In this document: positions 1 to 64,000 of the stretch, one piece after another
Position numbering within the stretch: position 1 is the stretch's first letter
Layout of the letters: each line of letters starts with the position of its first letter
Assembly: GCA_017447775.1 (NCBI GenBank)
Contig: JAFSMU010000026.1
Location: forward strand, 1 to 64,000
DNA from: Clostridia bacterium
GTDB lineage: Bacteria > Bacillota > Clostridia > Oscillospirales > CAG-272
Length of the DNA: 64,000 bases
Direction: 5' to 3'
The notes under the pieces: generated by a model
The model's database searches: none
What the model saw: the letters and a program-made list of their open reading frames with translations, nothing else
What the model was told of the DNA's origin: nothing
Program-made: the position numbers and the translations under genes

Positions 1-458
1 ACGTTGTTCACAATGCCTGCCGTAACGACGATCTCCTGATCGGTGCCGAAGAAGCTGCCGACGATATTGAACATCGCCGCGAACACCATGCCGATAGCGA
101 TGGAGTTTGTAACGTAAGGCAGAAAGAATATCGTTTGAAGCACTTTTTGAAGCGGTTTTATGGAATTGAGCGCGACCGCGATCAAAAGAGCAAGGAACGA
201 AGATATCGGCACAGTCAGTATGCAGAGGAGCATCGTGTTTTTAAGGCACTGCAAAAAGCCCTGATACTGAATGACTTTTATAAAGTTGCCGAGCCCGAAA
301 CTGAATATTGCGCCGCCTTTTGCTTGAAGTCCGCTGTAATTTTCAAGGAAAGACATTCTCACGGTATTGAATATCGGCCAAACCGTGAAGATAAGCAATA
401 ATACTATAGCGGGTGAAAGGTATAGCCACGCTTTCCATTGTTGTTTACTGTCTACCAT
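1..458 (-). CDS. Sugar ABC transporter permease, MalF/UgpA-like (3' end outside window)
   Basis: Reading the complement from an ATG at 456-458 gives an open frame of about 152 codons that runs off the left edge. It begins MVDSKQQWKAWLYLSP, followed by a hydrophobic first membrane helix and further helices, the layout of the MalF/UgpA/LacF family of carbohydrate importer permeases. The characteristic cytoplasmic EAA loop would lie beyond the edge, so it cannot be checked. The start has a good ribosome site (GAGGT at 463-467, inside the end of the preceding gene), and only one base separates it from the stop of the ATPase gene, so the two are co-transcribed and probably co-translated. Substrate unknown; family assignment rests on the N-terminal third only. 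Confidence 0.8.
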   Translation of the reverse strand, partial: MVDSKQQWKAWLYLSPAIVLLLIFTVWPIFNTVRMSFLENYSGLQAKGGAIFSFGLGNFIKVIQYQGFLQCLKNTMLLCILTVPISSFLALLIAVALNSIKPLQKVLQTIFFLPYVTNSIAIGMVFAAMFNIVGSFFGTDQEIVVTAGIVNN

Positions 459-459
459 A

Positions 460-1560
460 TTACACCTCGAAGAAGATTCTTTCTTCCGACTCTTTTTCAA
501 ATATGAATACTTTGTTTCGTTTGAGCGTGAATCTGACGGTTCTTGCCGTCATATCGACCTTATGTTCAGCGTTGACGATTGAGCGAACAAGGGGATTTGC
601 GGAAGCGTCGTTTGTCGAGATTATGCTGACGTCGCGTCCCATGACTTCAACGCTTTTGAGCATACAGCAGAACGGGCCGTTATCATCCGGGACGAATCCT
701 TCCGGTCTTATGCCGACGTGAACTTCCCCGTTTTGAACGTCCGGCACGTCAAGCACCGCGTCATCTCCGATATAAAGCTTTCCGTCGCGTACCTCGCCCT
801 TAAATACGTTTATCGGCGGTGTCCCGAGGAATTTTGCGACGAACAGGTTTTTCGGGCTGTCGTAAACGTCCTGCGGAGCGCCGATCTGCTGAATAACGCC
901 CTGTTTCATAACTACGATCATATCGGAAATGCTCATCGCTTCTTCCTGGTCGTGCGTTACGAACACGGTCGTGATCTTTGTTTCTCTCTGGATGCGGCGG
1001 ATCTCTTCTCTCGTCTGCAAACGCAGGCGCGCGTCAAGGTTTGAAAGCGGCTCGTCAAGCAAAAGCACGCGCGGCATTTTGACAAGCGCTCTCGCGATCG
1101 CAACGCGCTGCTGCTGACCGCCCGAAAGCTCGCTCGGCTTGCGGTCCATAAGGTTGTCTATCTGGACAAGCTTCGCGGCGTTGTACGCGCGCTCAAGCAT
1201 GACTTCCTTTGAAAGTTTGTCCGCGCCTTTCAGATTCTGCAGCGGGAAAATGATGTTCTGCTTTACAGTCATGTGCGGATAAAGCGCGTAGTTCTGGAAA
1301 ACAAGCCCGACGCCTCTGTTTTCCGGCGAAAGGTCGGTAACGTCGTCATCGCCGAAGTAGATTTTGCCGCTTGTCGCTTTTTGAAGTCCGCAGATCATAT
1401 ACAAAGTTGTACTTTTTCCGCAGCCGGAAGGTCCGAGCAGTCCTATCAGCTTACCGTCCGGGATCGTAAATGTAAAATCGTTTACAGCCACGACCTCCTC
1501 GTTACTTTTTTTGTTTCTGCTGGGAAAGATCTTTGTTAGGTTTTCCAATACGACTTTCAT
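460..1560 (-). CDS. Carbohydrate ABC transporter ATPase, MalK/UgpC/MsmK family
   Basis: A 366-residue nucleotide-binding subunit that would energise a sugar importer at the inner face of the membrane. Walker A GPSGCGKST lies near residues 43-51, the signature LSGGQQQR near 145, and Walker B VLLLDEP about 20 residues later, followed by the H-loop VFVTHDQEEA. About 130 residues after the nucleotide-binding domain match the size and position of the MalK/UgpC regulatory TOBE (OB-fold) region, which is what separates this family from short ABC ATPases. The start follows AAGGGGGACAAA. The gene sits between an RDD protein and the MalF-like permease. Family MalK/MsmK proteins often serve several transporters, so the substrate cannot be inferred. 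Confidence 0.93.
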   Translation of the reverse strand: MKVVLENLTKIFPSRNKKSNEEVVAVNDFTFTIPDGKLIGLLGPSGCGKSTTLYMICGLQKATSGKIYFGDDDVTDLSPENRGVGLVFQNYALYPHMTVKQNIIFPLQNLKGADKLSKEVMLERAYNAAKLVQIDNLMDRKPSELSGGQQQRVAIARALVKMPRVLLLDEPLSNLDARLRLQTREEIRRIQRETKITTVFVTHDQEEAMSISDMIVVMKQGVIQQIGAPQDVYDSPKNLFVAKFLGTPPINVFKGEVRDGKLYIGDDAVLDVPDVQNGEVHVGIRPEGFVPDDNGPFCCMLKSVEVMGRDVSIISTNDASANPLVRSIVNAEHKVDMTARTVRFTLKRNKVFIFEKESEERIFFEV

Positions 1561-1594
1561 TTTGTCCCCCTTGATTTATGCTGATTTTATTTTT

Positions 1595-2347
1595 TCAATA
1601 GTCGGATTTTGCCACGGCTTCGGCGTGGGCTTTTTTCTTGTATTCTATCATCTCTTCTTCAGTATCGAATATCATCTGGCTTGAAATATCGACAGCCACC
1701 GTTTTCGCAAGCACGTCGTGTATCGGAGAAAACGTCTTTGAAGAAATGATCATAACGATCTGTAAAACAAATATAAGAAGAATGATTATCGGCCCGATAA
1801 TGCCTATCGAACCTGTCAGCATCATAAGAAGTATTATCAGCGGCACCATCGTTTCGATCGTAAACTTGCCGAGAAACGTGCGAATGAACAGCATAAGTGT
1901 ACTCATTTTAACGCCGTCGGAGCGCATAACGCCGATGCCGAATATCTTTTTGCCGAAAGTCTGCCCGTTTTTGAAGAGAAGCGGCACGATGAATTCCGTG
2001 ATCAAAAAAGCAAAAAGAATGCCGAGCGAAATGATCATCAATGTAAGGTTTATAACCATCGTATAAAGGTACGCCGCCCTTTGATTTGTGTTCAGAAGTT
2101 CCGCAAAAAGCTTTTCGAGGTGTGCAAGCTCCTCCTCGGACATCTGAGCGCCGTCGCTTATCGCCTCAGCGATAGTTACGTCGTTTGAAAGCGTCATCTC
2201 CTTGAATTCGTCAAGCATCGAGTTATACCCGGTTATTACAGATATGAGAAACGCAATTCCGACAGCGACGATGCCGAACACGATAAAGTCAAATAGAAAA
2301 GCCGATATTCTTTTCCAGACATTTGCCTTTTGAAGATCGTAAATCAT
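1595..2347 (-). CDS. RDD family membrane protein
   Basis: A 250-residue polytopic protein. The first helix begins with the family-typical basic/aromatic lead (VWKRISAFLFDFIVFG, near residues 10-25), in which the R and D residues match the RDD motif. Further hydrophobic segments lie near residues 95-130 and 155-205. A soluble acidic insertion (residues 40-85) separates the first and second helices. The C-terminus is charged and cytoplasmic-looking. RDD proteins are poorly understood; some have been linked to ion transport. It lies 34 bp upstream of the sugar ATPase on the same strand and could be in the same transcript, downstream of the structured RNA unit at 2393-2606. Function not inferred. 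Confidence 0.8.
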   Translation of the reverse strand: MIYDLQKANVWKRISAFLFDFIVFGIVAVGIAFLISVITGYNSMLDEFKEMTLSNDVTIAEAISDGAQMSEEELAHLEKLFAELLNTNQRAAYLYTMVINLTLMIISLGILFAFLITEFIVPLLFKNGQTFGKKIFGIGVMRSDGVKMSTLMLFIRTFLGKFTIETMVPLIILLMMLTGSIGIIGPIIILLIFVLQIVMIISSKTFSPIHDVLAKTVAVDISSQMIFDTEEEMIEYKKKAHAEAVAKSDY

Positions 2348-2392
2348 AACTTGCCTTTTCCGTTAAAGATTTCAATTTTTGATTTTACATAC

Positions 2393-2606
2393 AAAAAGCC
2401 CACTGCAGTAAAAAAATCACAGTGAGCAAACGCAAATAACAATATTTTCAGAGGTCACAAAAATAACTCGGGCGGAATGATTCGTCCGAATTGTTTTCAT
2501 CAAATATATATCGGTGTTATGCATATGAGAATTACCTTCCCGATGAAAATATTTGATAAGCGGGCTTCCGAACAGTATCGTCGGAAACCCGTTGCCTGCT
2601 TATTAC
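2393..2606 (-). ncRNA. Candidate structured RNA, about 214 nt, unknown family
   Basis: This 360-base gap between tgt and the RDD gene holds a self-contained minus-strand unit. A consensus promoter at 2613-2641 would start RNA near 2606. The transcript can form a hairpin with 11-bp arms at 2561-2571/2581-2591, a second hairpin at 2499-2507/2549-2557 with an inner stem 2510-2514/2540-2544, and a terminator at 2398-2405/2420-2427 followed by five U. A competing 10-bp pairing is possible between 2441-2450 and 2544-2553. No open frame with a ribosome site was seen. It may be a free regulatory RNA or an attenuating leader of the RDD gene, which starts 46 bases beyond the terminator. I recognise no known riboswitch core in it. 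Confidence 0.5.
2398..2427 (-). terminator. Intrinsic terminator of the 2.4-kb RNA unit / tgt operon
   Basis: On the minus strand the arms GCTCACTG and CAGTGGGC pair (one G-U) around a 14-nt loop and are followed by TTTTTG. It would end the structured RNA and any readthrough from tgt. Confidence 0.6.
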
Positions 2607-2612
2607 AAAATT

Positions 2613-2641
2613 ATTATACCAAAAGAGAAAAATGATGTCAA
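2613..2641 (-). promoter_or_regulatory. Consensus sigma-A promoter of the 2.4-kb RNA unit
   Basis: Minus strand TTGACA (2636-2641), a 17-bp spacer and TATAAT (2613-2618). Both hexamers are exact consensus, which is rare and usual for strongly expressed stable RNAs. Confidence 0.75.
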
Positions 2642-2707
2642 TATTTTTTTCTACATAATTTATATATTTTCGACATTAAACGTCACTTTTCTTACTCGGA
2701 AGAAAAG

Positions 2708-3838
2708 CTAAATCCTCTCTTGCAGCGCCAGTCTGTACCTTTTGTAAAAGTCCTCGTACGTGCCGCTATCTATCGCTTCGCGTATTTTTGCCATAAGCTC
2801 GTTGTAAAAATATAAGTTATGCAAAACGGCGAGGCGCATGCCGAGCATTTCACCGACGTTGAGCAAATGGCGGATATATCCGCGCGAATAGTTGCGGCAG
2901 GCGGGACATTTGCAGTTTCTGTCGATCGGCTCGCTGTCGATCTGGTATTTCTGATTGTTTATATTCATCGTGCCGTTCCACGTGAAAATATAGCCGTGGC
3001 GCGCATTTCTCGACGGCATAACGCAGTCGAAGAAGTCGATGCCGCGATACACGCCCTCGATGATGTTCCACGGAGTGCCGACGCCCATAAGGTAGCGCGG
3101 TTTGTCCTTCGGCATAAGCGGCTCGACCTGCTCGATTATGTGGTACATAACTTCCGTTTCCTCGCCGACCGCAAGGCCGCCGATCGCGTAACCGTCGCAC
3201 TCAAGCTCTCGGATGGTCTTCATATGCTCAATGCGAAGATCATCGTATGTGCCGCCTTGGTTTATACCGAAAAGGAGCTGATTTTTGTTTATCGTTTCGT
3301 CAAGCGAGTTCAATCGCTTCATCTCTGCGATGCATCTTTTAAGCCAGCACGTTGTGCGCTCAACAGAGTTTTTGACGTAGTCGTACGGCGACGGATTTTC
3401 GACGCATTCATCAAATGCCATGGCGATCGTCGATGCGATGTGCGACTGTATCTGCATACTTTCCTCGGGCCCCATAAAGATACGTCTGCCGTCGATGTGC
3501 GAGGCAAACGAAACGCCCTCTTCCGTTATTTTGCGGAGCTGAGCGAGCGAGAAAACCTGAAAGCCGCCGCTGTCGGTAAGCACAGGGCGATCCCAATTGA
3601 AAAATTTGTGTATTCCGCCCATTTTGTAAATAACTTCGTCGCCCGGACGGACATGCAGATGATATGTGTTCGACAACTCGATCTGGCAGCCTATCTCGCG
3701 CAGATCTGTCGTTGAAATTCCGCCCTTTATCGCCGCAGACGTGCCGACGTTCATAAATACCGGTGTTTCGGCGCTGCCGTGAACGCTCTCAAAGTGTCCG
3801 CGGCGGGCGTGTCCGTCCATTTTTATAAGCTTAAACAT
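2708..3838 (-). CDS. tgt: Queuine/preQ1 tRNA-ribosyltransferase
   Basis: Bacterial Tgt exchanges guanine-34 of GUN-anticodon tRNAs for preQ1 in queuosine synthesis. Visible family features are the preQ1/guanine pocket DSGGFQVFSL (about residue 90), GGLAVGEE, the MPSRNARHG loop, and the zinc site CKCPACRNYSRGY followed by HL near the C-terminus. The length of about 376 residues is normal. An in-frame start 12 codons upstream would overlap mutL; I prefer the ATG at 3836-3838, because a GAGGT ribosome site sits 5 bases before it, at the mutL stop. It is the last gene of miaB-mutS-mutL-tgt. A QueT transporter and QueG-like protein at 52.5-53.9 kb are further queuosine genes. Confidence 0.97.
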   Translation of the reverse strand: MFKLIKMDGHARRGHFESVHGSAETPVFMNVGTSAAIKGGISTTDLREIGCQIELSNTYHLHVRPGDEVIYKMGGIHKFFNWDRPVLTDSGGFQVFSLAQLRKITEEGVSFASHIDGRRIFMGPEESMQIQSHIASTIAMAFDECVENPSPYDYVKNSVERTTCWLKRCIAEMKRLNSLDETINKNQLLFGINQGGTYDDLRIEHMKTIRELECDGYAIGGLAVGEETEVMYHIIEQVEPLMPKDKPRYLMGVGTPWNIIEGVYRGIDFFDCVMPSRNARHGYIFTWNGTMNINNQKYQIDSEPIDRNCKCPACRNYSRGYIRHLLNVGEMLGMRLAVLHNLYFYNELMAKIREAIDSGTYEDFYKRYRLALQERI

Positions 3839-3845
3839 AGAAACC

Positions 3846-5810
3846 TCACTTAATTCTTCCGAAGCGAGCGTCAAGCTCGCGTTTTGTCATTTCAAACGCC
3901 ACCGGGCGACCGTGCGGGCAAAATTTGATGCAGTCATACCTCAACACATTGTCGCAGACCCAGCGGACGTATTCGTCGCTGTAATGACGTCCCGCTTTTA
4001 TCGACATTTTGCACGACGTCTGGTATAGCGCGTGCTCAAACACAGAGCGCTTCTTTATTTCAAGCGGGACTCCCTCGTCAATAAGAGAGCCTACCATTTG
4101 CGAGAACAGATCGCACCCCGTCTTGACGTCGTACCCTATCGGCACACCTGAAATTTTCACGACGCCGCTTGACAATTCAAACACAAATCCAACGCTCTCT
4201 ATCTCGTTTGCGAACACCGAAACAGCCTCGCTTTCTTCCGAGGTAAGATGAATCGTTTCCGGCGCAAGCAAAAGCTGGACGTTTGGCGTAAGATTCTTCA
4301 TTTGCGAGCGAAGTTTCTCGAAATTTATCCTTTCGTGCGCCGCGTGCTTGTCGATGAGCATGATTTTGTCTTCAAGCTCGATTATAACGTATGTTTCAAA
4401 CGCCTCGCCGACAATGCGGTACTCCGGTACGGGATTTGCCGTGCGGTCGGGGATATCGGCGTCCGTATTTTTTACCGTGAAAATATCGCGACGGATCGAG
4501 TTGCCGTCGGCGTTATCAAATCCGACGCCTGAACGGACAGCGGCTTCTTTTCTCGGCTCTGTGACGTCAATGGAAATCTCGGGATGCTTTTCTATCCCCA
4601 TCGATCTTTGCGCCCACTCGGGAAACGCGCTTGATTCAACGCTTTTTTCCGGTTTTTCCGCGGCCGGCGAAAAGGAGGGTACGGCTTCCGAAATATTAAG
4701 CTGCTGTGCGTCTTTTTCGCCGCGCTCGCGTATCGGAGCGAATGCCGACGTTGTTTTCAGCTCGTTTATCGTTTTTTCCGGCTTTATTTCCACCGGATTT
4801 TCGTCGATAGACGGGCGTTTTACGCCGCCTTCAAGCGCCGAGCGGACAGCATAATAAACAGCTGAAAATACTTCTCTTTCGTCTGAAAACTTCACTTCAA
4901 GCTTTGACGGATGAATATTTACGTCGACGTATGCGCCGTGTATCTTTACGTTCAGCACGCACGACGGAAATTTACCAATCGGGATATACGTCTGAAACGC
5001 CTGTTCAAGAGCTGCTGTCAGCAATTTTGAGCGCACGTTGCGGCCGTTTACAAAAAATATCTGCATACCACGGTTTCCGCGCGCATAAACGGGCGAGCAA
5101 ACAAAGCCGTCGACTGTTATGCTCTTTCCCTGCGACTGAACTCGCGTCAGAGAACTTGCAAAAGCGCGCCCGAAAACAGAGTATATCGCGCCCTCGGCGT
5201 TATTGTCGCCGACGGTGGAAAATTTGATCGCGCCGTCGCTTATAAACTTGAATGCGATCTCCGGATGAGATACCGCGGCGCGCTCAACGACGCTTTGGAC
5301 CGCGGTCGCTTCTGCGGAGTCTGATTTCAAGAATTTCAGCCTTGCGGGCGTTGTTGCAAACAGCTCCTCGCACAGTACCGTCGTGCCGTCGGGACAGCCG
5401 ACTTCCTCCACTTTCGGCGCGGAGCCGTAATTTGATACAAGCGCGCATCCGACGGAATCAGAGCGGCGTTTGGTTAGTATGCGGAACTTCGTGACTGCGG
5501 AAATCGCCGCCAGCGCCTCGCCGCGAAAGCCGAGCGTCATTATGGCGGTAAGATCGTTTGCCGTTTTTATTTTGCTTGTGGCGTGGCGCTTTACCGACAT
5601 CATAGCGTCATCGGCGCTCATACCGCACCCGTCGTCCGTCACGCGCAAAAGCGAAATTCCGCCGTTTTTGATCTCGACTGTTATATTTCCCGCTCCCGCA
5701 TCGACTGAATTTTCGATAAGCTCCTTTACAGCCGACGACGGTCTTTCAACGACCTCGCCCGCCGCTATCAAATTGGCGACGCTGATATCAAGAACATTTA
5801 TAATACCCAA
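3846..5810 (-). CDS. mutL: DNA mismatch repair protein MutL
   Basis: A 654-residue MutL. The N-terminal GHKL ATPase shows IAAGEVVERPSSAVKELIEN (residues 15-34), then DDGCGM and GFRGEAL. The C-terminal part carries the latent endonuclease motif as DKHAAHERINFE, fitting D-x-H-A-x2-E-x4-E with Lys where Gln is common, and SCKMSIKAG and CPHGRP, which complete the metal site. It should therefore nick the daughter strand, as expected in an organism without MutH. A proline/acid-rich linker spans about residues 340-450. The start codon is TTG at 5808-5810, chosen because GGAGG precedes it and no in-frame ATG is nearby. It is 11 bp after mutS. Confidence 0.97.
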   Translation of the reverse strand: MGIINVLDISVANLIAAGEVVERPSSAVKELIENSVDAGAGNITVEIKNGGISLLRVTDDGCGMSADDAMMSVKRHATSKIKTANDLTAIMTLGFRGEALAAISAVTKFRILTKRRSDSVGCALVSNYGSAPKVEEVGCPDGTTVLCEELFATTPARLKFLKSDSAEATAVQSVVERAAVSHPEIAFKFISDGAIKFSTVGDNNAEGAIYSVFGRAFASSLTRVQSQGKSITVDGFVCSPVYARGNRGMQIFFVNGRNVRSKLLTAALEQAFQTYIPIGKFPSCVLNVKIHGAYVDVNIHPSKLEVKFSDEREVFSAVYYAVRSALEGGVKRPSIDENPVEIKPEKTINELKTTSAFAPIRERGEKDAQQLNISEAVPSFSPAAEKPEKSVESSAFPEWAQRSMGIEKHPEISIDVTEPRKEAAVRSGVGFDNADGNSIRRDIFTVKNTDADIPDRTANPVPEYRIVGEAFETYVIIELEDKIMLIDKHAAHERINFEKLRSQMKNLTPNVQLLLAPETIHLTSEESEAVSVFANEIESVGFVFELSSGVVKISGVPIGYDVKTGCDLFSQMVGSLIDEGVPLEIKKRSVFEHALYQTSCKMSIKAGRHYSDEYVRWVCDNVLRYDCIKFCPHGRPVAFEMTKRELDARFGRIK

Positions 5811-5821
5811 ATTTCTCCTCC

Positions 5822-8410
5822 TTAACGAAGAATCTTTTTAAGCTCGTAAACAAGGTTGATCGCTTCAAGCGGCGTCAGAGTATTTATATCGCACTCGCGC
5901 AGCTTGTCGCAAACTTCCCTCTCTTCAAAATTTTCTATCGTGATCGCACCGTCGTCAAGCGGCGCGGCCTGCTTTTTCGGGCGCGGCTGTTCATTACCGC
6001 CTTCGATCGCCGCAAGTATCTCCTTTGCGCGCTTTGTCACTTCATTCGGCACACCCGCAAGCTTTGCAACCTCAATTCCGTAGCTGTCGTCGGCGGAGCC
6101 GCGCACGATCTTGCGTAAAAACGTGATCGCGTCGCCTTTTTTCTTCGCGGCGATGTTGTAATTGACAACGCCGTCGACCTCTCCTTCAAGCGACGTCAGC
6201 TCGTGATAGTGAGTTGCGAAAAGCGTCTTTGCACCGATTTTTTTCGACGCGGTGTACTCGGCGACGGCTCGCGCAATGCTCATTCCGTCAAACGTCGACG
6301 TTCCGCGCCCTATCTCGTCGTAGATTATCAGGCTTTGGCGCGTTGCGTGCGCGAGAATATACGAAACCTCGCTCATCTCCGTCATAAACGTAGACTGACC
6401 GCGCGAAAGATCATCAGACGCGCCGACGCGGGTGAATATTTTATCAACCACCGAAATTCTCGCCTCGCGCGCCGGAACGAAAGAGCCGATCTGCGCCATA
6501 ATGCAGATTATCGCCACCTGACGCATATAAGTCGACTTACCCGCCATATTCGGCCCTGTTATGAGCATAAAGCGGTTTTTCTTGCAGTCAAGCTCCGTGT
6601 CGTTGGGGACAAAATACATATTTTTCGCAAACAGTTCAACGACGGGATGGCGTCCGTCAACGATCGATACGACGTCGCCGTACGTAACTTCGGGACGGCG
6701 GTATCCGTTTTGCGCCGCCGCTTCGGCAAGCGAACGGTAAACGTCGAGCTTTGATATAAGCGAAGCCGTTTTTTGTATGCGGTGAACGTTTGACGCAATT
6801 TTATCTCTCAAATCGCAGAAAAGCTGATATTCAAGCGCGTTCAGCTTCTCGGACGCGCCAAGCACCTGCGATTCCATATCTTTGAGTTCTTCGGTTATGT
6901 ATCTTTCGCAGTTCGTAAGCGTCTGCTTGCGGATATATCTTTCCGGGACGTTGCCGACAAACGATTTAGATACCTCGATATAATATCCGAAAACGCGGTT
7001 GTAGCCGATTTTCAGCGTTCTTATCCCCGTGCTTTCCTTTTCATTTTCCTCTATTCTGTCGATCCATCCCTTTGAATTGCCGATTATCGAGCGCAAGTAG
7101 TCTATATCTGGCGAATAGCCGTCTTTGAATATTCCGCCCTCGCGCACGGTTATCGGCGTGTCTTTTTCGACTATCGCCGCGTTTATCATCGAGCCGATGT
7201 CCGAGAGATCGTCGATGTCGTTTGAGATCGAGCGAAGCTCGTCCGACGTGCAGGCGCTTGTTAAAGCCTTGATCTGCGGAACGCGGTCGGCAGTTTGTGC
7301 GACGGACAAAAGCTCGCGCGGGTTAGCCGTTCCGTAGACTATCTTGGTCATAAGACGCTCGATATCAAGCACCCCCGAGAGCGCCTCGCCAAGTTCCCCG
7401 CGAAGCGAGATGTTCTTATACAGCTCCTCAACGGCGCCGAGGCGGCGGTTTATCGCCGCGGGATTTACGAGCGGAGTGTCTATATATTTTCTCAAAAGGC
7501 GCGCGCCCGCCGACGTTTTGGTCTTGTCAAGGACCCAAAGAAGCGTTCCTTTTTTTTCGCCGCGGCGCATATTTTCGCAAAGCTCGAGCGAGCGGCGGGA
7601 GTTTGCGTCGATTTCAAGATATTCGCCCTTTTTATAGAAATTTATTTCGTCGATGTTTGAAAGATCGTTTTTCTGCATTTCGACAGAATACGAAATAACG
7701 GCGCCGACGGCACAAAGCGCGACGTCGTTTTGGTTTTCAAATTCAGACGGGATCGATGAAAACCGACGCGTGACATCGCTATATGCCGCACTTCCGTCAA
7801 AGCGATGCGCCTGCTCCTCATTTACAAAGCACGAGGTATTAACGCGAAGAAACTCGCCAGCGGAGCCTATATCGTCGAGTTTGCAGTTCAGCACGATCTC
7901 GCTCGGCGCATGGGTGGAAAACTCGCCCATAAGCTCGGACACGGCGTTGTCGCCGCTGAATTCGGTTGCCGAGATCGCGCCCGTTGAAATATCTGCAAAG
8001 CAAACGCCGATATTATCATCTTTTACGCAAACGGCACAGATATAATTGTTCTTCTTTTCGTCGAGGAACGAAGCTTCCGTAACGGTGCCGGGAGTTATCA
8101 TACGTGTTACCTCGCGTTTGACTATCCCCTTTGCCAGCGACGGATCTTCCATTTGATCGCATACGGCGACCTTATACCCCTTTGCGACAAGTCTGCCGAT
8201 GTAGTTGTCGACCGCGTGAAACGGCACGCCGCACATCGGCGCGCGCTCTTCCTCGCCGCAATCCTTGCCCGTCAGCACAAGATCAAGCTCGGCTGAAACG
8301 GTCTTTGCGTCGTCGAAAAACATTTCGTAAAAGTCGCCGACGCGGTACATAAGGATATACTCGCGGTACTGCCCCTTTATTTCAAAATACTGCTGCATCA
8401 TCGGGGTCAT
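5822..8410 (-). CDS. mutS: DNA mismatch repair protein MutS
   Basis: An 862-residue mismatch-recognition ATPase. The N-terminus MMQQYFEIKGQYREYIL leads to the mismatch-binding Phe-x-Glu region GDFYEMFFDDA (about residues 26-36). The C-terminal ATPase has Walker A GPNMAGKST, the MutS signature DDLSRGQSTFMTEM, Walker B SLIIYDEIGRGTSTFDG and the ATHYHEL switch. The length is that of MutS1 rather than MutS2, and there is no Smr domain. The gene is immediately followed by mutL, the classical Firmicute mutSL arrangement, and preceded by miaB at 37 bp. Ribosome site GAGGAAG. Confidence 0.98.
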   Translation of the reverse strand: MTPMMQQYFEIKGQYREYILMYRVGDFYEMFFDDAKTVSAELDLVLTGKDCGEEERAPMCGVPFHAVDNYIGRLVAKGYKVAVCDQMEDPSLAKGIVKREVTRMITPGTVTEASFLDEKKNNYICAVCVKDDNIGVCFADISTGAISATEFSGDNAVSELMGEFSTHAPSEIVLNCKLDDIGSAGEFLRVNTSCFVNEEQAHRFDGSAAYSDVTRRFSSIPSEFENQNDVALCAVGAVISYSVEMQKNDLSNIDEINFYKKGEYLEIDANSRRSLELCENMRRGEKKGTLLWVLDKTKTSAGARLLRKYIDTPLVNPAAINRRLGAVEELYKNISLRGELGEALSGVLDIERLMTKIVYGTANPRELLSVAQTADRVPQIKALTSACTSDELRSISNDIDDLSDIGSMINAAIVEKDTPITVREGGIFKDGYSPDIDYLRSIIGNSKGWIDRIEENEKESTGIRTLKIGYNRVFGYYIEVSKSFVGNVPERYIRKQTLTNCERYITEELKDMESQVLGASEKLNALEYQLFCDLRDKIASNVHRIQKTASLISKLDVYRSLAEAAAQNGYRRPEVTYGDVVSIVDGRHPVVELFAKNMYFVPNDTELDCKKNRFMLITGPNMAGKSTYMRQVAIICIMAQIGSFVPAREARISVVDKIFTRVGASDDLSRGQSTFMTEMSEVSYILAHATRQSLIIYDEIGRGTSTFDGMSIARAVAEYTASKKIGAKTLFATHYHELTSLEGEVDGVVNYNIAAKKKGDAITFLRKIVRGSADDSYGIEVAKLAGVPNEVTKRAKEILAAIEGGNEQPRPKKQAAPLDDGAITIENFEEREVCDKLRECDINTLTPLEAINLVYELKKILR

Positions 8411-8447
8411 ATTGTGCTTCCTCTTTTCATTTTTTGATTTTTAGAAA

Positions 8448-9866
8448 TTACCCTTCGATCTCACCGTACAGTGCAAATGCCGCCGCGTCGGTGATCTTTA
8501 CGTTGACGAACTTCCCTTCAAGGCTCTTGTCGCCGTCGAAAAGGACGATCTTGTTGCCGTCGTTTCGCCCCGTAAGCTTGTCGGGGTTGTTTTTGCTCTC
8601 TCCTTCGCAGAGAACGCGAACAGTTTTTCCGATATACGTTTTGTTGATCTCCTCGGCTATCGGCTCCTGGGCTGAAAGCAAGCGGGAAAATCTCTCGCTC
8701 TTTATATCGTCCGGTATCTGATCTTCCATCGCGGCGGCGGGCGTTCCCGTGCGCTTTGAATAAATGAACGTGAAAAGCATATCGTAGCGTATCTTTTTCA
8801 CCGCGTCGAGCGTCGCCGAAAAATCCTCCTCGGTTTCGCCCGGGAAACCGACGATAAAGTCTGTCGAGATTGCGATATCCGGCATTTTTTCGCGCATATA
8901 GTCGATAAGTTCCGTGTACTGCGCCATATCATAGCGGCGGTTCATCTTTTTGAGAAGAGCGTCGCTGCCCGATTGAAGCGGCAGATGGAATTGGCGCGCG
9001 ACGTGCTTGTTTTTCGCCATTGTGTCGATCAGCTTTTTTGTCGCGTCTTTCGGGTGGCTTGACATAAAGCGGATAATATAGTCGCCGTCGATTTCGCAGA
9101 TGCGCTCTATAAGGTCGGCAAAGTCGCACTCCTCGCGGAATTCTTTACCGTAGGAATTCACGTTTTGGCCGAGAAGCGTTATTTCCTTATACCCGCTCGC
9201 CACAAGGCCGCGGACCTCGTCAATTATATCTTCGGGGCGTCGTGAACGCTCGCGCCCGCGCACATACGGCACAATACAGTACGTGCAGAAATTGTTGCAG
9301 CCGTACATTATGCTGACCCAAGCCCGATATGAGCTTTCGCGGCTGACGGGCACGCCTTCCGCGACGGTCAGATCGTCCCCGTTCGGAGCAAAAACGCGGC
9401 GGTCTTTGTCCATGACAGTGTGAATTATCTGCGGGAGCGAGTGGAGCTTGCCCGTGCCAAACACAAAGTCGATATACGGATAGCTGTGCTTTATTTTCTC
9501 GCTCATATCCTCTTTTGAAACCATGCACCCGCCGACGCCGATTATAAGGTCGGGGTTGTTTTCTTTCAGATGCTTGTATCCGCCCGTTATGGAAAGAGCG
9601 CGCTTTTCCGCGTGATCGCGCACGGCGCACGTGTTGACGACGATGATATCGGCGTCAGCCTCGGTTTTTACAAGCGTGTACCCCATTTCGCAAAGCATTC
9701 CCGCAATGCGCTCGCTGTCCGCCTCGTTTTGCTGACAGCCATACGTTACGACGCAAGCGTTTCTACGCTTGCCGGCCGCAAGATCGGCGTTAATAATTTC
9801 GCGTATTTTTTTGATATATCCGCTCTGCTGCGAAAAGTCGGTATGTGTTAAATTGATAGACGACAT
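8448..9866 (-). CDS. miaB: tRNA-2-methylthio-N6-dimethylallyladenosine synthase MiaB
   Basis: A 472-residue radical-SAM methylthiotransferase acting at A37 of tRNAs reading U-initial codons. The N-terminal UPF0004 domain has the first cluster cysteines in YGCQQNEADSERIAGML, with others in NTCAVR and GGCM. The radical-SAM core contains CNNFCTYCIVP (C-x3-C-x2-C), and the C-terminal 65 residues form a TRAM-like RNA-binding domain. The YGCQQNE/NTCAVRDHAE pattern is MiaB rather than MtaB or RimO. It heads the operon miaB-mutS-mutL-tgt. Its promoter overlaps the galE terminator. Confidence 0.96.
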   Translation of the reverse strand: MSSINLTHTDFSQQSGYIKKIREIINADLAAGKRRNACVVTYGCQQNEADSERIAGMLCEMGYTLVKTEADADIIVVNTCAVRDHAEKRALSITGGYKHLKENNPDLIIGVGGCMVSKEDMSEKIKHSYPYIDFVFGTGKLHSLPQIIHTVMDKDRRVFAPNGDDLTVAEGVPVSRESSYRAWVSIMYGCNNFCTYCIVPYVRGRERSRRPEDIIDEVRGLVASGYKEITLLGQNVNSYGKEFREECDFADLIERICEIDGDYIIRFMSSHPKDATKKLIDTMAKNKHVARQFHLPLQSGSDALLKKMNRRYDMAQYTELIDYMREKMPDIAISTDFIVGFPGETEEDFSATLDAVKKIRYDMLFTFIYSKRTGTPAAAMEDQIPDDIKSERFSRLLSAQEPIAEEINKTYIGKTVRVLCEGESKNNPDKLTGRNDGNKIVLFDGDKSLEGKFVNVKITDAAAFALYGEIEG

Positions 9867-9904
9867 TTTTCCCTCTTATCAAACTATATAATTATCCAAG
9901 TTAC

Positions 9905-9933
9905 ATTATATAACAAAAAATCCCGTCAGTCAA
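9905..9933 (-). promoter_or_regulatory. Promoter of miaB-mutS-mutL-tgt, -35 inside a terminator loop
   Basis: Minus strand TTGACT (9928-9933), 17-bp spacer, TATAAT (9905-9910). The -35 hexamer is exactly the six-base loop of the galE terminator hairpin, so termination of galE and initiation of miaB share the same DNA. Confidence 0.7.
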
Positions 9934-9944
9934 GACGGGATTTT
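9917..9944 (-). terminator. Intrinsic terminator of galE
   Basis: Arms of 11 bp built on AATCCCGTC / GACGGGATT around a 6-nt loop, with a run of T on the minus strand. It lies directly after the galE stop. Confidence 0.85.
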
Positions 9945-9958
9945 CAATTATCGTTCCG

Positions 9959-10981
9959 TTATTTTACCGTATCGTAGCCGTTTGGGTTGTTTTTCTGCCA
10001 ATTCCACGTGTCGCGGCACATATCAACAAGGTTTTTCTCCGCTTTCCAGCCGAGAACTTCAAGCGCCTTTTTCGGATTAGCATAGTTTACCGCGGAGTCG
10101 CCTGCGCGGCGTTCCGTGATCCTGTACGGGATCTTTACGCCGTTTGCTTTTTCAAACGCTTTTACCATATCGAGAACGCTGTACCCCGTTCCCGTGCCGA
10201 GATTGAACACGTCGACGCCCGTGCGCTTGTCTGCGTAATTAAGCGCGTATGCGTGGCCTTTGGCGAGATCGACAACGTGGATATAGTCGCGCACGCCGGT
10301 ACCGTCGGGCGTATCGTAGTCGTTGCCGAAAACGGAAAGCTGTTTAAGCTTGCCGACGGCGACCTGAGAGATATACGGCATAAGGTTGTTCGGTATTCCG
10401 GCGGGATCTTCGCCGATAAGTCCGCTCTCGTGTGCTCCGACGGGGTTAAAATAGCGCAGAAGAACGACTGAAAGCTCAGGGTTTGCCTTTGCCGCGTCGG
10501 AAAGGATGACCTCATTGAAATATTTTGTCCACCCGTACGGGTTTATGCATCTGCCGACAACGGCTCCCTCGTCGACCGGCACCTCGTCAGGCGCGCCGTA
10601 AACAGTCGCCGACGAAGAGAAAATAAAGTTCTTCGTGCCGTATTCTTTCATCACTTCGAGAAGCGTAAGCGTCGAGTCGATATTGTTTCTGTAATACTCA
10701 ACGGGCTTGACAACCGATTCCCCGACAGCCTTGAGCCCCGCGAAATGAATGACAGCCTGCGGTCTTTCTTTTTTGAATATTTCCTCAACTGCCGCTTTGT
10801 CGCAAACGTCAGCCTGATAAAACGGCACCTCTTTGCCTATTATTTTCGCAATGCGGCGGAGCGCCTCGGGCTTGCTGTTGGAAAAGTTATCGGCGATGAT
10901 AACGTCGTGTCCGAGTTTATCGAGTTCGATGGCGGTATGCGAGCCGATATATCCCGCGCCGCCCGTGAGCAATACTTTCAT
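9959..10981 (-). CDS. galE: UDP-glucose 4-epimerase
   Basis: An extended short-chain dehydrogenase interconverting UDP-glucose and UDP-galactose (or the N-acetyl forms). The start ATG at 10979-10981, preceded by TTGGAGGCAATT, gives MKVLLTGGAGYIGSHT with the NAD-binding GxxGxxG. The catalytic Ser is in FSSSATVYGAP and the Tyr/Lys pair in PYGWTKYFNE. RYFNPVGAH and ERRAGD complete the family pattern. The length of about 340 is normal. An upstream in-frame extension of 22 codons overlaps the preceding gene and lacks a ribosome site. It has its own promoter within the end of wecB, with which it may supply cell-surface glycan precursors. Confidence 0.96.
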   Translation of the reverse strand: MKVLLTGGAGYIGSHTAIELDKLGHDVIIADNFSNSKPEALRRIAKIIGKEVPFYQADVCDKAAVEEIFKKERPQAVIHFAGLKAVGESVVKPVEYYRNNIDSTLTLLEVMKEYGTKNFIFSSSATVYGAPDEVPVDEGAVVGRCINPYGWTKYFNEVILSDAAKANPELSVVLLRYFNPVGAHESGLIGEDPAGIPNNLMPYISQVAVGKLKQLSVFGNDYDTPDGTGVRDYIHVVDLAKGHAYALNYADKRTGVDVFNLGTGTGYSVLDMVKAFEKANGVKIPYRITERRAGDSAVNYANPKKALEVLGWKAEKNLVDMCRDTWNWQKNNPNGYDTVK

Positions 10982-11018
10982 AATTGCCTCCAAGTCAAAA
11001 TTTTTTGTCAACGTAGTG

Positions 11019-11047
11019 ATTATATAATATATTTCAACATTTTTCAA
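11019..11047 (-). promoter_or_regulatory. Promoter of galE
   Basis: Minus strand TTGAAA (11042-11047), 17-bp spacer, TATAAT (11019-11024). It overlaps the last codons of wecB and lies about 38 bp upstream of the galE start. Confidence 0.55.
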
Positions 11048-12128
11048 GTATATTTGCGATTTTTTCCGATGTTTTTCCGTCGCCGAAAGGATTTTTTGCG
11101 CTTTTCATCGCGTCATGAGCGGTTTTGTCGGTAAGGAGCCGCTCGGCAGCCGAAAAAATCTCGCGTCTGCCGACGCCGGCAAGTACCGCGGTCCCGGCCT
11201 CAACTGCCTCGGGGCGTTCCGTTGTGTTCCGCATAACGATGACCGGGCAGCCGAGTGACGGCGCTTCCTCCTGTATTCCCCCGCTGTCAGTCAGCACAAG
11301 ATACGAGCGAGCAAGAGTAGAGTGGAACGAAACGGTGTCCATCGGATCGCAGAGAAATATTCTGTCGCAACCGGAAAGATATTTTTTCGCAAGCTCGCGC
11401 ACGGCTGGGTTTTTGTGGACCGGATAGCATATAAACGTATCCGGAAACGCCGATGCGATATCCTTTATCGCGCCGAACATTTCGCGCATATTATCGCCGA
11501 TATTTTCGCGGCGGTGAGCCGTTACGGTTATCAGGCGCTTGCCTTGTGCCGCGCGGATGACGTCGCTTGTAAAGTCGGCGGAAGCCGTGTATTTCAGCGC
11601 GTCGATCGCGGTATTGCCGACGACGAATATTTCATTGTCGCGCTTGCCCTCACGGCGAAGATTTTCAGCCGATCGCTCAGTCGGAGCAAAGCACCAGCGC
11701 GAGATTTTGTCGATAGATGCGCGGTTGAATTCTTCGGGGTACGGGGATAAGATGTCAAACGTCCGCAGCCCCGCCTCGATATGCGCCACGGGAACGTTTG
11801 AATAAAACGCCGCAAGCGCCGCGGCAAACGCCGTTGTCGTATCGCCGTGAACGGCGACGATATCGGGCTTTTCTTTTTCGATTATTTTGCCAACGCCCGA
11901 AAGAACGTCGCGGCTGATATCAAACAGCGTCTGAGACGGGCGCATTATCCCGAGATCATAGTCCGGAACAACGCCGAAAAGATCAAGCGACGGCTGTATC
12001 ATTTCCCTGTGCTGCCCCGTTACGCACACAACGACGGAAAAGGCGCTTCTCGATTTGAGTTCGATTATCAGCGGGCACATTTTTATGGCTTCGGGGCGCG
12101 TGCCGAATACCGCAAGTATCTTTTTCAT
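11034..12128 (-). CDS. wecB: UDP-N-acetylglucosamine 2-epimerase (non-hydrolysing)
   Basis: A 364-residue GT-B-fold epimerase producing UDP-ManNAc for surface polymers or linkage units of wall glycopolymers. The family signatures are clear: FGTRPEAIKMCPLI at the N-terminus, VTGQHREMIQPSLDLF, VHGDTTTAFAAALAAF, HIEAGLRT, VTAHRREN, and the C-terminal UDP-binding TDSGGIQEEAPSLGCPV with TERPEA. Start ATG at 12126-12128 after CGGAGGAATC. It is followed by galE with its own promoter. No hydrolysing (NeuC-like) features were seen. Confidence 0.96.
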   Translation of the reverse strand: MKKILAVFGTRPEAIKMCPLIIELKSRSAFSVVVCVTGQHREMIQPSLDLFGVVPDYDLGIMRPSQTLFDISRDVLSGVGKIIEKEKPDIVAVHGDTTTAFAAALAAFYSNVPVAHIEAGLRTFDILSPYPEEFNRASIDKISRWCFAPTERSAENLRREGKRDNEIFVVGNTAIDALKYTASADFTSDVIRAAQGKRLITVTAHRRENIGDNMREMFGAIKDIASAFPDTFICYPVHKNPAVRELAKKYLSGCDRIFLCDPMDTVSFHSTLARSYLVLTDSGGIQEEAPSLGCPVIVMRNTTERPEAVEAGTAVLAGVGRREIFSAAERLLTDKTAHDAMKSAKNPFGDGKTSEKIANILEKC

Positions 12129-12157
12129 GATTCCTCCGACGTTTTTGTTCTGCTTTC

Positions 12158-12185
12158 AGTATATCACATAAAACCGATTTTGCAA
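12158..12185 (-). promoter_or_regulatory. Promoter of wecB
   Basis: Minus strand TTGCAA (12180-12185), 16-bp spacer, TATACT (12158-12163), about 30 bp upstream of the wecB start. Confidence 0.55.
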
Positions 12186-12225
12186 ACAAAAAACGCAAAA
12201 ATTAACCGAAAATTCAAAAATACGC

Positions 12226-12253
12226 TTGAAAAAAACGCAATATGTGATAGAAT
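12226..12253 (+). promoter_or_regulatory. Promoter of the polysaccharide deacetylase gene
   Basis: Plus strand TTGAAA (12226-12231), 16-bp spacer, TAGAAT (12248-12253), 31 bp before the start codon and divergent from the wecB promoter. Confidence 0.55.
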
Positions 12254-12284
12254 GTTACCGTAAAACACATCAAGGAGAATTATT

Positions 12285-13106
12285 ATGATCAAATTTGACA
12301 GATATGCCGGCGGCAAACATTACGCCGTTACGTTCAGTTACGACGACGGCCTTTCCGATGACCGCCGTTTAGTTGAGATATTCGACCGTTACGGAGCGAA
12401 ATGCACGTTCAATCTCTATTCGGCAAACGTAGATTCGGACAAGCCGAACTGCATAACGCGCGAAGAGATAAAGGAACTTTACAAAAACCACGAGATAGCG
12501 TGCCACGCGTACCATCACCCGCACCTTGAAAGAATGACGGTGAAAGATCAGTACGACGAGCTTATACGCGACAGAGAGACGCTGGAACGCTACTCCGGGC
12601 GCATAATTCGCGGCATGGCGTTTCCCTTCGGGACGTATAACGACGACACGCTGACGGCGATGAAGACGGCCGGCATCGAGTACAGCCGCACGACAGCGTC
12701 AACGGGCGGGCTGACGATTCCCGACAGATTTGTAACGTGGCACCCGACCTGTCATCACAACGAGAGCGAGCGCCCGATAAATCAGCTTATCTACAACATC
12801 GAAAAAGCGCCTTGGCGCGCCGGCGGACTGCTTTATATCTGGGGACACAGCTATGAATTCCGTCAAAGCGGAGTTCCCGTCGACTTTGACGAAATGGAAA
12901 AGCGCGTTGCGCGCCTTGCCGAGTATTCGTACGACATCTGGTTTGCGACAAACGTCGAGATCATGGACTATCTGAACGCTCAGAAGAGCCTGAGATATTC
13001 CGCCGATGGCAAGACGTACTACAACCCGACGCAGATCGACGTATGGGTATCAAACGGCGACGAGCCTCTTTGCATAGGCGCGGGAAAAACAGTGGTGATC
13101 GAATAA
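12285..13106 (+). CDS. Polysaccharide deacetylase (NodB homology) family protein
   Basis: A 273-residue protein with carbohydrate-esterase-4 fold features: the first motif TFSYDDGLSDD (residues about 17-27) holds the base/metal Asp pair, and the H-x3-H metal motif is HAYHHPHLE (about 75-83). MAFPFGTYND and the later IWGHSYEF correspond to downstream motifs. There is no signal peptide or membrane anchor, so a cytoplasmic substrate is more likely than murein. Start ATG after AAGGAGAATTATT. It stands alone between divergent wecB and a convergent gene and ends at a bidirectional terminator. The precise sugar substrate is not evident. Confidence 0.88.
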   Translation: MIKFDRYAGGKHYAVTFSYDDGLSDDRRLVEIFDRYGAKCTFNLYSANVDSDKPNCITREEIKELYKNHEIACHAYHHPHLERMTVKDQYDELIRDRETLERYSGRIIRGMAFPFGTYNDDTLTAMKTAGIEYSRTTASTGGLTIPDRFVTWHPTCHHNESERPINQLIYNIEKAPWRAGGLLYIWGHSYEFRQSGVPVDFDEMEKRVARLAEYSYDIWFATNVEIMDYLNAQKSLRYSADGKTYYNPTQIDVWVSNGDEPLCIGAGKTVVIE

Positions 13107-13132
13107 AAAAAGCGGCATACGCCGCTTTTTTC
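13106..13132. terminator. Bidirectional terminator between convergent genes
   Basis: AGCGGC / GCCGCT stem with a 4-nt loop, flanked by A-run and T-run. It serves the deacetylase gene (plus) and the 289-residue protein (minus). Confidence 0.8.
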
Positions 13133-13133
13133 T

Positions 13134-14003
13134 TTATTTGCCCGATGTTACGGGGCCGGGGCCGCCGCATCCGCATCCGCGATTGCCGCCGCCGTGTCCG
13201 CCGAAGTCGGACGGGCCGGACGAGCGAAGCTCGGAAAGTGACGGCGGGTAAAACTGCCCTACCGGGAAGGACATATGCTCGAACATAGAGCACGGGTCGT
13301 CTGTTGACGGGGAGATGCACTCCTTTTCGGGAACGGTGTATTCCGTGCCGTTTACAAGGTACTGCGCCGGGCGTTCTATGCGAACGACCGAGAAAATACC
13401 GAGCGAAACGGTAAGCATACGGCTGTTTCTTCCGCTGAGGAGCTTGTCGCCGCCGATGCCGCTGATCTCATTCGGGAATTCAAGCATCGTGCAGCAGTCG
13501 ACGTTCTTTATCTTTGTGCCGAGCACGACGGGATCGACGACTTCAAGCACTGCCGTCGGAAGATTCGTCTTCGCGACGTCGATGTTCTGCCGGCTGCAAA
13601 AATCGTCGGCGCCCGGGCGGCTCTTGAAAATATTGACGTTGCCCTCACTGCCGTAAAGGATGACCTTTTTGTCGACAAAGCATATACCGTCTATCTCCTG
13701 CGAGCGTCCCATCTGCGTGCAGACTTCGCATTTCAGATGTATGAACAGGCGCATATTGACCTGATAGAATCCGCGGTTGAACGGAACGGGATCGACCGTT
13801 ATCGACGCCGCCGCAACTTTTGCGTCTTTGACGCGTATATTCGCGCCGTGTTCAAGCACGTCGCAGGCGCTGTCAAGCAGATAAACGGGAACGTCCTCAT
13901 AGCAGTCCTTGTCGCGGCAGCTGTCGAGGATGCGATCGGTATCTATATACGCGGTATCGCGCGAGCAGCCGAGCGACGGGGCTGTATTTCTGTTATCATT
14001 CAT
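13134..14003 (-). CDS. Conserved hypothetical protein, Cys-containing with Gly/Cys-rich tail
   Basis: A 289-residue protein without signal peptide or membrane helices. The N-terminal stretch TDRILDSCRDKDCYEDVPVY resembles, to my memory, a group of uncharacterised clostridial proteins; I cannot assign a Pfam family. Cysteines occur in pairs (SCRDKDC, CEVC), and the C-terminus is GGHGGGNRGCGCGGPGP, suggesting metal binding or cross-linking, as in some spore-envelope proteins. A spore role is only a guess from that tail and the sporulation genes elsewhere. The ATG is 13 bases after GGAGG, longer than usual, but no better start is visible. Single-gene unit ending at the shared terminator. Confidence 0.7.
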   Translation of the reverse strand: MNDNRNTAPSLGCSRDTAYIDTDRILDSCRDKDCYEDVPVYLLDSACDVLEHGANIRVKDAKVAAASITVDPVPFNRGFYQVNMRLFIHLKCEVCTQMGRSQEIDGICFVDKKVILYGSEGNVNIFKSRPGADDFCSRQNIDVAKTNLPTAVLEVVDPVVLGTKIKNVDCCTMLEFPNEISGIGGDKLLSGRNSRMLTVSLGIFSVVRIERPAQYLVNGTEYTVPEKECISPSTDDPCSMFEHMSFPVGQFYPPSLSELRSSGPSDFGGHGGGNRGCGCGGPGPVTSGK

Positions 14004-14118
14004 AGTGATTTTATACCCTCCAATGTTATAAGCGGGAGAGCGGCGTGCGCCGCGCTCCTGTTACATTTTATGCCGCGGGCGCTTGATGTGTCAAAGAAAA
14101 GTGCGTTGTAAAAAGGAA

Positions 14119-14143
14119 AATCGGCGCCGAAAAAGCGCCGATT
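14119..14143 (-). terminator. Terminator of the subtilase gene
   Basis: AATCGGCGC / GCGCCGATT, 9-bp stem with 7-nt loop, followed on the minus strand by TTCCTTTTT. It lies just past the subtilase stop. Confidence 0.7.
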
Positions 14144-14151
14144 ATATTTAC

Positions 14152-15774
14152 TCATGAAGGAATTGTCAACATTATTTTTCCACATTTTGTACATTCATAA
14201 GCAGGAAAATAATTAATAATGTATCCTCCATTTGAATTAATCATTATAGATGTCCAAACATGATTTTCATAATCAACATGACCATATTTGCACATTCTCA
14301 AATGGTTATTTACATTACCATAGTCGAAATAAGTATAATTGTGGCTATGCCCGCTGGAATTACCCAATGGATTTTTTAATGATTTGAAAGCATTTAATCT
14401 TCCATTCGTTAAACAATACCCATTCAAAGAACTGACTTCGTCAACATTGTTTAATAATGTTTGTTTTATTTGCGATGAAGACATATATGGATATTTTGAT
14501 AGTATTAATGCCGCGACGCCAGCAACAAATGGCGCAGCCATAGATGTACCACTATCATCCCCATATCCTCCACCAACCAATGTTGTTTCAATGTTTTCCC
14601 CAGGGGCAAACAAATCCACCGACAGTGCGCCATAATTAGACCCTTGTGATTTTGTGTCGTTTATTGTTGAAGCGCCCACGGAAATTAAATTATTTAAATT
14701 ATAATTCGTCGGATAATATTGAACATCATTGTCATTATCATTGTCAAAATTTCCAGAAGCACATACAAACAGACCTGGATAATTTTGAATTGAATAGTAT
14801 AGCAATGGGTTATAATAATCATCATCAGATGCCCACCCTCCACTCATATTAAGCACTGGGATTCCAAGTGAAGTTGCATAATCAATAGCAAGCATTACAT
14901 TAGATGCATTTCCAGTAGCACTAGAGCCAAATACGATCAAAGAAACAATGCTTAGATTCCAGCATACACCACACACACCAGTATTATTATTGCCTTTTGC
15001 TCCAATAATTCCTGCAACTTTTGTTCCGTGCCCATTATAATCAAATGAGGTGGTCATTGTTTCGGCATATCCATGTATAAAATTTCTACTATTTGTATTG
15101 TTGATAACATTAACCAAGTCTTCATGTAAGCCGTTTATACCTGTATCAATTATGCCGACCGAAACAGTTGAAGAACCAGTAGTAATATCCCACGATTGAG
15201 GAAGTGATATCAAATTCGATACAGCGCTTTGATTTGTAGAGAATAATGTGTCATTTGGAGTTTGAGAAAAAGTATGCAAAATAACATCTGGCCCGACAAA
15301 TAAAACATCGGCCCTATTTTCAATTTTTTTAATTGCTTCTAAAACATAGTCTTTACTCTTATTTTTTAAATTAATCTTTAAAATTTGCCTAAACGTTTTA
15401 GTACTAAGTGCTTCAAACATTTTAATTTTTTCAAAACTACCAAATATGGTCTCTTTGCTGATGTCAATTCCTTTTAAAAAGTCTTTTTTGCTTTCAATTA
15501 ATTCCCCAGTTTTTTCAGTAAGGTCAATTATTTCATCACACTCAATTTCACTAAAATCTTTTACACTATACTCCTTTAATTTTTCACTTGCCTTTTTATT
15601 AAGGATAACAATGATACTTTCATCAGAAAAATCTTCTTTTTCATTTGGTCTATAGTACAATTTGGCTTCTTCGTTGTTATCATTTGAAATAAAAGCACAA
15701 GAAGCTGAAATATTCCCCAAAAAAGAGAAAATAAGGATAAATGATACAAAATAAATTAATAATGACTTTTTCAA
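14152..15774 (-). CDS. Secreted subtilisin-like serine protease (peptidase S8)
   Basis: A 540-residue preproprotein. Residues 1-25 are a signal peptide. About 30-165 look like an I9-type propeptide. The catalytic triad is visible: Asp210 (GIIDTGING), His249 (NGHGTKVAG) and Ser411 (SGTSMAAPFVAG), with the oxyanion Asn342 (ASGN). The last 70 residues hold H, C-x2-H-like and C-x2-C pairs (HLRMCKYGH, ECTKCGK), a possible metal-binding tail. The start is a TTG (15772-15774) after GGAGG. The gene is much more AT-rich than its neighbours and uses Asn/Lys/Ile codons heavily, which suggests transfer. The upstream lipoprotein gene is only 23 bp away. Confidence 0.92.
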   Translation of the reverse strand: MKKSLLIYFVSFILIFSFLGNISASCAFISNDNNEEAKLYYRPNEKEDFSDESIIVILNKKASEKLKEYSVKDFSEIECDEIIDLTEKTGELIESKKDFLKGIDISKETIFGSFEKIKMFEALSTKTFRQILKINLKNKSKDYVLEAIKKIENRADVLFVGPDVILHTFSQTPNDTLFSTNQSAVSNLISLPQSWDITTGSSTVSVGIIDTGINGLHEDLVNVINNTNSRNFIHGYAETMTTSFDYNGHGTKVAGIIGAKGNNNTGVCGVCWNLSIVSLIVFGSSATGNASNVMLAIDYATSLGIPVLNMSGGWASDDDYYNPLLYYSIQNYPGLFVCASGNFDNDNDNDVQYYPTNYNLNNLISVGASTINDTKSQGSNYGALSVDLFAPGENIETTLVGGGYGDDSGTSMAAPFVAGVAALILSKYPYMSSSQIKQTLLNNVDEVSSLNGYCLTNGRLNAFKSLKNPLGNSSGHSHNYTYFDYGNVNNHLRMCKYGHVDYENHVWTSIMINSNGGYIINYFPAYECTKCGKIMLTIPS

Positions 15775-15797
15775 ATTTTTTAATATCCTCCTTTATA

Positions 15798-16646
15798 TTA
15801 TTTTGTTATCTTTGAAAATTTATTTCCAGAATAAATGAAATACAAAGCGTTATAGTAAGAAATATTCGCGATATTTTCCTCGCTCAAAATCCCACGTTCA
15901 AAAGCCTCTTCAACAGTAAACATTTTGTTGTCTTTATATGCATAAATTCTATTTTCAGGAAAAAAGTAAAACAATTCTTCCCCAAACCATTTTTCAGTGA
16001 ACGTTTGCGCCATTCCGTTAAGATAAAACACATCACAACCATCGAATGTTCCATAATATATCAGATTATGAGATGGCTTACTCTCAAATCTTTCTTCCCA
16101 AGCATTCAATAATTTTGAAGTTGAATAATCATCATTCAACAACGGAATATCAGCATTATTTGACTTCTTTTTTTCGATTTTGCGATACTGATCTGATCGA
16201 GCCGCATTATAGATATACATATAGTTTTTGAAGCGGATCGATATCGCCTTAATGTCATCAATATCAAGCTTGCCTTGATCAAAAACCTCTTCTAAAAAAA
16301 GAAGTTCTCCGTTTTTATATGCGTGTAAATTAAATGACGACGGGTAATAAAAAACTTCGCCGCCAATGTTTTTAATATCGATAATAAAAAGATTTCCGAA
16401 ATTTACAAAAATATCAAATCCTTTATAGTTGCCTAAATAAGGATAAAGTCCTCTTAAGCTATGACTATCGGATGAAAAAACAAATTTTTCATTATATGCA
16501 TCTTCGATTTCGTTAATCTTATCCTCTGAAAGAGAATGCGGAGAAACACCGCTCTTTTCGCTTGAACAGGACGCAAACCCGAGCATTGATATTAGCATAA
16601 AGGTCAATAATATTAAAAATACTATTGACCTAAATTTTTTATTCAT
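15798..16646 (-). CDS. Lipoprotein with a duplicated domain
   Basis: A 282-residue protein. The signal peptide ends in a lipobox (GFASC, Cys near residue 27), so it is probably anchored outside the membrane. The mature part contains two related copies of roughly 90 residues, each moving from a Y-x-G-x-F/Y-x-G-x-D-x-F stretch to YKNGELLFLEEVFDQGKL or YKDNKMFTVEEAFERGIL; this 'YKDGK...EAYEQG' pattern recurs in other Firmicute lipoproteins of unknown role. It is AT-rich like the downstream subtilase and overlaps the end of the upstream P-loop gene by 8 bp. A partner or inhibitor of the protease is conceivable but unproven. Confidence 0.75.
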   Translation of the reverse strand: MNKKFRSIVFLILLTFMLISMLGFASCSSEKSGVSPHSLSEDKINEIEDAYNEKFVFSSDSHSLRGLYPYLGNYKGFDIFVNFGNLFIIDIKNIGGEVFYYPSSFNLHAYKNGELLFLEEVFDQGKLDIDDIKAISIRFKNYMYIYNAARSDQYRKIEKKKSNNADIPLLNDDYSTSKLLNAWEERFESKPSHNLIYYGTFDGCDVFYLNGMAQTFTEKWFGEELFYFFPENRIYAYKDNKMFTVEEAFERGILSEENIANISYYNALYFIYSGNKFSKITK

Positions 16647-17046
16647 ACTTTTTCAGTTCCTCGGGGACGTTTGCCTCGTCAACGGAAGCCGTGACGATAA
16701 AGTCAAAGCCGCCGCCTTCCGCGAGGGACGCCGCTTTTTTGAAGAATGCGCTGAATTTATCGATATCGTTTTTGCAAATCTTAAATGCGGAATCTATGAA
16801 AATATGCGTAATGTCGTGGTTGGAGGCGTACATTCCGGCAACAAATCCGCAAAGCTCTTCCGCGCTGTCAACGCCGTATTCCGTAACGTCCACAAGGCGC
16901 GCCTGATAGCTTATGTCATAGCGGAGCTTATCCCCGACTTCAAGACATACGACCGAGCCGTGAGAAGTTTTTGCCGCGTCATTTACCATTTCGATCAGCG
17001 TTTTTGTTTTACCGGTGCCTTTAAGTCCGGCGATGAGTTTAACCAT
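16639..17046 (-). CDS. Small P-loop NTPase-like protein
   Basis: A 135-residue protein beginning MVKLIAGLKGTGKTKTLIEM. The segment GLKGTGKT fits Walker A, and THIFIDSA (about residues 80-87) is a plausible Walker B. No further domain, signal peptide or membrane helix is present. Its size suggests a minimal single-domain ATPase, perhaps of the kind adjoining septum- or sporulation-type genes, but I do not recognise the family. Base composition matches the core genome, unlike the two genes downstream with which it overlaps (8 bp). It has its own promoter at 17125-17153 and a leader of about 70 nt with a GC-rich hairpin. Confidence 0.65.
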   Translation of the reverse strand: MVKLIAGLKGTGKTKTLIEMVNDAAKTSHGSVVCLEVGDKLRYDISYQARLVDVTEYGVDSAEELCGFVAGMYASNHDITHIFIDSAFKICKNDIDKFSAFFKKAASLAEGGGFDFIVTASVDEANVPEELKKYE

Positions 17047-17124
17047 ATCAAACCTGCTTTCCCGACGAAAAGAAATATGTACCGCGTCCGCCGTTTCGCC
17101 GCCGACGGACGTTTGCTTTAATAT

Positions 17125-17153
17125 ATTTTACATCATTTGAAAAACTTTTTCAA
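17125..17153 (-). promoter_or_regulatory. Promoter of the P-loop gene (and lipoprotein/subtilase)
   Basis: Minus strand TTGAAA (17148-17153), 17-bp spacer, TAAAAT (17125-17130). The downstream leader contains a CGTCCG/CGGACG hairpin before the start at 17046. Confidence 0.55.
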
Positions 17154-17211
17154 GAGCTTTTTTGTTTTTTGACGTCAAGTTTGTTTTTTTAGCGTTTTTT
17201 ACAATGACTCG

Positions 17212-17424
17212 TCAGGTGTTTTGGGGATTTTGAACATCACCGGGGATGACAGACTTGATATTTTTCTCAAGCTTTTCTCTCGCAACCGTAACGTCGCGCC
17301 CGCATCCCGTGCAAACGACGCGGATATCGCTTCCGACGCGCAAAACCTTCATCGTGTCGGCGCCGCAAGGATGCTGTTTTTTCATTTTAAGCACGTCCCC
17401 GACAGAAAACCTTATGATACGCAT
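17212..17424 (-). CDS. DUF951 family small protein
   Basis: A 70-residue protein starting MRIIRFSVGDVLKMKKQHPC at the ATG 17422-17424. It matches the DUF951 family pattern: a beta-rich N-terminus with VLKMKKQHPCG, then DIRVVCTGCGRDV with a C-x2-C knuckle. The three cysteines suggest zinc binding. The function of the family is unknown; members are widespread in Firmicutes, often near the chromosome-segregation region. The ribosome site GAGGTG overlaps the stop codon of the giant glycosyltransferase gene, so translation may be coupled. A ten-codon upstream extension is possible but would overlap that gene without a ribosome site. Confidence 0.85.
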   Translation of the reverse strand: MRIIRFSVGDVLKMKKQHPCGADTMKVLRVGSDIRVVCTGCGRDVTVAREKLEKNIKSVIPGDVQNPQNT

Positions 17425-17428
17425 TATA

Positions 17429-20400
17429 TCACCTCGATAAAATCGTATCACATTCGCCCGAAATTGTCAAGCGATCATTTTTTTCGGGCGGCACAAAGCC
17501 GACGCCCGCCGTGAACACCGATACGCTGTGCTCCCCGCCGTCAAAGGGGAAAAAGTTTTCGCACTCATCCCCGTCGCACTCGATAAACTCGCGCTCCGAG
17601 CGGCGAACTTTCACACGATATACCGTATCTTCATGCTCGACGACAAGCTCAAACGAGTCAAATATATCGGACAAGCGCGGGAATAACGAAAAGCCCGTCG
17701 GATACTGCCTGTATCCGCAAAGCGCCTCGATGAACACGGTTCTGTACCATCCCGCCGCGCCGGTGTACCAGCTCCATCCGCCGCGCCCGACGTGATCTTT
17801 GTTCGAGTACACGTCGCCGGCAAGGACGTAAGGCTCGATCTTATACGTGCCGACGTCCTTTTTAGTCGGATCGAGGGCAAAAAGCACTTCCGCGCCCTCG
17901 CGGTTCATACCGACGCTGAGCATCCCGAGCGCCGCAAATACGGCGGCGTGCGTGTACTGCCCGCCGTTTTCCCTGATGCCCGGCACATAGCCCTTGATAT
18001 ACCCCGGGGACGCGTCGCCGTCGTCAAACGGCGGCCAAAGAAGACGGAAAACGCCGCTTTTTTTGTCAAAAAGTATACCCGACGCGTTTTCAAGCGCTGT
18101 TTTGGCGTCGCCGTAAAGCGTCCCGTCGACAGTCGCCGCCGCAATTGCGGCAAACGCCTGCGGCATTATGTCAACGGCGCACTCATCGCAGCCTTTTACG
18201 CCGAGCGGCGAGCCGTCGTCGTAATATCCGCGGGCAAACCACGCGCCGTCAAACGCGCGCTTCGACGATGCGATCAGCACCTTTACGTTTTGTTTCAGAT
18301 ATTCCGACGTTTTTTCGTCGCCGATCATGTCGTATATCAAAGCGAGGCGAAAGGCGCAAATCGAGGAGAACAAAGACAGCCACACGCTCTCGCCGCGCCC
18401 GCCTCTGCCAACGCGATTCATCCCGTCGTTCCAGTCGCCGCCGCCGATAAGTGACAGATCGTGCGCGCCCGTTTCAAACGTCCTTATAAGCCCTCCTTTC
18501 GCATGTTCAAGCACTGTCGCCGTTTTATCCGAATGCGGCGCGCGCTCGTATCGCTCGGTCTCGCTCTCCGCAAGCGGCGGGGATGAAAGATACGGCGTTT
18601 TAACACCTAAAATGTCGACGTCGCCCGTTTTCGTCACGTATTCACATAAAACGAGCGAAAGCCATGCGCTGTCGTCCGAGCAGCGCGAGCGGATCCCCGC
18701 GTGTGGGTAGCCTGACTGATGCCACCAGTGCATGACCGAACCGTCCTCGTATTGATGGCACGCGGCGTAAATTATTTGCCGCCGCGCAAGGTGAGGCGCG
18801 TATGGGATAAGCGGGATCACGTCCTGAAGCTGATCGCGGAAGCCGAATGCGCCGCCCACCTGATAAAGTCCCGCGCGGGCAAAAAGGCGCGATACGACGG
18901 TTTGATACGGGAGCAGCCGATTTACAAGGATGTCGCGCTCGCGATCCCCCGTCATCACCGTCGGCGACGCGAGAGTTGATCGTGTTTTTTCGGAAACATT
19001 CACATTTCCGCCGACGATCTTTTCAAGCGCGAAATCTGTTTTCGCCGCAGACAGACGAAATTCGGTTTTATGCTCGCCGACAAAGTTGATTTTCTCGCAT
19101 ACGGCACATATATCACCGCCCTCGCCGAACAGTTTTCCGTAGGTTAAAAGCGCCGTTTTATCAGTAATGACAGACGCTTTTTTCCCGCTGCAGCTTAACG
19201 CGCATCGCATTTGCGCTCCTCTTTCGATAAAGCGTGAAAAGAAAACGGCGTTTCTTTCTTTGCTTGTTCCGATATACGTTTCGCGCAGTTTTGTTTTTGC
19301 CCCCGCGCACGGGATAACGGCGTAGATGACGTCAACGTCTGTTTCGCCGTCGCACGAAAGCGTTACGTCAACGATTTTGGACGGGAGTTTTCCGTCAAGG
19401 TGAACGCTTACGTTATATTTTATATTTTTTGCGTTACCTTTATATTCCGCAAAACCGTCGCCGAATATCACCGTATCGGCGCACGCCGCCGCGTCGAAAT
19501 CGTCAAATCCGCCCGGTTCTTTTATGCGAATAATAAGTTTTTCCCCGTCGTCCTCGCGCACGCCGTCAAATGAATGCGGTGTGATTTTTGAAAGCGATGA
19601 ATTTGAAAAAAACGTAAATCCGAGGGAGTTTTCGCTGACGACGGTGCCGAAGTTTTCCGACGCGATAACGTGAGCCCACGGAGGCGCGGCACAGCCTTTT
19701 TTGATAGTTATACCGCCCGCGTCGATTTTGTATTCCCTGTCTTTTCGCTCTTTGTTTTCGTTATGGCCGACTAAAAGCCTTTGCCGCAGGATCGCATCGG
19801 AATTTACGCCGCTTCTTTGCTCGGTATAAAACGAAAAAGGAAGCGACAGATCAAAGTATGCCGCCGCGCTCTCGGTAAGCGCCGCCCTTTCGCCGAAAGA
19901 CAGCTCCTCCTCGTCGACGATGAAAACGCCGGCGCGACATCCGACAAACGCGGATACACCCTCGCGTTTTACCGCGGCCTTGGCTTCGCTTACGTTCGGG
20001 AGATTATACCTGTCGTCGTCCGTGCAGATTATCGCAAGGTCGAATCTCAGCCCGCGTATCCTCGCAAACTTGAACAGCCGCAAAAGCTCTGACAGCTTTT
20101 CGCTTTGTGTTTTCGCGTCGTAAAACGCGGCGCAGATTATATCGCAGTCGCCTGAAATGCCGTGCCGCCAGAACCCGTCTATATTCATCGGCTTTTTCGA
20201 CAGTGCCTCGATCGGCCCGACAGACCTTACGCCGCAGTCGCCAAGGTGGATTTTCGACAGAATGAATCTTTCGAGTTCCGCCGTCGTTTCGTCGGCGCCG
20301 GAAACGGCAAATTGAAGCTTTGAAATATCATTACACGTTCCCCTCGGAGCAGATGAAAGCAGATACAAAAGATCGTCGCGGTCGTGCGAAAACCCGAGAG

Positions 20401-23400
20401 AAAACCGCGTTTGCGCCGTTTTTCTCGCGCCGTTGAATCCGACGCAATAAAAGCACGACGGCACAATGACCGCCCCGTCTGAGTACGGCAGTTCTTTTTC
20501 AAGCAGGCGCGAAATATCTTCCTCTCCGTATTTCAGCGGCAGCATTTTCTCGCGGGATGACGCATAGCGAACCTCATCTGCGGAACTGCACGACACCCCG
20601 AAATACTTTTGCAAGTTCGTTCCCGCTTTCGATCTGCGCGCAAAGATCAGCGCCCGCTCGTCCTTGAAATAAGCGCTTTGAATAAACAGATTTGAAAAGC
20701 TTTTATGCGCTTCAAACGCCGATTCTTCTTCGATAACAGGCTCAAAATACAGCGCGATCTCGCATTTTTCGGTTTCGCCGCCGACGCGGCACGATACGTC
20801 GACGCTTTCGCTGTCGGGACGCTGGGAAATAACAACGTCAAATGAGTACGTTTTATCATTTACGTTATGATGCGAGATGTATGACGCGCAAACGCCGTTG
20901 CAGTCGAATTCAAACGTCGACATGACACCGGGCGAAACGTATCCGAGCGGAAACGGAGAAAGGTATATTTCCCCGTCGACGCGCGCAGTTACACGAAGCC
21001 CGCCGCCAAGCGAGAATTTATCGCTTGATGAGCTTATCAGCGCGGCGGCGCCGTCGTAGACCGATATATGCCCCGATGACGAGAGGACTGTGCGCGTTTT
21101 GTTGTTTGAAAGCATGGCGCATGAAGGATATGCTATCGTCGGCGGGCGCTTTTTTTCGGTTGACGGTGCGGCGGCGTAAATCTTTCTTTCTCGCACCCCG
21201 TCTGCCGTTTTTTCCGTCTTTTTTCTGTACGGATTTTCGCCTATCGGCGCGCGCTCGCCGAGTATTTCACGGTGCGAGCGAAGCTCGGGTATGCTCATGA
21301 ATCTCTTTACGAAAATGCCGTCAAAGCAGTAATTTGCCGCCGCGACGATGCTCATGCCGACGTGATGCGACATGAAGCTTTTGATTATCGCGTACCCGTC
21401 GCCGACACGCCGACCGTCAAGGTCGAGAGCTTCATAAAAGCCGTATTTACCGTACATACCGGCGCCCGCAAGTCTTGACAGATTTTTTTGCGCCGAGCTA
21501 TGCGCGCCGCAAAGCATCAGGAAAGTCGAATAAGGCGAGATCACTCGCTCGTCATGCGCCCTGGGATCAAGGGCAAGACCGTCAAGCCCGAATGCGCGGT
21601 ACTGATATATCATTTCATTGTCAAATTCAAAATAGCACGACTCGGAAACTCCGAAAACGGAATACTTTTTGCCGGGAACGCGCGATGAGCGACGCTTTTG
21701 TACCCGACGCGCAAAGCTTTGCGATCTGTAAATAAGCGAATTTTTCGGCGACGGCATAAACAGCGACGGCATAAAATACTCGAATGCGGTTCCGCTCCAC
21801 GAAGCGGCACCGGCAAAAAAGCCGCGGCACAAATACTTGCGCCCGAGCGAAAAGCAATAGCCGTCAGGCAATACACCGACGGATTCGAGATAGTATGACG
21901 TTGTTCTCGACTCGCTCATAAACGTATCATAGCACGACGATGAAAGAGCGCAAGCCGCGGCGTCGTAACCGATAGACAAAAGACCGCGTTTTTTGTCTAT
22001 CAGGCTTTCAAAATCAGCTTCGGCGGCAAATGAAGTCAGCTTTTTTATGCAAGCCGACAGATCGGGATACTCGCCGACGTATTCTTCGGCTCCGCGGCAA
22101 AAAGATGTGACGCAGGTGACAAAATTGCCGCTGTCAACGCTTGAAATAAACGGCGTGCCGACAACTTCAAGCGACGGCAGTCCGTACCAGTTATAGAGAT
22201 GGCCGTTCCAGCGCGCCATTTTGGATAAACTGTCCATCGCGGCGACGGTTCGGCGGTACAGCTCTTCTGTTGTGATAAAACCGAAGTCACGCGCGGCGAG
22301 CATCGAGGTAAAATAAAGTCCGATGTCCGTCGGCGATGTGCGATAGGCGACGGCGTGGATCGGCGAGTACTGCACGTTATCGGGAGGCAGGTGCGCCGTT
22401 TCTGCGCCGACGTTATCGGCAAAAAATCGCCACATATCAAACGCGTATGAGCGTATTTTCTCCCTGTCTTTGTCGCTCGGAAGGCGCCTTTTTCGTCTGT
22501 GCGATAAAATGATGGATACGATCGGGAAAGATGCCCACAATGCGCCGAAGATCATCGCGGGAGCGGGAAAAACAAGCGCCACCGCGCCGAAAATAAATCC
22601 GAAAGACATAACGGACGCGCTTTTCAGCACCCCGTTTTTTCCCTTTGCGTCGTACTCGGCGGCCGTTGTCCAGCTCAAAAAGCCGCGCTTTGATACGAGC
22701 GCCGAAACGGCGACGCTTGATACGGCTTTTATGAAAATTCCCGCGTATACCCCAAGCGACATAAGAGAAAACAGCGACGACACAAGCGATGAGCCGAGTG
22801 TTCGCCGTGCGCTATAAAGGCTCCTCCTGCCAATGCCGACAATATTCCACGCGACAGCTTTCATAAACGGGAAAACGGTGTAGATCAGCAAAAGCATCGG
22901 CCAAAAATTACCAAGCGCCGAGCAGATAAGAACAAGCGCGACAGAAAAAAGAGGTGATGCGGCACGAAGAAGATTGTCTGAAATAAAGTATTTTGAAAGC
23001 GAGTCCATGGGATTTTTTATCGCCTCGCCCGATTGATTTCTGACATTGCCGGAAAGGTATGCAAGAGCTTGAAGATCGCCGCGCAGCCACCTTTCCGCGC
23101 GAGAAAAATACCCGGCGGCGCCAATGGGCGTGCTGTCGGTAAACACAACGTCAGACACGGCGGCGGCGCGGGCGAGCGATCCTTCGAGCAGGTCATGGCT
23201 GAGTATTCGCTCGCGCGGGAAAAATCCGTCGCACACCGAAAGAAACGCGTCGATGTCGATCATTCCCTTGCCGCAGAAAATGCCGCGCCCGAAGATACCC
23301 TGATAGAGATCGAATGACGCGCTCGAGTATCTGTCGGTCCCGCCGTCACCCGCTGAAAAACAGGCGAACAAAGACTGTTCCGTCGAAAACAGCGACGGAA

Positions 23401-24805
23401 CGGTTTTCGGTTGAAGAATCCCGTAGCCCGAAACGACCTTTCCCGATTTTTTGTCGACCACCGCTCTGTTTTGCGGGTGAAGCATTATTCCGAGCAAACG
23501 TTTGACCGCGCCTGCCGACGGGCGTGTGTCGGAATCGAGAGTAAGCAGATATTTTGCGCCGCGGACGCGCTCGCCGCCGACAACCGTTTCAAACGAGCCG
23601 TCAAGCCCTTTTGCATATCTGCAAAGTTCAAGTACAGCACCGCGTTTCCTTTCCCAGCCGAGATATTTACGCTCACACAAAGCAAATCTGCGCCGCCTTA
23701 TAAAAAGCGCGAACCTGTCGCCGTATTTTTCGTTAAGAGCGTTGATTCTCGCAACGGCGTAACGTATCACTCCCTTATCTGTCGGGAGCGTCTTTTTTTC
23801 GGCTTCGCGAAGGTCGCCGAGAACGGCAAATGTGAAATTTTCGTTTTTATTTGTCAGATAGCAATCCTCGATCAGATCGAAAACGTCGCCGTCGCGCTCC
23901 TCTGTGCAAAGAAGCGACGCGATGGCAACCGTACACGGCGTGCTCTCAAGTTCCTCGCCTTTTTCGATGCGAAAAAGAGCTTGCCCGCCTTTATCGAAAA
24001 GAAGCGTTGAAAGTTCCTTTGAAAGCATATATGACGGCAGTACCGCGACAAGCGCGACAGCAAAATTTGTCATCACCGTGCAAAGCGCAAAAAAAAGAAG
24101 CGTTAAAACAAGAATAAACCAAAAATATGCGCGTCCGCTCTCGCTTTTTTTCTTGCAGAGATACTTTCCGACGTGTTCGCCTTCCGAATTCGCACGAGAT
24201 AAAACCTTTTCGGCGCCGACGATCTCATCGTCATATAAGGAAAGCAGGTTTTCGTCGTATGAGCGCACGGTTTGAGCGGCGAGATTTTTATAAACGCCCG
24301 CGCGCTCACGTGAAAAAATCTTATGCACCTCGGCATTTTTGAGATAAATTTTTTCAAAATCGACGTATTCAAGCGAAGAAAATACGCGAAGATAGACGTC
24401 GTTTTGCGTTTTTGAATATTCCACGGCGCAAAATAGCGCAAAAAAATCGCCAAGCATCAAAAGCTCGTTTATTCCGAATTTATGAATATCCGAAATCGCC
24501 TCGATAAAGGTGGGAAGATGCGACATATCGCCGCCGGATACGTCAAAATAAGCCGAGCATAAAAGATAGTCGCACGGCACCACGTCCGCCAAAAAATGAT
24601 CTCCCTCGCGTATTATGGCTTTTAGAGATAACAAAGCTTTTGCATTAAGAACGCCGACAACAGAGTTTGAATTGTTGTCTTTTGCGAGCGATGAGAGATT
24701 TTCAAGACAGCTTTTAACTTTCTTGATGAAGGCTTTAGGGCGTGATTTTGTAATTTTTCCGTATGTTTTTGCAAATTCGCGCGCCGCAGAAATAATATCC
24801 GTCAT
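17429..24805 (-). CDS. Giant GT84/GH94 protein, cyclic beta-1,2-glucan synthase-like (NdvB family)
   Basis: A protein of about 2458 residues, comparable in architecture to NdvB/Cgs. Membrane helices lie near residues 210-245 and in clusters around 610-800. Between them is a GT-A-type glycosyltransferase with DSDTRP (about 423), HDLLEG (about 535) and RWLRGD (about 570). A glucoamylase-like domain follows (SSVDSGNF near 888). The C-terminal third is GH94, with the catalytic-type motif GDWNDGMNRVG near 2121. In proteobacteria this set makes cyclic beta-1,2-glucan: GT84 polymerises, GH94 phosphorolysis sets chain length. Product here is inferred only. It starts downstream of the comEC terminator; ribosome site weak (ACGGGAAC). 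An earlier start 17 codons upstream is possible. Confidence 0.88.
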   Translation of the reverse strand: MTDIISAAREFAKTYGKITKSRPKAFIKKVKSCLENLSSLAKDNNSNSVVGVLNAKALLSLKAIIREGDHFLADVVPCDYLLCSAYFDVSGGDMSHLPTFIEAISDIHKFGINELLMLGDFFALFCAVEYSKTQNDVYLRVFSSLEYVDFEKIYLKNAEVHKIFSRERAGVYKNLAAQTVRSYDENLLSLYDDEIVGAEKVLSRANSEGEHVGKYLCKKKSESGRAYFWFILVLTLLFFALCTVMTNFAVALVAVLPSYMLSKELSTLLFDKGGQALFRIEKGEELESTPCTVAIASLLCTEERDGDVFDLIEDCYLTNKNENFTFAVLGDLREAEKKTLPTDKGVIRYAVARINALNEKYGDRFALFIRRRRFALCERKYLGWERKRGAVLELCRYAKGLDGSFETVVGGERVRGAKYLLTLDSDTRPSAGAVKRLLGIMLHPQNRAVVDKKSGKVVSGYGILQPKTVPSLFSTEQSLFACFSAGDGGTDRYSSASFDLYQGIFGRGIFCGKGMIDIDAFLSVCDGFFPRERILSHDLLEGSLARAAAVSDVVFTDSTPIGAAGYFSRAERWLRGDLQALAYLSGNVRNQSGEAIKNPMDSLSKYFISDNLLRAASPLFSVALVLICSALGNFWPMLLLIYTVFPFMKAVAWNIVGIGRRSLYSARRTLGSSLVSSLFSLMSLGVYAGIFIKAVSSVAVSALVSKRGFLSWTTAAEYDAKGKNGVLKSASVMSFGFIFGAVALVFPAPAMIFGALWASFPIVSIILSHRRKRRLPSDKDREKIRSYAFDMWRFFADNVGAETAHLPPDNVQYSPIHAVAYRTSPTDIGLYFTSMLAARDFGFITTEELYRRTVAAMDSLSKMARWNGHLYNWYGLPSLEVVGTPFISSVDSGNFVTCVTSFCRGAEEYVGEYPDLSACIKKLTSFAAEADFESLIDKKRGLLSIGYDAAACALSSSCYDTFMSESRTTSYYLESVGVLPDGYCFSLGRKYLCRGFFAGAASWSGTAFEYFMPSLFMPSPKNSLIYRSQSFARRVQKRRSSRVPGKKYSVFGVSESCYFEFDNEMIYQYRAFGLDGLALDPRAHDERVISPYSTFLMLCGAHSSAQKNLSRLAGAGMYGKYGFYEALDLDGRRVGDGYAIIKSFMSHHVGMSIVAAANYCFDGIFVKRFMSIPELRSHREILGERAPIGENPYRKKTEKTADGVRERKIYAAAPSTEKKRPPTIAYPSCAMLSNNKTRTVLSSSGHISVYDGAAALISSSSDKFSLGGGLRVTARVDGEIYLSPFPLGYVSPGVMSTFEFDCNGVCASYISHHNVNDKTYSFDVVISQRPDSESVDVSCRVGGETEKCEIALYFEPVIEEESAFEAHKSFSNLFIQSAYFKDERALIFARRSKAGTNLQKYFGVSCSSADEVRYASSREKMLPLKYGEEDISRLLEKELPYSDGAVIVPSCFYCVGFNGARKTAQTRFSLGFSHDRDDLLYLLSSAPRGTCNDISKLQFAVSGADETTAELERFILSKIHLGDCGVRSVGPIEALSKKPMNIDGFWRHGISGDCDIICAAFYDAKTQSEKLSELLRLFKFARIRGLRFDLAIICTDDDRYNLPNVSEAKAAVKREGVSAFVGCRAGVFIVDEEELSFGERAALTESAAAYFDLSLPFSFYTEQRSGVNSDAILRQRLLVGHNENKERKDREYKIDAGGITIKKGCAAPPWAHVIASENFGTVVSENSLGFTFFSNSSLSKITPHSFDGVREDDGEKLIIRIKEPGGFDDFDAAACADTVIFGDGFAEYKGNAKNIKYNVSVHLDGKLPSKIVDVTLSCDGETDVDVIYAVIPCAGAKTKLRETYIGTSKERNAVFFSRFIERGAQMRCALSCSGKKASVITDKTALLTYGKLFGEGGDICAVCEKINFVGEHKTEFRLSAAKTDFALEKIVGGNVNVSEKTRSTLASPTVMTGDRERDILVNRLLPYQTVVSRLFARAGLYQVGGAFGFRDQLQDVIPLIPYAPHLARRQIIYAACHQYEDGSVMHWWHQSGYPHAGIRSRCSDDSAWLSLVLCEYVTKTGDVDILGVKTPYLSSPPLAESETERYERAPHSDKTATVLEHAKGGLIRTFETGAHDLSLIGGGDWNDGMNRVGRGGRGESVWLSLFSSICAFRLALIYDMIGDEKTSEYLKQNVKVLIASSKRAFDGAWFARGYYDDGSPLGVKGCDECAVDIMPQAFAAIAAATVDGTLYGDAKTALENASGILFDKKSGVFRLLWPPFDDGDASPGYIKGYVPGIRENGGQYTHAAVFAALGMLSVGMNREGAEVLFALDPTKKDVGTYKIEPYVLAGDVYSNKDHVGRGGWSWYTGAAGWYRTVFIEALCGYRQYPTGFSLFPRLSDIFDSFELVVEHEDTVYRVKVRRSEREFIECDGDECENFFPFDGGEHSVSVFTAGVGFVPPEKNDRLTISGECDTILSR

Positions 24806-24862
24806 AATAGTTCCCGTTTTAGATTTTTTATATATTTTTTGACGGGCGCGCCGCAATTATGC

Positions 24863-24888
24863 AAAAAAAAAAGGGCGGATGACCGCCC
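24863..24888 (-). terminator. Terminator of the pgi-comEC transcript
   Basis: GGGCGG / CCGCCC stem with a 4-nt loop followed on the minus strand by ten T. A textbook intrinsic terminator directly after comEC. Confidence 0.9.
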
Positions 24889-24901
24889 CGAAAGAAATCA
24901 A

Positions 24902-27172
24902 TTATTTGTTTTTGAAAGAAATATGAACACGCCCTTCGTAATCGGATGAATAGATCACGTTGCCGTCATACCCCGCCGTGTCAATGAGCGAATCGTCGCT
25001 GCTGCCGATTATGATATATTGCGCCGGAATATACTTTGCCGGGACGGGTTCTTTTTGCACCGGCCCGTGAACGCCTGATATAAGCACCTCGGAGTTTAGG
25101 TAAATTTCATTTACCTTTTCATCCGAATACAATGATGACGAGCCGACGTAACCTACGACGTGACCTCTTTCTTCAACAGTAAAAGCAATGACGGGGTGCG
25201 TCGACCTTTTCAGCATTACATACCCCGGAAGCGTTATCGTAACGTCGCCGACGCACACCTCGGAAAGCGAGGCGCGGTTATAGTAAATCAAATTTACGTC
25301 ATCGGGCAAAAACAATGAAAGGCTGCGCAAAACTTCAGCATCCGTGTCGATTTCCGCCGTGGGAAGCACGATATTGCGTACCTTGATATTCGTCGTCAGC
25401 TTGCAAAGTGAGCTTATGTGGTTTATGTGCAGATGAGTCAGGATAACGTAGTCGATATCCCGATGGTAAATTTTATTTACCTCGTCTGTCGCCATTTCAA
25501 AAGAAGAATATCCGCCGCTCGATATGTCGATAAGAAAGCTGTTCCCGCCGCTGCCTATAACAATGTTTTCGTTTTTCCCTTTAACGGAGTAAACGATATC
25601 GGTCGTGCCGGAATTTACCGCATTTACTATAGCAAGGCATATTGCGAACGCCGCGACGCCGAGCGTTCCCACGCCGAGTATCAGGCGCTTATCAGCACGT
25701 TTTATAAATATAATCGCCACGATAGCAACGGCGCATACCGCGATGATATACGGTGCAAACGGGCGGTCGATTGAGATATACGCCCCATTAATATCAGACA
25801 ACGCGCGGCATATGCGAATAATTAAATACAGCGGCAGTTTTGCGATAAACGCAAACACCGACGAAAGTATTGGGATATACATAAAAACGCACGCAATGAT
25901 CGACAGAACAAGCGCCGCCGACGCCAGCGGAACGACGATGATGCCCGAAAGTATCGACACAACGGACATTCCGCCAAATGTGAAAAGCATCACAGGTGCG
26001 GTGAATATCTGTGCCGCTGCGCTGATTATGACAAGCTCGATCAAATATCTCGCCGCGCGTTTGAGCGCTGCTTTGGCGATATTGTCGTCTTCTTTGGGCA
26101 AAAGTTTTATAAATTTCACGCTTGGCATAACGACAAGTATCCCAAGCGTCGCCGAGAACGAAAGCCAGAGCCCCGCGCTGAAAACGGAGTGCGGCGACAC
26201 GGCAAGAATAATTGCAAGCGATATAAAAAGCGACGTTATCCCGTCAGCTTCCTCGCCGATGATCTCGGAAAGAAGATACAATATGCACATAAGCGCCGCG
26301 CGGCAGACCGACGGCGAAAACCCCGTCAGTGCGGCGTAAAGCGCCGCCGCGATCATCAAAACGACGTTTCTCTTTTTCTTCCCTATTCCGTGCAAAAGAT
26401 AGCGCAAGGCGATCACGATAACAGACAGATGCAGTCCGCTGACAGCGAGAACGTGCGACGCTCCGGCACGGCGGAAGTCGAGCTTCATTTCATCTGTCAG
26501 GCGGCTCTTGTCGCCGAGAGTCATAGCGGACGCGGCGCGCCCCTCGTCGCCGCCTATAACGCTTGAAAGCTTATCTGACAGAGTCAGCGCAAATCCGCGT
26601 ATTTTCGTAAGAAAGCTCTCGCTGCCCGACGACGTCATCGTAACGCTTTTCCCGTCGATGACGGCGTAAATGCCCTCTGCGTCGTAATACGACGTGTATT
26701 TTTCAATGGGCGATATCGTTCCGACGACGTTTATTTCGTCGCCTTCAAAAAGCTCCGTGTCAAAAGGCGCGTCAACGGCTATTTTAAGTCCGTGCGTCTT
26801 TTCGCCGTCAACTGATATAACGGTGGCGTAGTACCTTGCGCCGTATGACGAAACGTATCCGGTTTCGCTCACTTTGCAGACAACGGTATGCTCATTTTCG
26901 TCATTCAGATATGCCGATATGTTCTTTGCCAACACAACGCTGCCTGCTCGCAGCACGCCGAGAGCGCAAAATGCCGCGGCGAAAAACGCCGCGGCAAAAG
27001 CTGCGATTATTTTCTTTTTCCCGTTATAAAACAGCGCAAAAACAAACACAAGCGCGCAAAGTGCGATCGAAATCAGCACAGTTAACAGAATACCGATTCC
27101 GAAAGCGCGCATGCAAAACGACACAATGCCGCATATCAGTATGTATACCGCCGTTCTACGCGGGTTTTTCAT
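24902..27172 (-). CDS. comEC: ComEC/Rec2-type DNA uptake channel protein, divergent nuclease-like domain
   Basis: A 756-residue membrane protein with three helices at the N-terminus, an OB-like DUF4131 region (about 100-180), a polytopic Competence domain from about 225 (GASHVLAVSGLHLSVI) to 490, and a C-terminal metallo-beta-lactamase-like domain. ComEC carries single-stranded DNA across the membrane. The usual H-x-H-x-D-H metal motif reads HLHINH here, with Asn replacing Asp, and the usual HHGS reads VHGP, so the nuclease function is doubtful. Three palindromes GTAAAT-N3-ATTTAC lie in this domain (see repeats). The gene abuts pgi with no gap. No other competence gene is in view. Confidence 0.9.
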   Translation of the reverse strand: MKNPRRTAVYILICGIVSFCMRAFGIGILLTVLISIALCALVFVFALFYNGKKKIIAAFAAAFFAAAFCALGVLRAGSVVLAKNISAYLNDENEHTVVCKVSETGYVSSYGARYYATVISVDGEKTHGLKIAVDAPFDTELFEGDEINVVGTISPIEKYTSYYDAEGIYAVIDGKSVTMTSSGSESFLTKIRGFALTLSDKLSSVIGGDEGRAASAMTLGDKSRLTDEMKLDFRRAGASHVLAVSGLHLSVIVIALRYLLHGIGKKKRNVVLMIAAALYAALTGFSPSVCRAALMCILYLLSEIIGEEADGITSLFISLAIILAVSPHSVFSAGLWLSFSATLGILVVMPSVKFIKLLPKEDDNIAKAALKRAARYLIELVIISAAAQIFTAPVMLFTFGGMSVVSILSGIIVVPLASAALVLSIIACVFMYIPILSSVFAFIAKLPLYLIIRICRALSDINGAYISIDRPFAPYIIAVCAVAIVAIIFIKRADKRLILGVGTLGVAAFAICLAIVNAVNSGTTDIVYSVKGKNENIVIGSGGNSFLIDISSGGYSSFEMATDEVNKIYHRDIDYVILTHLHINHISSLCKLTTNIKVRNIVLPTAEIDTDAEVLRSLSLFLPDDVNLIYYNRASLSEVCVGDVTITLPGYVMLKRSTHPVIAFTVEERGHVVGYVGSSSLYSDEKVNEIYLNSEVLISGVHGPVQKEPVPAKYIPAQYIIIGSSDDSLIDTAGYDGNVIYSSDYEGRVHISFKNK
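25100..25480. repeat. Three copies of palindrome GTAAAT-N3-ATTTAC, exactly 183 bp apart
   Basis: Copies at 25100-25114, 25283-25297 and 25466-25480, all in comEC and in the same reading frame, encoding V-N-x-I-Y (KVNEIY, DVNLIY, EVNKIY). Start-to-start spacing is 183 bp both times. The 61-residue intervals show no other sequence repeat. Two further copies lie upstream of thyX (63840-63894). Possible operator, uptake or modification signal; unproven. Confidence 0.7.
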
Positions 27173-28513
27173 TTAGCCTATTTCGGAAATGCGCGCCTCG
27201 AGTTTTTTCTTCTCTTCGGCGTAGCCGGGTTTATCGAGAAGCGCAAACATATTCTTCTTGTAAGCTTCAACGCCCGGCTGGTCAAACGGGTTTATTCCGA
27301 GCATATAACCGGAAACGGCGACAGCCTTCTCGAAGAAGTAAACGAGATATCCGAAGTCGCGCGGCGAGCGGGACGAAAGGTCGACAACGCAGTTCGGCAC
27401 GTCCCCGTCCGTGTGAGCCATTACCGTGCCCTCAAACGCCTTCTGGTTTACGAAGTTTATCTCTTTTCCGGCAAGGAAGTTCAGCCCGTCGGAGTTTTCT
27501 TCGTCGTAAGGTATCGTAAATCCGTCGGAAACGTTTACGTCGATATACGTTTCAAACATAACGCGCTCGCCCTGCTGAATAAACTGCCCCATTGAGTGAA
27601 GGTCTGTCGAGTATACTGCTGACGACGGATAAAGTCCCTTGCCCTCTTTGCCCTCGCTCTCGCCGAAGAGCTGTTTCCACCACTCGCACGTAAGTGTGAG
27701 CGCAGGATCGTTAGCGACGAGTATCTCAACGCGTTTGCCGCGGCGGTAAAGGATGTTTCTTATCGCCGCATAGCGATAGCAGGGGTTTGACAAAACGTCC
27801 CCGCCCGAAAGCTCGGTGCGTGCCGCAGCCGCGCCCGCCATCATTTCGTCGATGTCAATTCCCGCAACGGCGATGGGAAGAAGTCCGACAGCCGTAAGCA
27901 CGGAATATCTGCCGCCGACGTCGTCGGGGATGACGAAAGTTTCATATCCGAGAGCGTCAGCCTGACTTCTGAGCGCGCCGCGAGCCTTATCTGTCGTTGC
28001 GAAGATGCGGTCTTTTGCGCCATCACCGTATTTTTTGACAAGGAGGTCGCGGAAGATACGGAATGCGATCGCAGGCTCCGTCGTCGTGCCTGATTTTGAG
28101 ATCACGTTGACGCAAACGTCCTTACCATCGCAAATTTCAAGCACGTCGCGCAGATGGGATGAAGAAATGTCGTTGCCGACAAAATAGATCTCGGGCGAGT
28201 CGCCTTTCAGCGCGTTGTGGTTCTGACCGAGAACGAACTCTATCGCCGCGCGTGCGCCGAGGTATGAGCCGCCGATGCCGATGACGACGAAAACGTCGCA
28301 GCTCTTGCGTATTTTCTGCGCCGCAGCTTTGATGCGGGAAAACTCCGCCTTGTCATAATCGACGGGAAGGTCTACCCAGCCGAGAAAATCGGAGCCGCGC
28401 CCAGTGCGCTGTTCAAGCGTTTTGACGGCGCTGTCGACCTCGCCGCCGACAGATTTGAGATCGCTGTCGGAAATAAAGCTTTTCAGGTACTTGTCTGTGA
28501 ATTTGAATGCCAT
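27173..28513 (-). CDS. pgi: Glucose-6-phosphate isomerase
   Basis: A 446-residue cytoplasmic isomerase of glucose-6-phosphate and fructose-6-phosphate, the short bacterial form. The first PGI signature region includes [16 protein letters not shown]. The phosphate-binding loop is [14 protein letters not shown], and [13 protein letters not shown] and the C-terminal [17 protein letters not shown] complete the family. ATG at 28511-28513 after AAGAGGTAAATT. Downstream it touches comEC; upstream, 15 bp away, is the small Cys-rich gene. It would feed glycolysis with the hexose phosphates made by the nagB/manA genes at the other end of the window. Confidence 0.97.
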
Positions 28514-28528
28514 AATTTACCTCTTGAT

Positions 28529-28726
28529 TTATATTTCATTATTTTCTTTTTTCATAACGTAGCCGGACGTGCCGCAAACCATGCGCTCGTCCTCGCGGCA
28601 CAGATGCGATGAAAGGCATCTGCTTCTTTCGTTTCCGTCATCGTCCGGCTCGCGGCAGATAACGACGTCGCACCCGAGCTTTTGGCAGTATTTGCCCGAA
28701 AGTTCGGCTTTTTTTGTTTTATCCAT
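28529..28726 (-). CDS. Small Cys-rich hypothetical protein
   Basis: A 65-residue protein with six cysteines arranged C-x4-C-x4-C-x12-C-x5-C-x8-C (CQKLGC, CREPD, CLSSHLC, CGTSG). The many Asp/Glu/Arg and spaced cysteines suggest a zinc or iron-sulphur knuckle. I do not recognise the family. It is supported as real by a strong ribosome site (GGAGG, then GTTTT, then ATG at 28724-28726) and its place between ttcA and pgi on the same strand with short gaps. That ribosome site lies in the 3' arm of a hairpin (28733-28759), so translation could be regulated. Confidence 0.6.
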   Translation of the reverse strand: MDKTKKAELSGKYCQKLGCDVVICREPDDDGNERSRCLSSHLCREDERMVCGTSGYVMKKENNEI

Positions 28727-28732
28727 AAAACC

Positions 28733-28759
28733 CTCCGCATTTTTTCATATATTGCGGAG
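28733..28759 (-). promoter_or_regulatory. Hairpin covering the ribosome site of the Cys-rich gene
   Basis: CTCCGCA (28753-28759 read on minus) pairs with TGCGGAG (28733-28739) around a 13-nt loop. The 3' arm contains most of the GGAGG ribosome site. With the following GGTTTT it might also act as a weak terminator after ttcA. Confidence 0.4.
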
Positions 28760-28770
28760 ATTTTTGAAAG

Positions 28771-29532
28771 TTATTCGTCGTCGTAATTTTTAAGGCTCGA
28801 TTCGCGGTATCCGTCGAGGTGAGCGCGCTGCATCGCGCCGAAAATGCGGTGCTTCAGTCCCCTGTTTTCGCGTTCAAGAGACGCGAGCATCTGCTTCATC
28901 TCCTCGCGCTCCGTGTGTTTATCCGCGGGGCAAGAGCTTATGATAACCGGCAAAAACGAATTGTTTGCAAAATAACGTATGTCCTTTTCGGGCGCGTATA
29001 CAAGCGGACGAATGACGGTTATGTCGGTGCGATCAAGATACGTCACCGGCGCAAAGCAGCCGAGCCTGCCCTCGTAAAAGAGATTTAGCATAAACGTTTC
29101 CACCGCGTCGTCAAAATGATGCCCCAGCGCCACCTTGTTGCAGCCGAGCTTTTTTGCCGTATCGTTGACCATGCCGCGTCTTAGCTTTGCGCAAAGCGAG
29201 CATGGGTTTGATTCTTTTCTTATATCGAATACGATCTTTGCGATGTTCGACGGCTCGACAAAATACTCAACTCCAAGCCGCTCGCAAAGCTCCCGTATCT
29301 GCGAAAAATCGGACGGCGCGCCGCCGATATCGTCGTACTTCATATCTATGGTAAGCGCGACAAGCTCAAATTTTTTCGGATAAAAGCGGCGAAGCTCCGC
29401 AAGGGTGCAAAGCAGAGAAAGCGAGTCCTTGCCCGCGGAAACGCCGACGGCGATCTTGTCCCCGTCCTGTATCATTGCGTAATCGTCGCACGCGCGGCGC
29501 GCGTAGCTGAGCAATCTGCGAAGTCCCTTCAT
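28771..29532 (-). CDS. ttcA: TtcA-family tRNA thiolation enzyme (PP-loop ATPase)
   Basis: A 253-residue N-type ATP pyrophosphatase of the TtcA/TtuA group, which 2-thiolates a tRNA base (C32 for TtcA). The PP-loop is GVSAGKDSLSLL (residues 29-40). NPCSLCAKLRRG gives the C-x2-C pair, and a third cysteine in SSCPADKHTERE fits the [4Fe-4S] site. GHHFDDAVETFMLNL is the conserved adenylation motif. The protein lacks the terminal zinc fingers expected of TtuA, favouring TtcA. ATG after CGGAGAAATGT. It has its own promoter and is transcribed away from sigG. Confidence 0.88.
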   Translation of the reverse strand: MKGLRRLLSYARRACDDYAMIQDGDKIAVGVSAGKDSLSLLCTLAELRRFYPKKFELVALTIDMKYDDIGGAPSDFSQIRELCERLGVEYFVEPSNIAKIVFDIRKESNPCSLCAKLRRGMVNDTAKKLGCNKVALGHHFDDAVETFMLNLFYEGRLGCFAPVTYLDRTDITVIRPLVYAPEKDIRYFANNSFLPVIISSCPADKHTEREEMKQMLASLERENRGLKHRIFGAMQRAHLDGYRESSLKNYDDE

Positions 29533-29566
29533 ACATTTCTCCGAAATTCATCTGTAAATCTTATAC

Positions 29567-29595
29567 AGTATATCAAAAAAATGCCTTGTTTGCAA
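29567..29595 (-). promoter_or_regulatory. Promoter of ttcA
   Basis: Minus strand TTGCAA (29590-29595), 17-bp spacer, TATACT (29567-29572), about 35 bp upstream of the start codon. Confidence 0.6.
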
Positions 29596-29654
29596 TAGAT
29601 AACGATCATTTTTTGTCAATATTTTTACCGTCTGCCAAAATATACCTCGGATTT

Positions 29655-29717
29655 TGTCGAATACAGACAGTGCCGCCGAGTCAATACTTTTTTTACACGA
29701 AATTTATGATTTCGACA
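29655..29717 (+). promoter_or_regulatory. Two Spo0A-box-like sites upstream of sigG
   Basis: TGTCGAA at 29655-29661 and its inverse TTCGACA at 29711-29717 (in the context GTTTTTTGTCGAAATC on the minus strand) both match the 0A-box core exactly. They sit 84 and 22 bp before the sigG start. No clear sigma-F promoter could be fixed. Confidence 0.45.
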
Positions 29718-29738
29718 AAAAACAAAAGGCGGTAAAAA

Positions 29739-30512
29739 ATGTATTACAGCAAAGTCGAAATATGCGGCATCAACACCGCGGAGCTTAAAACGCTGAGCGA
29801 CGACGAAAAGGACGCTCTGCTCCACCGCGCAAAAGACGGCGATATGCGTGCCAGAAACGAGCTTATCGACGGAAATCTGCGGCTTGTACTCAGCGTTATA
29901 CAAAAATTTTCAGGAAGGGGCGAGAGCGCGGACGATCTGTTTCAGATAGGGTGTGTGGGGCTGATCAAGGCGATAGACAATTTTGACATCGGCGTCGGGG
30001 TGAAGTTTTCGACGTATGCCGTGCCGATGATAATCGGCGAGATACGTCGCTATCTGCGCGACAACAGCATGATGCGCGTCAGCCGCGGCGTGCGCGATCT
30101 TGCATACAAGGCCCTCGGCGCAAAGGAAGAGCTGTCAAAAAAGCTGTCGCGCGACCCGACGGTCGAAGAAATAGCGCAGCAGCTCGGCGAGCCGGCGGCG
30201 GAGGTGTCGGCGGCGCTTGACGCGATCGTCGCCCCCGTTTCGCTTTACGACCCCGTTTACAGCGACGGCGGCGATTCGATATATCTGCTCGATCAGATAA
30301 GCGACGAGCGCTCCGTCGACGAAAGCTGGATCGACGATATCGCCCTTTCGGAAGCGATAAAAAAGCTGAGCGAACGCGAGCGCGCAATAGTTACGATGCG
30401 GTTTTATCGCGGCAAGACTCAAATGGAGATCGCCGACGAGATAGGAATATCGCAGGCGCAGGTATCGCGAATTGAGAAATCGGCGCTCGACAGAATAAGA
30501 AAGCAGTTATGA
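29739..30512 (+). CDS. sigG: RNA polymerase forespore sigma factor SigG
   Basis: A 257-residue sigma-70 family protein that drives late forespore transcription. The N-terminus MYYSKVEICGINTAEL is the SigG-specific anti-sigma-contact segment (KVEICGVNT in Bacillus). Region 2 includes RLVLSVIQKFSGRGESADDLFQIG and FSTYAVPMIIGEIRRYLRD, and region 4 ends with ISQAQVSRIEKSALDRI. The length is typical. In many Clostridia sigG follows spoIIGA-sigE; here it stands alone, with its own upstream region carrying two Spo0A-like boxes. The ribosome site is the modest GGCGG. It ends at a strong terminator. Confidence 0.96.
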   Translation: MYYSKVEICGINTAELKTLSDDEKDALLHRAKDGDMRARNELIDGNLRLVLSVIQKFSGRGESADDLFQIGCVGLIKAIDNFDIGVGVKFSTYAVPMIIGEIRRYLRDNSMMRVSRGVRDLAYKALGAKEELSKKLSRDPTVEEIAQQLGEPAAEVSAALDAIVAPVSLYDPVYSDGGDSIYLLDQISDERSVDESWIDDIALSEAIKKLSERERAIVTMRFYRGKTQMEIADEIGISQAQVSRIEKSALDRIRKQL

Positions 30513-30540
30513 AAAAAGCCTCCCGAGCGGGAGGCTTTTT
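30513..30540. terminator. Bidirectional terminator between sigG and FAD dehydrogenase
   Basis: AAAAAGCCTCCC / GGGAGGCTTTTT, a 12-bp stem with a 4-nt loop, located between convergent genes. Confidence 0.9.
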
Positions 30541-30542
30541 AG

Positions 30543-31910
30543 TTATCTTGTCTGTAAAATGTCGCGTGCGACGTAAACGCCGCTTGCCGACGCGTGCGAT
30601 AGCGAGTGAGTTATACCGCTTCCGTCGCCGATGATGTAAAGGCCGGGGTATTTTGTTTGCAGACGGTCGTCAAGATCGACTTCCATATTGTAGAATTTGA
30701 CCTCAACTCCGTAAAGGAGCGTGTCGTCGTTTGCGGTTCCCGGAGCGATCTTGTCAAGCGCGTAGATCATTTCGATTATGCCGTCGAGGATGCGTTTGGG
30801 AAGCACAAGGCTGAGGTCGCCGGGCGTTGCCGCAAGAGTCGGGGTCACAAGTCCCTCCTCTATTCTTTTGACGTTGGAACGGCGTCCCCTTACAAGATCG
30901 CCGAAGCGCTGTACCATAACGCCGCCGCCAAGCATATTGGAAAGGCGCGCGATGCTCTCACCGTAGCCGTTGGAATCCTCAAACGGCTCGGAAAAATGCT
31001 TTGAAACGAGAAGAGCGAAGTTTGTATTCTCCGTCTGCATACTCGGGTCTTCATAGCTGTGACCGTTTACGGTGACGATGCCGTTTGTGTTTTCATTTAC
31101 GACAATGCCGTGCGGGTTCATGCAGAACGTGCGGACGTTGTCCTCGAATTTTTCGGTGCGGTAAACTATCTTGCTCTCATAAAGCTCATCCGTCAGATGC
31201 GAGAACACGACTGCGGGAAGCTCAACGCGAACACCGATATCGACGCGGTTCGATTTTGTATGGATGCCCAGGTTTTTGCAGATATGCTCCATCCAACTGC
31301 TTCCGCTGCGCCCGACGGAGATAATGCACTGCTCACAGGTGAAAGTGTCTTTGTCCGTGTCTATCTCGTAGCCGCCGTCGACGATCTTGACGTCGCGCAC
31401 CGGCGTATCGAAGTGGAAGTCCACTTTTTCTTTCAGCTCTGCATAAAGGTTTTGCAAAACGACGTAGTTTATATCCGTTCCGAGATGGCGCACCGACGCG
31501 TCGAGGAGGTTGAGCTTGTTCTGTATGCACAGTTTTTTGAATTTCGTTCCCGCCGTGCTGTAAAGCTTTGTTCCTTCTCCGCCGTGAGCCATATTGATCT
31601 GGTCGACGTACTTCATAAGCTCAAGCGCCTGCTTTTTGCCGATATGTTCGTGAAGCGTGCCGCCGAAGTCGTTTGTTATGTTATATTTTCCGTCCGAGAA
31701 AGCGCCCGCGCCGCCGAATCCGCTCATTATAGAGCAGGTTTTGCAGTTGATGCACGACTTTATCTTGTCGTTGTCTATCGGGCAATGTCTTTTTTCAAGG
31801 CTGTGTCCGGTGTCAAAGACGGCTATTTTCAGCTTGGGATCGAGCTTTGTAAGCTCGTATGCGGAATAAATTCCGCCGGGGCCCGCGCCGATGATTATTA
31901 CGTTATACAT
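30543..31910 (-). CDS. FAD-dependent dehydrogenase-like protein (COG2509 type)
   Basis: A 455-residue flavoprotein. The N-terminus MYNVIIIGAGPGGIYSAYEL is the FAD Rossmann motif; CINCKTCSIMSGFGGAGAFSDGKY has a C-x2-C-x2-C cluster near residue 60, and the C-terminal YIIGDGSGITHSLSHASASG closes the FAD site. This pattern fits the uncharacterised COG2509 dehydrogenases. I place the start at the ATG 31908-31910, with GAGG 7-8 bases upstream; longer versions lack a ribosome site. The reaction and partner are unknown. It is divergent from the decarboxylase gene, across a gap of about 155 bp. Confidence 0.85.
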   Translation of the reverse strand: MYNVIIIGAGPGGIYSAYELTKLDPKLKIAVFDTGHSLEKRHCPIDNDKIKSCINCKTCSIMSGFGGAGAFSDGKYNITNDFGGTLHEHIGKKQALELMKYVDQINMAHGGEGTKLYSTAGTKFKKLCIQNKLNLLDASVRHLGTDINYVVLQNLYAELKEKVDFHFDTPVRDVKIVDGGYEIDTDKDTFTCEQCIISVGRSGSSWMEHICKNLGIHTKSNRVDIGVRVELPAVVFSHLTDELYESKIVYRTEKFEDNVRTFCMNPHGIVVNENTNGIVTVNGHSYEDPSMQTENTNFALLVSKHFSEPFEDSNGYGESIARLSNMLGGGVMVQRFGDLVRGRRSNVKRIEEGLVTPTLAATPGDLSLVLPKRILDGIIEMIYALDKIAPGTANDDTLLYGVEVKFYNMEVDLDDRLQTKYPGLYIIGDGSGITHSLSHASASGVYVARDILQTR

Positions 31911-31954
31911 TTTCATACCTCGCATAAATGATACTTGATTCAAGCACAAATTAT

Positions 31955-31983
31955 ATAATACATTTTTTCTTTGCAAAAGTCAA
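31955..31983 (-). promoter_or_regulatory. Promoter of the FAD dehydrogenase gene
   Basis: Minus strand TTGACT (31978-31983), 17-bp spacer, TATTAT (31955-31960). A nearby TATAAT offset allows a second reading. Confidence 0.5.
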
Positions 31984-32002
31984 CACAATTTTATAAAATC
32001 GG

Positions 32003-32031
32003 TTGCATAGCGCATTTTTTTATGATAAAAT
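32003..32031 (+). promoter_or_regulatory. Promoter of the decarboxylase gene
   Basis: Plus strand TTGCAT (32003-32008), 17-bp spacer, TAAAAT (32026-32031). The -10 box lies inside the first copy of an 18-bp tandem repeat. Confidence 0.5.
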
Positions 32032-32068
32032 CATATCGAGTGATAAAATCATATCGAGGTGATAAAAT
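32023..32068 (+). repeat. 18-bp tandem repeat between -10 box and start codon
   Basis: TGATAAAATCATATCGAG occurs at 32023-32040 and 32041-32058 without gap, and a partial third copy (TGATAAAAT) runs from 32060 into the start codon. The ribosome site GAGGTG is created at the second repeat end. Confidence 0.85.
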
Positions 32069-33452
32069 GACGCTATTCGACTATCTTTCAAAGCACGCCG
32101 GCGACAGGCTTCCGATGCACATGCCCGGACACAAGCGCAAAGCGCGGGCAAAATATCTGAAAAAGCTTGCCGCCGATATCGATATTACGGAGATTCACGG
32201 GGCGGACGATCTACACGATCCGCGCGGGATAATAAAAGAAGCGCAAGAGCGCGCGTCGGCGCTTTGGGGCGCTGAAAATTCGCACATTCTCGTCGGCGGA
32301 AGCACCGCGGGGATACTCGCCGGCATTTATTCAATGCTCCTGCCGGGCGACAAGGTTATAATTGCGCGAAACTGCCACAAATCAGTCTATCACGCAATGG
32401 AGATATGCGGCGCTGTTCCGATATACGTTCTGCCGGAAAGCGACGATAAAACGGGCTTTTTTTTGTCCGTCGACGCAAGTGAGATCGACGCGGCGCTAAG
32501 CGCTAACCCCGACGCAAAACTCGTTGTTATAACGTCGCCGACTTACGAGGGCGTTGTAAGCGACGTTTGCGGTATTGCAAATGTGTGCCACGCGCACAGA
32601 GTGCCGCTTCTTGTCGACGAGGCGCACGGGGCGCATTTTGGGATATGCGACAAATTCCCCGATGACGCCGTGGCGTGCGGCGCCGATATCGTCGTGCGCT
32701 CGCTTCACAAAACGCTTCCCTCGCTGACGCAGACGGCGATGGCGCACGTCACGGGTTTGGCAAGCGATGAAAAATTCGCTCGCGCGCTGAACATATTTGA
32801 AACGTCAAGCCCGTCGTATCTGCTTATGGCGGCGGCGGACGGGTGCGTCGATTTTTGCGAAAATCACCGCGAGCTTTTTGAAAAATGGAGCGACGCCATC
32901 GACGGATTTGCAAGTAAAATCAAGCTGAAAAATCTTTCGCTCTTCTGTGGCGAGGGCGCATACGGTTTTGACAAGAGCAAGATCGTCGTTTCGACGGCGT
33001 GCGCGGGCATTTCGGGCTTTGAGCTTGCGCGCATTCTGCGCGAAGAATACAAGATCGAGGTCGAGATGGCGGGTGTGCGCCACATAGTCGCGATGACGGG
33101 CGTTTTCGACGGAAAATCCGAGCTTTCAAAGCTTTCACGCGCGCTTGAAAAAATCGACAAAACACTGTCGGCATCCGCATCAAAAGCAAGAAAAATAAGC
33201 GCAGTCCCGCAGTACGTCATAACGGCGAAAGAAGCGCTTGCATATCCTTCGTGCGAGGTATTTTCGGGCGAGGCCGAGGGGTGCGTTTGCGCTGAATACG
33301 TATGGGCATATCCTCCCGGCATACCGCTTATCGTACCGGGCGAGATCGTCGACGAGAGCACGCTTGCGCTGATAAACGAACTTATTTCAGTCGGCGCCGA
33401 CGTAAAAGCCGCTGACAGATCGCTTAAAACGCTTATAGTTATACAAAAATAA
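32067..33452 (+). CDS. Orn/Lys/Arg decarboxylase family protein (fold type I)
   Basis: A 461-residue PLP enzyme. The N-terminus contains MPGHKRK, then the family block ITEIHGADDLHDPRGII, the glycine loop GGSTAGILAG, the PLP Asp in LVDEAHGAHFG, and the Schiff-base lysine in VRSLHKTLPSLTQTA. The size matches the short B. subtilis YaaO/SpeA subgroup rather than the 700-residue enterobacterial enzymes. It would make a polyamine precursor (cadaverine, putrescine or agmatine); the substrate is not fixed by the sequence. The start at 32067 follows GAGGTGATAAA; an earlier in-frame ATG lies in the promoter region. Confidence 0.93.
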   Translation: MTLFDYLSKHAGDRLPMHMPGHKRKARAKYLKKLAADIDITEIHGADDLHDPRGIIKEAQERASALWGAENSHILVGGSTAGILAGIYSMLLPGDKVIIARNCHKSVYHAMEICGAVPIYVLPESDDKTGFFLSVDASEIDAALSANPDAKLVVITSPTYEGVVSDVCGIANVCHAHRVPLLVDEAHGAHFGICDKFPDDAVACGADIVVRSLHKTLPSLTQTAMAHVTGLASDEKFARALNIFETSSPSYLLMAAADGCVDFCENHRELFEKWSDAIDGFASKIKLKNLSLFCGEGAYGFDKSKIVVSTACAGISGFELARILREEYKIEVEMAGVRHIVAMTGVFDGKSELSKLSRALEKIDKTLSASASKARKISAVPQYVITAKEALAYPSCEVFSGEAEGCVCAEYVWAYPPGIPLIVPGEIVDESTLALINELISVGADVKAADRSLKTLIVIQK

Positions 33453-33537
33453 AGCACATATTGCTTTTTTTGCTTGCATAATAGCAAAATGTGTGATCGA
33501 TTATTTATAAGTATTGATTATCATGGGAGAAAAACAT

Positions 33538-36126
33538 ATGAAAACGAAACATACTCTTGCGCTGATCATTTGCATAGCAATGCTCGCTTCTCTTTTGCTC
33601 TCCTTAAACGCGTCTGCAAAAAGCGGCGACTTTGAATTCATCGTCGAGGAAACGTCAAACCTTTTCCCCACGGCGATCACCGGTTATGAAGATCTTGACA
33701 AGATCTCAAACAGCGACGACGAGGCGATAATAACTGTAGGTTACAGACTGCTTGCTCCGGGCTACAGTATTGTCGATCTTGCGTTTGAGCTTACATACGA
33801 CGAAGAAATACTCGAATACTATCCCGATTTTAAGTCTGACGCCGCCGGCGCTTCCGAAACCATAATACCCGCGCTGAGTCCGTACGGGACGACGAATTTT
33901 GACGATTTTGCAGATTCGGGTATTTCCGGACGCGGAATGATGACTGTCGAATTCAGCGGATATGCCGAGGCGTTCAACGAAAGCGGTATGCCGATAGTAC
34001 TTGTAAAGGTGCCTTTTCAGATAGCTGATACGGAAGCCGGGCGGACAAACGTCGATCTTAATATCATAACGCTTGCGCTCAGAAAAATTCCCGACGTTCC
34101 GACGGGTAGCGTCAGTGTAGATATGGCAATTTCCGACGATGAGGATATATTTATCGTTGAAAACGGATTTGTTAACGAAGAATATCTCGATCTGCTCGGG
34201 CTTTCGACGGTCGTATCTCCGTCCGGCGTCGATTTGATAGCACTTGAAGCGGTAAATCGTGTTACCGATATCATAAATGCGTTACCCTCACCAGAAAACG
34301 TTTCATCAAAAGACGGCGACGCCATAAAAGCGGCAAGAGCCGAATACGACGCGCTGACAAGCAAGCAGAAATCAATGCTCGACGCATCGGTCTACAAAAA
34401 ACTCACCGACTGCGAGGCGGCGCTTGAAAAAGCGATAGACGACGAAACGACGCTGACTATCTCGTTTTCATCTGATTTCTGCCCCGATCTTCCCACCATC
34501 AAGGCAAAAGTCGGCGAGCAAATAACGGTCAAAATCCCCGCTCCGCGCGATCTTGACATAACGTATATGTTCTGGCTGCTCAGGCACGACGAAAAAGTGC
34601 TTGGTTCCCGCTCTATCAATACATTTGGAAAAGGCGGGTACGGCGATGCTCATGTCGGAGACAATTATACATACGACGGCGGATATGCGTATCAGTACAT
34701 TGAAACTGACGGCACTCCATTACACCTTAATAAAGGCGACGTCATGGTTGAGATGACTTTCAAAGTTCTCGCTCCGGGTCAAACGACAATTACTTTTGAA
34801 GCGACAACCGAAAAAGGAAACACGCACAAGCTCACAATCGACATGGGCGGCTTTGAGGACGACTTCGTCTATTATGTAGAGGACGGCGCAAACGCTTATA
34901 AAGCGATTTTCGATGATAATAACTGTCCGATCGGCATTCTGAAAAAGAAAAACGGCGTATATTACGAGCAGGTCAGCATTTTGACAAGGCCCCTGTCCGA
35001 AGTTGAATCGATAGACGAATATATGTTTACTCCATTAAGCAAGATCCTTGATTTTGAGGTTCACGAGGACACGACGCTTTACGCTGTCTGGACAAAATAT
35101 GTTAACAATGTCAATATCGTCATTGAGCCGCCGATAGCGGGCGAAAGAACGTCGGATATTAAAGTTCAGACTGCACACGGAAATACTTACAGAATCCGCA
35201 CAAATCAGCCGAAGGTGTCATTCAAAGACAGCGAGGGATGCGTATACTTCAACGGAGTATGGTATGCCGGTTACACATTTGACGAAAACGGCTCACTTCA
35301 CTTGACGCTTGACAGTGCCCCGTATGAAGCAGGCAAATACTACTATGCTCGCATTTATATCGACGCTGATATAGGATATATGCTCACCGCTGCTGAAAAA
35401 AATATAAAAATCGTCGGCGTTGACGAATATGATATCCTTAAAATCGGCAGTACCTTCAATCACGTTCCGGAATGCTACGGTGAGATGTACGTCGATATCA
35501 TGGTTCCGTGCGTGACGAAAGACGAGGCGGCGGTACTCAAAACCAAAAATAACGCTGAGCTGCTCCCCGACGTCGACAAGCTCACACTCGACGACAAGGA
35601 CGACGTAAAGGCGGCAAAGGCGGCGCTTGACGCGCTGACCGATGAGCAGAAAAAACTCGTTCCGAAGGATGTGGTCGACAAAATAGAGGCGGCAAACGTT
35701 GCGGTCGACGTTCTTTCTCTGCCAGATACCGACAAGCTCACCAAAGACGACAAAGCGGCGGTAAAAGCTGCAAAAACCGAGTATGACTCGCTGACGGACG
35801 ATCAAAAGAAGCTCGTCCCGAAGGAGATCGCCGATAAAATAATTGCGGATGACGTTGTAGTAGATATTCTCTCACTGCCCGACGTCGACAAGATATCAAA
35901 AGGCGACAAGGCGGCAATTGAGGCGGCGAGAAAGGCATACGACGCGCTGACGGACGATCAAAAGAAGCTCGTTGCGAATGATGTGCTTGATAGACTCATC
36001 ACAGCTGAAAACGCGCTCAAAAAAGCATCGGACGGAGGCACGGTCGTCGTTGTGATAATCATAGTAGTTGTCGTTTTATCAGTCGGCGGCGCGGTCGCTG
36101 TCATCATAAAGAAAAGAAAACGCTGA
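33538..36126 (+). CDS. Large surface-anchored protein with helical repeats and a cohesin-like region
   Basis: An 862-residue protein with signal peptide (residues 1-25) and a C-terminal membrane helix (VVVVIIIVVVVLSVGG) followed by KKRKR, so it is probably membrane-anchored with its bulk outside. Residues about 35-220 are beta-rich with a cohesin-like pattern (FELTYDEEILEYYP). One helical module (KAARAEYDALTSKQKSML) lies near 260-305. A beta-rich middle includes a stretch resembling InlB-type repeats (LYAVWTKY). Three more helical modules of 52 residues precede the anchor. Such modules occur in adhesin-like proteins; ligand unknown. No LPxTG motif is evident. ATG 33538 follows GGGAG; an upstream start adds eight residues. 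Confidence 0.8.
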   Translation: MKTKHTLALIICIAMLASLLLSLNASAKSGDFEFIVEETSNLFPTAITGYEDLDKISNSDDEAIITVGYRLLAPGYSIVDLAFELTYDEEILEYYPDFKSDAAGASETIIPALSPYGTTNFDDFADSGISGRGMMTVEFSGYAEAFNESGMPIVLVKVPFQIADTEAGRTNVDLNIITLALRKIPDVPTGSVSVDMAISDDEDIFIVENGFVNEEYLDLLGLSTVVSPSGVDLIALEAVNRVTDIINALPSPENVSSKDGDAIKAARAEYDALTSKQKSMLDASVYKKLTDCEAALEKAIDDETTLTISFSSDFCPDLPTIKAKVGEQITVKIPAPRDLDITYMFWLLRHDEKVLGSRSINTFGKGGYGDAHVGDNYTYDGGYAYQYIETDGTPLHLNKGDVMVEMTFKVLAPGQTTITFEATTEKGNTHKLTIDMGGFEDDFVYYVEDGANAYKAIFDDNNCPIGILKKKNGVYYEQVSILTRPLSEVESIDEYMFTPLSKILDFEVHEDTTLYAVWTKYVNNVNIVIEPPIAGERTSDIKVQTAHGNTYRIRTNQPKVSFKDSEGCVYFNGVWYAGYTFDENGSLHLTLDSAPYEAGKYYYARIYIDADIGYMLTAAEKNIKIVGVDEYDILKIGSTFNHVPECYGEMYVDIMVPCVTKDEAAVLKTKNNAELLPDVDKLTLDDKDDVKAAKAALDALTDEQKKLVPKDVVDKIEAANVAVDVLSLPDTDKLTKDDKAAVKAAKTEYDSLTDDQKKLVPKEIADKIIADDVVVDILSLPDVDKISKGDKAAIEAARKAYDALTDDQKKLVANDVLDRLITAENALKKASDGGTVVVVIIIVVVVLSVGGAVAVIIKKRKR
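35563..36030 (+). repeat. Three tandem 156-bp repeats in the surface protein gene
   Basis: Repeats begin at 35563, 35719 and 35875. Each encodes a 52-residue helical module starting LPDVDK or LPDTDK and containing DALTDEQKKLVPKDV or a close variant. Confidence 0.9.
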
Positions 36127-36154
36127 AAACTTTGAAAGTTATTGAAAAATTGTA

Positions 36155-36183
36155 TTGACACGGATATATTTTTCGTGTATAAT
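36155..36183 (+). promoter_or_regulatory. Consensus promoter of the SCIFF operon
   Basis: TTGACA (36155-36160), 17-bp spacer, TATAAT (36178-36183). Exact consensus, implying strong expression of the precursor peptide. Confidence 0.8.
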
Positions 36184-36219
36184 GATATTTGTAAAATTTT
36201 TCATTAAGGAGATATAACA

Positions 36220-36372
36220 ATGAAAAGAATTCAGACTCTTGAAACCAGAGACCTCGAAAAGAGCGTAAAGAACGGCGGCTGCGGCGAATGCCAGACATCG
36301 TGCCAGTCCGCTTGCAAAACTTCCTGCGGCGTTGCAAATCAGCCATGCGAGAAGAAAACCGAAAAGAAATAA
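36220..36372 (+). CDS. scfA: SCIFF ranthipeptide precursor (six cysteines in forty-five residues)
   Basis: A 50-residue peptide, found by reading the gap before the radical-SAM gene. It has the diagnostic block CGECQTSCQSACKTSCG with cysteines at 21, 24, 28, 32, 36 and 43, behind a polar leader MKRIQTLETRDLEKSVKNGG. The ribosome site AAGGAGATATAACA is strong. SCIFF peptides are near-universal in Clostridia and receive a Cys-to-Thr thioether from the neighbouring maturase. In characterised homologues (Tte1186a, CteA) the link joins Cys32 to Thr37, by my recollection; here residue 37 is Gly (SCGVANQPC). The role of SCIFF is not settled; quorum-like signalling has been proposed. Confidence 0.95.
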   Translation: MKRIQTLETRDLEKSVKNGGCGECQTSCQSACKTSCGVANQPCEKKTEKK

Positions 36373-36389
36373 TTCTGTTTAAGGTAAAT

Positions 36390-36420
36390 AAAAATTGCCG
36401 CCACACTGGCGGCAATTTTT
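36390..36420 (+). terminator. Attenuating terminator between SCIFF precursor and maturase
   Basis: AAAAATTGCCGCC / GGCGGCAATTTTT, a 13-bp stem with a 5-nt loop. It lies 17 bp after the precursor stop and 11 bp before the maturase start. It would leave the peptide mRNA in excess of the maturase. Confidence 0.85.
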
Positions 36421-36431
36421 ACAGGTGAAAT

Positions 36432-37808
36432 ATGATACATCAATACAAACTGAACGGATACAATATCGTTCTCGACGTTTACAGCGGCTCGGTTCACGTT
36501 GTGGATGAGGTGGCGTACGACATTATTTCGATGTTCGAGCAAAAGAGCGAGGACGAGATCGTTTCCGCAATACTTGAAAAGTACAAAGATTCCCCCGACG
36601 TGACGGAGGCGGAGGTGCGCGAGTGCATAGGCGATATTGCCGAGCTTAAAGCGCAGAAAAAGCTGTTTACCACCGATCCGTACGCTTCCCTTGCGTTTGA
36701 TCTGAAATCAAAATCAAACGTTATAAAGGCCCTGTGCCTTCACGTTGCGCACACGTGCAATCTCAACTGCTCATACTGCTTTGCCTCGCAGGGCAAATAC
36801 AAAGGCGAGCGCGCTTTGATGAGCCTTGACGTTGGCAAGCGCGCGCTTGATTTTCTTATCGAAAATTCCGGCACGCGGACAAATCTCGAGGTCGACTTCT
36901 TCGGCGGCGAGCCGCTGATGAACTGGGACGTCGTTAAGGACATCGTGCGATACGGGCGCGAGCTTGAAAAAACGACGGGCAAGCATTTTCGCTTTACGCT
37001 GACGACAAACGGCGTGCTTGTCGACGACGACGTTATAGAATTTTCCAATCGCGAGATGCACAACGTCGTTATGAGCATAGACGGACGACGTGAAGTTCAC
37101 GACTTTTACCGCAAGGACTACGCGGGCAACGGTAGCTACGACAGGATAATTCCGAAGTTTCAAAAATTCGCAAAATCGCGCGGCGACACGGGTTATTACG
37201 TCCGCGGCACGTACACGCACAGGAACGTTGATTTTACAAACGACCTGTTCCACCTTGCCGACCTCGGATTTACGCAGCTCAGCATGGAGCCTGTCGTCTG
37301 CGCGCCGACTGACCCCGAGGCGCTGACAGAGGAGGACTTCCCCAAGCTTTGCGAGCAGTACGAGATCCTTGCAAAAGAGATGATACGCCGCAAAAAAGAG
37401 GGCAAAGAAATCACGTTTTATCACTATATGATCGACCTCTCGCACGGGCCGTGCATCTACAAACGCATCTCCGGGTGCGGCTCCGGCACAGAGTATATGG
37501 CCGTAACGCCGTGGGGCGATCTGTACCCGTGCCATCAGTTCGTAGGCGATGAAAAATACCTTATGGGCAACATCTGGGACGGCGTTAAAAACGAGGCGGT
37601 GCGCGATGAATTCAAGAAGTGCAACGTCTACTCGCGCCGCGAGTGCGACGACTGCTGGGCAAGGCTTTACTGCTCCGGCGGGTGCGCCGCAAACGCATAT
37701 CACGCAACGGGAAAGATAACCGGTACATACGAATACGGCTGTCGCCTTTTCCGCAAGCGTATGGAGTGCGCCATAATGATGAAAGTTGCGGAAGCGCAGG
37801 ACAAATAA
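36432..37808 (+). CDS. scfB: SCIFF maturase, radical SAM/SPASM thioether synthase
   Basis: A 458-residue enzyme that forms the thioether in the SCIFF precursor. Residues 1-90 resemble the peptide-recognition (RRE-like) domain of this family. The radical-SAM cluster motif is C109-N-L-N-C113-S-Y-C116, followed by the FFGGEPLMNW and LTTNGVL strands. The SPASM region for two auxiliary clusters is visible as GCGSGTEYMAV, YPCHQF, CDDCWARLYCSGGCAANAY and YGCRLF. Placement directly after the precursor settles the family. The ribosome site AGGTG overlaps the end of the attenuator. It ends at a bidirectional terminator. Confidence 0.95.
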   Translation: MIHQYKLNGYNIVLDVYSGSVHVVDEVAYDIISMFEQKSEDEIVSAILEKYKDSPDVTEAEVRECIGDIAELKAQKKLFTTDPYASLAFDLKSKSNVIKALCLHVAHTCNLNCSYCFASQGKYKGERALMSLDVGKRALDFLIENSGTRTNLEVDFFGGEPLMNWDVVKDIVRYGRELEKTTGKHFRFTLTTNGVLVDDDVIEFSNREMHNVVMSIDGRREVHDFYRKDYAGNGSYDRIIPKFQKFAKSRGDTGYYVRGTYTHRNVDFTNDLFHLADLGFTQLSMEPVVCAPTDPEALTEEDFPKLCEQYEILAKEMIRRKKEGKEITFYHYMIDLSHGPCIYKRISGCGSGTEYMAVTPWGDLYPCHQFVGDEKYLMGNIWDGVKNEAVRDEFKKCNVYSRRECDDCWARLYCSGGCAANAYHATGKITGTYEYGCRLFRKRMECAIMMKVAEAQDK

Positions 37809-37813
37809 ACATA

Positions 37814-37843
37814 AAAAAATCACCGCCGCGGCGGTGATTTTTT
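37814..37843. terminator. Bidirectional terminator after the SCIFF maturase
   Basis: AAAAAATCACCGCC / GGCGGTGATTTTTT with a 2-base turn, between convergent genes. Confidence 0.9.
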
Positions 37844-37846
37844 ATT

Positions 37847-38767
37847 TTACTTTCTTTCGGTATTTACAAAATATTTACCTATCCACACCGATAAGACGAT
37901 GTACGCCGCGGCGACGACGCCGCCCGTTATAAACGTCGAAAAACTTGATCCGATGATCTGTGCAAACATCCCGGCGGGTGCTCCCTCGTAAATTATGGCT
38001 TTTGATATCGGAATCAAACCGCGGAACGAGATGATCGCGGTGAATATGCCGACGATCATTATCCATATCCTCGATGCGTTTGCTTTAAGTATGTCGTTCT
38101 TAGTCACAACAGGGTTGTTTGCGTTATTTTTCAGCGAGCCGACAAACAGCGATATCTTGCGCGTAAAAACAATGTTTATCACAAGCATACAAATAGCGCC
38201 GAACATAAGCGCAAACCCGAATATCATCATAATTATGCTGAATACCTCGGAAACCGCAACGCCGAGAACTTCCGCGATCTGCTTTATAAGTCCCGTGGGA
38301 ATAGAGCCGACCGAGAACTTGAAGCTGCCGTATGTAAAATAGCCGTTTTCATATATTTCGCTTGAAACTTCGTTGATCGCCTGCGGCATAAGAATACTCA
38401 TAAGCGCCAATATAAGTCCGCCGATAAAGAGGAATCCCGCGGCGACGTACATGACAATGTAATAAAATTTTGCAACGAAATTCCCGAATTTAAGCCCGCC
38501 CTCAAACGACGAGCCTTTTTTCGCCTGTCCGTATATCACCCATCCTGCGATAAACGCAAGCAAATAAAAAACGTTGAAATTTGAAGAGAAAATAAGGTTG
38601 AAAGCGAATATAAGCGTAAGCAAAACGTTTATCGCCACCATAAGCGGCGAGCTGAGAGCGCGGCGCAGGCTTATCGTATCGCCAAAGTCAATACTCGGCG
38701 CGGGAGCGGCGGGCGCTTTTGGCGTTGCGTTTTCCGCGTTTTCGTTTGCGTTGAATTTTTCGTCCAT
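37847..38767 (-). CDS. Polytopic membrane protein of unknown function
   Basis: A 306-residue protein. The N-terminal 35 residues are soluble, Ala/Pro/Asn-rich (NENAENATPKAPAAPAP). Hydrophobic segments follow near residues 50-70, 70-90, 110-140, 185-220 and 250-300, five or six membrane spans. No enzymatic motif is visible and I do not recognise the family. The chosen ATG at 38765-38767 follows AAAGGACAGTT; a longer form starting 18 codons earlier is rich in basic residues and has no ribosome site. Upstream on the same strand is a hairpin that may end the preceding gene. Confidence 0.65.
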   Translation of the reverse strand: MDEKFNANENAENATPKAPAAPAPSIDFGDTISLRRALSSPLMVAINVLLTLIFAFNLIFSSNFNVFYLLAFIAGWVIYGQAKKGSSFEGGLKFGNFVAKFYYIVMYVAAGFLFIGGLILALMSILMPQAINEVSSEIYENGYFTYGSFKFSVGSIPTGLIKQIAEVLGVAVSEVFSIIMMIFGFALMFGAICMLVINIVFTRKISLFVGSLKNNANNPVVTKNDILKANASRIWIMIVGIFTAIISFRGLIPISKAIIYEGAPAGMFAQIIGSSFSTFITGGVVAAAYIVLSVWIGKYFVNTERK

Positions 38768-38812
38768 AACTGTCCTTTCCCCGCCGAAGCGGATAAAAAA
38801 TATTATTTTACG

Positions 38813-38833
38813 ACGCGGCAAAATTCGCCGCGT
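38813..38833 (-). terminator. Possible terminator upstream of the membrane-protein gene
   Basis: ACGCGGC / GCCGCGT, 7-bp stem with 7-nt loop, followed on the minus strand by an AT-rich stretch ending in six T about 14 bases on. Imperfect. Confidence 0.4.
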
Positions 38834-38893
38834 TATACTATTTGATTATATGGCAAAAGCGCCTTTTGTTCGATGAGGTTTGCAATTTTGCAT

Positions 38894-39274
38894 TCAGTCA
38901 ACGTTTTCCTTTTCGTCGGGAATAAAGCCGTAAAAATTACCGTTTACTATCGCCACGGTGCCGCTTTCGCCTACGCTGAGCGACAGATATGTCTGCTCGT
39001 CTACCGAGAGCTCGATGAGCTTATCATATTCGGTCGTAAACTCAACGCGAAAAAGCTTCTCCATTTTCGGTGTTTTGTATCCGTATGAGGCCGTGTCGCA
39101 CGTCATATTTGAAACGGTAACGTGTATTTCTTCAATTTGAGGCAAATCTGCGCCATCCATTTGATCAAGAAGCTTTTTTTCATTTCGTTTATTTGAAATT
39201 ATAATACTTATCAAACCACCGATAACAATTACCGTAACCGAAATCAAAAGCACCCATCCGAAAACGTTTTCCAT
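38894..39274 (-). CDS. Small membrane-anchored protein, DUF2500-like
   Basis: A 126-residue protein. One N-terminal membrane helix (VLLISVTVIVIGGLISIII) is followed by a charged linker and a beta-rich soluble domain. The C-terminal part, FRVEFTTEYDKLIELSVDEQ then LSVGESGTVAIVNGNFYGF, resembles the DUF2500 pattern of an 'F-x-x-G-D' sandwich ending in G-x-R/F-x-x-F. No function is known for that family. It lies 42 bp downstream of the ribbon-helix-helix gene on the same strand and is likely co-transcribed with it. Confidence 0.6.
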   Translation of the reverse strand: MENVFGWVLLISVTVIVIGGLISIIISNKRNEKKLLDQMDGADLPQIEEIHVTVSNMTCDTASYGYKTPKMEKLFRVEFTTEYDKLIELSVDEQTYLSLSVGESGTVAIVNGNFYGFIPDEKENVD

Positions 39275-39316
39275 ATTATACTCCTTTTGTAAAATAGGAA
39301 ATATTTAGTATTTTTA

Positions 39317-39577
39317 TCAAACCGACGTGCTTTTTTTCATTTCTCCGAGATTTGAAAACGACGTTCCTGCCTCGTTGGCTTTCACAGCCTCCTCAACTGC
39401 GGATTTCCCGTTTTTCTTGCGCTGGCGCACACATTCCGTAAGCAGATACTCTATCTGACCGTTTACGGATCGAAAATCGTCATCCGCCCACTTTGCAAGC
39501 GCGTCGTAGAGCTTTGTCGAAATTCTGAGCGGCACCTGCTTCTTTTCATTTTCACTTGACACTGCGTTTTCTTTCAT
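39317..39577 (-). CDS. Arc-like ribbon-helix-helix DNA-binding protein
   Basis: An 86-residue protein with the short beta-helix-helix signature [20 protein letters not shown], then [14 protein letters not shown] (residues 13-50). The C-terminal 35 residues are polar ([18 protein letters not shown]). RHH dimers bind direct or inverted repeats, and the promoter of this gene contains two GATATCACAA repeats 11 bp apart overlapping the -10 box, so autorepression is likely. No toxin gene partner was found: the downstream gene is the DUF2500-like membrane protein. A chromosomal regulator is therefore more likely than an antitoxin. Confidence 0.8.
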
Positions 39578-39601
39578 TTTAATTCACCTCGCCACTTGTT
39601 C

Positions 39602-39639
39602 GATATCACAATGATATCACAAAAATCGTTATTTGTCAA
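39602..39639 (-). promoter_or_regulatory. Promoter and direct-repeat operator of the RHH gene
   Basis: Minus strand TTGACA (39634-39639), 17-bp spacer, TATCAT (39611-39616). The plus strand reads GATATCACAAT then GATATCACAAA, a direct repeat of 11 bp from 39602 that covers the -10 region. Confidence 0.6.
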
Positions 39640-39685
39640 TACGTGCAGACGATTTTTTATATCAAAAGCACATTTCATTTACCAC

Positions 39686-39713
39686 TTGACAAAATTTCCC
39701 TTTATGATATAAT
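39686..39713 (+). promoter_or_regulatory. Promoter of the lipid kinase-valS unit
   Basis: TTGACA (39686-39691), 16-bp spacer, TATAAT (39708-39713), 37 bp before the lipid kinase start. Confidence 0.7.
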
Positions 39714-39749
39714 ATTACCTTGTTAAAATATATTAAATCGAGGTATAAA

Positions 39750-40724
39750 ATGAAACACATTTTTCTTGTAAACCCCGCTGCCGGAAAAGGCAAAACACTT
39801 CCCGCTCTGCTTCAAAGGATAACGTATTCATGCGAAAAGCTTGGCGTTGACTATGAAATATATCACACAACGACCGTCGGCGACGCTACGAGATACGCAA
39901 AAAAGAGATGCGAAGAATCGCCGAATGAAACGCTTCGTTTCTATGCTTGCGGCGGCGACGGAACGATGAACGAGGTCGCAAACGCGCTTGCTTGCCGCAA
40001 AAACGCGGAGCTTGCCGTCGTGCCTACGGGCACGGGAAACGACTTTCTAAGAGTATTTTCACACATAGAGAATTTCTCCGATATGGATAAGCTCATCCTC
40101 GGCAAAGCGATACCGATGGACATAATCAAATTCGGCGAGGAAAAATATTCGCTCAATATTCTCAACATCGGCTTTGACTGCGAGGTCGTAAAGAGAGTTG
40201 AAGAGATCAAGCGCGCGTCTTGGGTGCCGCACGGCATGGCGTACTCCATCGCGGTAACGCAGGTCATAACAAAGCTTTACGGCTCCGATTTTACGATAAC
40301 GACGGACGACGGCAAGGTCTACGACGGCAACCACATTCTCGTTGCGTTTGCAAACGCGCAGTACTACGGCGGCGGTTACAGACCGGCACCGACGGCGCTC
40401 GTCAACGACGGGCTGATGCACGTTTGCCTGTTTGACAGAATATCGCGACCGATGCTTATGCGTCTGCTTCCGAAGTACAAAGCGGGAACGCATCTCGACG
40501 GCATTGAAAAGCGCCCGTATCTGCATTATTTCTCTTGCAAGAAAGCGACGTTTGAGGCTCCCGATATGATGACGGTATGCGCCGACGGCGAGCTTTCCCC
40601 CGCGAAGAAGCTTGAGATCGAGGTCGTACCTCTCGGCATCAACGTCGTCGTGCCGCAAGGCTCAAAATGCACGGCGCTCGTCAAAAAACAGAAACCGTCA
40701 GCAGAAAACGAAAGCAAAGAATAA
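39750..40724 (+). CDS. Diacylglycerol kinase family lipid kinase (DagK/YegS)
   Basis: A 324-residue kinase that phosphorylates a lipid such as diacylglycerol. The N-terminus IFLVNPAAGKGK is the DAGK catalytic lead, then YACGGDGTMNEVANAL supplies the nucleotide loop and PTGTGNDFLR the next conserved motif. AFANAQYYGGGYRPAP and DGLMHVCLFD occupy the C-terminal beta-sandwich. The length is normal for the DagK/YegS family. The ATG at 39750 follows GAGGTATAAA; a ten-codon upstream alternative is in the promoter region. It is followed after 21 bp by valS. Confidence 0.9.
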   Translation: MKHIFLVNPAAGKGKTLPALLQRITYSCEKLGVDYEIYHTTTVGDATRYAKKRCEESPNETLRFYACGGDGTMNEVANALACRKNAELAVVPTGTGNDFLRVFSHIENFSDMDKLILGKAIPMDIIKFGEEKYSLNILNIGFDCEVVKRVEEIKRASWVPHGMAYSIAVTQVITKLYGSDFTITTDDGKVYDGNHILVAFANAQYYGGGYRPAPTALVNDGLMHVCLFDRISRPMLMRLLPKYKAGTHLDGIEKRPYLHYFSCKKATFEAPDMMTVCADGELSPAKKLEIEVVPLGINVVVPQGSKCTALVKKQKPSAENESKE

Positions 40725-40745
40725 AATCGAAAAGAGATAATCATT

Positions 40746-43382
40746 ATGATAAAAGAATTACCGAAAACGTACAACCCGACGGAAATTGAAAAGCCGCTTT
40801 ACAAAACGTGGGCGGAAAAGGGATATTTCAAGCCGTCGGATGACAAAAGCAAAAAACCGTTTACAATAGTTATCCCGCCCCCGAACGTAACGGGACAGCT
40901 TCACATGGGGCACGCGCTTGACGAAACGATGCAGGATACTATCATCCGCTTCAAGCGTATGCAGGGATACGCGGCGCTCTGGGTGCCGGGAACAGACCAC
41001 GCGGGCATCGCAACGCAGATAAAGGTCGAGGAATACCTGCGCAAAGAAGAAGGCAAGACGCGCTACGACCTCGGCCGCGAGGCGTTTACGGCGCGCGTAT
41101 GGGAGTGGAAGGAAAAATACGGCTCCCGCATAATCGAGCAGCTTAAAGCGATCGGCTCCTCGTGCGACTGGTCGCGCGAGAGATTTACGATGGACGATAC
41201 CCTCTCCGCCGCGGTCAAAAAAGTGTTTGTTTCGCTCTACAACAAAGGGCTGATCTACCGCGGATTCCGCATCAGCAACGTTTGCCCGCACTGCGAAACG
41301 GCGCTCTCCGACGCCGAGGTCGAATATAAGGAGCAGGAAGGCAATTTCTGGCATATCCGTTATAAAGTCAAAGGAAGCGACGAGTACGTGACAGTTGCGA
41401 CGACGCGCCCGGAAACGATGCTGGGCGACACGGCGGTCGCCGTTCATCCCGAGGATGAAAGATACGCTCACCTTGTCGGAAAGACGCTGATCTTGCCGCT
41501 TGTCGAGCGCGAGATACCCGTCATCGCCGACGAATACGTTGAAAAGGATTTCGGGACCGGATGCGTTAAGATCACGCCGTGCCACGACCCCAACGACTAC
41601 GAGGTCGGCAAGCGCCACGATCTGCCGATGATAACCGTTATTGACGGCAAGGGCAAGATCACAGGCGGATATAAATACGACGGCATGGACAGATACGACG
41701 CAAGACGTGCCATAGTTGCCGATCTTGAAGCGGGCGGATACCTTGTAAAAGTCGAAAAATGCTCGCACAACGTCGGCTGCTGCTATCGCTGCGGAACTGT
41801 TGTCGAGCCGCTCGCGTCGCGCCAGTGGTACGTTAAAATGGAGCCGCTTGCAAAAGAGGCGATCCGCGTCGTCGAGGATGGCACGATAAAATACGTTCCC
41901 GACAGATTCTCAAAAATTTACCTCAACTGGATGTACGGCATACGCGACTGGTGCATCTCCCGTCAGCTCTGGTGGGGACACCGCATACCCGCTTACTACT
42001 GCGACGACTGCGACGAAATAACCGTTTCCGAAACGGACGTTACGGTTTGCCCCAAATGCGGCGGCACACACGTTCATCAGGATGAGGACGTGCTTGATAC
42101 GTGGTTCTCCTCGGCGCTTTGGCCGTTCTCAACGCTCGGCTGGCCCGAAAAGACGGACGATCTTGCGCGCTTCTATCCCACATCCGTTCTTGTTACGGGT
42201 TACGACATTATTCCCTTCTGGGTCGCCCGTATGATAACGATGGGTATGGAATGTATGAAAGAAAAGCCGTTCTCGCACGTGCTCATTCACGGGCTTGTGC
42301 GCGACGCGCAGGGGCGCAAGATGTCAAAGTCGCTCGGCAACGGCATCGACCCGCTTGAAATAATCGATAAATACGGCGCGGACGCGCTTCGTTTTGCGCT
42401 CCTTACCGGAAATTCCCCCGGCAACGATATGCGATTCTCTCCCGAAAAGGTCGAAAGCGCGCGCAACTTCACAAACAAGATCTGGAACGCGTCTCGCTTT
42501 GCGATGATGTATACCCCCGAATCGCTGACGGACACCGTGCTTCCCGAAAGATCGGCACTCAGGCTTGAGGACAAATGGGTTCTTTCAAAATACAACGCGC
42601 TTGTATCCGAAGTTACCGAAAATCTTGAAAAATACGAGCTTGGCGTTGCGCTTGCAAAGCTTTACGACTTTATATGGAGCGTGCTTTGCGACTGGTACAT
42701 CGAGCTTATAAAGCCAAGACTCTTTGAGGGCGGCGATGATTGCGAGAACGCGTGCCGCGTGCTTCTGCACGTTCTGCGCGGCTCAATGGCAATGCTTCAT
42801 CCGTTTATGCCGTTCATTACCGAAACGATATGGCAGTCCGTACCGCACGACGGCGAGAGCATTATGATATCCGAGTTCCCGAAATGCGACGATGGACTTT
42901 GCTACCCCGACGAGGAGAAGAAAATGGAGCTTGTCGTATCGGCTATCCGCCAGATACGCAACCGCCGCGCAGAAATGAACGTTCCGCCGTCAAAAAAGAC
43001 GAAAATGTTCATAGTTTCGCCCGAAAAATCGGCGTTCTCCGATGAAACGGCGTACTTCTTCAAAAAGCTCGCGGGCGCTGAGGACGTTTCCTTCCCCGAC
43101 GATTATGCCGACGATAGCGCGGTTCGCATAATTTCCGACAAAGCCGTCGTATTTATTCCGCTTGCGGATATGATAGACGTCGATAAGGAGATCGCGCGTC
43201 TTGACGGCGAGCGCAAAAAAATGCTTGATGAGATCGAGCGCATCGACAAGAAGCTTTCAAACGAGGGATTTGTGGCAAAAGCCCCCGCGTCTGTTGTCGA
43301 TGGCGAGCGTGCAAAACGCCAAGGCTACGTCGATAAACTCGCACTTATCGAAGAAAATATCAAAAAATACAAAAATATGTAA
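40746..43382 (+). CDS. valS: Valyl-tRNA synthetase
   Basis: An 878-residue class-I synthetase that charges tRNA-Val. The HIGH motif is [12 protein letters not shown] (about residue 58), the CP1 editing domain holds [12 protein letters not shown], the KMSKS motif is [11 protein letters not shown] (about 523), and the anticodon domain ends in a coiled-coil arm ([21 protein letters not shown]) typical of bacterial ValRS. No T-box leader precedes the gene, and its transcription appears to come from the lipid kinase promoter. Ribosome site AAGAGATAATC is weak but no other start fits. Confidence 0.98.
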
Positions 43383-43389
43383 ATTATCA

Positions 43390-43418
43390 TTGACAAATTC
43401 ACCATCAAGTGATATAAT
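43390..43418 (+). promoter_or_regulatory. Consensus promoter after valS
   Basis: TTGACA (43390-43395), 17-bp spacer, TATAAT (43413-43418), starting 8 bp past the valS stop. It would drive a short RNA ending at the terminator at 43458-43493. Confidence 0.7.
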
Positions 43419-43424
43419 GATCTG

Positions 43425-43493
43425 CGAAAGCGGTCATATTTCACACAAATGAAGATCAAAACCGCCTTTGACAAATAAAAAGGCGGTTTTTTT
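43425..43493 (+). ncRNA. Candidate small RNA, about 70 nt, between valS and a lipoprotein gene
   Basis: A perfect promoter is followed within 40 bp by a perfect terminator, leaving a transcript of roughly 70 nt. A TGATCT/AGATCA pairing (43418-43423 with 43453-43458) is possible near the 5' end. A nine-codon frame from 43449 lacks a ribosome site. It may be a free sRNA or the attenuated leader of the DUF4349 gene 70 bp on. Confidence 0.4.
43458..43493 (+). terminator. Intrinsic terminator after valS / the small RNA
   Basis: AAAACCGCCTTT / AAAGGCGGTTTT, a 12-bp stem with a 9-nt loop, followed by further T. Confidence 0.85.
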
Positions 43494-43563
43494 CAAAAAT
43501 AAGTGAGATAAAACGCCGATCAAAACGACTAATAAGCGAAAATAGTTTTTACGGAGGTATGAT

Positions 43564-44481
43564 ATGAAAAAAGTTTTTTGTCTTGTCATCGCGGCGCTCA
43601 TGGCTGTCATGCTTGTTTCGTGCGGAAATAAAGGAGCAAGTTCTATAAATCCGTCAAGCGGGTACGTTGCAGACAGAGAAAGCGCAAACGCACCGACAAA
43701 GGAATATGTGACCGACGTCGATTATGCCGGCGACAATTCCGCTGAGGAATACTCGCGTAAAATAATAAAGACGCAGAATCTGTCGCTCGAAACGCTTGAA
43801 TTTGACGAAGGCGTCAAGACGATCGAGGCGACGGTTGAAAAATACGGCGGCTATCTCAGTTCAAGCGAGATAGCAAACGGCACAAGTATCCGATATTATT
43901 ATTCGTCATCGTCACGCACAGCGAGCTTTTCCGTGCGCGTTCCCGCAGAAATGCTTGACGGATTTGTAAAAGAGATATCGGAAAAATTCAACGTTCTCTC
44001 TTCCCGCCTTTCCACCGAGGAAATAACAGACACATACTACGATCTGAAAGCTCAGTACGACTCTCTCAAGCAGCAGGAAGAGCGCATTGAGGAGATGATG
44101 AAAAAGGCCGACAAGCTCTCCGATCTGATCACGCTTGACAACAAGCTCACTGAAATAAGATCGAAGATGAATTACGTCTGGTCAAGAATACAGTACTATG
44201 ACAAGGCTGTCGATATGTCGTTTGTCAACATCACGCTTTATGAGGTTCAAAAGTACGCAGAGGTTCAGGATCCCACGTACGGCGAGCGCGTAGGCGAAGC
44301 GGCAGGCGGCGGCTGGTCGGCGTTTGTATCGTTTATGGGCGAAATATTCATCGGCTTCCTTTACGTGTTCCCGTTCCTGCTTGTTTCCGGCGGCGTGGCT
44401 ATCGCTGTCATATTCATTATCAAGGGAATTAAGAAGAAAAAAGCAAATAAATCAAGCGGCGACAATTCGCAAAATAAATAA
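43564..44481 (+). CDS. DUF4349 lipoprotein
   Basis: A 305-residue lipoprotein. The signal ends in the lipobox MLVSC (Cys near residue 20). A low-complexity spacer leads to the DUF4349 domain (about 70-240): a beta hairpin KIIKTQNLSLETLEFDEG, a central coiled coil (YDSLKQQEERIEEMMKKAD) and a beta tail (MSFVNITLYEVQ). A C-terminal membrane helix (about 265-290) is followed by KKKKANKS. Family members are surface proteins of unknown role with an internal coiled coil. Ribosome site CGGAGGTATGAT. It is convergent with sigF and shares its terminator. Confidence 0.88.
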   Translation: MKKVFCLVIAALMAVMLVSCGNKGASSINPSSGYVADRESANAPTKEYVTDVDYAGDNSAEEYSRKIIKTQNLSLETLEFDEGVKTIEATVEKYGGYLSSSEIANGTSIRYYYSSSSRTASFSVRVPAEMLDGFVKEISEKFNVLSSRLSTEEITDTYYDLKAQYDSLKQQEERIEEMMKKADKLSDLITLDNKLTEIRSKMNYVWSRIQYYDKAVDMSFVNITLYEVQKYAEVQDPTYGERVGEAAGGGWSAFVSFMGEIFIGFLYVFPFLLVSGGVAIAVIFIIKGIKKKKANKSSGDNSQNK

Positions 44482-44485
44482 AAAC

Positions 44486-44517
44486 AAAGTCCGGGCGGGA
44501 TAAACCGCCCGGACTTT
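44486..44517. terminator. Bidirectional terminator between DUF4349 gene and sigF
   Basis: AAAGTCCGGGCGG / CCGCCCGGACTTT, a 13-bp stem with a 6-nt loop. Confidence 0.9.
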
Positions 44518-45255
44518 TCAGTTTGCCATATGTCGTCTGAGTTTTTCAAAAATACGTTTTTCCTCACGCGAGACCTTGACTTGCGTGATACCGAGAATTT
44601 TCGCCGTTTGCTGTTGGGAAAGCTCGCGGTAAAACCGCAGCGCGATTATCTGTCTGCTTGTTTCGTCAAGTGATCGTATGGCCTGATCGAGCGCGATAAG
44701 GTCTGTCTTTTTTTCGATCTCGCTGTCGCGGCTCGGCGTGACCGCCTCTATCGTCATTCCGTCCTCGCCGATAGGGTCCTGAAGCGAGCACACGGGGGAC
44801 GTCGCTTCAAGGCACTCCGCGATCTCTTCGCGGGAAAGCCCCGATAGTTCGCAGATCTCGCTGATTTTCGGCTCGCGCGAATGGATTTTTTCAAACTCTT
44901 CACGTATCTTCATCAGCCCTATCGCGCGGCGCTTGATGTCGCGGCTGACTTTTATCATCCCGTCGTCGCGCAAAAAGCGCCGTATTTCCCCGATTATCAG
45001 CGGCACGGCATAAGTCGAAAACGCCGTACCGTACGCAAAATCGAAGCTTCGCGCCGCCTTTATCATTCCCATGGCGCCGATTTGAACGATGTCCTCGTAT
45101 TCGGTGCCGCGGCCGATAAAACGCCTTGCGATGTTTTTTACAAGTCCCATATTGGCGCAGATAAGCTCGTCAAGCGCCGCGCCGTCGCCTTCTTGTATGC
45201 GCTTAATTAGTTCAAAATTTGCGTTTTCCGTCTTTTTGTCGCTTTGTTCGTTCAT
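44518..45255 (-). CDS. sigF: Forespore sigma factor SigF (SpoIIAC)
   Basis: A 245-residue sporulation sigma factor, first of the forespore-specific series. Region 2 includes NMGLVKNIARRFIGRGTEYEDIVQIGAMGMI and FSTYAVPLIIGEIRRFLRDDG; region 4 ends SQQQTAKILGITQVKVSREEKRI. Downstream position in spoIIAA-spoIIAB-sigF fixes it as SigF rather than SigG or SigE. The activity of SigF is held by SpoIIAB until SpoIIAA displaces it. ATG at 45253-45255 after AAGGAGGGGAG. The stop codon adjoins the shared terminator. Confidence 0.97.
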   Translation of the reverse strand: MNEQSDKKTENANFELIKRIQEGDGAALDELICANMGLVKNIARRFIGRGTEYEDIVQIGAMGMIKAARSFDFAYGTAFSTYAVPLIIGEIRRFLRDDGMIKVSRDIKRRAIGLMKIREEFEKIHSREPKISEICELSGLSREEIAECLEATSPVCSLQDPIGEDGMTIEAVTPSRDSEIEKKTDLIALDQAIRSLDETSRQIIALRFYRELSQQQTAKILGITQVKVSREEKRIFEKLRRHMAN

Positions 45256-45268
45256 TTTCTCCCCTCCT

Positions 45269-45718
45269 TTATGTAGGAGAGCTTTTTTTGGAGGAGAGTT
45301 TCTTCGTTATTGTGACTTTTGTCCCTTTGCCGAGCGCCGATTTTACCGTCAGCTTATCGGAAAGGCTTTCCATTATCGAAAAGCCCATGCCGCTTCTATC
45401 CTCGTCGGGCGCCGTTGTGAACAGCGGCGCTCGCGCTTGCTCGACGTCGCCGATGCCGCAGCCGCGGTCGGAAACTGTTATTTTGACGGTGCCGTCGTCG
45501 TATGACCGCAGGATCATCGCGACCTCTCCGGACGTGCCGCGATACGCGTGGACGATTGAGTTTGTAACAGCCTCGCTTACCGAGCATCTGACGTCGGCAA
45601 GCTCCTCTGCCGTCGGATCGAGCATGATCAGAAAGCTTGTGGCGATCCCGCGCGCCAGCGCCTCGTTGCACGAATTTGAAACGAATGTGCATCTCAGTTC
45701 ATTTTGCGGCTTTTTCAT
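45269..45718 (-). CDS. spoIIAB: Anti-sigma F factor SpoIIAB (serine kinase)
   Basis: A 149-residue GHKL-type kinase and anti-sigma factor. The N box is SEAVTNSIVHAYR (about residues 47-59), the G1 box DRGCGIGD and the G2 region RSGMGFSIMESL, which together bind ATP. It holds SigF inactive in the predivisional cell and phosphorylates SpoIIAA. The gene starts inside spoIIAA (20-bp overlap) with GGAGG nine bases before its ATG, indicating translational coupling so that anti-sigma and anti-anti-sigma stay in balance. It is followed by sigF after 13 bp. Confidence 0.96.
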   Translation of the reverse strand: MKKPQNELRCTFVSNSCNEALARGIATSFLIMLDPTAEELADVRCSVSEAVTNSIVHAYRGTSGEVAMILRSYDDGTVKITVSDRGCGIGDVEQARAPLFTTAPDEDRSGMGFSIMESLSDKLTVKSALGKGTKVTITKKLSSKKSSPT

Positions 45719-46040
45719 CGTTTTTCGCCTCCTTTTCTATTTTGACCATCTTGTGCATCTGCGCCATTGTGAAAAGTCGCTCTTGACGGGGGGTGGGGTT
45801 TCGTATTATAATAGGAATACCAAGCACCGACGCGCGCGCATATCTTCCAAGCACGAGGCCGAGGCCGGAGCTATCCATAAATTCAACGCCCGACAGGTCG
45901 AAAACAAGCGCCTTCGGCTCTTTTGAAAAGAGCGCGCTGTCGATCTCCGCTCTTACCGAGGCGGCGCTGTGGTGGTCAAGCTCGCGCGGGAGAAATACGA
46001 TCATCTCGCGCTCTTGCGTAAATTTAATAAGTTCATTCAT
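45699..46040 (-). CDS. spoIIAA: Anti-sigma F factor antagonist SpoIIAA
   Basis: A 113-residue STAS-domain protein. The phosphorylatable serine lies in EFMDSSGLGLVLGRY (residues about 55-69), the DSSG motif of the family. Dephosphorylated SpoIIAA binds SpoIIAB and frees SigF in the forespore. The phosphatase SpoIIE is not in the window. Start ATG 46038-46040 after GAGAGGGAAGT. The 127-bp region before it, shared with the divergent GH3 gene, contains one 6-of-7 match to the Spo0A box; a sigma-H promoter could not be fixed by eye. Confidence 0.96.
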   Translation of the reverse strand: MNELIKFTQEREMIVFLPRELDHHSAASVRAEIDSALFSKEPKALVFDLSGVEFMDSSGLGLVLGRYARASVLGIPIIIRNPTPRQERLFTMAQMHKMVKIEKEAKNDEKAAK

Positions 46041-46097
46041 ACTTCCCTCTCGATTATTTCTTTTGACGATATCATATCACATATAATACGAGAAATC

Positions 46098-46104
46098 GGT
46101 CGAA
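46098..46104 (-). promoter_or_regulatory. Possible Spo0A box upstream of spoIIA
   Basis: GGTCGAA on the plus strand is one mismatch from TGTCGAA, 58 bp before spoIIAA. spoIIA operons are known Spo0A targets, but a single imperfect match is weak. Confidence 0.3.
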
Positions 46105-46167
46105 GGCGGGCGAGCGAAAAATAAATTTATTTGAATAAAAAATTTTATATAAATCGGAGAAAAAACA

Positions 46168-48183
46168 ATGGATATCGAAAAAATCATTTCGCAGATGACG
46201 CTTGAAGAAAAAGCGCTTATCGTAACAGGCGCCGGATCTATGGAAACATACGAGATCGCGCGGCTCGGCGTTCCGAAAAAGACAATGTCTGACGGGCCGC
46301 TCGGCGTCCGCACGGGAAAAGCTTCGGACAACTGCACGTCATTTCCCGGCATGTGCTCCCTCGGCGCTTCGTGGGACAGACAAGCCGCGTTCAACATGGG
46401 AAAAGCGATAGGCGACGACTGCGTAAAACAGGGCGTCGGAATGATACTCGGGCCGGGAATGAACATAAAAAGAACGCCGCTTTGCGGGCGAAACTTCGAG
46501 TATTTTTCAGAGGATCCGCTCCTTGCGGGCGAAATGGCGGCGGGGTACGTTTCGGGCGTTCAGTCGACGGGAGTTTCCGCTTGTCCGAAACACTTCGCAC
46601 TGAACAATCAGGAAGAAAACAGGCTTGAAACAAGCGTTGAGGTCGATGAGCGCGTAATGCGCGAGATATATCTTCGCGCATTTGAGATAATGGTGAAAAA
46701 ATCGCACCCGGACGCAATAATGTGCGCCTACAACAAGATAAACTCGATTTGGTGTTCGGAAAACAAGTATCTGCTTACAGATACGCTCAAAGATGAGTGG
46801 GGGTTTGACGGCGTCGTCGTTTCGGACTGGGGCGCCGTTCACGACTCTTGCCGTGCGATAAGCGCGGGACTCGATCTTGAAATGCCGCAAAATCGCGGGA
46901 TCATCGAGGAAATAAGGAGCGGTATTGAGAGCGGAAAACTATCGATAGATGCGCTTGACGGCGCTGTTCGCCGCGTGCTTGAATTTGTATCGAAAAAGGC
47001 AAAACCCGCCGAAAAATACGACCGCGACGCGCAGCATAAAGCGGCGAGGGACGCGGCGGCGGCAGGCATCGTGCTTCTTAAAAACGACAGGGGCGTTCTC
47101 CCGCTGACAAGAGAAAAATACGACGGCAAGAAGATCGCCGTCGTCGGTGAATTTGCAAAGTCGCCCGTAATATGCGGGCAAGGCTCTGCCGAGGTCGCAA
47201 CAGATGAAAAGTACATAGACTCGCCGCTTGACGAGCTGAAGCTCCGTCTGCCGAACACGCAGATAGACTATTTTGAAATGTTCAAAAAACGCGAGTTTTC
47301 CGCAAATATGCTCTGGCCGCAAAGCCCTGCTTTCAGGCAGAAAATGCGCGAGTATGACGCCGTTGTCATTTTTGTCGGCGATATGGAATCGGAAAACACC
47401 GAAAAGTTCGACAAGCGCACGATAAAAATGAATTACAACTACGATATGTTCGTCGAAGACGCGTGCAAATCGTGCAAAAACGTCGCCGCGGTGATACAGT
47501 CGGGCAGCGCCGTCATCATCGACGACTGGTGGAACAGGCGCATCGGTGCGATAGTCGAGATGTGGCTTGGCGGCGAGGGCGCGGGCGGCGCCGTTGCCGA
47601 CGTTTTGTGCGGCGTTGTAAATCCGAGCGGCAAACTCCCCGAAACGTTCCCGAAAGTCGAGCGCCGCGACCTTGACTTTGGCGACATTACGCACGTTGAA
47701 TACTCCGAGCGTCTTGATGTCGGGTACAGATACTACGACCGCCACCCCGACGAGATACTTTATCCTTTCGGGCACGGGCTTTCATACACGACGTTTGAAT
47801 ATTCCGATCTTGACGCGCGCTTTGACGCAGGCAAGCTTATAGTCGATTTTACACTGAAAAACACGGGCGAGCTTGACGGGGCTGAAGTCTGGCAAATATA
47901 CGTCGGTGACGTTTACTCCACCCTTTCTCGCCCGATAAAAGAGCTTCGCGCGTTTGACAAAGTATTTCTTCGCGCGGGCGAGCAGCGCCGCATTCACGCC
48001 GAAATGACGAAGGACGAGCTTGGGCAGTTCAACGTATTTCTGCGCCGCCGCGTAAGCGAGGAAGGAATCTACGACGTGTTTGTCGGCGCTTCGTCGCGCG
48101 ACATAAGACTGTGCGACAGGATCGCGCTCAAAGACGAAACGCCGTATTCGGTAAATCACCGCAACGAAGATATGATCGGCTGA
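46168..48183 (+). CDS. Glycoside hydrolase family 3 beta-glucosidase-like enzyme
   Basis: A 671-residue cytoplasmic GH3 enzyme. The N-terminal barrel carries GPGMNIKRTPLCGRNFEYFSEDP and KHFALNNQE. The nucleophile aspartate is in GFDGVVVSDWGAVHD (about residue 217-231). The alpha/beta sandwich follows (GIVLLKNDRGVLPL), and the C-terminal fibronectin-III-like domain begins near LSYTTFEYSDL. No signal peptide, so the substrate is an imported oligosaccharide or glycoside. Specificity (beta-glucoside, xyloside or beta-1,2-glucan) cannot be read. Ribosome site CGGAGAAAAAAC. It is divergent from spoIIA. Confidence 0.95.
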   Translation: MDIEKIISQMTLEEKALIVTGAGSMETYEIARLGVPKKTMSDGPLGVRTGKASDNCTSFPGMCSLGASWDRQAAFNMGKAIGDDCVKQGVGMILGPGMNIKRTPLCGRNFEYFSEDPLLAGEMAAGYVSGVQSTGVSACPKHFALNNQEENRLETSVEVDERVMREIYLRAFEIMVKKSHPDAIMCAYNKINSIWCSENKYLLTDTLKDEWGFDGVVVSDWGAVHDSCRAISAGLDLEMPQNRGIIEEIRSGIESGKLSIDALDGAVRRVLEFVSKKAKPAEKYDRDAQHKAARDAAAAGIVLLKNDRGVLPLTREKYDGKKIAVVGEFAKSPVICGQGSAEVATDEKYIDSPLDELKLRLPNTQIDYFEMFKKREFSANMLWPQSPAFRQKMREYDAVVIFVGDMESENTEKFDKRTIKMNYNYDMFVEDACKSCKNVAAVIQSGSAVIIDDWWNRRIGAIVEMWLGGEGAGGAVADVLCGVVNPSGKLPETFPKVERRDLDFGDITHVEYSERLDVGYRYYDRHPDEILYPFGHGLSYTTFEYSDLDARFDAGKLIVDFTLKNTGELDGAEVWQIYVGDVYSTLSRPIKELRAFDKVFLRAGEQRRIHAEMTKDELGQFNVFLRRRVSEEGIYDVFVGASSRDIRLCDRIALKDETPYSVNHRNEDMIG

Positions 48184-48217
48184 TTTTCCGGCACGAAAAT
48201 AAATTTTCAAAAAGACC

Positions 48218-48246
48218 TTTACAAATCATTTTTTATCTGTTAGAAT
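48218..48246 (+). promoter_or_regulatory. Promoter of the 48.3-kb RNA unit
   Basis: TTTACA (48218-48223), 17-bp spacer, TAGAAT (48241-48246). The predicted start falls at the first base of a long RNA stem. Confidence 0.6.
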
Positions 48247-48252
48247 ATACTT

Positions 48253-48412
48253 GCCACATAAACTTAATATCGCCGCATATAGGTGTGTGTATTTTTGTCA
48301 AAAATGATAAAAATGCATACTCCCGTTCTCGCATACCTATTGTGGCAGTGAGTTTGTGTGGCAGCAAGCGGAGTTGCGTTTTTGGTGCGCGGCTTTAGCT
48401 GCGCACATTTTT
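48253..48412 (+). ncRNA. Candidate structured RNA, about 160 nt, long bulged hairpin (6S-like shape)
   Basis: This gap between the GH3 and lipoprotein genes holds a promoter, a long hairpin and a terminator. The closing stem pairs 48252-48264 with 48351-48363 (13 bp, one G-U). An inner stem pairs 48272-48284 with 48335-48346, and an apical stem pairs 48285-48296 with 48309-48320. There is a 14-nt one-sided bulge (48321-48334) and an internal loop. The 5' end of the RNA coincides with the closing stem. A single long hairpin with bubbles, ending at its own terminator, is the shape of 6S RNA, but I cannot match the sequence. It could instead be a leader of the lipoprotein gene. Confidence 0.5.
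48385..48412 (+). terminator. Terminator of the 48.3-kb RNA unit
   Basis: GTGCGCGGC / GCTGCGCAC, a 9-bp stem (one G-U) with a TTTA loop, followed by ATTTTT. Confidence 0.65.
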
Positions 48413-48448
48413 GTATAAATTAAAAAAATATATAAAAGGAGAAACCAA

Positions 48449-49552
48449 ATGAAAAGAATTGCCACTCTTATTCTGGCGGCACTGCTTGTATTCGCGCTTT
48501 GCGCCTGCGGAAAAGCAACTCCCGCCGCAACGGAAACGCCATCGTCCGAGGTAACGACGCCTGCCGCAACGGAACCGACGACAGCTCCGACAGCAGAACC
48601 GACGACAGAGCCGACAACGGCGCCCACGACAGAGCCGACAACGGCGCCCACGACAGAGCCGACAACCGAAGCCACGACCGCGGAGCCTGTTGTCGAGCCT
48701 GCGATCTTCTCTTATTCCGATCCGATATTCGGCTTTACGCTGACCGCACCTTCGGGCTGGGTTGAAACAGAGAGCACCGAGCCGGTCGTGTTCTTTGTAA
48801 TAGACCCCGAAACGTCGACGAACATCAACGTGACGGTCGGCTCCTCTTACGGTTACGACGCTGAAACCTACGTTGTGCTTTTCCAGAACTCGCTTTCGTC
48901 AACTTTTGATTATACCTTTGAGCCGACAACGCCCGTAACGCTTGGAAATTCGGAGTTTTTACGATTCAAAGCGACAGCAAACGTTTACGGAGTCGAAACC
49001 ACGCAGTACATATACATTGCTATTGAGGGACAAAACGCGTGCGTGATAGCGGCAACGGCACGTAACGGCGAGGAAGCAGACGCGTTTGAAGCGATGATAA
49101 CGCCTTATGACAAAGAGCCGATAACACCCGGCGAGCCGAGCGATTCATATACGAATATAGATTTCGGCTTTACGTTCAACGTGCCTCTCGGCTGGACGGA
49201 AATTGAATACCCCGGGAGCGATATTGCATTTGCAAATATAGCAACCGGCAGCGGTATAATGTTTACCGTGTCTTCCTCAGAAGGACTTGACGAGAATACA
49301 TATATAGATCTTTTCTTATCAGAACTTAGAAAAATTGGTTTGGGATATGAGATCGATGAAACAAGAACGCCCGTTATGATCGGCGCTTCGCGCTTTCAAA
49401 GAGTGACCGCTCACGTAAGTTCAAACGGAGTTGATAATATGGATCAGTATATTTACATCGCCGTTATAGGCGAAAAAGCTTGTGTGATCTCGGCGACCAC
49501 CGTTAGCGGAGCGATGACAAGCGATCAGATAGAAGCTAGGTTTTCAGAATAA
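48449..49552 (+). CDS. Lipoprotein with Thr/Pro-rich linker and two similar domains
   Basis: A 367-residue lipoprotein. The signal ends at ALCAC (lipidated Cys20). Residues about 25-85 are a linker built from PTTEPTTA repeats, a probable wall spacer. Two related domains follow (about 90-205 and 215-365), each starting with FGFTLTAPSGWVE or FGFTFNVPLGWTE and ending with YIYIA-x-x-G-x-x-ACVI, similar to PsbP/DcrB-like folds. No catalytic residues are apparent. Ribosome site AAAGGAGAAACCAA. It lies 36 bp beyond the terminator of the structured RNA, so it depends on readthrough or another promoter. Confidence 0.75.
   Translation: MKRIATLILAALLVFALCACGKATPAATETPSSEVTTPAATEPTTAPTAEPTTEPTTAPTTEPTTAPTTEPTTEATTAEPVVEPAIFSYSDPIFGFTLTAPSGWVETESTEPVVFFVIDPETSTNINVTVGSSYGYDAETYVVLFQNSLSSTFDYTFEPTTPVTLGNSEFLRFKATANVYGVETTQYIYIAIEGQNACVIAATARNGEEADAFEAMITPYDKEPITPGEPSDSYTNIDFGFTFNVPLGWTEIEYPGSDIAFANIATGSGIMFTVSSSEGLDENTYIDLFLSELRKIGLGYEIDETRTPVMIGASRFQRVTAHVSSNGVDNMDQYIYIAVIGEKACVISATTVSGAMTSDQIEARFSE
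48603..48668 (+). repeat. 24-bp tandem repeat encoding the PTTEPTTA linker
   Basis: Near-identical 24-bp units begin at 48603, 48627 and 48651 (the last incomplete), in frame, so copy-number change would alter linker length by eight residues. Confidence 0.9.
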
Positions 49553-49566
49553 AGCTTTTATAAATA

Positions 49567-49590
49567 AAAAGCCCGCAAAAGCGGGCTTTT
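49567..49590 (+). terminator. Terminator of the lipoprotein gene
   Basis: AAAAGCCCGC / GCGGGCTTTT with an AAAA loop, followed by T. Confidence 0.9.
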
Positions 49591-49596
49591 TAACTT

Positions 49597-49623
49597 AAAA
49601 GGCGCTCATATGAGCGCCTTTTT
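49597..49623 (-). terminator. Terminator of rpsB-tsf
   Basis: AAAAGGCGCTC / GAGCGCCTTTT, an almost perfect palindrome six bases from the previous hairpin, placed to end the convergent tsf transcript. Confidence 0.85.
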
Positions 49624-49633
49624 GTAATGTCTA

Positions 49634-50563
49634 TTATTTGCCGAGCATTTTTGCGACTTCTTCGTCGAGGTTGTCTACCTTTTTCTCGATGCCTTCGCCG
49701 CGTTCATATCTCTCAAAGCCTGCGATCTTGATGCTGCCGCCGAGAGCCTTCGCCGTCTGTGCAACGTAACCGGAGACCTTCATGCTGTCGTCCTTAACGT
49801 ATGCCTGCTCTGTAAGGCAGTTAGCCTCATAGAACTTGCCAAGCTTACCTGTTGCCATCTTTTCGATGATGGGTTCGGGTTTGGAAGCGTTCTTCGGATC
49901 GTTCTTGATCTGCTCTTTGATGATAGCCGTTTCTTCAGCTATAACGGATGCGGGAACGGATGCGGGATCGAGGTACTGCGTCGGATATGCGCCGAGCTGG
50001 AGCGCGATATTCTTTGCAAATTCAGCAAAGTCAGCGCCGTTTGTGTCAACGCCGTCTGTTACGAACTTAACAATAACACCCGTAACGCCGTTACCGTGTA
50101 CGTATGTGCTTGTTGTGCCTTCAACAACTACGAAGCGGCGGAGAGTGATGTTCTCGCCGATCGTGAAGATCTTATCCTTAACAGTTGCTTCAACCGTGTA
50201 CTCTGTGCCGTCGAACTTGCAAGCGTTAAGCTCTGCAATGTCCTTCGGATTGCAGGAAAGGATGGTGCGAAGGATGCCGTTTACGAACTCAACGAAAGTT
50301 GCGTTCTTTGCAACGAAGTCTGTCTCGGAGTTGACCTCGACCATAGCCGTCTTGTCGCCGTCTTTCATTATTGCAACAAGTCCCTCTGCAGCTATTCTGT
50401 CTGCTTTCTTTGCAGCAACTGCAACGCCGCGTTCGCGGAGAAGCTTGATCGCCGCTTCAACGTCGCCCTCTGCTTCAACAAGAGCCTTTTTGCAGTCCAT
50501 AAGACCTGCGCCTGTTTTCTTTTTGAGGTCACCTACCATCTGTGCGGATATATTAACTGCCAT
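49634..50563 (-). CDS. tsf: Translation elongation factor Ts
   Basis: A 309-residue guanine-nucleotide exchange factor for EF-Tu. The N-terminal UBA-like domain reads LKKKTGAGLMDCKKALVEAEGD and continues AIKLLRERG; the core has EVNSETDFVAKN, then the two exchange subdomains with HGNGVTGVIV and the coiled coil with EQIKNDPKN; the C-terminus is LTEQAYVKDDSMKV. The length is normal. ATG at 50561-50563 after AGGAGGAAATAAAA. It follows rpsB after 27 bp in the usual order. Confidence 0.98.
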   Translation of the reverse strand: MAVNISAQMVGDLKKKTGAGLMDCKKALVEAEGDVEAAIKLLRERGVAVAAKKADRIAAEGLVAIMKDGDKTAMVEVNSETDFVAKNATFVEFVNGILRTILSCNPKDIAELNACKFDGTEYTVEATVKDKIFTIGENITLRRFVVVEGTTSTYVHGNGVTGVIVKFVTDGVDTNGADFAEFAKNIALQLGAYPTQYLDPASVPASVIAEETAIIKEQIKNDPKNASKPEPIIEKMATGKLGKFYEANCLTEQAYVKDDSMKVSGYVAQTAKALGGSIKIAGFERYERGEGIEKKVDNLDEEVAKMLGK

Positions 50564-50590
50564 TTTTATTTCCTCCTGTTTGTTACTTGA

Positions 50591-51337
50591 TTATTCAGCG
50601 TCGCTTTCTGCTGTTTCTTCTGTTTCTGCGCTTTCGGAAGCGGGTGTGTTCTGTTCGCCCTGCTTGCCCTCTATAACTGCGTCTGCAAGTACGGAGGAGA
50701 TGAGCTTGATAGCGCGGATAGCGTCGTCGTTGCCGGGGATAACGTAGTCTGCGTCGTCAGGGTCGCAGTTCGTATCAACGATAGCGATAACGGGGATGCC
50801 GAGCTTCTTTGCTTCGAGAACGGCGTTGTGCTCTTTCTTCGGGTCAACTATGAATATAGCATCCGGAAGTCCGGGCATTGTCTTGATACCGCCGAGGTTT
50901 CTTTCGAGGTCGTTCATCTCTTTTGTGAGCTGAGCTACTTCCTTCTTGGGAAGGAGGTTGAACGTGCCGTCCTCAGACATCTTTTCAAGAGATTCAAGGC
51001 GCTTGATGCTTCTTGTGATCGTCTTGTAGTTTGTGAGCATACCGCCGAGCCAACGTACGTTTACATAGTACATTCCGCAGCGCTCTGCTTCTTCCTTGAT
51101 AGCGTCAGCAGCCTGTTTCTTTGTTCCGACGAAGAGGATCTTACCGTCGTTTGCCGCAACTTCGCGAGCGAACATATAAGCCTCTTCTACCTTGCCGACT
51201 GTCTTCTGAAGGTCGATGATGTAGATGCCGTTTCTTTCCGTGAAGATGTATTCAGCCATTTTAGGGTTCCATCTTCTTGTGTGGTGTCCGAAATGAACAC
51301 CGGCTTCGAGTAACTGTTTGAGTGTGATTACTGCCAT
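50591..51337 (-). CDS. rpsB: 30S ribosomal protein S2
   Basis: A 248-residue S2 starting [20 protein letters not shown] at the ATG 51335-51337, preceded by AAAAAGGAGACAAAA. Family blocks [35 protein letters not shown] and [14 protein letters not shown] are present, and [19 protein letters not shown] follows. A 16-codon longer version is open but unsupported. The C-terminal acidic tail is normal. Upstream is a 140-nt leader that may bind S2 (see separate entry). It forms an operon with tsf. Confidence 0.98.
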
Positions 51338-51357
51338 TTTTTTGTCTCCTTTTTGGT

Positions 51358-51430
51358 TTTTTCCACCACGGGAAAACGCTCGCATGCCAAACCTTTCGGC
51401 ACCAAAGGCAATGTTTTTCCGTGTGTGAAT
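51358..51430 (-). promoter_or_regulatory. Structured leader of rpsB, possible autoregulatory S2 site
   Basis: In the minus-strand leader, 51413-51422 pairs with 51368-51377 (9 of 10 bp), enclosing alternative inner pairings of TGCC/GGCA and CCTTT/AAAGG. Firmicute rpsB leaders are known to be structured; the match is by shape only. Confidence 0.4.
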
Positions 51431-51478
51431 TTTTTATTTTTTCGGTTTCCGGGTACTCGTCGCCCGAAAATCCGATAT

Positions 51479-51507
51479 ATTTTATCATATTTTCATCACA
51501 ATTTCAA
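51479..51507 (-). promoter_or_regulatory. Promoter of rpsB-tsf
   Basis: Minus strand TTGAAA (51502-51507), 17-bp spacer, TAAAAT (51479-51484), giving a leader of about 135 nt. Confidence 0.6.
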
Positions 51508-51547
51508 GGGGTTATTGCAAAAAAGTTGTGATTTTATGCGATTTCTT

Positions 51548-51832
51548 TCATTTTTTCTTTGATTTTCCCTCGCATTTGAGCCGCTCGTATATTTCCGGCC
51601 CGATATTTACAAGCACAGCGTCCTCGCCGAAGCAAGCGATCTTATCCCACGGGATGACAAGCTCCTCGCACTTGCCAAATCCGAACACCCTGCAATCGAA
51701 AAGCACGACAATGGCAACGACCTGCCCCGAGCAAGCCTCCACCTCGACGTCGTACACGTACCCAAGCCGCCGCCCGTCGCAAGTGTTTATCACTTCTTTT
51801 TCTCTTAAATCGTTGACGGAAAATCTGTCCAT
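51548..51832 (-). CDS. YlmC/YmxH family PRC-barrel protein
   Basis: A 94-residue PRC-barrel protein. The conserved lead MDRFSVNDLREKEVINTCDG continues as RRLGYVYDVEVE, then LVIPWDKIACFGEDAVLV. This is the YlmC/YmxH sporulation-associated family of Firmicutes; its precise role is unknown. ATG at 51830-51832 after GGAGGCGAAT. It lies between the GNAT gene and the rpsB promoter on the minus strand. Its product ends in a basic GKSKKK tail. Confidence 0.88.
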   Translation of the reverse strand: MDRFSVNDLREKEVINTCDGRRLGYVYDVEVEACSGQVVAIVVLFDCRVFGFGKCEELVIPWDKIACFGEDAVLVNIGPEIYERLKCEGKSKKK

Positions 51833-51886
51833 ATTCGCCTCCGCAAAAACGGTTTTTTATATTTTATGCGGAAAAAGGCGCGAAAA

Positions 51887-52435
51887 TCACAGCTTTTTTA
51901 CCATTCCGTACTCGTCGGTCAGCGTTCCGTCGGCTGTGCGAAGCGCATCGTGATGAACGTAGTCGATCTTAAAGCCCATTTTTTTGTAGAGCGCCTGAGC
52001 GCGTGTATTGTTCGCAAAACATTCAAGCTCCATAAGCGTTACGCCATCGCGTGCGCGGGCAATCTTTTCCATTTTCTCGAACATAAGAGTGCCGATGCCG
52101 AGTCCCCAGTATTTTTTGCGTATTGCAATTGCAATCGTCGCGCGGTGAGATGTGCGATACATACTTTTGAACATTATCTCGCAGTTACCCGCGACAACTC
52201 CGTCTATTTCGCATAAAATTTTAACACTATCCGGCGAATCGATCCCACTGCTTATCCATTTCTTCTCCGATTCGATATCGGGGCGCGGATCGCATCCGCG
52301 GCGCATAAGAAAATCGGTTTCCGACGATACCGCGGCAAGATAATCAAGCATCGCCTCGGCGTCCTCAACGCGCGGCGAGCGAAATGTTGCAACAATGCCG
52401 TTTTCAAGCGTAATTTTCTTTTCTTCGAATGTCAT
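51887..52435 (-). CDS. GNAT family N-acetyltransferase
   Basis: A 182-residue acetyltransferase. The acetyl-CoA-binding region is IRKKYWGLGIGTLMFEKMEKIA (about residues 110-131), the R/Q-x-x-G-x-G/A motif reading KYWGLGIG, followed by LELECFANNTRAQALYKKMGF typical of the GNAT C-terminal half. A protein-, amino-acid- or small-molecule substrate cannot be told from sequence; it most resembles the RimI/RimL-like group in the 'N-T-R-A-Q-x-L-Y-x-K-x-G-F' block. ATG after AGGAGGGGCTAA. It is divergent from the QueG-like gene. Confidence 0.9.
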   Translation of the reverse strand: MTFEEKKITLENGIVATFRSPRVEDAEAMLDYLAAVSSETDFLMRRGCDPRPDIESEKKWISSGIDSPDSVKILCEIDGVVAGNCEIMFKSMYRTSHRATIAIAIRKKYWGLGIGTLMFEKMEKIARARDGVTLMELECFANNTRAQALYKKMGFKIDYVHHDALRTADGTLTDEYGMVKKL

Positions 52436-52503
52436 TTAGCCCCTCCTGATAACGTAAATTTTCGATATTATACCGCAATTTTTTCGGTTTGTCAAGTAAG
52501 GTA

Positions 52504-52532
52504 TTGAATTTTTGCAAATTAAATTATATAAT
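52504..52532 (+). promoter_or_regulatory. Promoter of the QueG-like gene
   Basis: TTGAAT (52504-52509), 17-bp spacer, TATAAT (52527-52532), 30 bp before the ATG at 52562. Confidence 0.6.
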
Positions 52533-52561
52533 AGATAAAAAGAAATGATACGGTGATAAAA

Positions 52562-53248
52562 ATGTTTGAAAAAGAGATAGAAGCAATGCTGCGATCAAAC
52601 GGCGCGAGCCTTGTCGGTTTTTCGTGTGTTGAAAGCGCCCCGTCTCCCGACTATCCCGAGTTTAAGTATGCGGTAACGATAGCGCGCAAAATGTCGGACA
52701 CCGTTATCGAAACGATAGACGGGCGGCCGACGATGTCGTACTTTCAGCATTACAGGATAACAAACACAAAGCTCGATCTGCTTGCGCTTTGCGTCGTTGA
52801 TTTTATAGAGGAGCGCGGTTTCCGTGCGCTTCCTGTCGCCGCGTCGCAAAGCACGCCATACGCCAAGGGCGAATATCGCGGCATATTCCCGCACAAGACG
52901 GGCGCGCTCCTGTCAGGTCTTGGCTATATCGGCAAAAACGGGCTGCTGATAACGGAGGAATTCGGGCCGCGCGTGCGCTTTGCCACCGTTCTTACCGATA
53001 TGCCGCTCAAGGCGCAAAGGCCGATGATAAACGACGGTTGCGGCGCGTGTTTGATATGCAAAAACGCCTGCCCCGCAGGTGCGATCACAGGCGAAAATTA
53101 CGTTGTCGGCGCTGAGCGCGGCAGTGTTATCGACGCCAAAAAATGCTCTGATCACATGAAAACGTATAATGACGTCGGGCGCGGCGCTGTCTGCGGGATA
53201 TGCGTTGCCGTATGTCCGAAAGGAAAAAATAAAGCAAAAAAGGGTTGA
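52562..53248 (+). CDS. QueG-like double [4Fe-4S] protein (putative epoxyqueuosine reductase relative)
   Basis: A 228-residue protein. The C-terminal half has two ferredoxin-like clusters: CGACLICKNACPAGAI and CGICVAVCPKGK with an extra Cys (AKKCSDHMK). The N-terminal half contains AASQSTPYAKGEYRGIFPHK and GYIGKNGLLIT, typical of the QueG/epoxyqueuosine reductase family. At 228 residues it is much shorter than QueG (about 370) and lacks the C-terminal HEAT-like part, so it may be a related reductase with another substrate. A GTG three codons upstream is possible, but the ATG fits GGTGAT spacing. It precedes the queuosine transporter queT. Confidence 0.8.
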   Translation: MFEKEIEAMLRSNGASLVGFSCVESAPSPDYPEFKYAVTIARKMSDTVIETIDGRPTMSYFQHYRITNTKLDLLALCVVDFIEERGFRALPVAASQSTPYAKGEYRGIFPHKTGALLSGLGYIGKNGLLITEEFGPRVRFATVLTDMPLKAQRPMINDGCGACLICKNACPAGAITGENYVVGAERGSVIDAKKCSDHMKTYNDVGRGAVCGICVAVCPKGKNKAKKG

Positions 53249-53263
53249 CAAAAGCCCTTTTTT
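53236..53263 (+). terminator. Terminator of the QueG-like gene, promoter in its loop
   Basis: AAAAAAGGG / CCCTTTTTT, a 9-bp stem with a 10-nt loop TTGACAAAAG, and a T-run. The loop begins with the -35 hexamer of the queT promoter. Confidence 0.75.
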
Positions 53264-53273
53264 TTGATAGTAT
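53245..53273 (+). promoter_or_regulatory. Promoter of queT
   Basis: TTGACA (53245-53250), 17-bp spacer, TAGTAT (53268-53273). The -35 box is in the loop of the upstream terminator and overlaps the stop codon of the QueG-like gene. Confidence 0.6.
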
Positions 53274-53280
53274 ATCACGC

Positions 53281-53338
53281 GGTGAGTTCGAAACCATCCT
53301 CACCGAGCCTTTATAGGTTAAAAAACAAAACTAAGGAG
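53281..53338 (+). promoter_or_regulatory. Possible preQ1 riboswitch upstream of queT
   Basis: The leader has a stem GGTGAG (53281-53286) / CTCACC (53299-53304) with a 12-nt loop, a small hairpin, then an A-rich tail that ends in the ribosome site CTAAGGAG. Loop AACC (53292-53295) could pair with GGTT (53316-53319) as a pseudoknot. This is the layout of small preQ1 aptamers before a preQ1 transporter gene, but with an inserted hairpin that I cannot match to a class. Confidence 0.5.
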
Positions 53339-53350
53339 TAACCCAAAAAA

Positions 53351-53911
53351 ATGAAGAACAAAAAACTTTTATTCATCACGCACGCCGCCGCTATCGCGGC
53401 ACTGTACGTGGTGCTGACGCTTGTTGCCGCTTCGTTCAACCTTGCATCGTATGAGGTGCAGATGCGCCTTTCCGAAGCTCTGTGCATTTTTCCCGCGTTC
53501 ACGCCCGCGGCGATCCCGGGATTGTTTATCGGATGCCTTATCTCCAATTTCATCGCCGGAGCCGGCCCGTGGGACGTTGTTTTCGGATCCCTCGCAACGC
53601 TTATCGGCGCTGTCGGAACATACCTTCTCCGCAAAATCGCGCTCCGCGGAAAACTCGGGTTTGTCGCGGCCATTCCACCGATCGTATCGAATATGATCAT
53701 CATACCGCTTGTTCTTTACTTCACTATCAACGCAGAGTGGTCGATCCCGATGCTTATGCTCTCCGTCGGCCTTGGCGAGCTGATCGCCTGCGGCGTTATC
53801 GGTACAATACTGTTCTACGTCGTCAAGAGATACGGCGATAAACTCGGTTTTGCAACGAAAATTGAAGAAAAGAAAAATGCAGACAACGTACTAAAAGAAG
53901 CAAATCCGTAA
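53351..53911 (+). CDS. queT: QueT family queuosine-precursor transporter
   Basis: A 186-residue membrane protein with about six hydrophobic segments. The N-terminus ITHAAAIAALYVVLTLVAAS and the block VQMRLSEALCIFPAFTPAAI, IPGLFIGCLI and GSLATLIGAVGTYLLRK match the QueT (formerly DUF988) substrate-binding subunit of ECF-type importers of preQ0/preQ1. The ECF energising module is not in the window and would be shared. A likely preQ1-responsive leader lies immediately upstream. With tgt (2.7 kb), it implies queuosine salvage in this organism. Confidence 0.93.
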   Translation: MKNKKLLFITHAAAIAALYVVLTLVAASFNLASYEVQMRLSEALCIFPAFTPAAIPGLFIGCLISNFIAGAGPWDVVFGSLATLIGAVGTYLLRKIALRGKLGFVAAIPPIVSNMIIIPLVLYFTINAEWSIPMLMLSVGLGELIACGVIGTILFYVVKRYGDKLGFATKIEEKKNADNVLKEANP

Positions 53912-53957
53912 GAATAAGTTATACAAATATTTACATATTTCAATATTGATGGTTTTG

Positions 53958-53986
53958 AAAAAGCCTTCCGAAAAGGAAGGCTTTTT
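53958..53986. terminator. Bidirectional terminator between queT and the E2-like gene
   Basis: AAAAAGCCTTCC / GGAAGGCTTTTT, a 12-bp stem with a 5-nt loop between convergent genes. Confidence 0.9.
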
Positions 53987-53989
53987 GCT

Positions 53990-54925
53990 TTATTTTTCTG
54001 CTTTTTTTGCTTCTTTTGCCGCTTTCTTTGCTGCTTTTTTCTCGGCTTTGATCTGCTTTTTTGTCGGGAAGCGCGATGAGAGCGTCGGGAACGGAAAGTC
54101 ATATTCAACGTCCTGCGGCGGCGTTTCAAGCAAGCTCGGATCGGCAAGATATTTCTTCATAGCCGCAAAAGCCTCTGCAAAATAATGTCCGTCGGCGATG
54201 CGTTCATCCATTACAAGTCCAAAAGGTATTTCTTTTGTGAGCGTCACTTCCCCGCCGACGCTTCGCGGCGTTTCGACCGTATTGCCCATCGCCATTATCA
54301 TATTGCACGTGCCGAAGTTATAGATGTGGTGATAGATGTGATTTGTCTTTATCGATGCAAGGTTTGTAAACACCATCGACTCGTGAAAAGGGCTTATGTC
54401 GCAAATTGCCCTCGGAAGCAAACCGTGCCTGTCGGCAAAGCGGATAAGCCAAGTGAGGAAGCGCATAAGTCCGGGGACGCCGATTATCGCTTTCATTATT
54501 TTGTCAAGCCCGTTTACGTTTTGCGCGTTTGAGTTCGCTTCGACGTATTTGTCTATCTTTTCGTTAACGTCGAAAACGGTGTCGTAAAGATCGAATTTGA
54601 TCTTCCCCATAGTGCCTTCTTTTTCGCCCGGACGAAGAACGACCATACCGACCGACAGGTCGTTATGCGCGTAAATGCGGCTTCTGACAACGAATCTGTT
54701 GAGCGATTTGAACTGCGATACAGTGCGGACGTATGCGGCAAGGACTACCGCCATATGACTTATGCGTTTGCCTTCCTTGCGCTTTTGTATGACGTAATTG
54801 TGTATCGGATCATACGCCGCTCTGATCTCTATCATATTCATCGAGTCCGATCTTTCCGTCATTATGAACGGAGCTATAAGATACATCGGCCCCACGTCTT
54901 TAACGAGTTTACCGTCGCGCCTCAT
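53990..54925 (-). CDS. 2-oxoacid dehydrogenase E2-like acyltransferase, catalytic domain only
   Basis: A 311-residue protein with the chloramphenicol-acetyltransferase-like E2 fold: YVIQKRKEGKRISHMAVVLAAY near residue 50-70 and FGTCNMIMAMGN near 220 are recognisable. The family catalytic motif DHRxxDG appears as DERIADG (about residue 250), with Glu in place of the catalytic His, so ordinary acyl transfer is unlikely. There is no lipoyl domain and no dehydrogenase gene nearby. The C-terminus is a 25-residue Lys/Ala repeat (KKAAKKAAKEAKKA), probably nucleic-acid- or membrane-contacting. Ribosome site AGGGGGACTCAG. Confidence 0.8.
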   Translation of the reverse strand: MRRDGKLVKDVGPMYLIAPFIMTERSDSMNMIEIRAAYDPIHNYVIQKRKEGKRISHMAVVLAAYVRTVSQFKSLNRFVVRSRIYAHNDLSVGMVVLRPGEKEGTMGKIKFDLYDTVFDVNEKIDKYVEANSNAQNVNGLDKIMKAIIGVPGLMRFLTWLIRFADRHGLLPRAICDISPFHESMVFTNLASIKTNHIYHHIYNFGTCNMIMAMGNTVETPRSVGGEVTLTKEIPFGLVMDERIADGHYFAEAFAAMKKYLADPSLLETPPQDVEYDFPFPTLSSRFPTKKQIKAEKKAAKKAAKEAKKAEK

Positions 54926-54954
54926 TCTGAGTCCCCCTTAAAAGTTATAAATAT

Positions 54955-54977
54955 GGCGCGAAAATATGTTTCGCGCC
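54955..54977 (-). terminator. Terminator-like hairpin after the DUF1846 gene
   Basis: GGCGCGAAA / TTTCGCGCC, 9-bp stem with 5-nt loop, followed on the minus strand by an AT-rich stretch with TTTT further on. No long U-tract. Confidence 0.5.
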
Positions 54978-55024
54978 GGGTTTTCAATAATAAAACGATT
55001 TATGCACGTCATTCGGGACGTTTT

Positions 55025-56494
55025 TCAGCTTTTCTTTTCAAATTGCGGCTCGGATGTGAGATTTATGCCGAGGCGTTTGAATATTTTTTCTTCCGTTCTC
55101 GACGGGATAACAGTAAAGTGAGCGTCAAGCCCGCGAAGCTCGTCGAGCTTTGAAAGCGCCTTTGCCGCGTCCTCGCTTGTCGCACTGCTTATACTGAGTG
55201 CCAAAAGCACCTCGTCGGAGTGAAGTCTGGGGTTTCTGTGGTGAAGATACTTCGTTTTAAGGGTGCAGATCGGTTCAAGCGCCGTGGGACTTATTATATC
55301 GAGGTCCTTGTCGATGCCCGCCAGCTTTTTGAGCGCGTTCAGCACAAGTGCCGCCGCCGCGCCGAGAAGAGGCGACGTTTTGCCTGTTACGATATCTCCG
55401 TTGTCAAGCGTCATCGCGGCGCAGACAGTGCCCGTTTCCTCCGCTTTTTTGAGTGACGCCGCAATTGCGGGAACAAGGTCCGCCGTCACGCCCGACTGAT
55501 TCATAAGGAGTTTGAGCCTTGCGACCTCGTTAGCGTTTGAGGCACTGCGTTTGTACTCGACGGCCGCTTTGTAATAGCGGCGCAAAATTTCCGTTTTAGC
55601 CGCACGGCAGACGGCGTCGTTGTCGTAAATGCAGAAGCCCGCCATATTTACGCCCATATCTGTCGGCGATTTATACGGCGATTCGCCCTGGATCCGTTCA
55701 AGCATGGCGCGAAGCACCGGGAATATCTCGACGTCGCGGTTGTAGTTGACGGTCATCTTTCCGTAAGCTTCAAGATGGAACGGATCGATCATATTCATAT
55801 CGTCAAGGTCGGCTGTTGCCGCTTCGTACGCCACGTTTACGGGGTGGCTGAGAGGGAGGTTCCAGATCGGGAACGTTTCAAATTTTGCGTATCCCGCAAC
55901 TATGCCGCGGCGGTATTCGTGGTAAAGCTGCGAAAGGCAGGTCGCCATTTTGCCGCTGCCGGGGCCTGGAGCCGTTACGACAACGAGTGGACGGCTTGTT
56001 TCAATGTAATCGTTTTTGCCGTAGCCTTCCTCGGAAACGATCTTTTGCGTATCGGACGGATAGCCTTCGATGGGATAATGCAAAAAGCTGCGAACGCCGA
56101 GCTCCGCAAGTTTTTTTCTGAAGAAATCTGCGGCGCTCTGCCCCGCATACTTCGTTATTACAACGCTTCCGACGTAAAATCCTAAGGAGCGGAAAACGCC
56201 GATAAGGCGGATCACGTCTTCATCATACGTGATGTCAAGGTCAGAACGAACTTTGCTTTTTTCGATGTCGTCGGCGCTGATGGCGATAATGATCTCCGCA
56301 TCCGAGCTGAGATTTTTAAGCATCCTGATTTTTGAGTCAGGCTCAAATCCCGGAAGCACACGCGAGGCGTGAAGATCGTCGAACAGCTTGCCGCCGAATT
56401 CAAGATAAAGCTTGCCGCCGAACTGTTCTATTCTTTCTCTGATATGTTCGGATTGAAGTTTTATGTACTTCTCGTTATCAAAACCTTTTTGCAT
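55025..56494 (-). CDS. DUF1846 family protein
   Basis: A 489-residue cytoplasmic protein. The N-terminus MQKGFDNEKYIKLQSEHIRERI and the following LYLEFGGKLFDDLHASRVLPGF match the DUF1846 family; VVTAPGPGSGKMATCLSQLYHE (about residue 178) contains a P-loop-like glycine-rich turn. A member has been solved structurally, but the function remains unknown. ATG at 56492-56494 after GGGAGCAGAAAAGT. It has its own promoter, in a gap of 115 bases before the ABC transporter genes. Confidence 0.9.
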   Translation of the reverse strand: MQKGFDNEKYIKLQSEHIRERIEQFGGKLYLEFGGKLFDDLHASRVLPGFEPDSKIRMLKNLSSDAEIIIAISADDIEKSKVRSDLDITYDEDVIRLIGVFRSLGFYVGSVVITKYAGQSAADFFRKKLAELGVRSFLHYPIEGYPSDTQKIVSEEGYGKNDYIETSRPLVVVTAPGPGSGKMATCLSQLYHEYRRGIVAGYAKFETFPIWNLPLSHPVNVAYEAATADLDDMNMIDPFHLEAYGKMTVNYNRDVEIFPVLRAMLERIQGESPYKSPTDMGVNMAGFCIYDNDAVCRAAKTEILRRYYKAAVEYKRSASNANEVARLKLLMNQSGVTADLVPAIAASLKKAEETGTVCAAMTLDNGDIVTGKTSPLLGAAAALVLNALKKLAGIDKDLDIISPTALEPICTLKTKYLHHRNPRLHSDEVLLALSISSATSEDAAKALSKLDELRGLDAHFTVIPSRTEEKIFKRLGINLTSEPQFEKKS

Positions 56495-56529
56495 ACTTTT
56501 CTGCTCCCTAAAAAAATAATAATGGATTT

Positions 56530-56557
56530 ATTATATCACTCAAGAGTTTATTGTCAA
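56530..56557 (-). promoter_or_regulatory. Promoter of the DUF1846 gene
   Basis: Minus strand TTGACA (56552-56557), 16-bp spacer, TATAAT (56530-56535). Confidence 0.7.
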
Positions 56558-56609
56558 GAAAAAAATCAAAAAAAGTCAAAAAAAATTGATATTTTTTTGA
56601 CTCGTTTTT

Positions 56610-57200
56610 TTACATCGTCACGACCTTGCCGTCCTCAATATGCACGTGCATATCGCAAAGCTTCACATCAAAGTTTTCGTGCGTCACCATGATGACGCTT
56701 TTGCCGCGAAGTGCCGAAAAAACGTATTTTTTTACCATATCGGCAGTCTTTTCGTCAAGCGCACGGAACGGCTCGTCAAGAAGATAATTGTCGGCGTTAT
56801 ACGCTATTGCGCGGGCGACGGAAACGCGCGCCGCCATACCCGAGGAAAGCTCGCGCGGGCGCAGTTTTGACGCATCCGAAAGCCCAAGACTTTCAAGTAT
56901 TTCACGGGCGCGCCGTTCATTATCTGTTTTCGGGACGTTTTTGTCCATAACGCAGACGACGTTTTCGAGCACGCTGACGTCAAAAAGGCGCGGTTCGGCA
57001 AAGACAAACGCCGTTTTGCCCGTTGTGATAACGTCGCCGCCGTCGGCCGTCTCAAGTCCGGCGAGAATGCGGAGCAACGTAGTTTTCCCGCTTCCCGAGC
57101 CGCCCGTCAGCGCAACTGACGAGCCGTCGGCGCGCAGCGAAGCGCCGCAAAGGACGCGCTTATCGCCGAAGGATTTTATCACGTCGCGTATTTCAAGCAT
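56610..57200 (-). CDS. ABC transporter ATPase, SsuB/NitT-TauT type
   Basis: A 196-residue ATPase, short for the family. Walker A is GGSGSGKTT (about residue 35), the signature is the variant LSSGMAARVSVARA in place of LSGGQ, and Walker B is NYLLDEPFRALD, followed by VTHENF as the H-loop. The start ATG at 57198-57200 follows GGGAGGCGGTAAAA and overlaps the permease gene by 8 bp. The deviating signature and small size are notable, yet all other ATPase motifs are present. It completes the binding-protein/permease/ATPase importer encoded upstream. Confidence 0.9.
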   Translation of the reverse strand: MLEIRDVIKSFGDKRVLCGASLRADGSSVALTGGSGSGKTTLLRILAGLETADGGDVITTGKTAFVFAEPRLFDVSVLENVVCVMDKNVPKTDNERRAREILESLGLSDASKLRPRELSSGMAARVSVARAIAYNADNYLLDEPFRALDEKTADMVKKYVFSALRGKSVIMVTHENFDVKLCDMHVHIEDGKVVTM

Positions 57201-57945
57201 TTTTACCGCCTCCCGCAAGCTTTGATATCCCGACTGCAAGCAATTTTTCAATTATAACGCTGAGCACGATCACCGTAAGCGTCAGCGCGAACATCTCATC
57301 GCTGAGAAGGTATGTTTTTGTGTCGTAGAGCATCGTGCCGAGCGACACTTTCGGGGTGCAAAGCACCTCGGCGGCGATCCCCGCCTTCCACGAAAGCCCT
57401 ACCGCGCTCTTGACGCCAGCGGAAAAATACGGCAGCGTCGAGGGGATCAGGAGGTATTTTACCCTTTTGCCGCGGGAGAGCGAAAACACGTCGGCGACCT
57501 CCGCCATATCGCGCGGAACGGACGAAAACCCGCGAAGGACGTTTGTATATATTATCGGGAGGGCGATAAGCAGCGTCGCAGTCACGGGTACGATATCTCG
57601 CTTTATGAAAAACAGCATGACGATAATGATCGACGCGACGGGCGTTGCCTTGATAACGGATATTGCGGGAGAAATGATAAATTCGGCGCCGATATGCGAC
57701 AATACCGCAAGTAGCGTTCCCAGAACCGTTCCGATAATAAATCCCATGAAAACACGAAGCAGCGACAGCCCGCACGCGGCGTAAAATTTGCCTGTCCCGA
57801 GAAGCTCCCACAGCTTTTTGAGCGTGTCAAGCGGCGACGGAACGATGACTCCCGAATTAACGATAAGCGAGAGTATTTGCCAAAGTCCCACCCAGAAAAT
57901 GACGCAAACGGCGATCTTTATCGCCTTTTTTGTTGTTTTCTTCAT
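57193..57945 (-). CDS. ABC transporter permease, SsuC/NitT-TauT type
   Basis: A 250-residue permease with about six helices: VCVIFWVGLWQILSLIV at the N-terminus is typical of BPD_transp_1 SsuC-type subunits. The EAA loop is VFSLSRGKRVKYLLIPSTLPYFSAG (about residues 150-174). It would carry a small oxyanion-like or heterocyclic substrate (sulphonate, nitrate, thiamine precursor). Ribosome site AAGGAATTGAT. It overlaps the ATPase gene and follows the binding-protein gene after an attenuator-like hairpin. Confidence 0.92.
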   Translation of the reverse strand: MKKTTKKAIKIAVCVIFWVGLWQILSLIVNSGVIVPSPLDTLKKLWELLGTGKFYAACGLSLLRVFMGFIIGTVLGTLLAVLSHIGAEFIISPAISVIKATPVASIIIVMLFFIKRDIVPVTATLLIALPIIYTNVLRGFSSVPRDMAEVADVFSLSRGKRVKYLLIPSTLPYFSAGVKSAVGLSWKAGIAAEVLCTPKVSLGTMLYDTKTYLLSDEMFALTLTVIVLSVIIEKLLAVGISKLAGGGKNA

Positions 57946-57962
57946 ATCAATTCCTTAAATTA

Positions 57963-57984
57963 AAGCCCCGTTTTTCAGGGGCTT
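57963..57984 (-). terminator. Hairpin between binding-protein and permease genes
   Basis: AAGCCCC / GGGGCTT with an 8-nt loop and TAATTTAA after it on the minus strand. It lies between the binding-protein stop and permease start and would favour the periplasmic-type binding protein in the mRNA balance. Confidence 0.5.
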
Positions 57985-57988
57985 ACGG

Positions 57989-58963
57989 TTATTTTACGTA
58001 GTAGAAATCATCGCCGGGAAGCTTTCCTCCGACAGACGCGGGGTTTGCGTCAAACAGCACTTTCATCATATCGGAAGCGGCTTTTTTTGCCTCGTTTCCG
58101 ACGTAGCAAACGATGTTGCATTTCGGAAGAGCGCGCTCGGCAACGGCGGCTTTCGGCAAAATACCGTATTTTTCAACAAGTGCCGCCGCTTCCTTGACGT
58201 TTGAAACGGCGTATTCCGTCGACGCTTTGTACTCTTTAAGGAACGCGTCAAGCGCGTCGCCGTGTTCTTTGATAAACGTGTTGGACGCGATTATAACACC
58301 CTGAACAATCGGCGTATCGCTGACTTTATTCCACTCAGCCGAAATGTCGAGCGCCACGCGAAGCGCGCCCTCTTTATCCTGCATCATCGCGCTTGAAACG
58401 GCAGGCTCGGGCAAAAATCCGATGTCAGCCTTTCCGGCGACAAGATTTGACGCGACCTCAGCGCCGTCGGAAAGGAATACGATCTCGACCTTATCCTCGA
58501 TCCCGGCTTTATTAAGAAGATAGCGCAGAATATACTCGGGCGTTGAGCCTTGTCCCGTGGCATAAACAGTCTTGCCCGCAAGATCGGATACGGAGTTTAC
58601 GGTGTTTCCGCGCTCGATAAGGTAAAGCACGCCGAGCGTGTTTACGGCGACAAGCGAAATATCAGCTCCCTTATTTAAAAGCGTTGACGCAAGGTTTACC
58701 GGAACGGCGGCAAGCTCAAATCTGCCCGCCACGACTTCCGGCACGATCTGTGTCGGGTTTGTCATTATTTCAAATTTATAATTCAGTGCGGCTTTTCCGT
58801 TTGCCGCATCGTCCATCAGCTTTGCAATCCCCATTCCCGTCGGCCCGCTGAGCGCAAACGTGCGCGCCTCAACGTCAGTGTATGTCTTTTTGCCGCAAGA
58901 AGCAAGCGCGAGCGCAAGCACAAGCATTGCAACAGTCAAAATTACGGATGTCAGTTTTTTCAT
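57989..58963 (-). CDS. ABC transporter substrate-binding lipoprotein, NMT1/SsuA-like
   Basis: A 324-residue lipoprotein with signal and lipobox ALASC (Cys about 23). The mature chain shows a type-II binding-protein layout: a 'GPTGMGIAKLMD' loop close to the N-terminus, EVVAGRFELAAVPVN, LAGKTVYATGQGSTPEYIL and VAGKADIGFLPEPA, as in the NMT1/THI5-like and SsuA families. The ligand is not determinable by reading. The ATG at 58961-58963 follows AAGGAGGAACAAAAA and overlaps the stop of the Crp/Fnr regulator gene (ATGA type). Confidence 0.9.
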   Translation of the reverse strand: MKKLTSVILTVAMLVLALALASCGKKTYTDVEARTFALSGPTGMGIAKLMDDAANGKAALNYKFEIMTNPTQIVPEVVAGRFELAAVPVNLASTLLNKGADISLVAVNTLGVLYLIERGNTVNSVSDLAGKTVYATGQGSTPEYILRYLLNKAGIEDKVEIVFLSDGAEVASNLVAGKADIGFLPEPAVSSAMMQDKEGALRVALDISAEWNKVSDTPIVQGVIIASNTFIKEHGDALDAFLKEYKASTEYAVSNVKEAAALVEKYGILPKAAVAERALPKCNIVCYVGNEAKKAASDMMKVLFDANPASVGGKLPGDDFYYVK

Positions 58964-59607
58964 TTTTTGTTCCTCCTTGACGAAAGCCCGGCCTCGTCTT
59001 TAATGATTATTATTCCCTTTTCAAAGCAGATCAGTCCGTCGTCTTCAAGCATTTTCAGCGCGCGGTAGACGCTCGTTCTTCCGATGCCGAGCTTTTTTGA
59101 CGCGGCAAGGCAATTCAGCTTGAACTCGCGCTTCCCCGCCGACGCTTCGCAAATGTACGACGCGAGAGCGATATCGGCGCGCGGGCTTGACAAAGACGCG
59201 ACCTTTTTATTAAGAAAAGCGACGCGCTCCGAAAGAAATTTCACGTATGACACCGCAACAGCCGCGTCACTTGCAAAGATCTGTTCAAGCGTTTTTTCGT
59301 CGACGAATATGATCTCGCACCTTGTTTTTGCAACGACCTCGGATATGCCGTCATAGTCGAGGAAAACCGTCGCCGCGCCGAAAATATCGCCGTCAGACGC
59401 TTCTTTCATAAGCACGTGGCCGCCGTCGGCGGAAAAGATCCGCACCTTGCCCGAAACTATTATCCCGAGCCGCGCCGTGCCGCCGATCATATCTCCCGCG
59501 GAAAACGCTTCAACGGGCAGCGCCGCTATGCGCGCCGCCGTCAAATCCGAACATCCGCCGAAAACAGACGTGCGCCGAACCAATTCGCAAACAGTCGTTT
59601 GATCCAT
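58960..59607 (-). CDS. Crp/Fnr family transcriptional regulator
   Basis: A 215-residue regulator. Residues 1-115 are a cyclic-nucleotide-binding-like beta roll (RLGIIVSGKVRIFSADG), then a long dimerisation helix, and a C-terminal winged helix with LAASKKLGIGRTSVYRALKMLEDDGLI. No four-cysteine FNR cluster is visible. It is the first gene of the transporter operon and overlaps the binding-protein gene, so it probably controls that importer. A 16-bp palindrome sits just downstream of its promoter. I chose the ATG 59605-59607 with CGGAG upstream; an earlier start 17 codons up would lie over the palindrome. Confidence 0.9.
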   Translation of the reverse strand: MDQTTVCELVRRTSVFGGCSDLTAARIAALPVEAFSAGDMIGGTARLGIIVSGKVRIFSADGGHVLMKEASDGDIFGAATVFLDYDGISEVVAKTRCEIIFVDEKTLEQIFASDAAVAVSYVKFLSERVAFLNKKVASLSSPRADIALASYICEASAGKREFKLNCLAASKKLGIGRTSVYRALKMLEDDGLICFEKGIIIIKDEAGLSSRRNKK

Positions 59608-59623
59608 TATTTGCTCCGAAAAG

Positions 59624-59639
59624 TGTTCCGTTTGGAACA
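59624..59639 (-). promoter_or_regulatory. Palindromic operator TGTTCC-N4-GGAACA
   Basis: A 16-bp perfect palindrome between the promoter and the regulator start, a position suited to repression by its own product. Confidence 0.55.
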
Positions 59640-59648
59640 GTTTTCTAT

Positions 59649-59677
59649 ATGATACCATATTTTTAACCGATTGTCAA
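59649..59677 (-). promoter_or_regulatory. Promoter of the regulator-importer operon
   Basis: Minus strand TTGACA (59672-59677), 17-bp spacer, TATCAT (59649-59654). Confidence 0.65.
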
Positions 59678-59792
59678 CAGGCGTTTGACACAAAAATAAA
59701 AATATGATATTATATTTTTCGCAAAATCATTTCACTTTTTTCCTTTTTTGTCGACTTATATATCAGACGGACGTTTTTGAAAGGAGGAGCAA

Positions 59793-60371
59793 ATGAAAAA
59801 CAGTACCGCACTTTCAGATCGTGAGCTTATAGATCTGTTTTTATGTCGAAGCGAGGACGCGATACGCAAAACAGATGAAAAATACGGCGCCGAGGTTTAC
59901 GCCGTATCATACAATATTTTGCACGACAGGCGCGACGTCGAAGAATGCAAAAGCGACACATACCTTGACGTGTGGAACGCCATACCGCCCGAGGAACCGA
60001 AAAATTTCCGCGCGTTTTTGCTTGGAATAGCACGGCGCATCTCTATCGACAAATACCGCGAAAGATCGCGTTCAAAGCGGGTGCCGTCCGAGCTGACATC
60101 ATCCCTTGACGAGCTTGCGGAGGTGATTGCCCAAAGCGGCGGAGTTTGGGACGAGGTCGACGCGCGCGCACTCGGCGCTGTGATAAACGGCTTTATAAAA
60201 ACGATAAGCGAACGCGAAAGGCTGATTTTCGTATCGCGTTATATCTGCGCGGACAGCGTAAAAAAGATAGCGGAAATGCTTGACGTTAGCAAAAAAACGG
60301 TATACAACGAGCTTGAACGGTTGAGGCTCTTGCTGAAAGAAAAGCTTGAAAAGGAGGGGTTTGAGGTATGA
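59793..60371 (+). CDS. ECF-type RNA polymerase sigma factor
   Basis: A 192-residue sigma-70 family protein. Region 2 reads CRSEDAIRKTDEKYGAEVYAVSYNIL and DVEECKSDTYLDVWNAIPPE, with the -10-binding helix; region 4 ends with ERERLIFVSRYICADSVKKIAEMLDVSKKTVYNELERLRLLLKEK. The helix-turn-helix and lack of regions 1 and 3 make it ECF-type. Strong ribosome site AGGAGGAGCAA. The partner gene overlaps by 4 bp (ATGA), the usual sigma/anti-sigma coupling. No promoter of its own was fixed by eye. Confidence 0.93.
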   Translation: MKNSTALSDRELIDLFLCRSEDAIRKTDEKYGAEVYAVSYNILHDRRDVEECKSDTYLDVWNAIPPEEPKNFRAFLLGIARRISIDKYRERSRSKRVPSELTSSLDELAEVIAQSGGVWDEVDARALGAVINGFIKTISERERLIFVSRYICADSVKKIAEMLDVSKKTVYNELERLRLLLKEKLEKEGFEV

Positions 60372-61219
60372 ATGATAAACTTTTGCAGGCGCTGACATAT
60401 GCTTTAAGCGATGACGTTGAAAACGCGCTTGACGCCCGTGCCGCGCTGATGACGCAAATCAGAGCAAAGCGGGCGCGCCGCATTCCGAAAATTCGCGCTG
60501 CCGCCGCTATCGCCGCGTGTCTTGCTGTGGTGATGCTTGCATTTCCGATTGCAAATGCTCTGATTAAAAATAGCAACGCACCTGCGTTAATATCAGAAAA
60601 CAACAACGCATCATATTTAATTCTTAACAAAAACAACGGCGCTTTACTGAAAAACTATTATATTGAGCTTAATTTGTGCGGATTCGATTGGCATCCGGTT
60701 CATTACGAAGATGCGATATACGAAATTAGACAACCGCTTCGTCTTTATGCTTATTTTCGTGAGTATAAGGTATTTGACAAAGAAAGAATTAAGCATTACT
60801 ACTATTACAATGAAGGAAACGTCCTGAGCATCAATACTTTGGCTGACAAATTGTTCGTTGACGCTCCAAAAATAATCAATTACCCCGAATCGGACTCTCT
60901 GCCCATTTTAAGAGAGTTAATCGGCGATGATAAAGATGCCGAATATGAATTGATAAATGCACGTCGCATTTCTCTTGACATTGCCGAAAAAATGCTTGAA
61001 AACGGATACGGTTTTTTCAACTTCCCGAAATTTTCATTTTCGTCATACGATTACGTCAGCATAGAATATTACAATCATCTTCTTTCAGACAGCGATTATA
61101 CGCCGTTTTACGCTTTTTACATCTACATTACGACTATTAACGGCATTAAAAAATACTCCAAGGTGCTTATTCCCGCTGTCGAAGTAAACTTCACCATTTT
61201 TTATGAAGAGGAAAACTGA
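60368..61219 (+). CDS. Putative membrane anti-sigma factor partner
   Basis: A 283-residue protein. The N-terminal 45 residues form a short helical, charged segment (DDVENALDARAALMTQIRAKRARR) that would sit in the cytosol and bind sigma. One membrane helix follows (about 46-66, AAAAIAACLAVVMLAFPIA), then an extracytoplasmic domain of about 210 residues rich in Tyr, Asn and Ile. The distal half is distinctly AT-rich compared with the sigma gene, so a domain acquired by recombination is possible. I recognise no family for it. Overlap with the ECF gene supports the pairing. Confidence 0.7.
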   Translation: MNDKLLQALTYALSDDVENALDARAALMTQIRAKRARRIPKIRAAAAIAACLAVVMLAFPIANALIKNSNAPALISENNNASYLILNKNNGALLKNYYIELNLCGFDWHPVHYEDAIYEIRQPLRLYAYFREYKVFDKERIKHYYYYNEGNVLSINTLADKLFVDAPKIINYPESDSLPILRELIGDDKDAEYELINARRISLDIAEKMLENGYGFFNFPKFSFSSYDYVSIEYYNHLLSDSDYTPFYAFYIYITTINGIKKYSKVLIPAVEVNFTIFYEEEN

Positions 61220-61246
61220 AAAAACGCTCCCGCGGGAGCGTTTTTT
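61219..61246. terminator. Bidirectional terminator between the ECF unit and nagB
   Basis: AAAAAACGCTCCC / GGGAGCGTTTTTT, with a two-base turn. Confidence 0.9.
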
Positions 61247-61252
61247 CATATT

Positions 61253-61972
61253 TTATCCTTCGTACGCCGCCTTGTCGCAAATGACTGTAACGTCGCGGTG
61301 GAGCTTCAAAAACGTTGCGGGAACGGCTGGCGTTATCTTGTCGTCAAGCAATGCTTTCAGCGCCGCGTGCTTGTTTTTGCCGGAAATGAGCAGTACGATT
61401 TTTTTGGCGCTGAGGATCGACGACATACCCATCGTTATAGCCTTTTTCGGCACTTCGTCAACGCTTGAAAAGAATCGGGAGTTCGCCTCGACGGTGCTCA
61501 GCGTCAGCGACGTTACGTGCGTGCCGGCGAAAAGCTCCGTGTCGGGTTCATTGAAGCCGATATGACCGTTTGGCCCGATGCCGAGGACCTGAAGATCTAT
61601 CCCTCCGAGGCGGTCGATAAGCGCATCGTATTCGCGGCATTCTTTTTCGGCGTCTGCGGCTTCTCCATTCGGAACGTAAGTGTTATTTATGTTAATATTT
61701 ACCTTACTGAACAGGTTTTCGTTCATAAAATAGCGGTAGCTGTTCTCGTTTTTCGGCGAGATCGGATAGTATTCGTCGAGGTTTACCGATTTAATACGGG
61801 AAAAATCAAGTCCCATCGACGCAAGCTCCGAATACATACCGACAGGCGTTGAACCTGTGGCAAGACCGAGGACGCTTTCCGGGTTTTCTTTTATCTGTGC
61901 GGCAAATATCTCAGCCGCGCGATGCGACATTTCGTCGTAGTCATTGCAAATTATGAATTTGATTTCCATCAT
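61253..61972 (-). CDS. nagB: Glucosamine-6-phosphate deaminase
   Basis: A 239-residue isomerase/deaminase turning glucosamine-6-phosphate into fructose-6-phosphate and ammonia. Motifs: LGLATGSTPVGMYSELASMG (about residue 35), the catalytic block NLDEYYPISPKNENSYRYFMNENLF (about 67-91), and VLGIGPNGHIGFNEPDTELFAG with the catalytic His. A second Met follows the first (ATGATG); AAAGGACAATA supports either. It is 9 bp downstream of the NahK-like kinase gene, with thyX and probable manA further up the same strand. Confidence 0.96.
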   Translation of the reverse strand: MMEIKFIICNDYDEMSHRAAEIFAAQIKENPESVLGLATGSTPVGMYSELASMGLDFSRIKSVNLDEYYPISPKNENSYRYFMNENLFSKVNININNTYVPNGEAADAEKECREYDALIDRLGGIDLQVLGIGPNGHIGFNEPDTELFAGTHVTSLTLSTVEANSRFFSSVDEVPKKAITMGMSSILSAKKIVLLISGKNKHAALKALLDDKITPAVPATFLKLHRDVTVICDKAAYEG

Positions 61973-61981
61973 TATTGTCCT

Positions 61982-63055
61982 TTACGCGTTGTCAACTATA
62001 TTTTGAAGTTTATCGAAGTCTTTTTCCATAAGCTCGACCATTCTTATTTGCGTGCGGGCGCGGTCAAGATTCTGCCCCTTGCGCTGTGTGTGGAAATAAG
62101 TGTCGCCTTCAAGGTAGTCTGTAAGGAATCGCATACCGCACTCATAAGTCATAAGGATCGCGCCCCAAAGCAGATTTTTGCGCTCGATGGGCGTTATTTT
62201 GTCAAAGCCTTTGAGATATCCTTTGACGTAAGCCTCGAAAAGTTCGGTCGAAAAGCCTACTTTATCCGTGTCAGGCTCGTCCTCGGCCGCCGTGTTGCAT
62301 CCGAAACGGATACTGTCGCCAAAGTCATAGCAAACGCTGCCGGGCATAACGGTGTCAAGGTCGATTATCGCAAGCGGCTTCCCCGTTTTTTCGGAAAAGA
62401 GGATGTTGTTGAGCTTCGTATCGTTGTGGGTAACTCTCGTCGGCATTTCGCCGCTGTCGAGAAGCGAAGTTATTTTTGAGCAGTAACTTTCGCGATCAAG
62501 GAAAAACTTTATCTCTTTTTCGACGTCTTTTGCCCTTCCGAGTGCATCTGAAGCAAGTGCTGTCTTGAATTTTCTCATGCGGTCGACGGTGTTGTGGAAG
62601 TTCGGGATTATCTCGTAAAGCTGTTTTGCGTCAAAGCCGTCGAGATAAGTTGCAAATCTGCCGAATGCAAAGGCACAGCTGTTGAAATCGTCAACGCTCT
62701 TTACCGCGTCATAGCAGACGGATTCGTCAATAAACTCATACATGCGGTAAGTGCCGCTTTCGTCCGTAAGATACGGCTTTCCGTCAAGCGTCGGTACGAC
62801 GCGAAGAACGCGCTCATCGGGCGCTTCTCTTGCGACAGTATCGCGAAGATACTCGGTCACAAGGCAGATGTTGTGCATCAGCGTATCGGGGTTTGTGAAC
62901 AGCGACGTGTTGATCTTTTGAAGGGTGTAATCTTTTCCCGTTCCCGTCGCTTTATACGTATAATTGATGTGTCCGCTTCCGTAAAGTTCGACGGACGTTA
63001 TTTTGCCGTCGGTATCAAAGCGGGCGGCGACTCTTAAAAGTTCGGAATCAGTCAT
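61982..63055 (-). CDS. nahK: N-acetylhexosamine 1-kinase-like phosphotransferase (NahK type)
   Basis: A 357-residue aminoglycoside/choline-kinase-fold enzyme. ELYGSGHINYTYKATGTGKD is the P-loop-like N-lobe with GxI-x-x-T pattern of NahK, THNDTKLNNILF the catalytic loop, and LAIIDLDTVMPGSVCYDFGDSIR the DFG-like metal-binding segment; these blocks match the bifidobacterial NahK (LnpB). It would phosphorylate GlcNAc/GalNAc at C1. The neighbour nagB handles the derived amino-sugar phosphates. Start after CGGAGAGAAAA, overlapping thyX by 8 bp. Specificity is inferred. Confidence 0.85.
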   Translation of the reverse strand: MTDSELLRVAARFDTDGKITSVELYGSGHINYTYKATGTGKDYTLQKINTSLFTNPDTLMHNICLVTEYLRDTVAREAPDERVLRVVPTLDGKPYLTDESGTYRMYEFIDESVCYDAVKSVDDFNSCAFAFGRFATYLDGFDAKQLYEIIPNFHNTVDRMRKFKTALASDALGRAKDVEKEIKFFLDRESYCSKITSLLDSGEMPTRVTHNDTKLNNILFSEKTGKPLAIIDLDTVMPGSVCYDFGDSIRFGCNTAAEDEPDTDKVGFSTELFEAYVKGYLKGFDKITPIERKNLLWGAILMTYECGMRFLTDYLEGDTYFHTQRKGQNLDRARTQIRMVELMEKDFDKLQNIVDNA

Positions 63056-63821
63056 TTTTCTCTCCGATGTTCTTGAATTTTTCTCTTACTTCTTTTGCCT
63101 TGCCGCAGCTGTACGCGCCCTCGGAGCAAGCTCCGGAAACGCACGACGGGCCGGCGTTTTTGAACAGATTCGGCGCGGCGCCTTTTACAAGGCGGAGCAT
63201 CTCGGTCGCAAGCTCACGTATCTCCCATTGCGCGCGGTTACAGCAGCGCAGCGAAAAGAAATTGAACAGCGAGCGCACGTTCATCGTCATAATAATTCTT
63301 GTATCGCACGCATTCGGAAGCACGAAACGCGCGTCTTCGTTTGCGAGCTTTTCAGCGGCGCGCGCGGCGGTTTTTTCGTCTTTGCCCTCGGCAACAAGGC
63401 GAGCCTTATGCTTTTCGGTAAGGATGCGGCGCAGACTTTCGTAATGCTCCGCGTCCTCGCGCATAGCGCGCTCAAACTCTTCTTTTGCTTCGGGGATCGC
63501 GGCAATTTCGGGAGGCGTTATGTATTCAAAATCGAGCTTTGAAACGTATCTTTGGCTCTGCACTGAAAACGACGCGATGCGATGGCGCGTGATCTGCGCA
63601 AGCAAAGCGCGCGAAACGCCCTCGATGCCAAACGTAAACGAAGCGTGCTCGACCGGGCTTTCGTGACCGAGGTCGGAAAGCATATCGAGAAAGCTCGCCG
63701 TCTTTTCGGGAGTCAGCCCGTCCATAAGCGTTGATATGTCGCTTTTTGCATAGCAAAGCTTTGCGGCGGCGGCAACTATTTTGTCGGCGTCAGGCGTGTA
63801 TGCGATAAGTTCGACTTTCAT
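63048..63821 (-). CDS. thyX: Flavin-dependent thymidylate synthase
   Basis: A 257-residue ThyX, methylating dUMP with folate and FAD. The signature RHRxxSxNxxSxR region reads TRHRIASFSVQSQRYVS (residues about 78-94), and EHASFTFGIEGVSRALLAQ precedes it. NVRSLFNFFSLRCCNRAQWEIREL is the typical distal block. At 257 residues it is at the long end of the family, with a C-terminal Cys-containing extension (SCVSGACSEGAYSCGKA). ATG after AGGAGGAGAAAT. Two GTAAAT-N3-ATTTAC palindromes lie upstream. Confidence 0.96.
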   Translation of the reverse strand: MKVELIAYTPDADKIVAAAAKLCYAKSDISTLMDGLTPEKTASFLDMLSDLGHESPVEHASFTFGIEGVSRALLAQITRHRIASFSVQSQRYVSKLDFEYITPPEIAAIPEAKEEFERAMREDAEHYESLRRILTEKHKARLVAEGKDEKTAARAAEKLANEDARFVLPNACDTRIIMTMNVRSLFNFFSLRCCNRAQWEIRELATEMLRLVKGAAPNLFKNAGPSCVSGACSEGAYSCGKAKEVREKFKNIGEKND

Positions 63822-63839
63822 ATTTCTCCTCCTGTATTT

Positions 63840-63894
63840 GTAAATGAAATTTACTCTGTTTCAAAAGCCGTCAGCATAGGTAAATAAAATTTAC
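63840..63894 (-). promoter_or_regulatory. Two GTAAAT-N3-ATTTAC palindromes before thyX, candidate operators
   Basis: 15-bp copies at 63840-63854 and 63880-63894 (start-to-start 40 bp, about four helical turns). The distal one extends to a 12-bp-arm hairpin (63874-63885/63889-63900) and lies between a possible -35 TTGCAT (63897-63902) and -10 TATGCT (63873-63878, minus strand) with an 18-bp spacer. Confidence 0.5.
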
Positions 63895-63924
63895 CTATGC
63901 AAAAATCAAGCGGCGGCGCGCATT

Positions 63925-64000
63925 TTACAGCGTGGTCACAACGACAGTCGCGCCATCGGCGCGCAAAGTGAACTCTCCGGCGCCGGCGGGAACGAATATG
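63925..64000 (-). CDS. C-terminus of a probable mannose-6-phosphate isomerase (5' end outside window)
   Basis: Twenty-four in-frame codons end at a TAA (63925-63927). The C-terminal fragment reads IFVPAGAGEFTLRADGA then TVVVTTL, which resembles the end of class-I mannose-6-phosphate isomerases (FIPAGAGEYTL...). The rest of the gene lies beyond the right edge. Following the stop on the minus strand is a hairpin without a U-tract, not a clear terminator. Its neighbourhood (nagB, NahK-like kinase) fits hexose-phosphate metabolism. With so few codons the assignment is tentative. Confidence 0.45.
   Translation of the reverse strand, partial: IFVPAGAGEFTLRADGATVVVTTL

Follow-up and report, generated by a model that had tools for sequence, protein, structure and literature searches.

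The 64,000-nucleotide stretch of DNA analysed here (the window) contains a complete locus of a Gly37 subfamily of SCIFF ranthipeptides, in which a precursor with Gly at residue 37 and the leader motif T9-[RK]10-[DN]11-L12 is followed by a maturase that carries T108 and N112 and falls in the corresponding maturase clade; these are the features by which we propose to recognise the subfamily. Gly37 is ordinary and common and marks a second branch of the SCIFF family. As a separate clade of precursor–maturase pairs, the Gly37 type is a recognisable subfamily that is apparently undescribed, and the open-licence papers that we searched held no description of a split between Gly37 and Thr37 types. 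We regard it as probable, though well short of certain, that such a locus, with a maturase clade of its own, yields a thioether between Cys32 and the gamma carbon of Thr34, that residue 37 is a marker of the clade, and that a PLP enzyme is a partner of the system. The features of the locus are listed in Table 1.

Table 1 Features of the SCIFF locus and its upstream neighbours in the window.
Feature	Position	Strand	Basis
Orn/Lys/Arg decarboxylase-like PLP enzyme, YaaO-like	31971..33452	+	PF01276; closest structure 2x3l
870-aa surface-type protein	33514..36126	+	no Pfam or NCBIfam match
Sigma-A type promoter TTGACA-17-TATAAT, predicted	36155..36183	+	12/12 consensus match
Ribosome-binding site AAGGAG	36206..36211	+	sequence; 8 bases 5′ of ATG
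SCIFF precursor, Gly37 type, 50 aa	36220..36372	+	TIGR03973, PF13165; type from logos
Hairpin and T-tract in precursor/maturase gap	36390..36420	+	−21.7 kcal/mol, z −4.6
SCIFF maturase (RRE, radical SAM, SPASM), Gly37 clade	36432..37808	+	TIGR03974, tree, clade-specific residues

The precursor gene translates as MKRIQTLETRDLEKSVKNGGCGECQTSCQSACKTSCGVANQPCEKKTEKK, with the core GGCGECQTSCQSACKTSCGVANQPC, and its product scored above the cut-offs of both SCIFF models (TIGR03973, 85.9 bits against 50; PF13165, 84.7 bits against 27), in agreement with a preliminary description of the window that had identified it as a SCIFF precursor. The translation also bore out the six cysteines (Cys21, 24, 28, 32, 36 and 43) and the Gly37 (codon GGC) reported there; Thr34, a candidate acceptor, is present, and the leader reads R3-x-x-T-x-E-T9-R10-D11-L12. 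The Thr37 that the description took as given is absent from this peptide and is an assumption rather than a defining feature of SCIFF. The predicted promoter, the ribosome-binding site and the hairpin fit a normally expressed precursor–maturase pair, with the hairpin a probable attenuator; a terminator-like match lies in the same gap at 36395–36412. A search of the window's genome for a second SCIFF, including one with Thr37, found none, leaving a single SCIFF, and comparison of the precursor with solved structures gave chance matches only. Sequencing error, which the description had left open, did not hold up, being very unlikely because Gly37 recurs across many independent genomes, among them that of a congener (G072/L005); a pseudogene was likewise rejected, the core being identical to that of relatives and the promoter, ribosome site and maturase being intact at the locus.

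The maturase gene starts 59 bases downstream of the precursor, and its product scored 772.4 bits against TIGR03974 (cut-off 425), with a radical-SAM motif of C109-x3-C113-x2-C116 that includes N112 and is preceded by T108. Its closest solved structure is CteB (5wgg; 558.6 bits, full length). The CteA/CteB system (thermocellin) of Clostridium thermocellum resembles the window locus in its six-Cys precursor, its core spacing and its adjacent RRE-radical SAM-SPASM maturase, and all auxiliary-cluster cysteines are common to CteB and the window maturase (the cluster assignment for CteB-like enzymes, and the three-Cys ligation of CteB auxiliary cluster I, follow PMC12093266). It differs in that CteA has Thr37 and CteB has the Thr37-type residues D, R, F, F and E at positions 108, 112, 330, 332 and 440, where the window maturase has T, N, Y, Y and F. 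Tte1186a/Tte1186 of Caldanaerobacter subterraneus also combines a SCIFF precursor with a maturase and has Cys32, the donor in Tte1186a, in common with the window, but its precursor carries Thr37, the in vitro acceptor according to reviews, in place of Gly37. The freyrasin system PapA/PapB of Paenibacillus polymyxa belongs to the same ranthipeptide maturase family; an assignment to this type was rejected, since the window maturase reached only 286 bits against the PapB model NF047865 (cut-off 340) and the window precursor lacks the repeated Cys-x3-Asp motifs of PapA, having no Asp after residue 11 and hence none in its core.

The preliminary description had proposed comparing residue 37 across relatives, and had held that many Gly homologues together with a link mapped at another residue would make the window peptide an ordinary variant; the first half of this proved correct. 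A survey with the pattern C-x3-C-x-[VILMF]-A-N-Q-x-C, in which A-N-Q is obligatory, matched 271 of 394 genomes at the level of the order and 234 of 391 at the level of the class. The Gly37 version of the pattern was found in 69 of these 391 class genomes, that is, in about 29 percent of the 234 positives, and a stricter pattern matched six times in the window's own family, each time with Gly37. Among 167 precursors read, from 120 loci picked by hand for taxonomic breadth and from loci of earlier searches, residue 37 was Thr in 85 and Gly in 82; this ratio is a product of the hand selection, but the absence of any other residue (no Ser, Ala or Asn) is independent of it, within the A-N-Q requirement of the pattern. 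Two nucleotide positions separate Gly from Thr codons, and at residue 37 each amino acid is encoded by all four of its codons.

Precursor logos (78 Gly37 and 84 Thr37 sequences) distinguished the two types in the leader as well. The Gly37 leader reads about R3-I-K-T-I-E-T9-[RK]10-[DN]11-L12, whereas the Thr37 leader has H3 and N8 and is without the T9-[RK]10 motif; the core from residue 20 to 41 is frozen, with exceptions at 26, 37 and 38. Some Gly37-type precursors are doubled: in L038/L166 (G504) and L160 (G658) two full leader-plus-core units are fused in one reading frame, and at G811:C18:315517-315681 two cores lie 129 bases apart.

A tree of 154 maturases grouped all 78 partners of Gly37 precursors, together with a record that has Asp37, in one clade (SH-aLRT 100) on a branch of 0.38, and a mixture-model tree with fewer rows again returned a Gly37 clade with support 100. 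Residue 37 changed between Gly and Thr once on the maturase tree, against a mean of about 52 changes in shuffles. The near-fixed differences from the Thr37 to the Gly37 type are D108T, R112N, F330Y, F332Y and E440F, the changes at 108 and 112 being adjacent to the first and second cysteines of the SAM-cluster motif; the cluster-holding cysteines are retained in both types. Because fixed differences are expected along one long branch, these possibly have no functional meaning; we nevertheless infer co-adaptation of precursor and maturase rather than mere co-inheritance. Both types occur within 12 of 47 families but within none of 122 genera of the fetched set, a pattern that indicates horizontal spread or replacement, with differential loss as the alternative. 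Nesting of the Gly37 clade in the tree suggests a change from Thr37 to Gly37, and only suggests it because, on rooting with distant radical SAM relatives, the outgroup branches were saturated. The Gly37 maturases also differ in cysteines outside these positions: Cys65, Cys290 and Cys397 (numbering of the window maturase) are present in 92–96 percent of the Gly37 clade and in 3–13 percent of Thr37 maturases, residue 397 lying 8 residues ahead of the SPASM CxxC.

For Tte1186a and CteA, in vitro work placed the thioether between Cys32 and Thr37 (Bruender 2016, Grove 2017), and co-expressing CteA with CteB in the presence of labelled Thr placed a link through Cγ between Cys32 and Thr34 (Hudson 2019); both accounts are taken from two reviews (PMC8326336, PMC8172795), in which the discrepancy is described as still disputed. 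The Cys32–Thr37 link that the preliminary description treated as known thus agrees with the in vitro mapping but, for CteA, gave way to Thr34 on co-expression. Its premise that Gly37 cannot form a non-alpha thioether is sound; of its conclusion that the link must move, for example to Thr34, or be made at the alpha carbon, Thr34 survives as the likeliest acceptor, but the CteA mapping related in those reviews makes neither a shift of the link nor an alpha-carbon link necessary. The window peptide has Thr34, so Gly37 demands no new chemistry.

Residue 34 was Thr in 165 of the 167 precursors from fetched loci and in every one of the 78 Gly37 logo sequences; the two exceptions, both Val, come from one genome (G303) taken twice. 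A scan of codon 34 across 84,980 genomes, one per species, for codons starting with C, G or T returned 8 records only, 7 of them Val34 and all 7 with Thr37. Valine retains a gamma-methyl. The rarity of residues other than Thr and Val at this position, over the codons scanned, fits a Cγ acceptor there, but the invariance of Thr34 is no proof of such a role because its neighbours Lys33, Ser35, Gln29 and Ala31 are equally invariant. A SCIFF maturase was present in the Val34 genomes checked, unlinked in three. The Val34/Thr37 peptides (L169, L170, L173, L171, L172, L174 and L175) come from metagenome-assembled genomes of Clostridia, titled Oscillospiraceae, Ruminococcaceae or uncultured Clostridia, and are natural substrates able to separate the Thr34 and Thr37 models. 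The eighth record (L168; CALWTD010000012.1, 714–863) has Ala34, Asp37 and Glu31, and its neighbours are an intact maturase of the Gly37 clade and a PLP gene; its Cys21 codon is TGA, so the gene may be decayed, with error or recoding also possible. In the literature searched we found no mapped crosslink for any Gly37 member, and it is by analogy with CteA that we infer a Cys32–Thr34 thioether in the Gly37 type.

The two types also differ in their gene neighbourhoods. Clustering of neighbouring open reading frames placed a PLP gene at most 3 kb away in 53 of 65 Gly37 loci but at no locus among the 55 of the Thr37 type (Fisher p about 1e-22, a value that ignores the kinship of the loci), the linkage being missing in 12 of the 65. 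Genes resembling tgt, yajC or TIGR04086 lie near 32 of the 55 Thr37 loci and near no Gly37 locus; TIGR04086, yajC, tgt and secDF are what we take these neighbours to be from reading their sequences, not from model searches. PF01276 proteins as such are general: each of 60 genomes tested had at least one, and Thr37 genomes carry PLP genes of this family unlinked to SCIFF, many with a related, YaaO-like copy among tmk-, yaaQ-, holB- and yaaT-like genes. That the PLP gene was merely carried along with a tmk-holB operon was rejected for the Gly37 loci, whose surrounding genes are unshared; as flanking genes are mostly unshared in the wide Gly37 maps, precursor, maturase and PLP gene form a compact unit.

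In 42 cases the linked PLP gene follows the maturase (downstream order); otherwise it precedes the precursor (upstream order). In the PLP tree the SCIFF-linked copies fell into two separate groups matching these two orders, and a single recruitment was rejected by an AU test against one clade of linked genes (p = 1.65e-8; indicative, the groups having been spotted before the test); the PLP gene was apparently recruited to Gly37 loci twice. Maturase and PLP distances correlate in linked loci (r = 0.58 in the downstream-linked group; 0 of 2000 permutations). Like the YaaO-like decarboxylase of the closest structure, the linked enzymes are of PLP fold type I, with the S-x-H-K motif of the PLP lysine and invariant Asp and His residues retained; they vary at an S-P-x-Y-x-G site, which has Tyr in unlinked copies, Glu in upstream-linked copies and mostly Leu in downstream-linked copies. 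The window gene, which probably starts at the ATG at 32067, has the upstream order, belongs to SCIFF-linked clade A and encodes the sole PF01276 protein of its genome; its linkage is looser because the gene for the 870-aa protein stands between. That protein consists of repeats of about 57 aa (LP-x-x-DK-x-x-x-x-DK-x-A-x-x-A-A...DQKKLV) with a C-terminal membrane segment; its gene is absent from the other wide Gly37 maps, and it probably lies outside the SCIFF system. Six Gly37 loci, namely L242, L243, L244 and L146, L147, L149 (family f27), have no linked PLP gene and may represent the state before its recruitment; two of these have another gene nearby in common (cluster 32, about 250 aa). The open-licence papers searched contained no report of a link between SCIFF or ranthipeptides and a PLP or decarboxylase gene. 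From these genomic patterns, the linked PLP gene and the Gly37 SCIFF are probably partners in function, and the enzyme would have its role in acting on the peptide, in supplying a metabolite or in being co-regulated with it, any of which may apply.

In the mechanism that we propose, the leader (residues about 1–20) would be held by the RRE of the adjacent maturase, Cys32 would be activated near auxiliary cluster I and, by analogy with CteA/CteB, a radical would be formed on Thr34, so that the SAM radical chemistry and auxiliary clusters of the maturase would join Cys32 to the Thr34 gamma carbon. Residue 37 would be a clade marker and not the acceptor. Gly37 peptides, leader motif and maturases would have changed together once, and the pair would later have spread across many families.

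Gly37 could, alternatively, be a neutral hitchhiker that was fixed when one maturase lineage arose, with the PLP gene an accidental neighbour. The single origin of the Gly37 clade suits one founder event, and PLP genes are near-universal (60 of 60 genomes), but chance proximity would have to account for two PLP lineages joining Gly37 loci in opposite orders and for the lack of any such linkage at 55 Thr37 loci, and we consider this account somewhat unlikely. Slightly less credit goes to a split in regiochemistry, under which CteB, Tte1186 and other maturases of the Thr37 type would use Thr37, or Thr37 and Thr34, and Gly37-type maturases would be confined to Thr34. CteA, itself of the Thr37 type, speaks against it, having been mapped to Thr34 by co-expression according to the reviews cited above, and the long branch (0.38) would by itself be expected to give fixed differences; the same reviews nonetheless report Thr37 mapped in vitro in two Thr37-type systems, residue 37 is the sole discrete switch in an otherwise frozen core across the 167 precursors, the changes on either side of the radical-SAM motif accompany this switch, and all seven Val34 peptides have Thr37.

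A fuller version, a three-gene modification system whose PLP enzyme acts on or uses the peptide and whose maturase has a regiochemistry unlike that of CteB, seems to us doubtful, a shade more so than the regiochemistry split. Very improbable, in our judgement, is a sulfur-to-alpha-carbon (sactionine) bond formed at Gly37 by the Gly37-type maturase. Glycyl alpha radicals are stabilised, so such a bond is chemically possible, and the active site of this maturase is unlike that of CteB; yet its family is that of the SCIFF maturases (772 bits), the characterised CteA link is non-alpha, and Thr34 is available in 78 of 78 Gly37 logo precursors. We therefore retain as preferred a Cys32–Thr34 link with residue 37 as clade marker.

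SCIFF peptides are near-ubiquitous in Clostridia, and the Gly/Thr37 split argues for at least two SCIFF lineages that differ in their enzymes and gene partners. All clear SCIFF homologues had appeared functionally equivalent to the authors of a 2017 paper (PMC5300114). The PLP gene is a concrete candidate partner for a SCIFF peptide. Gly37 SCIFFs also bear on the dispute between Thr34 and Thr37: given a large natural group without Thr37, a crosslink conserved across the family needs another residue, most simply Thr34. If regiochemistry does differ between the types, the switch to Gly37 would record a real change of crosslink.
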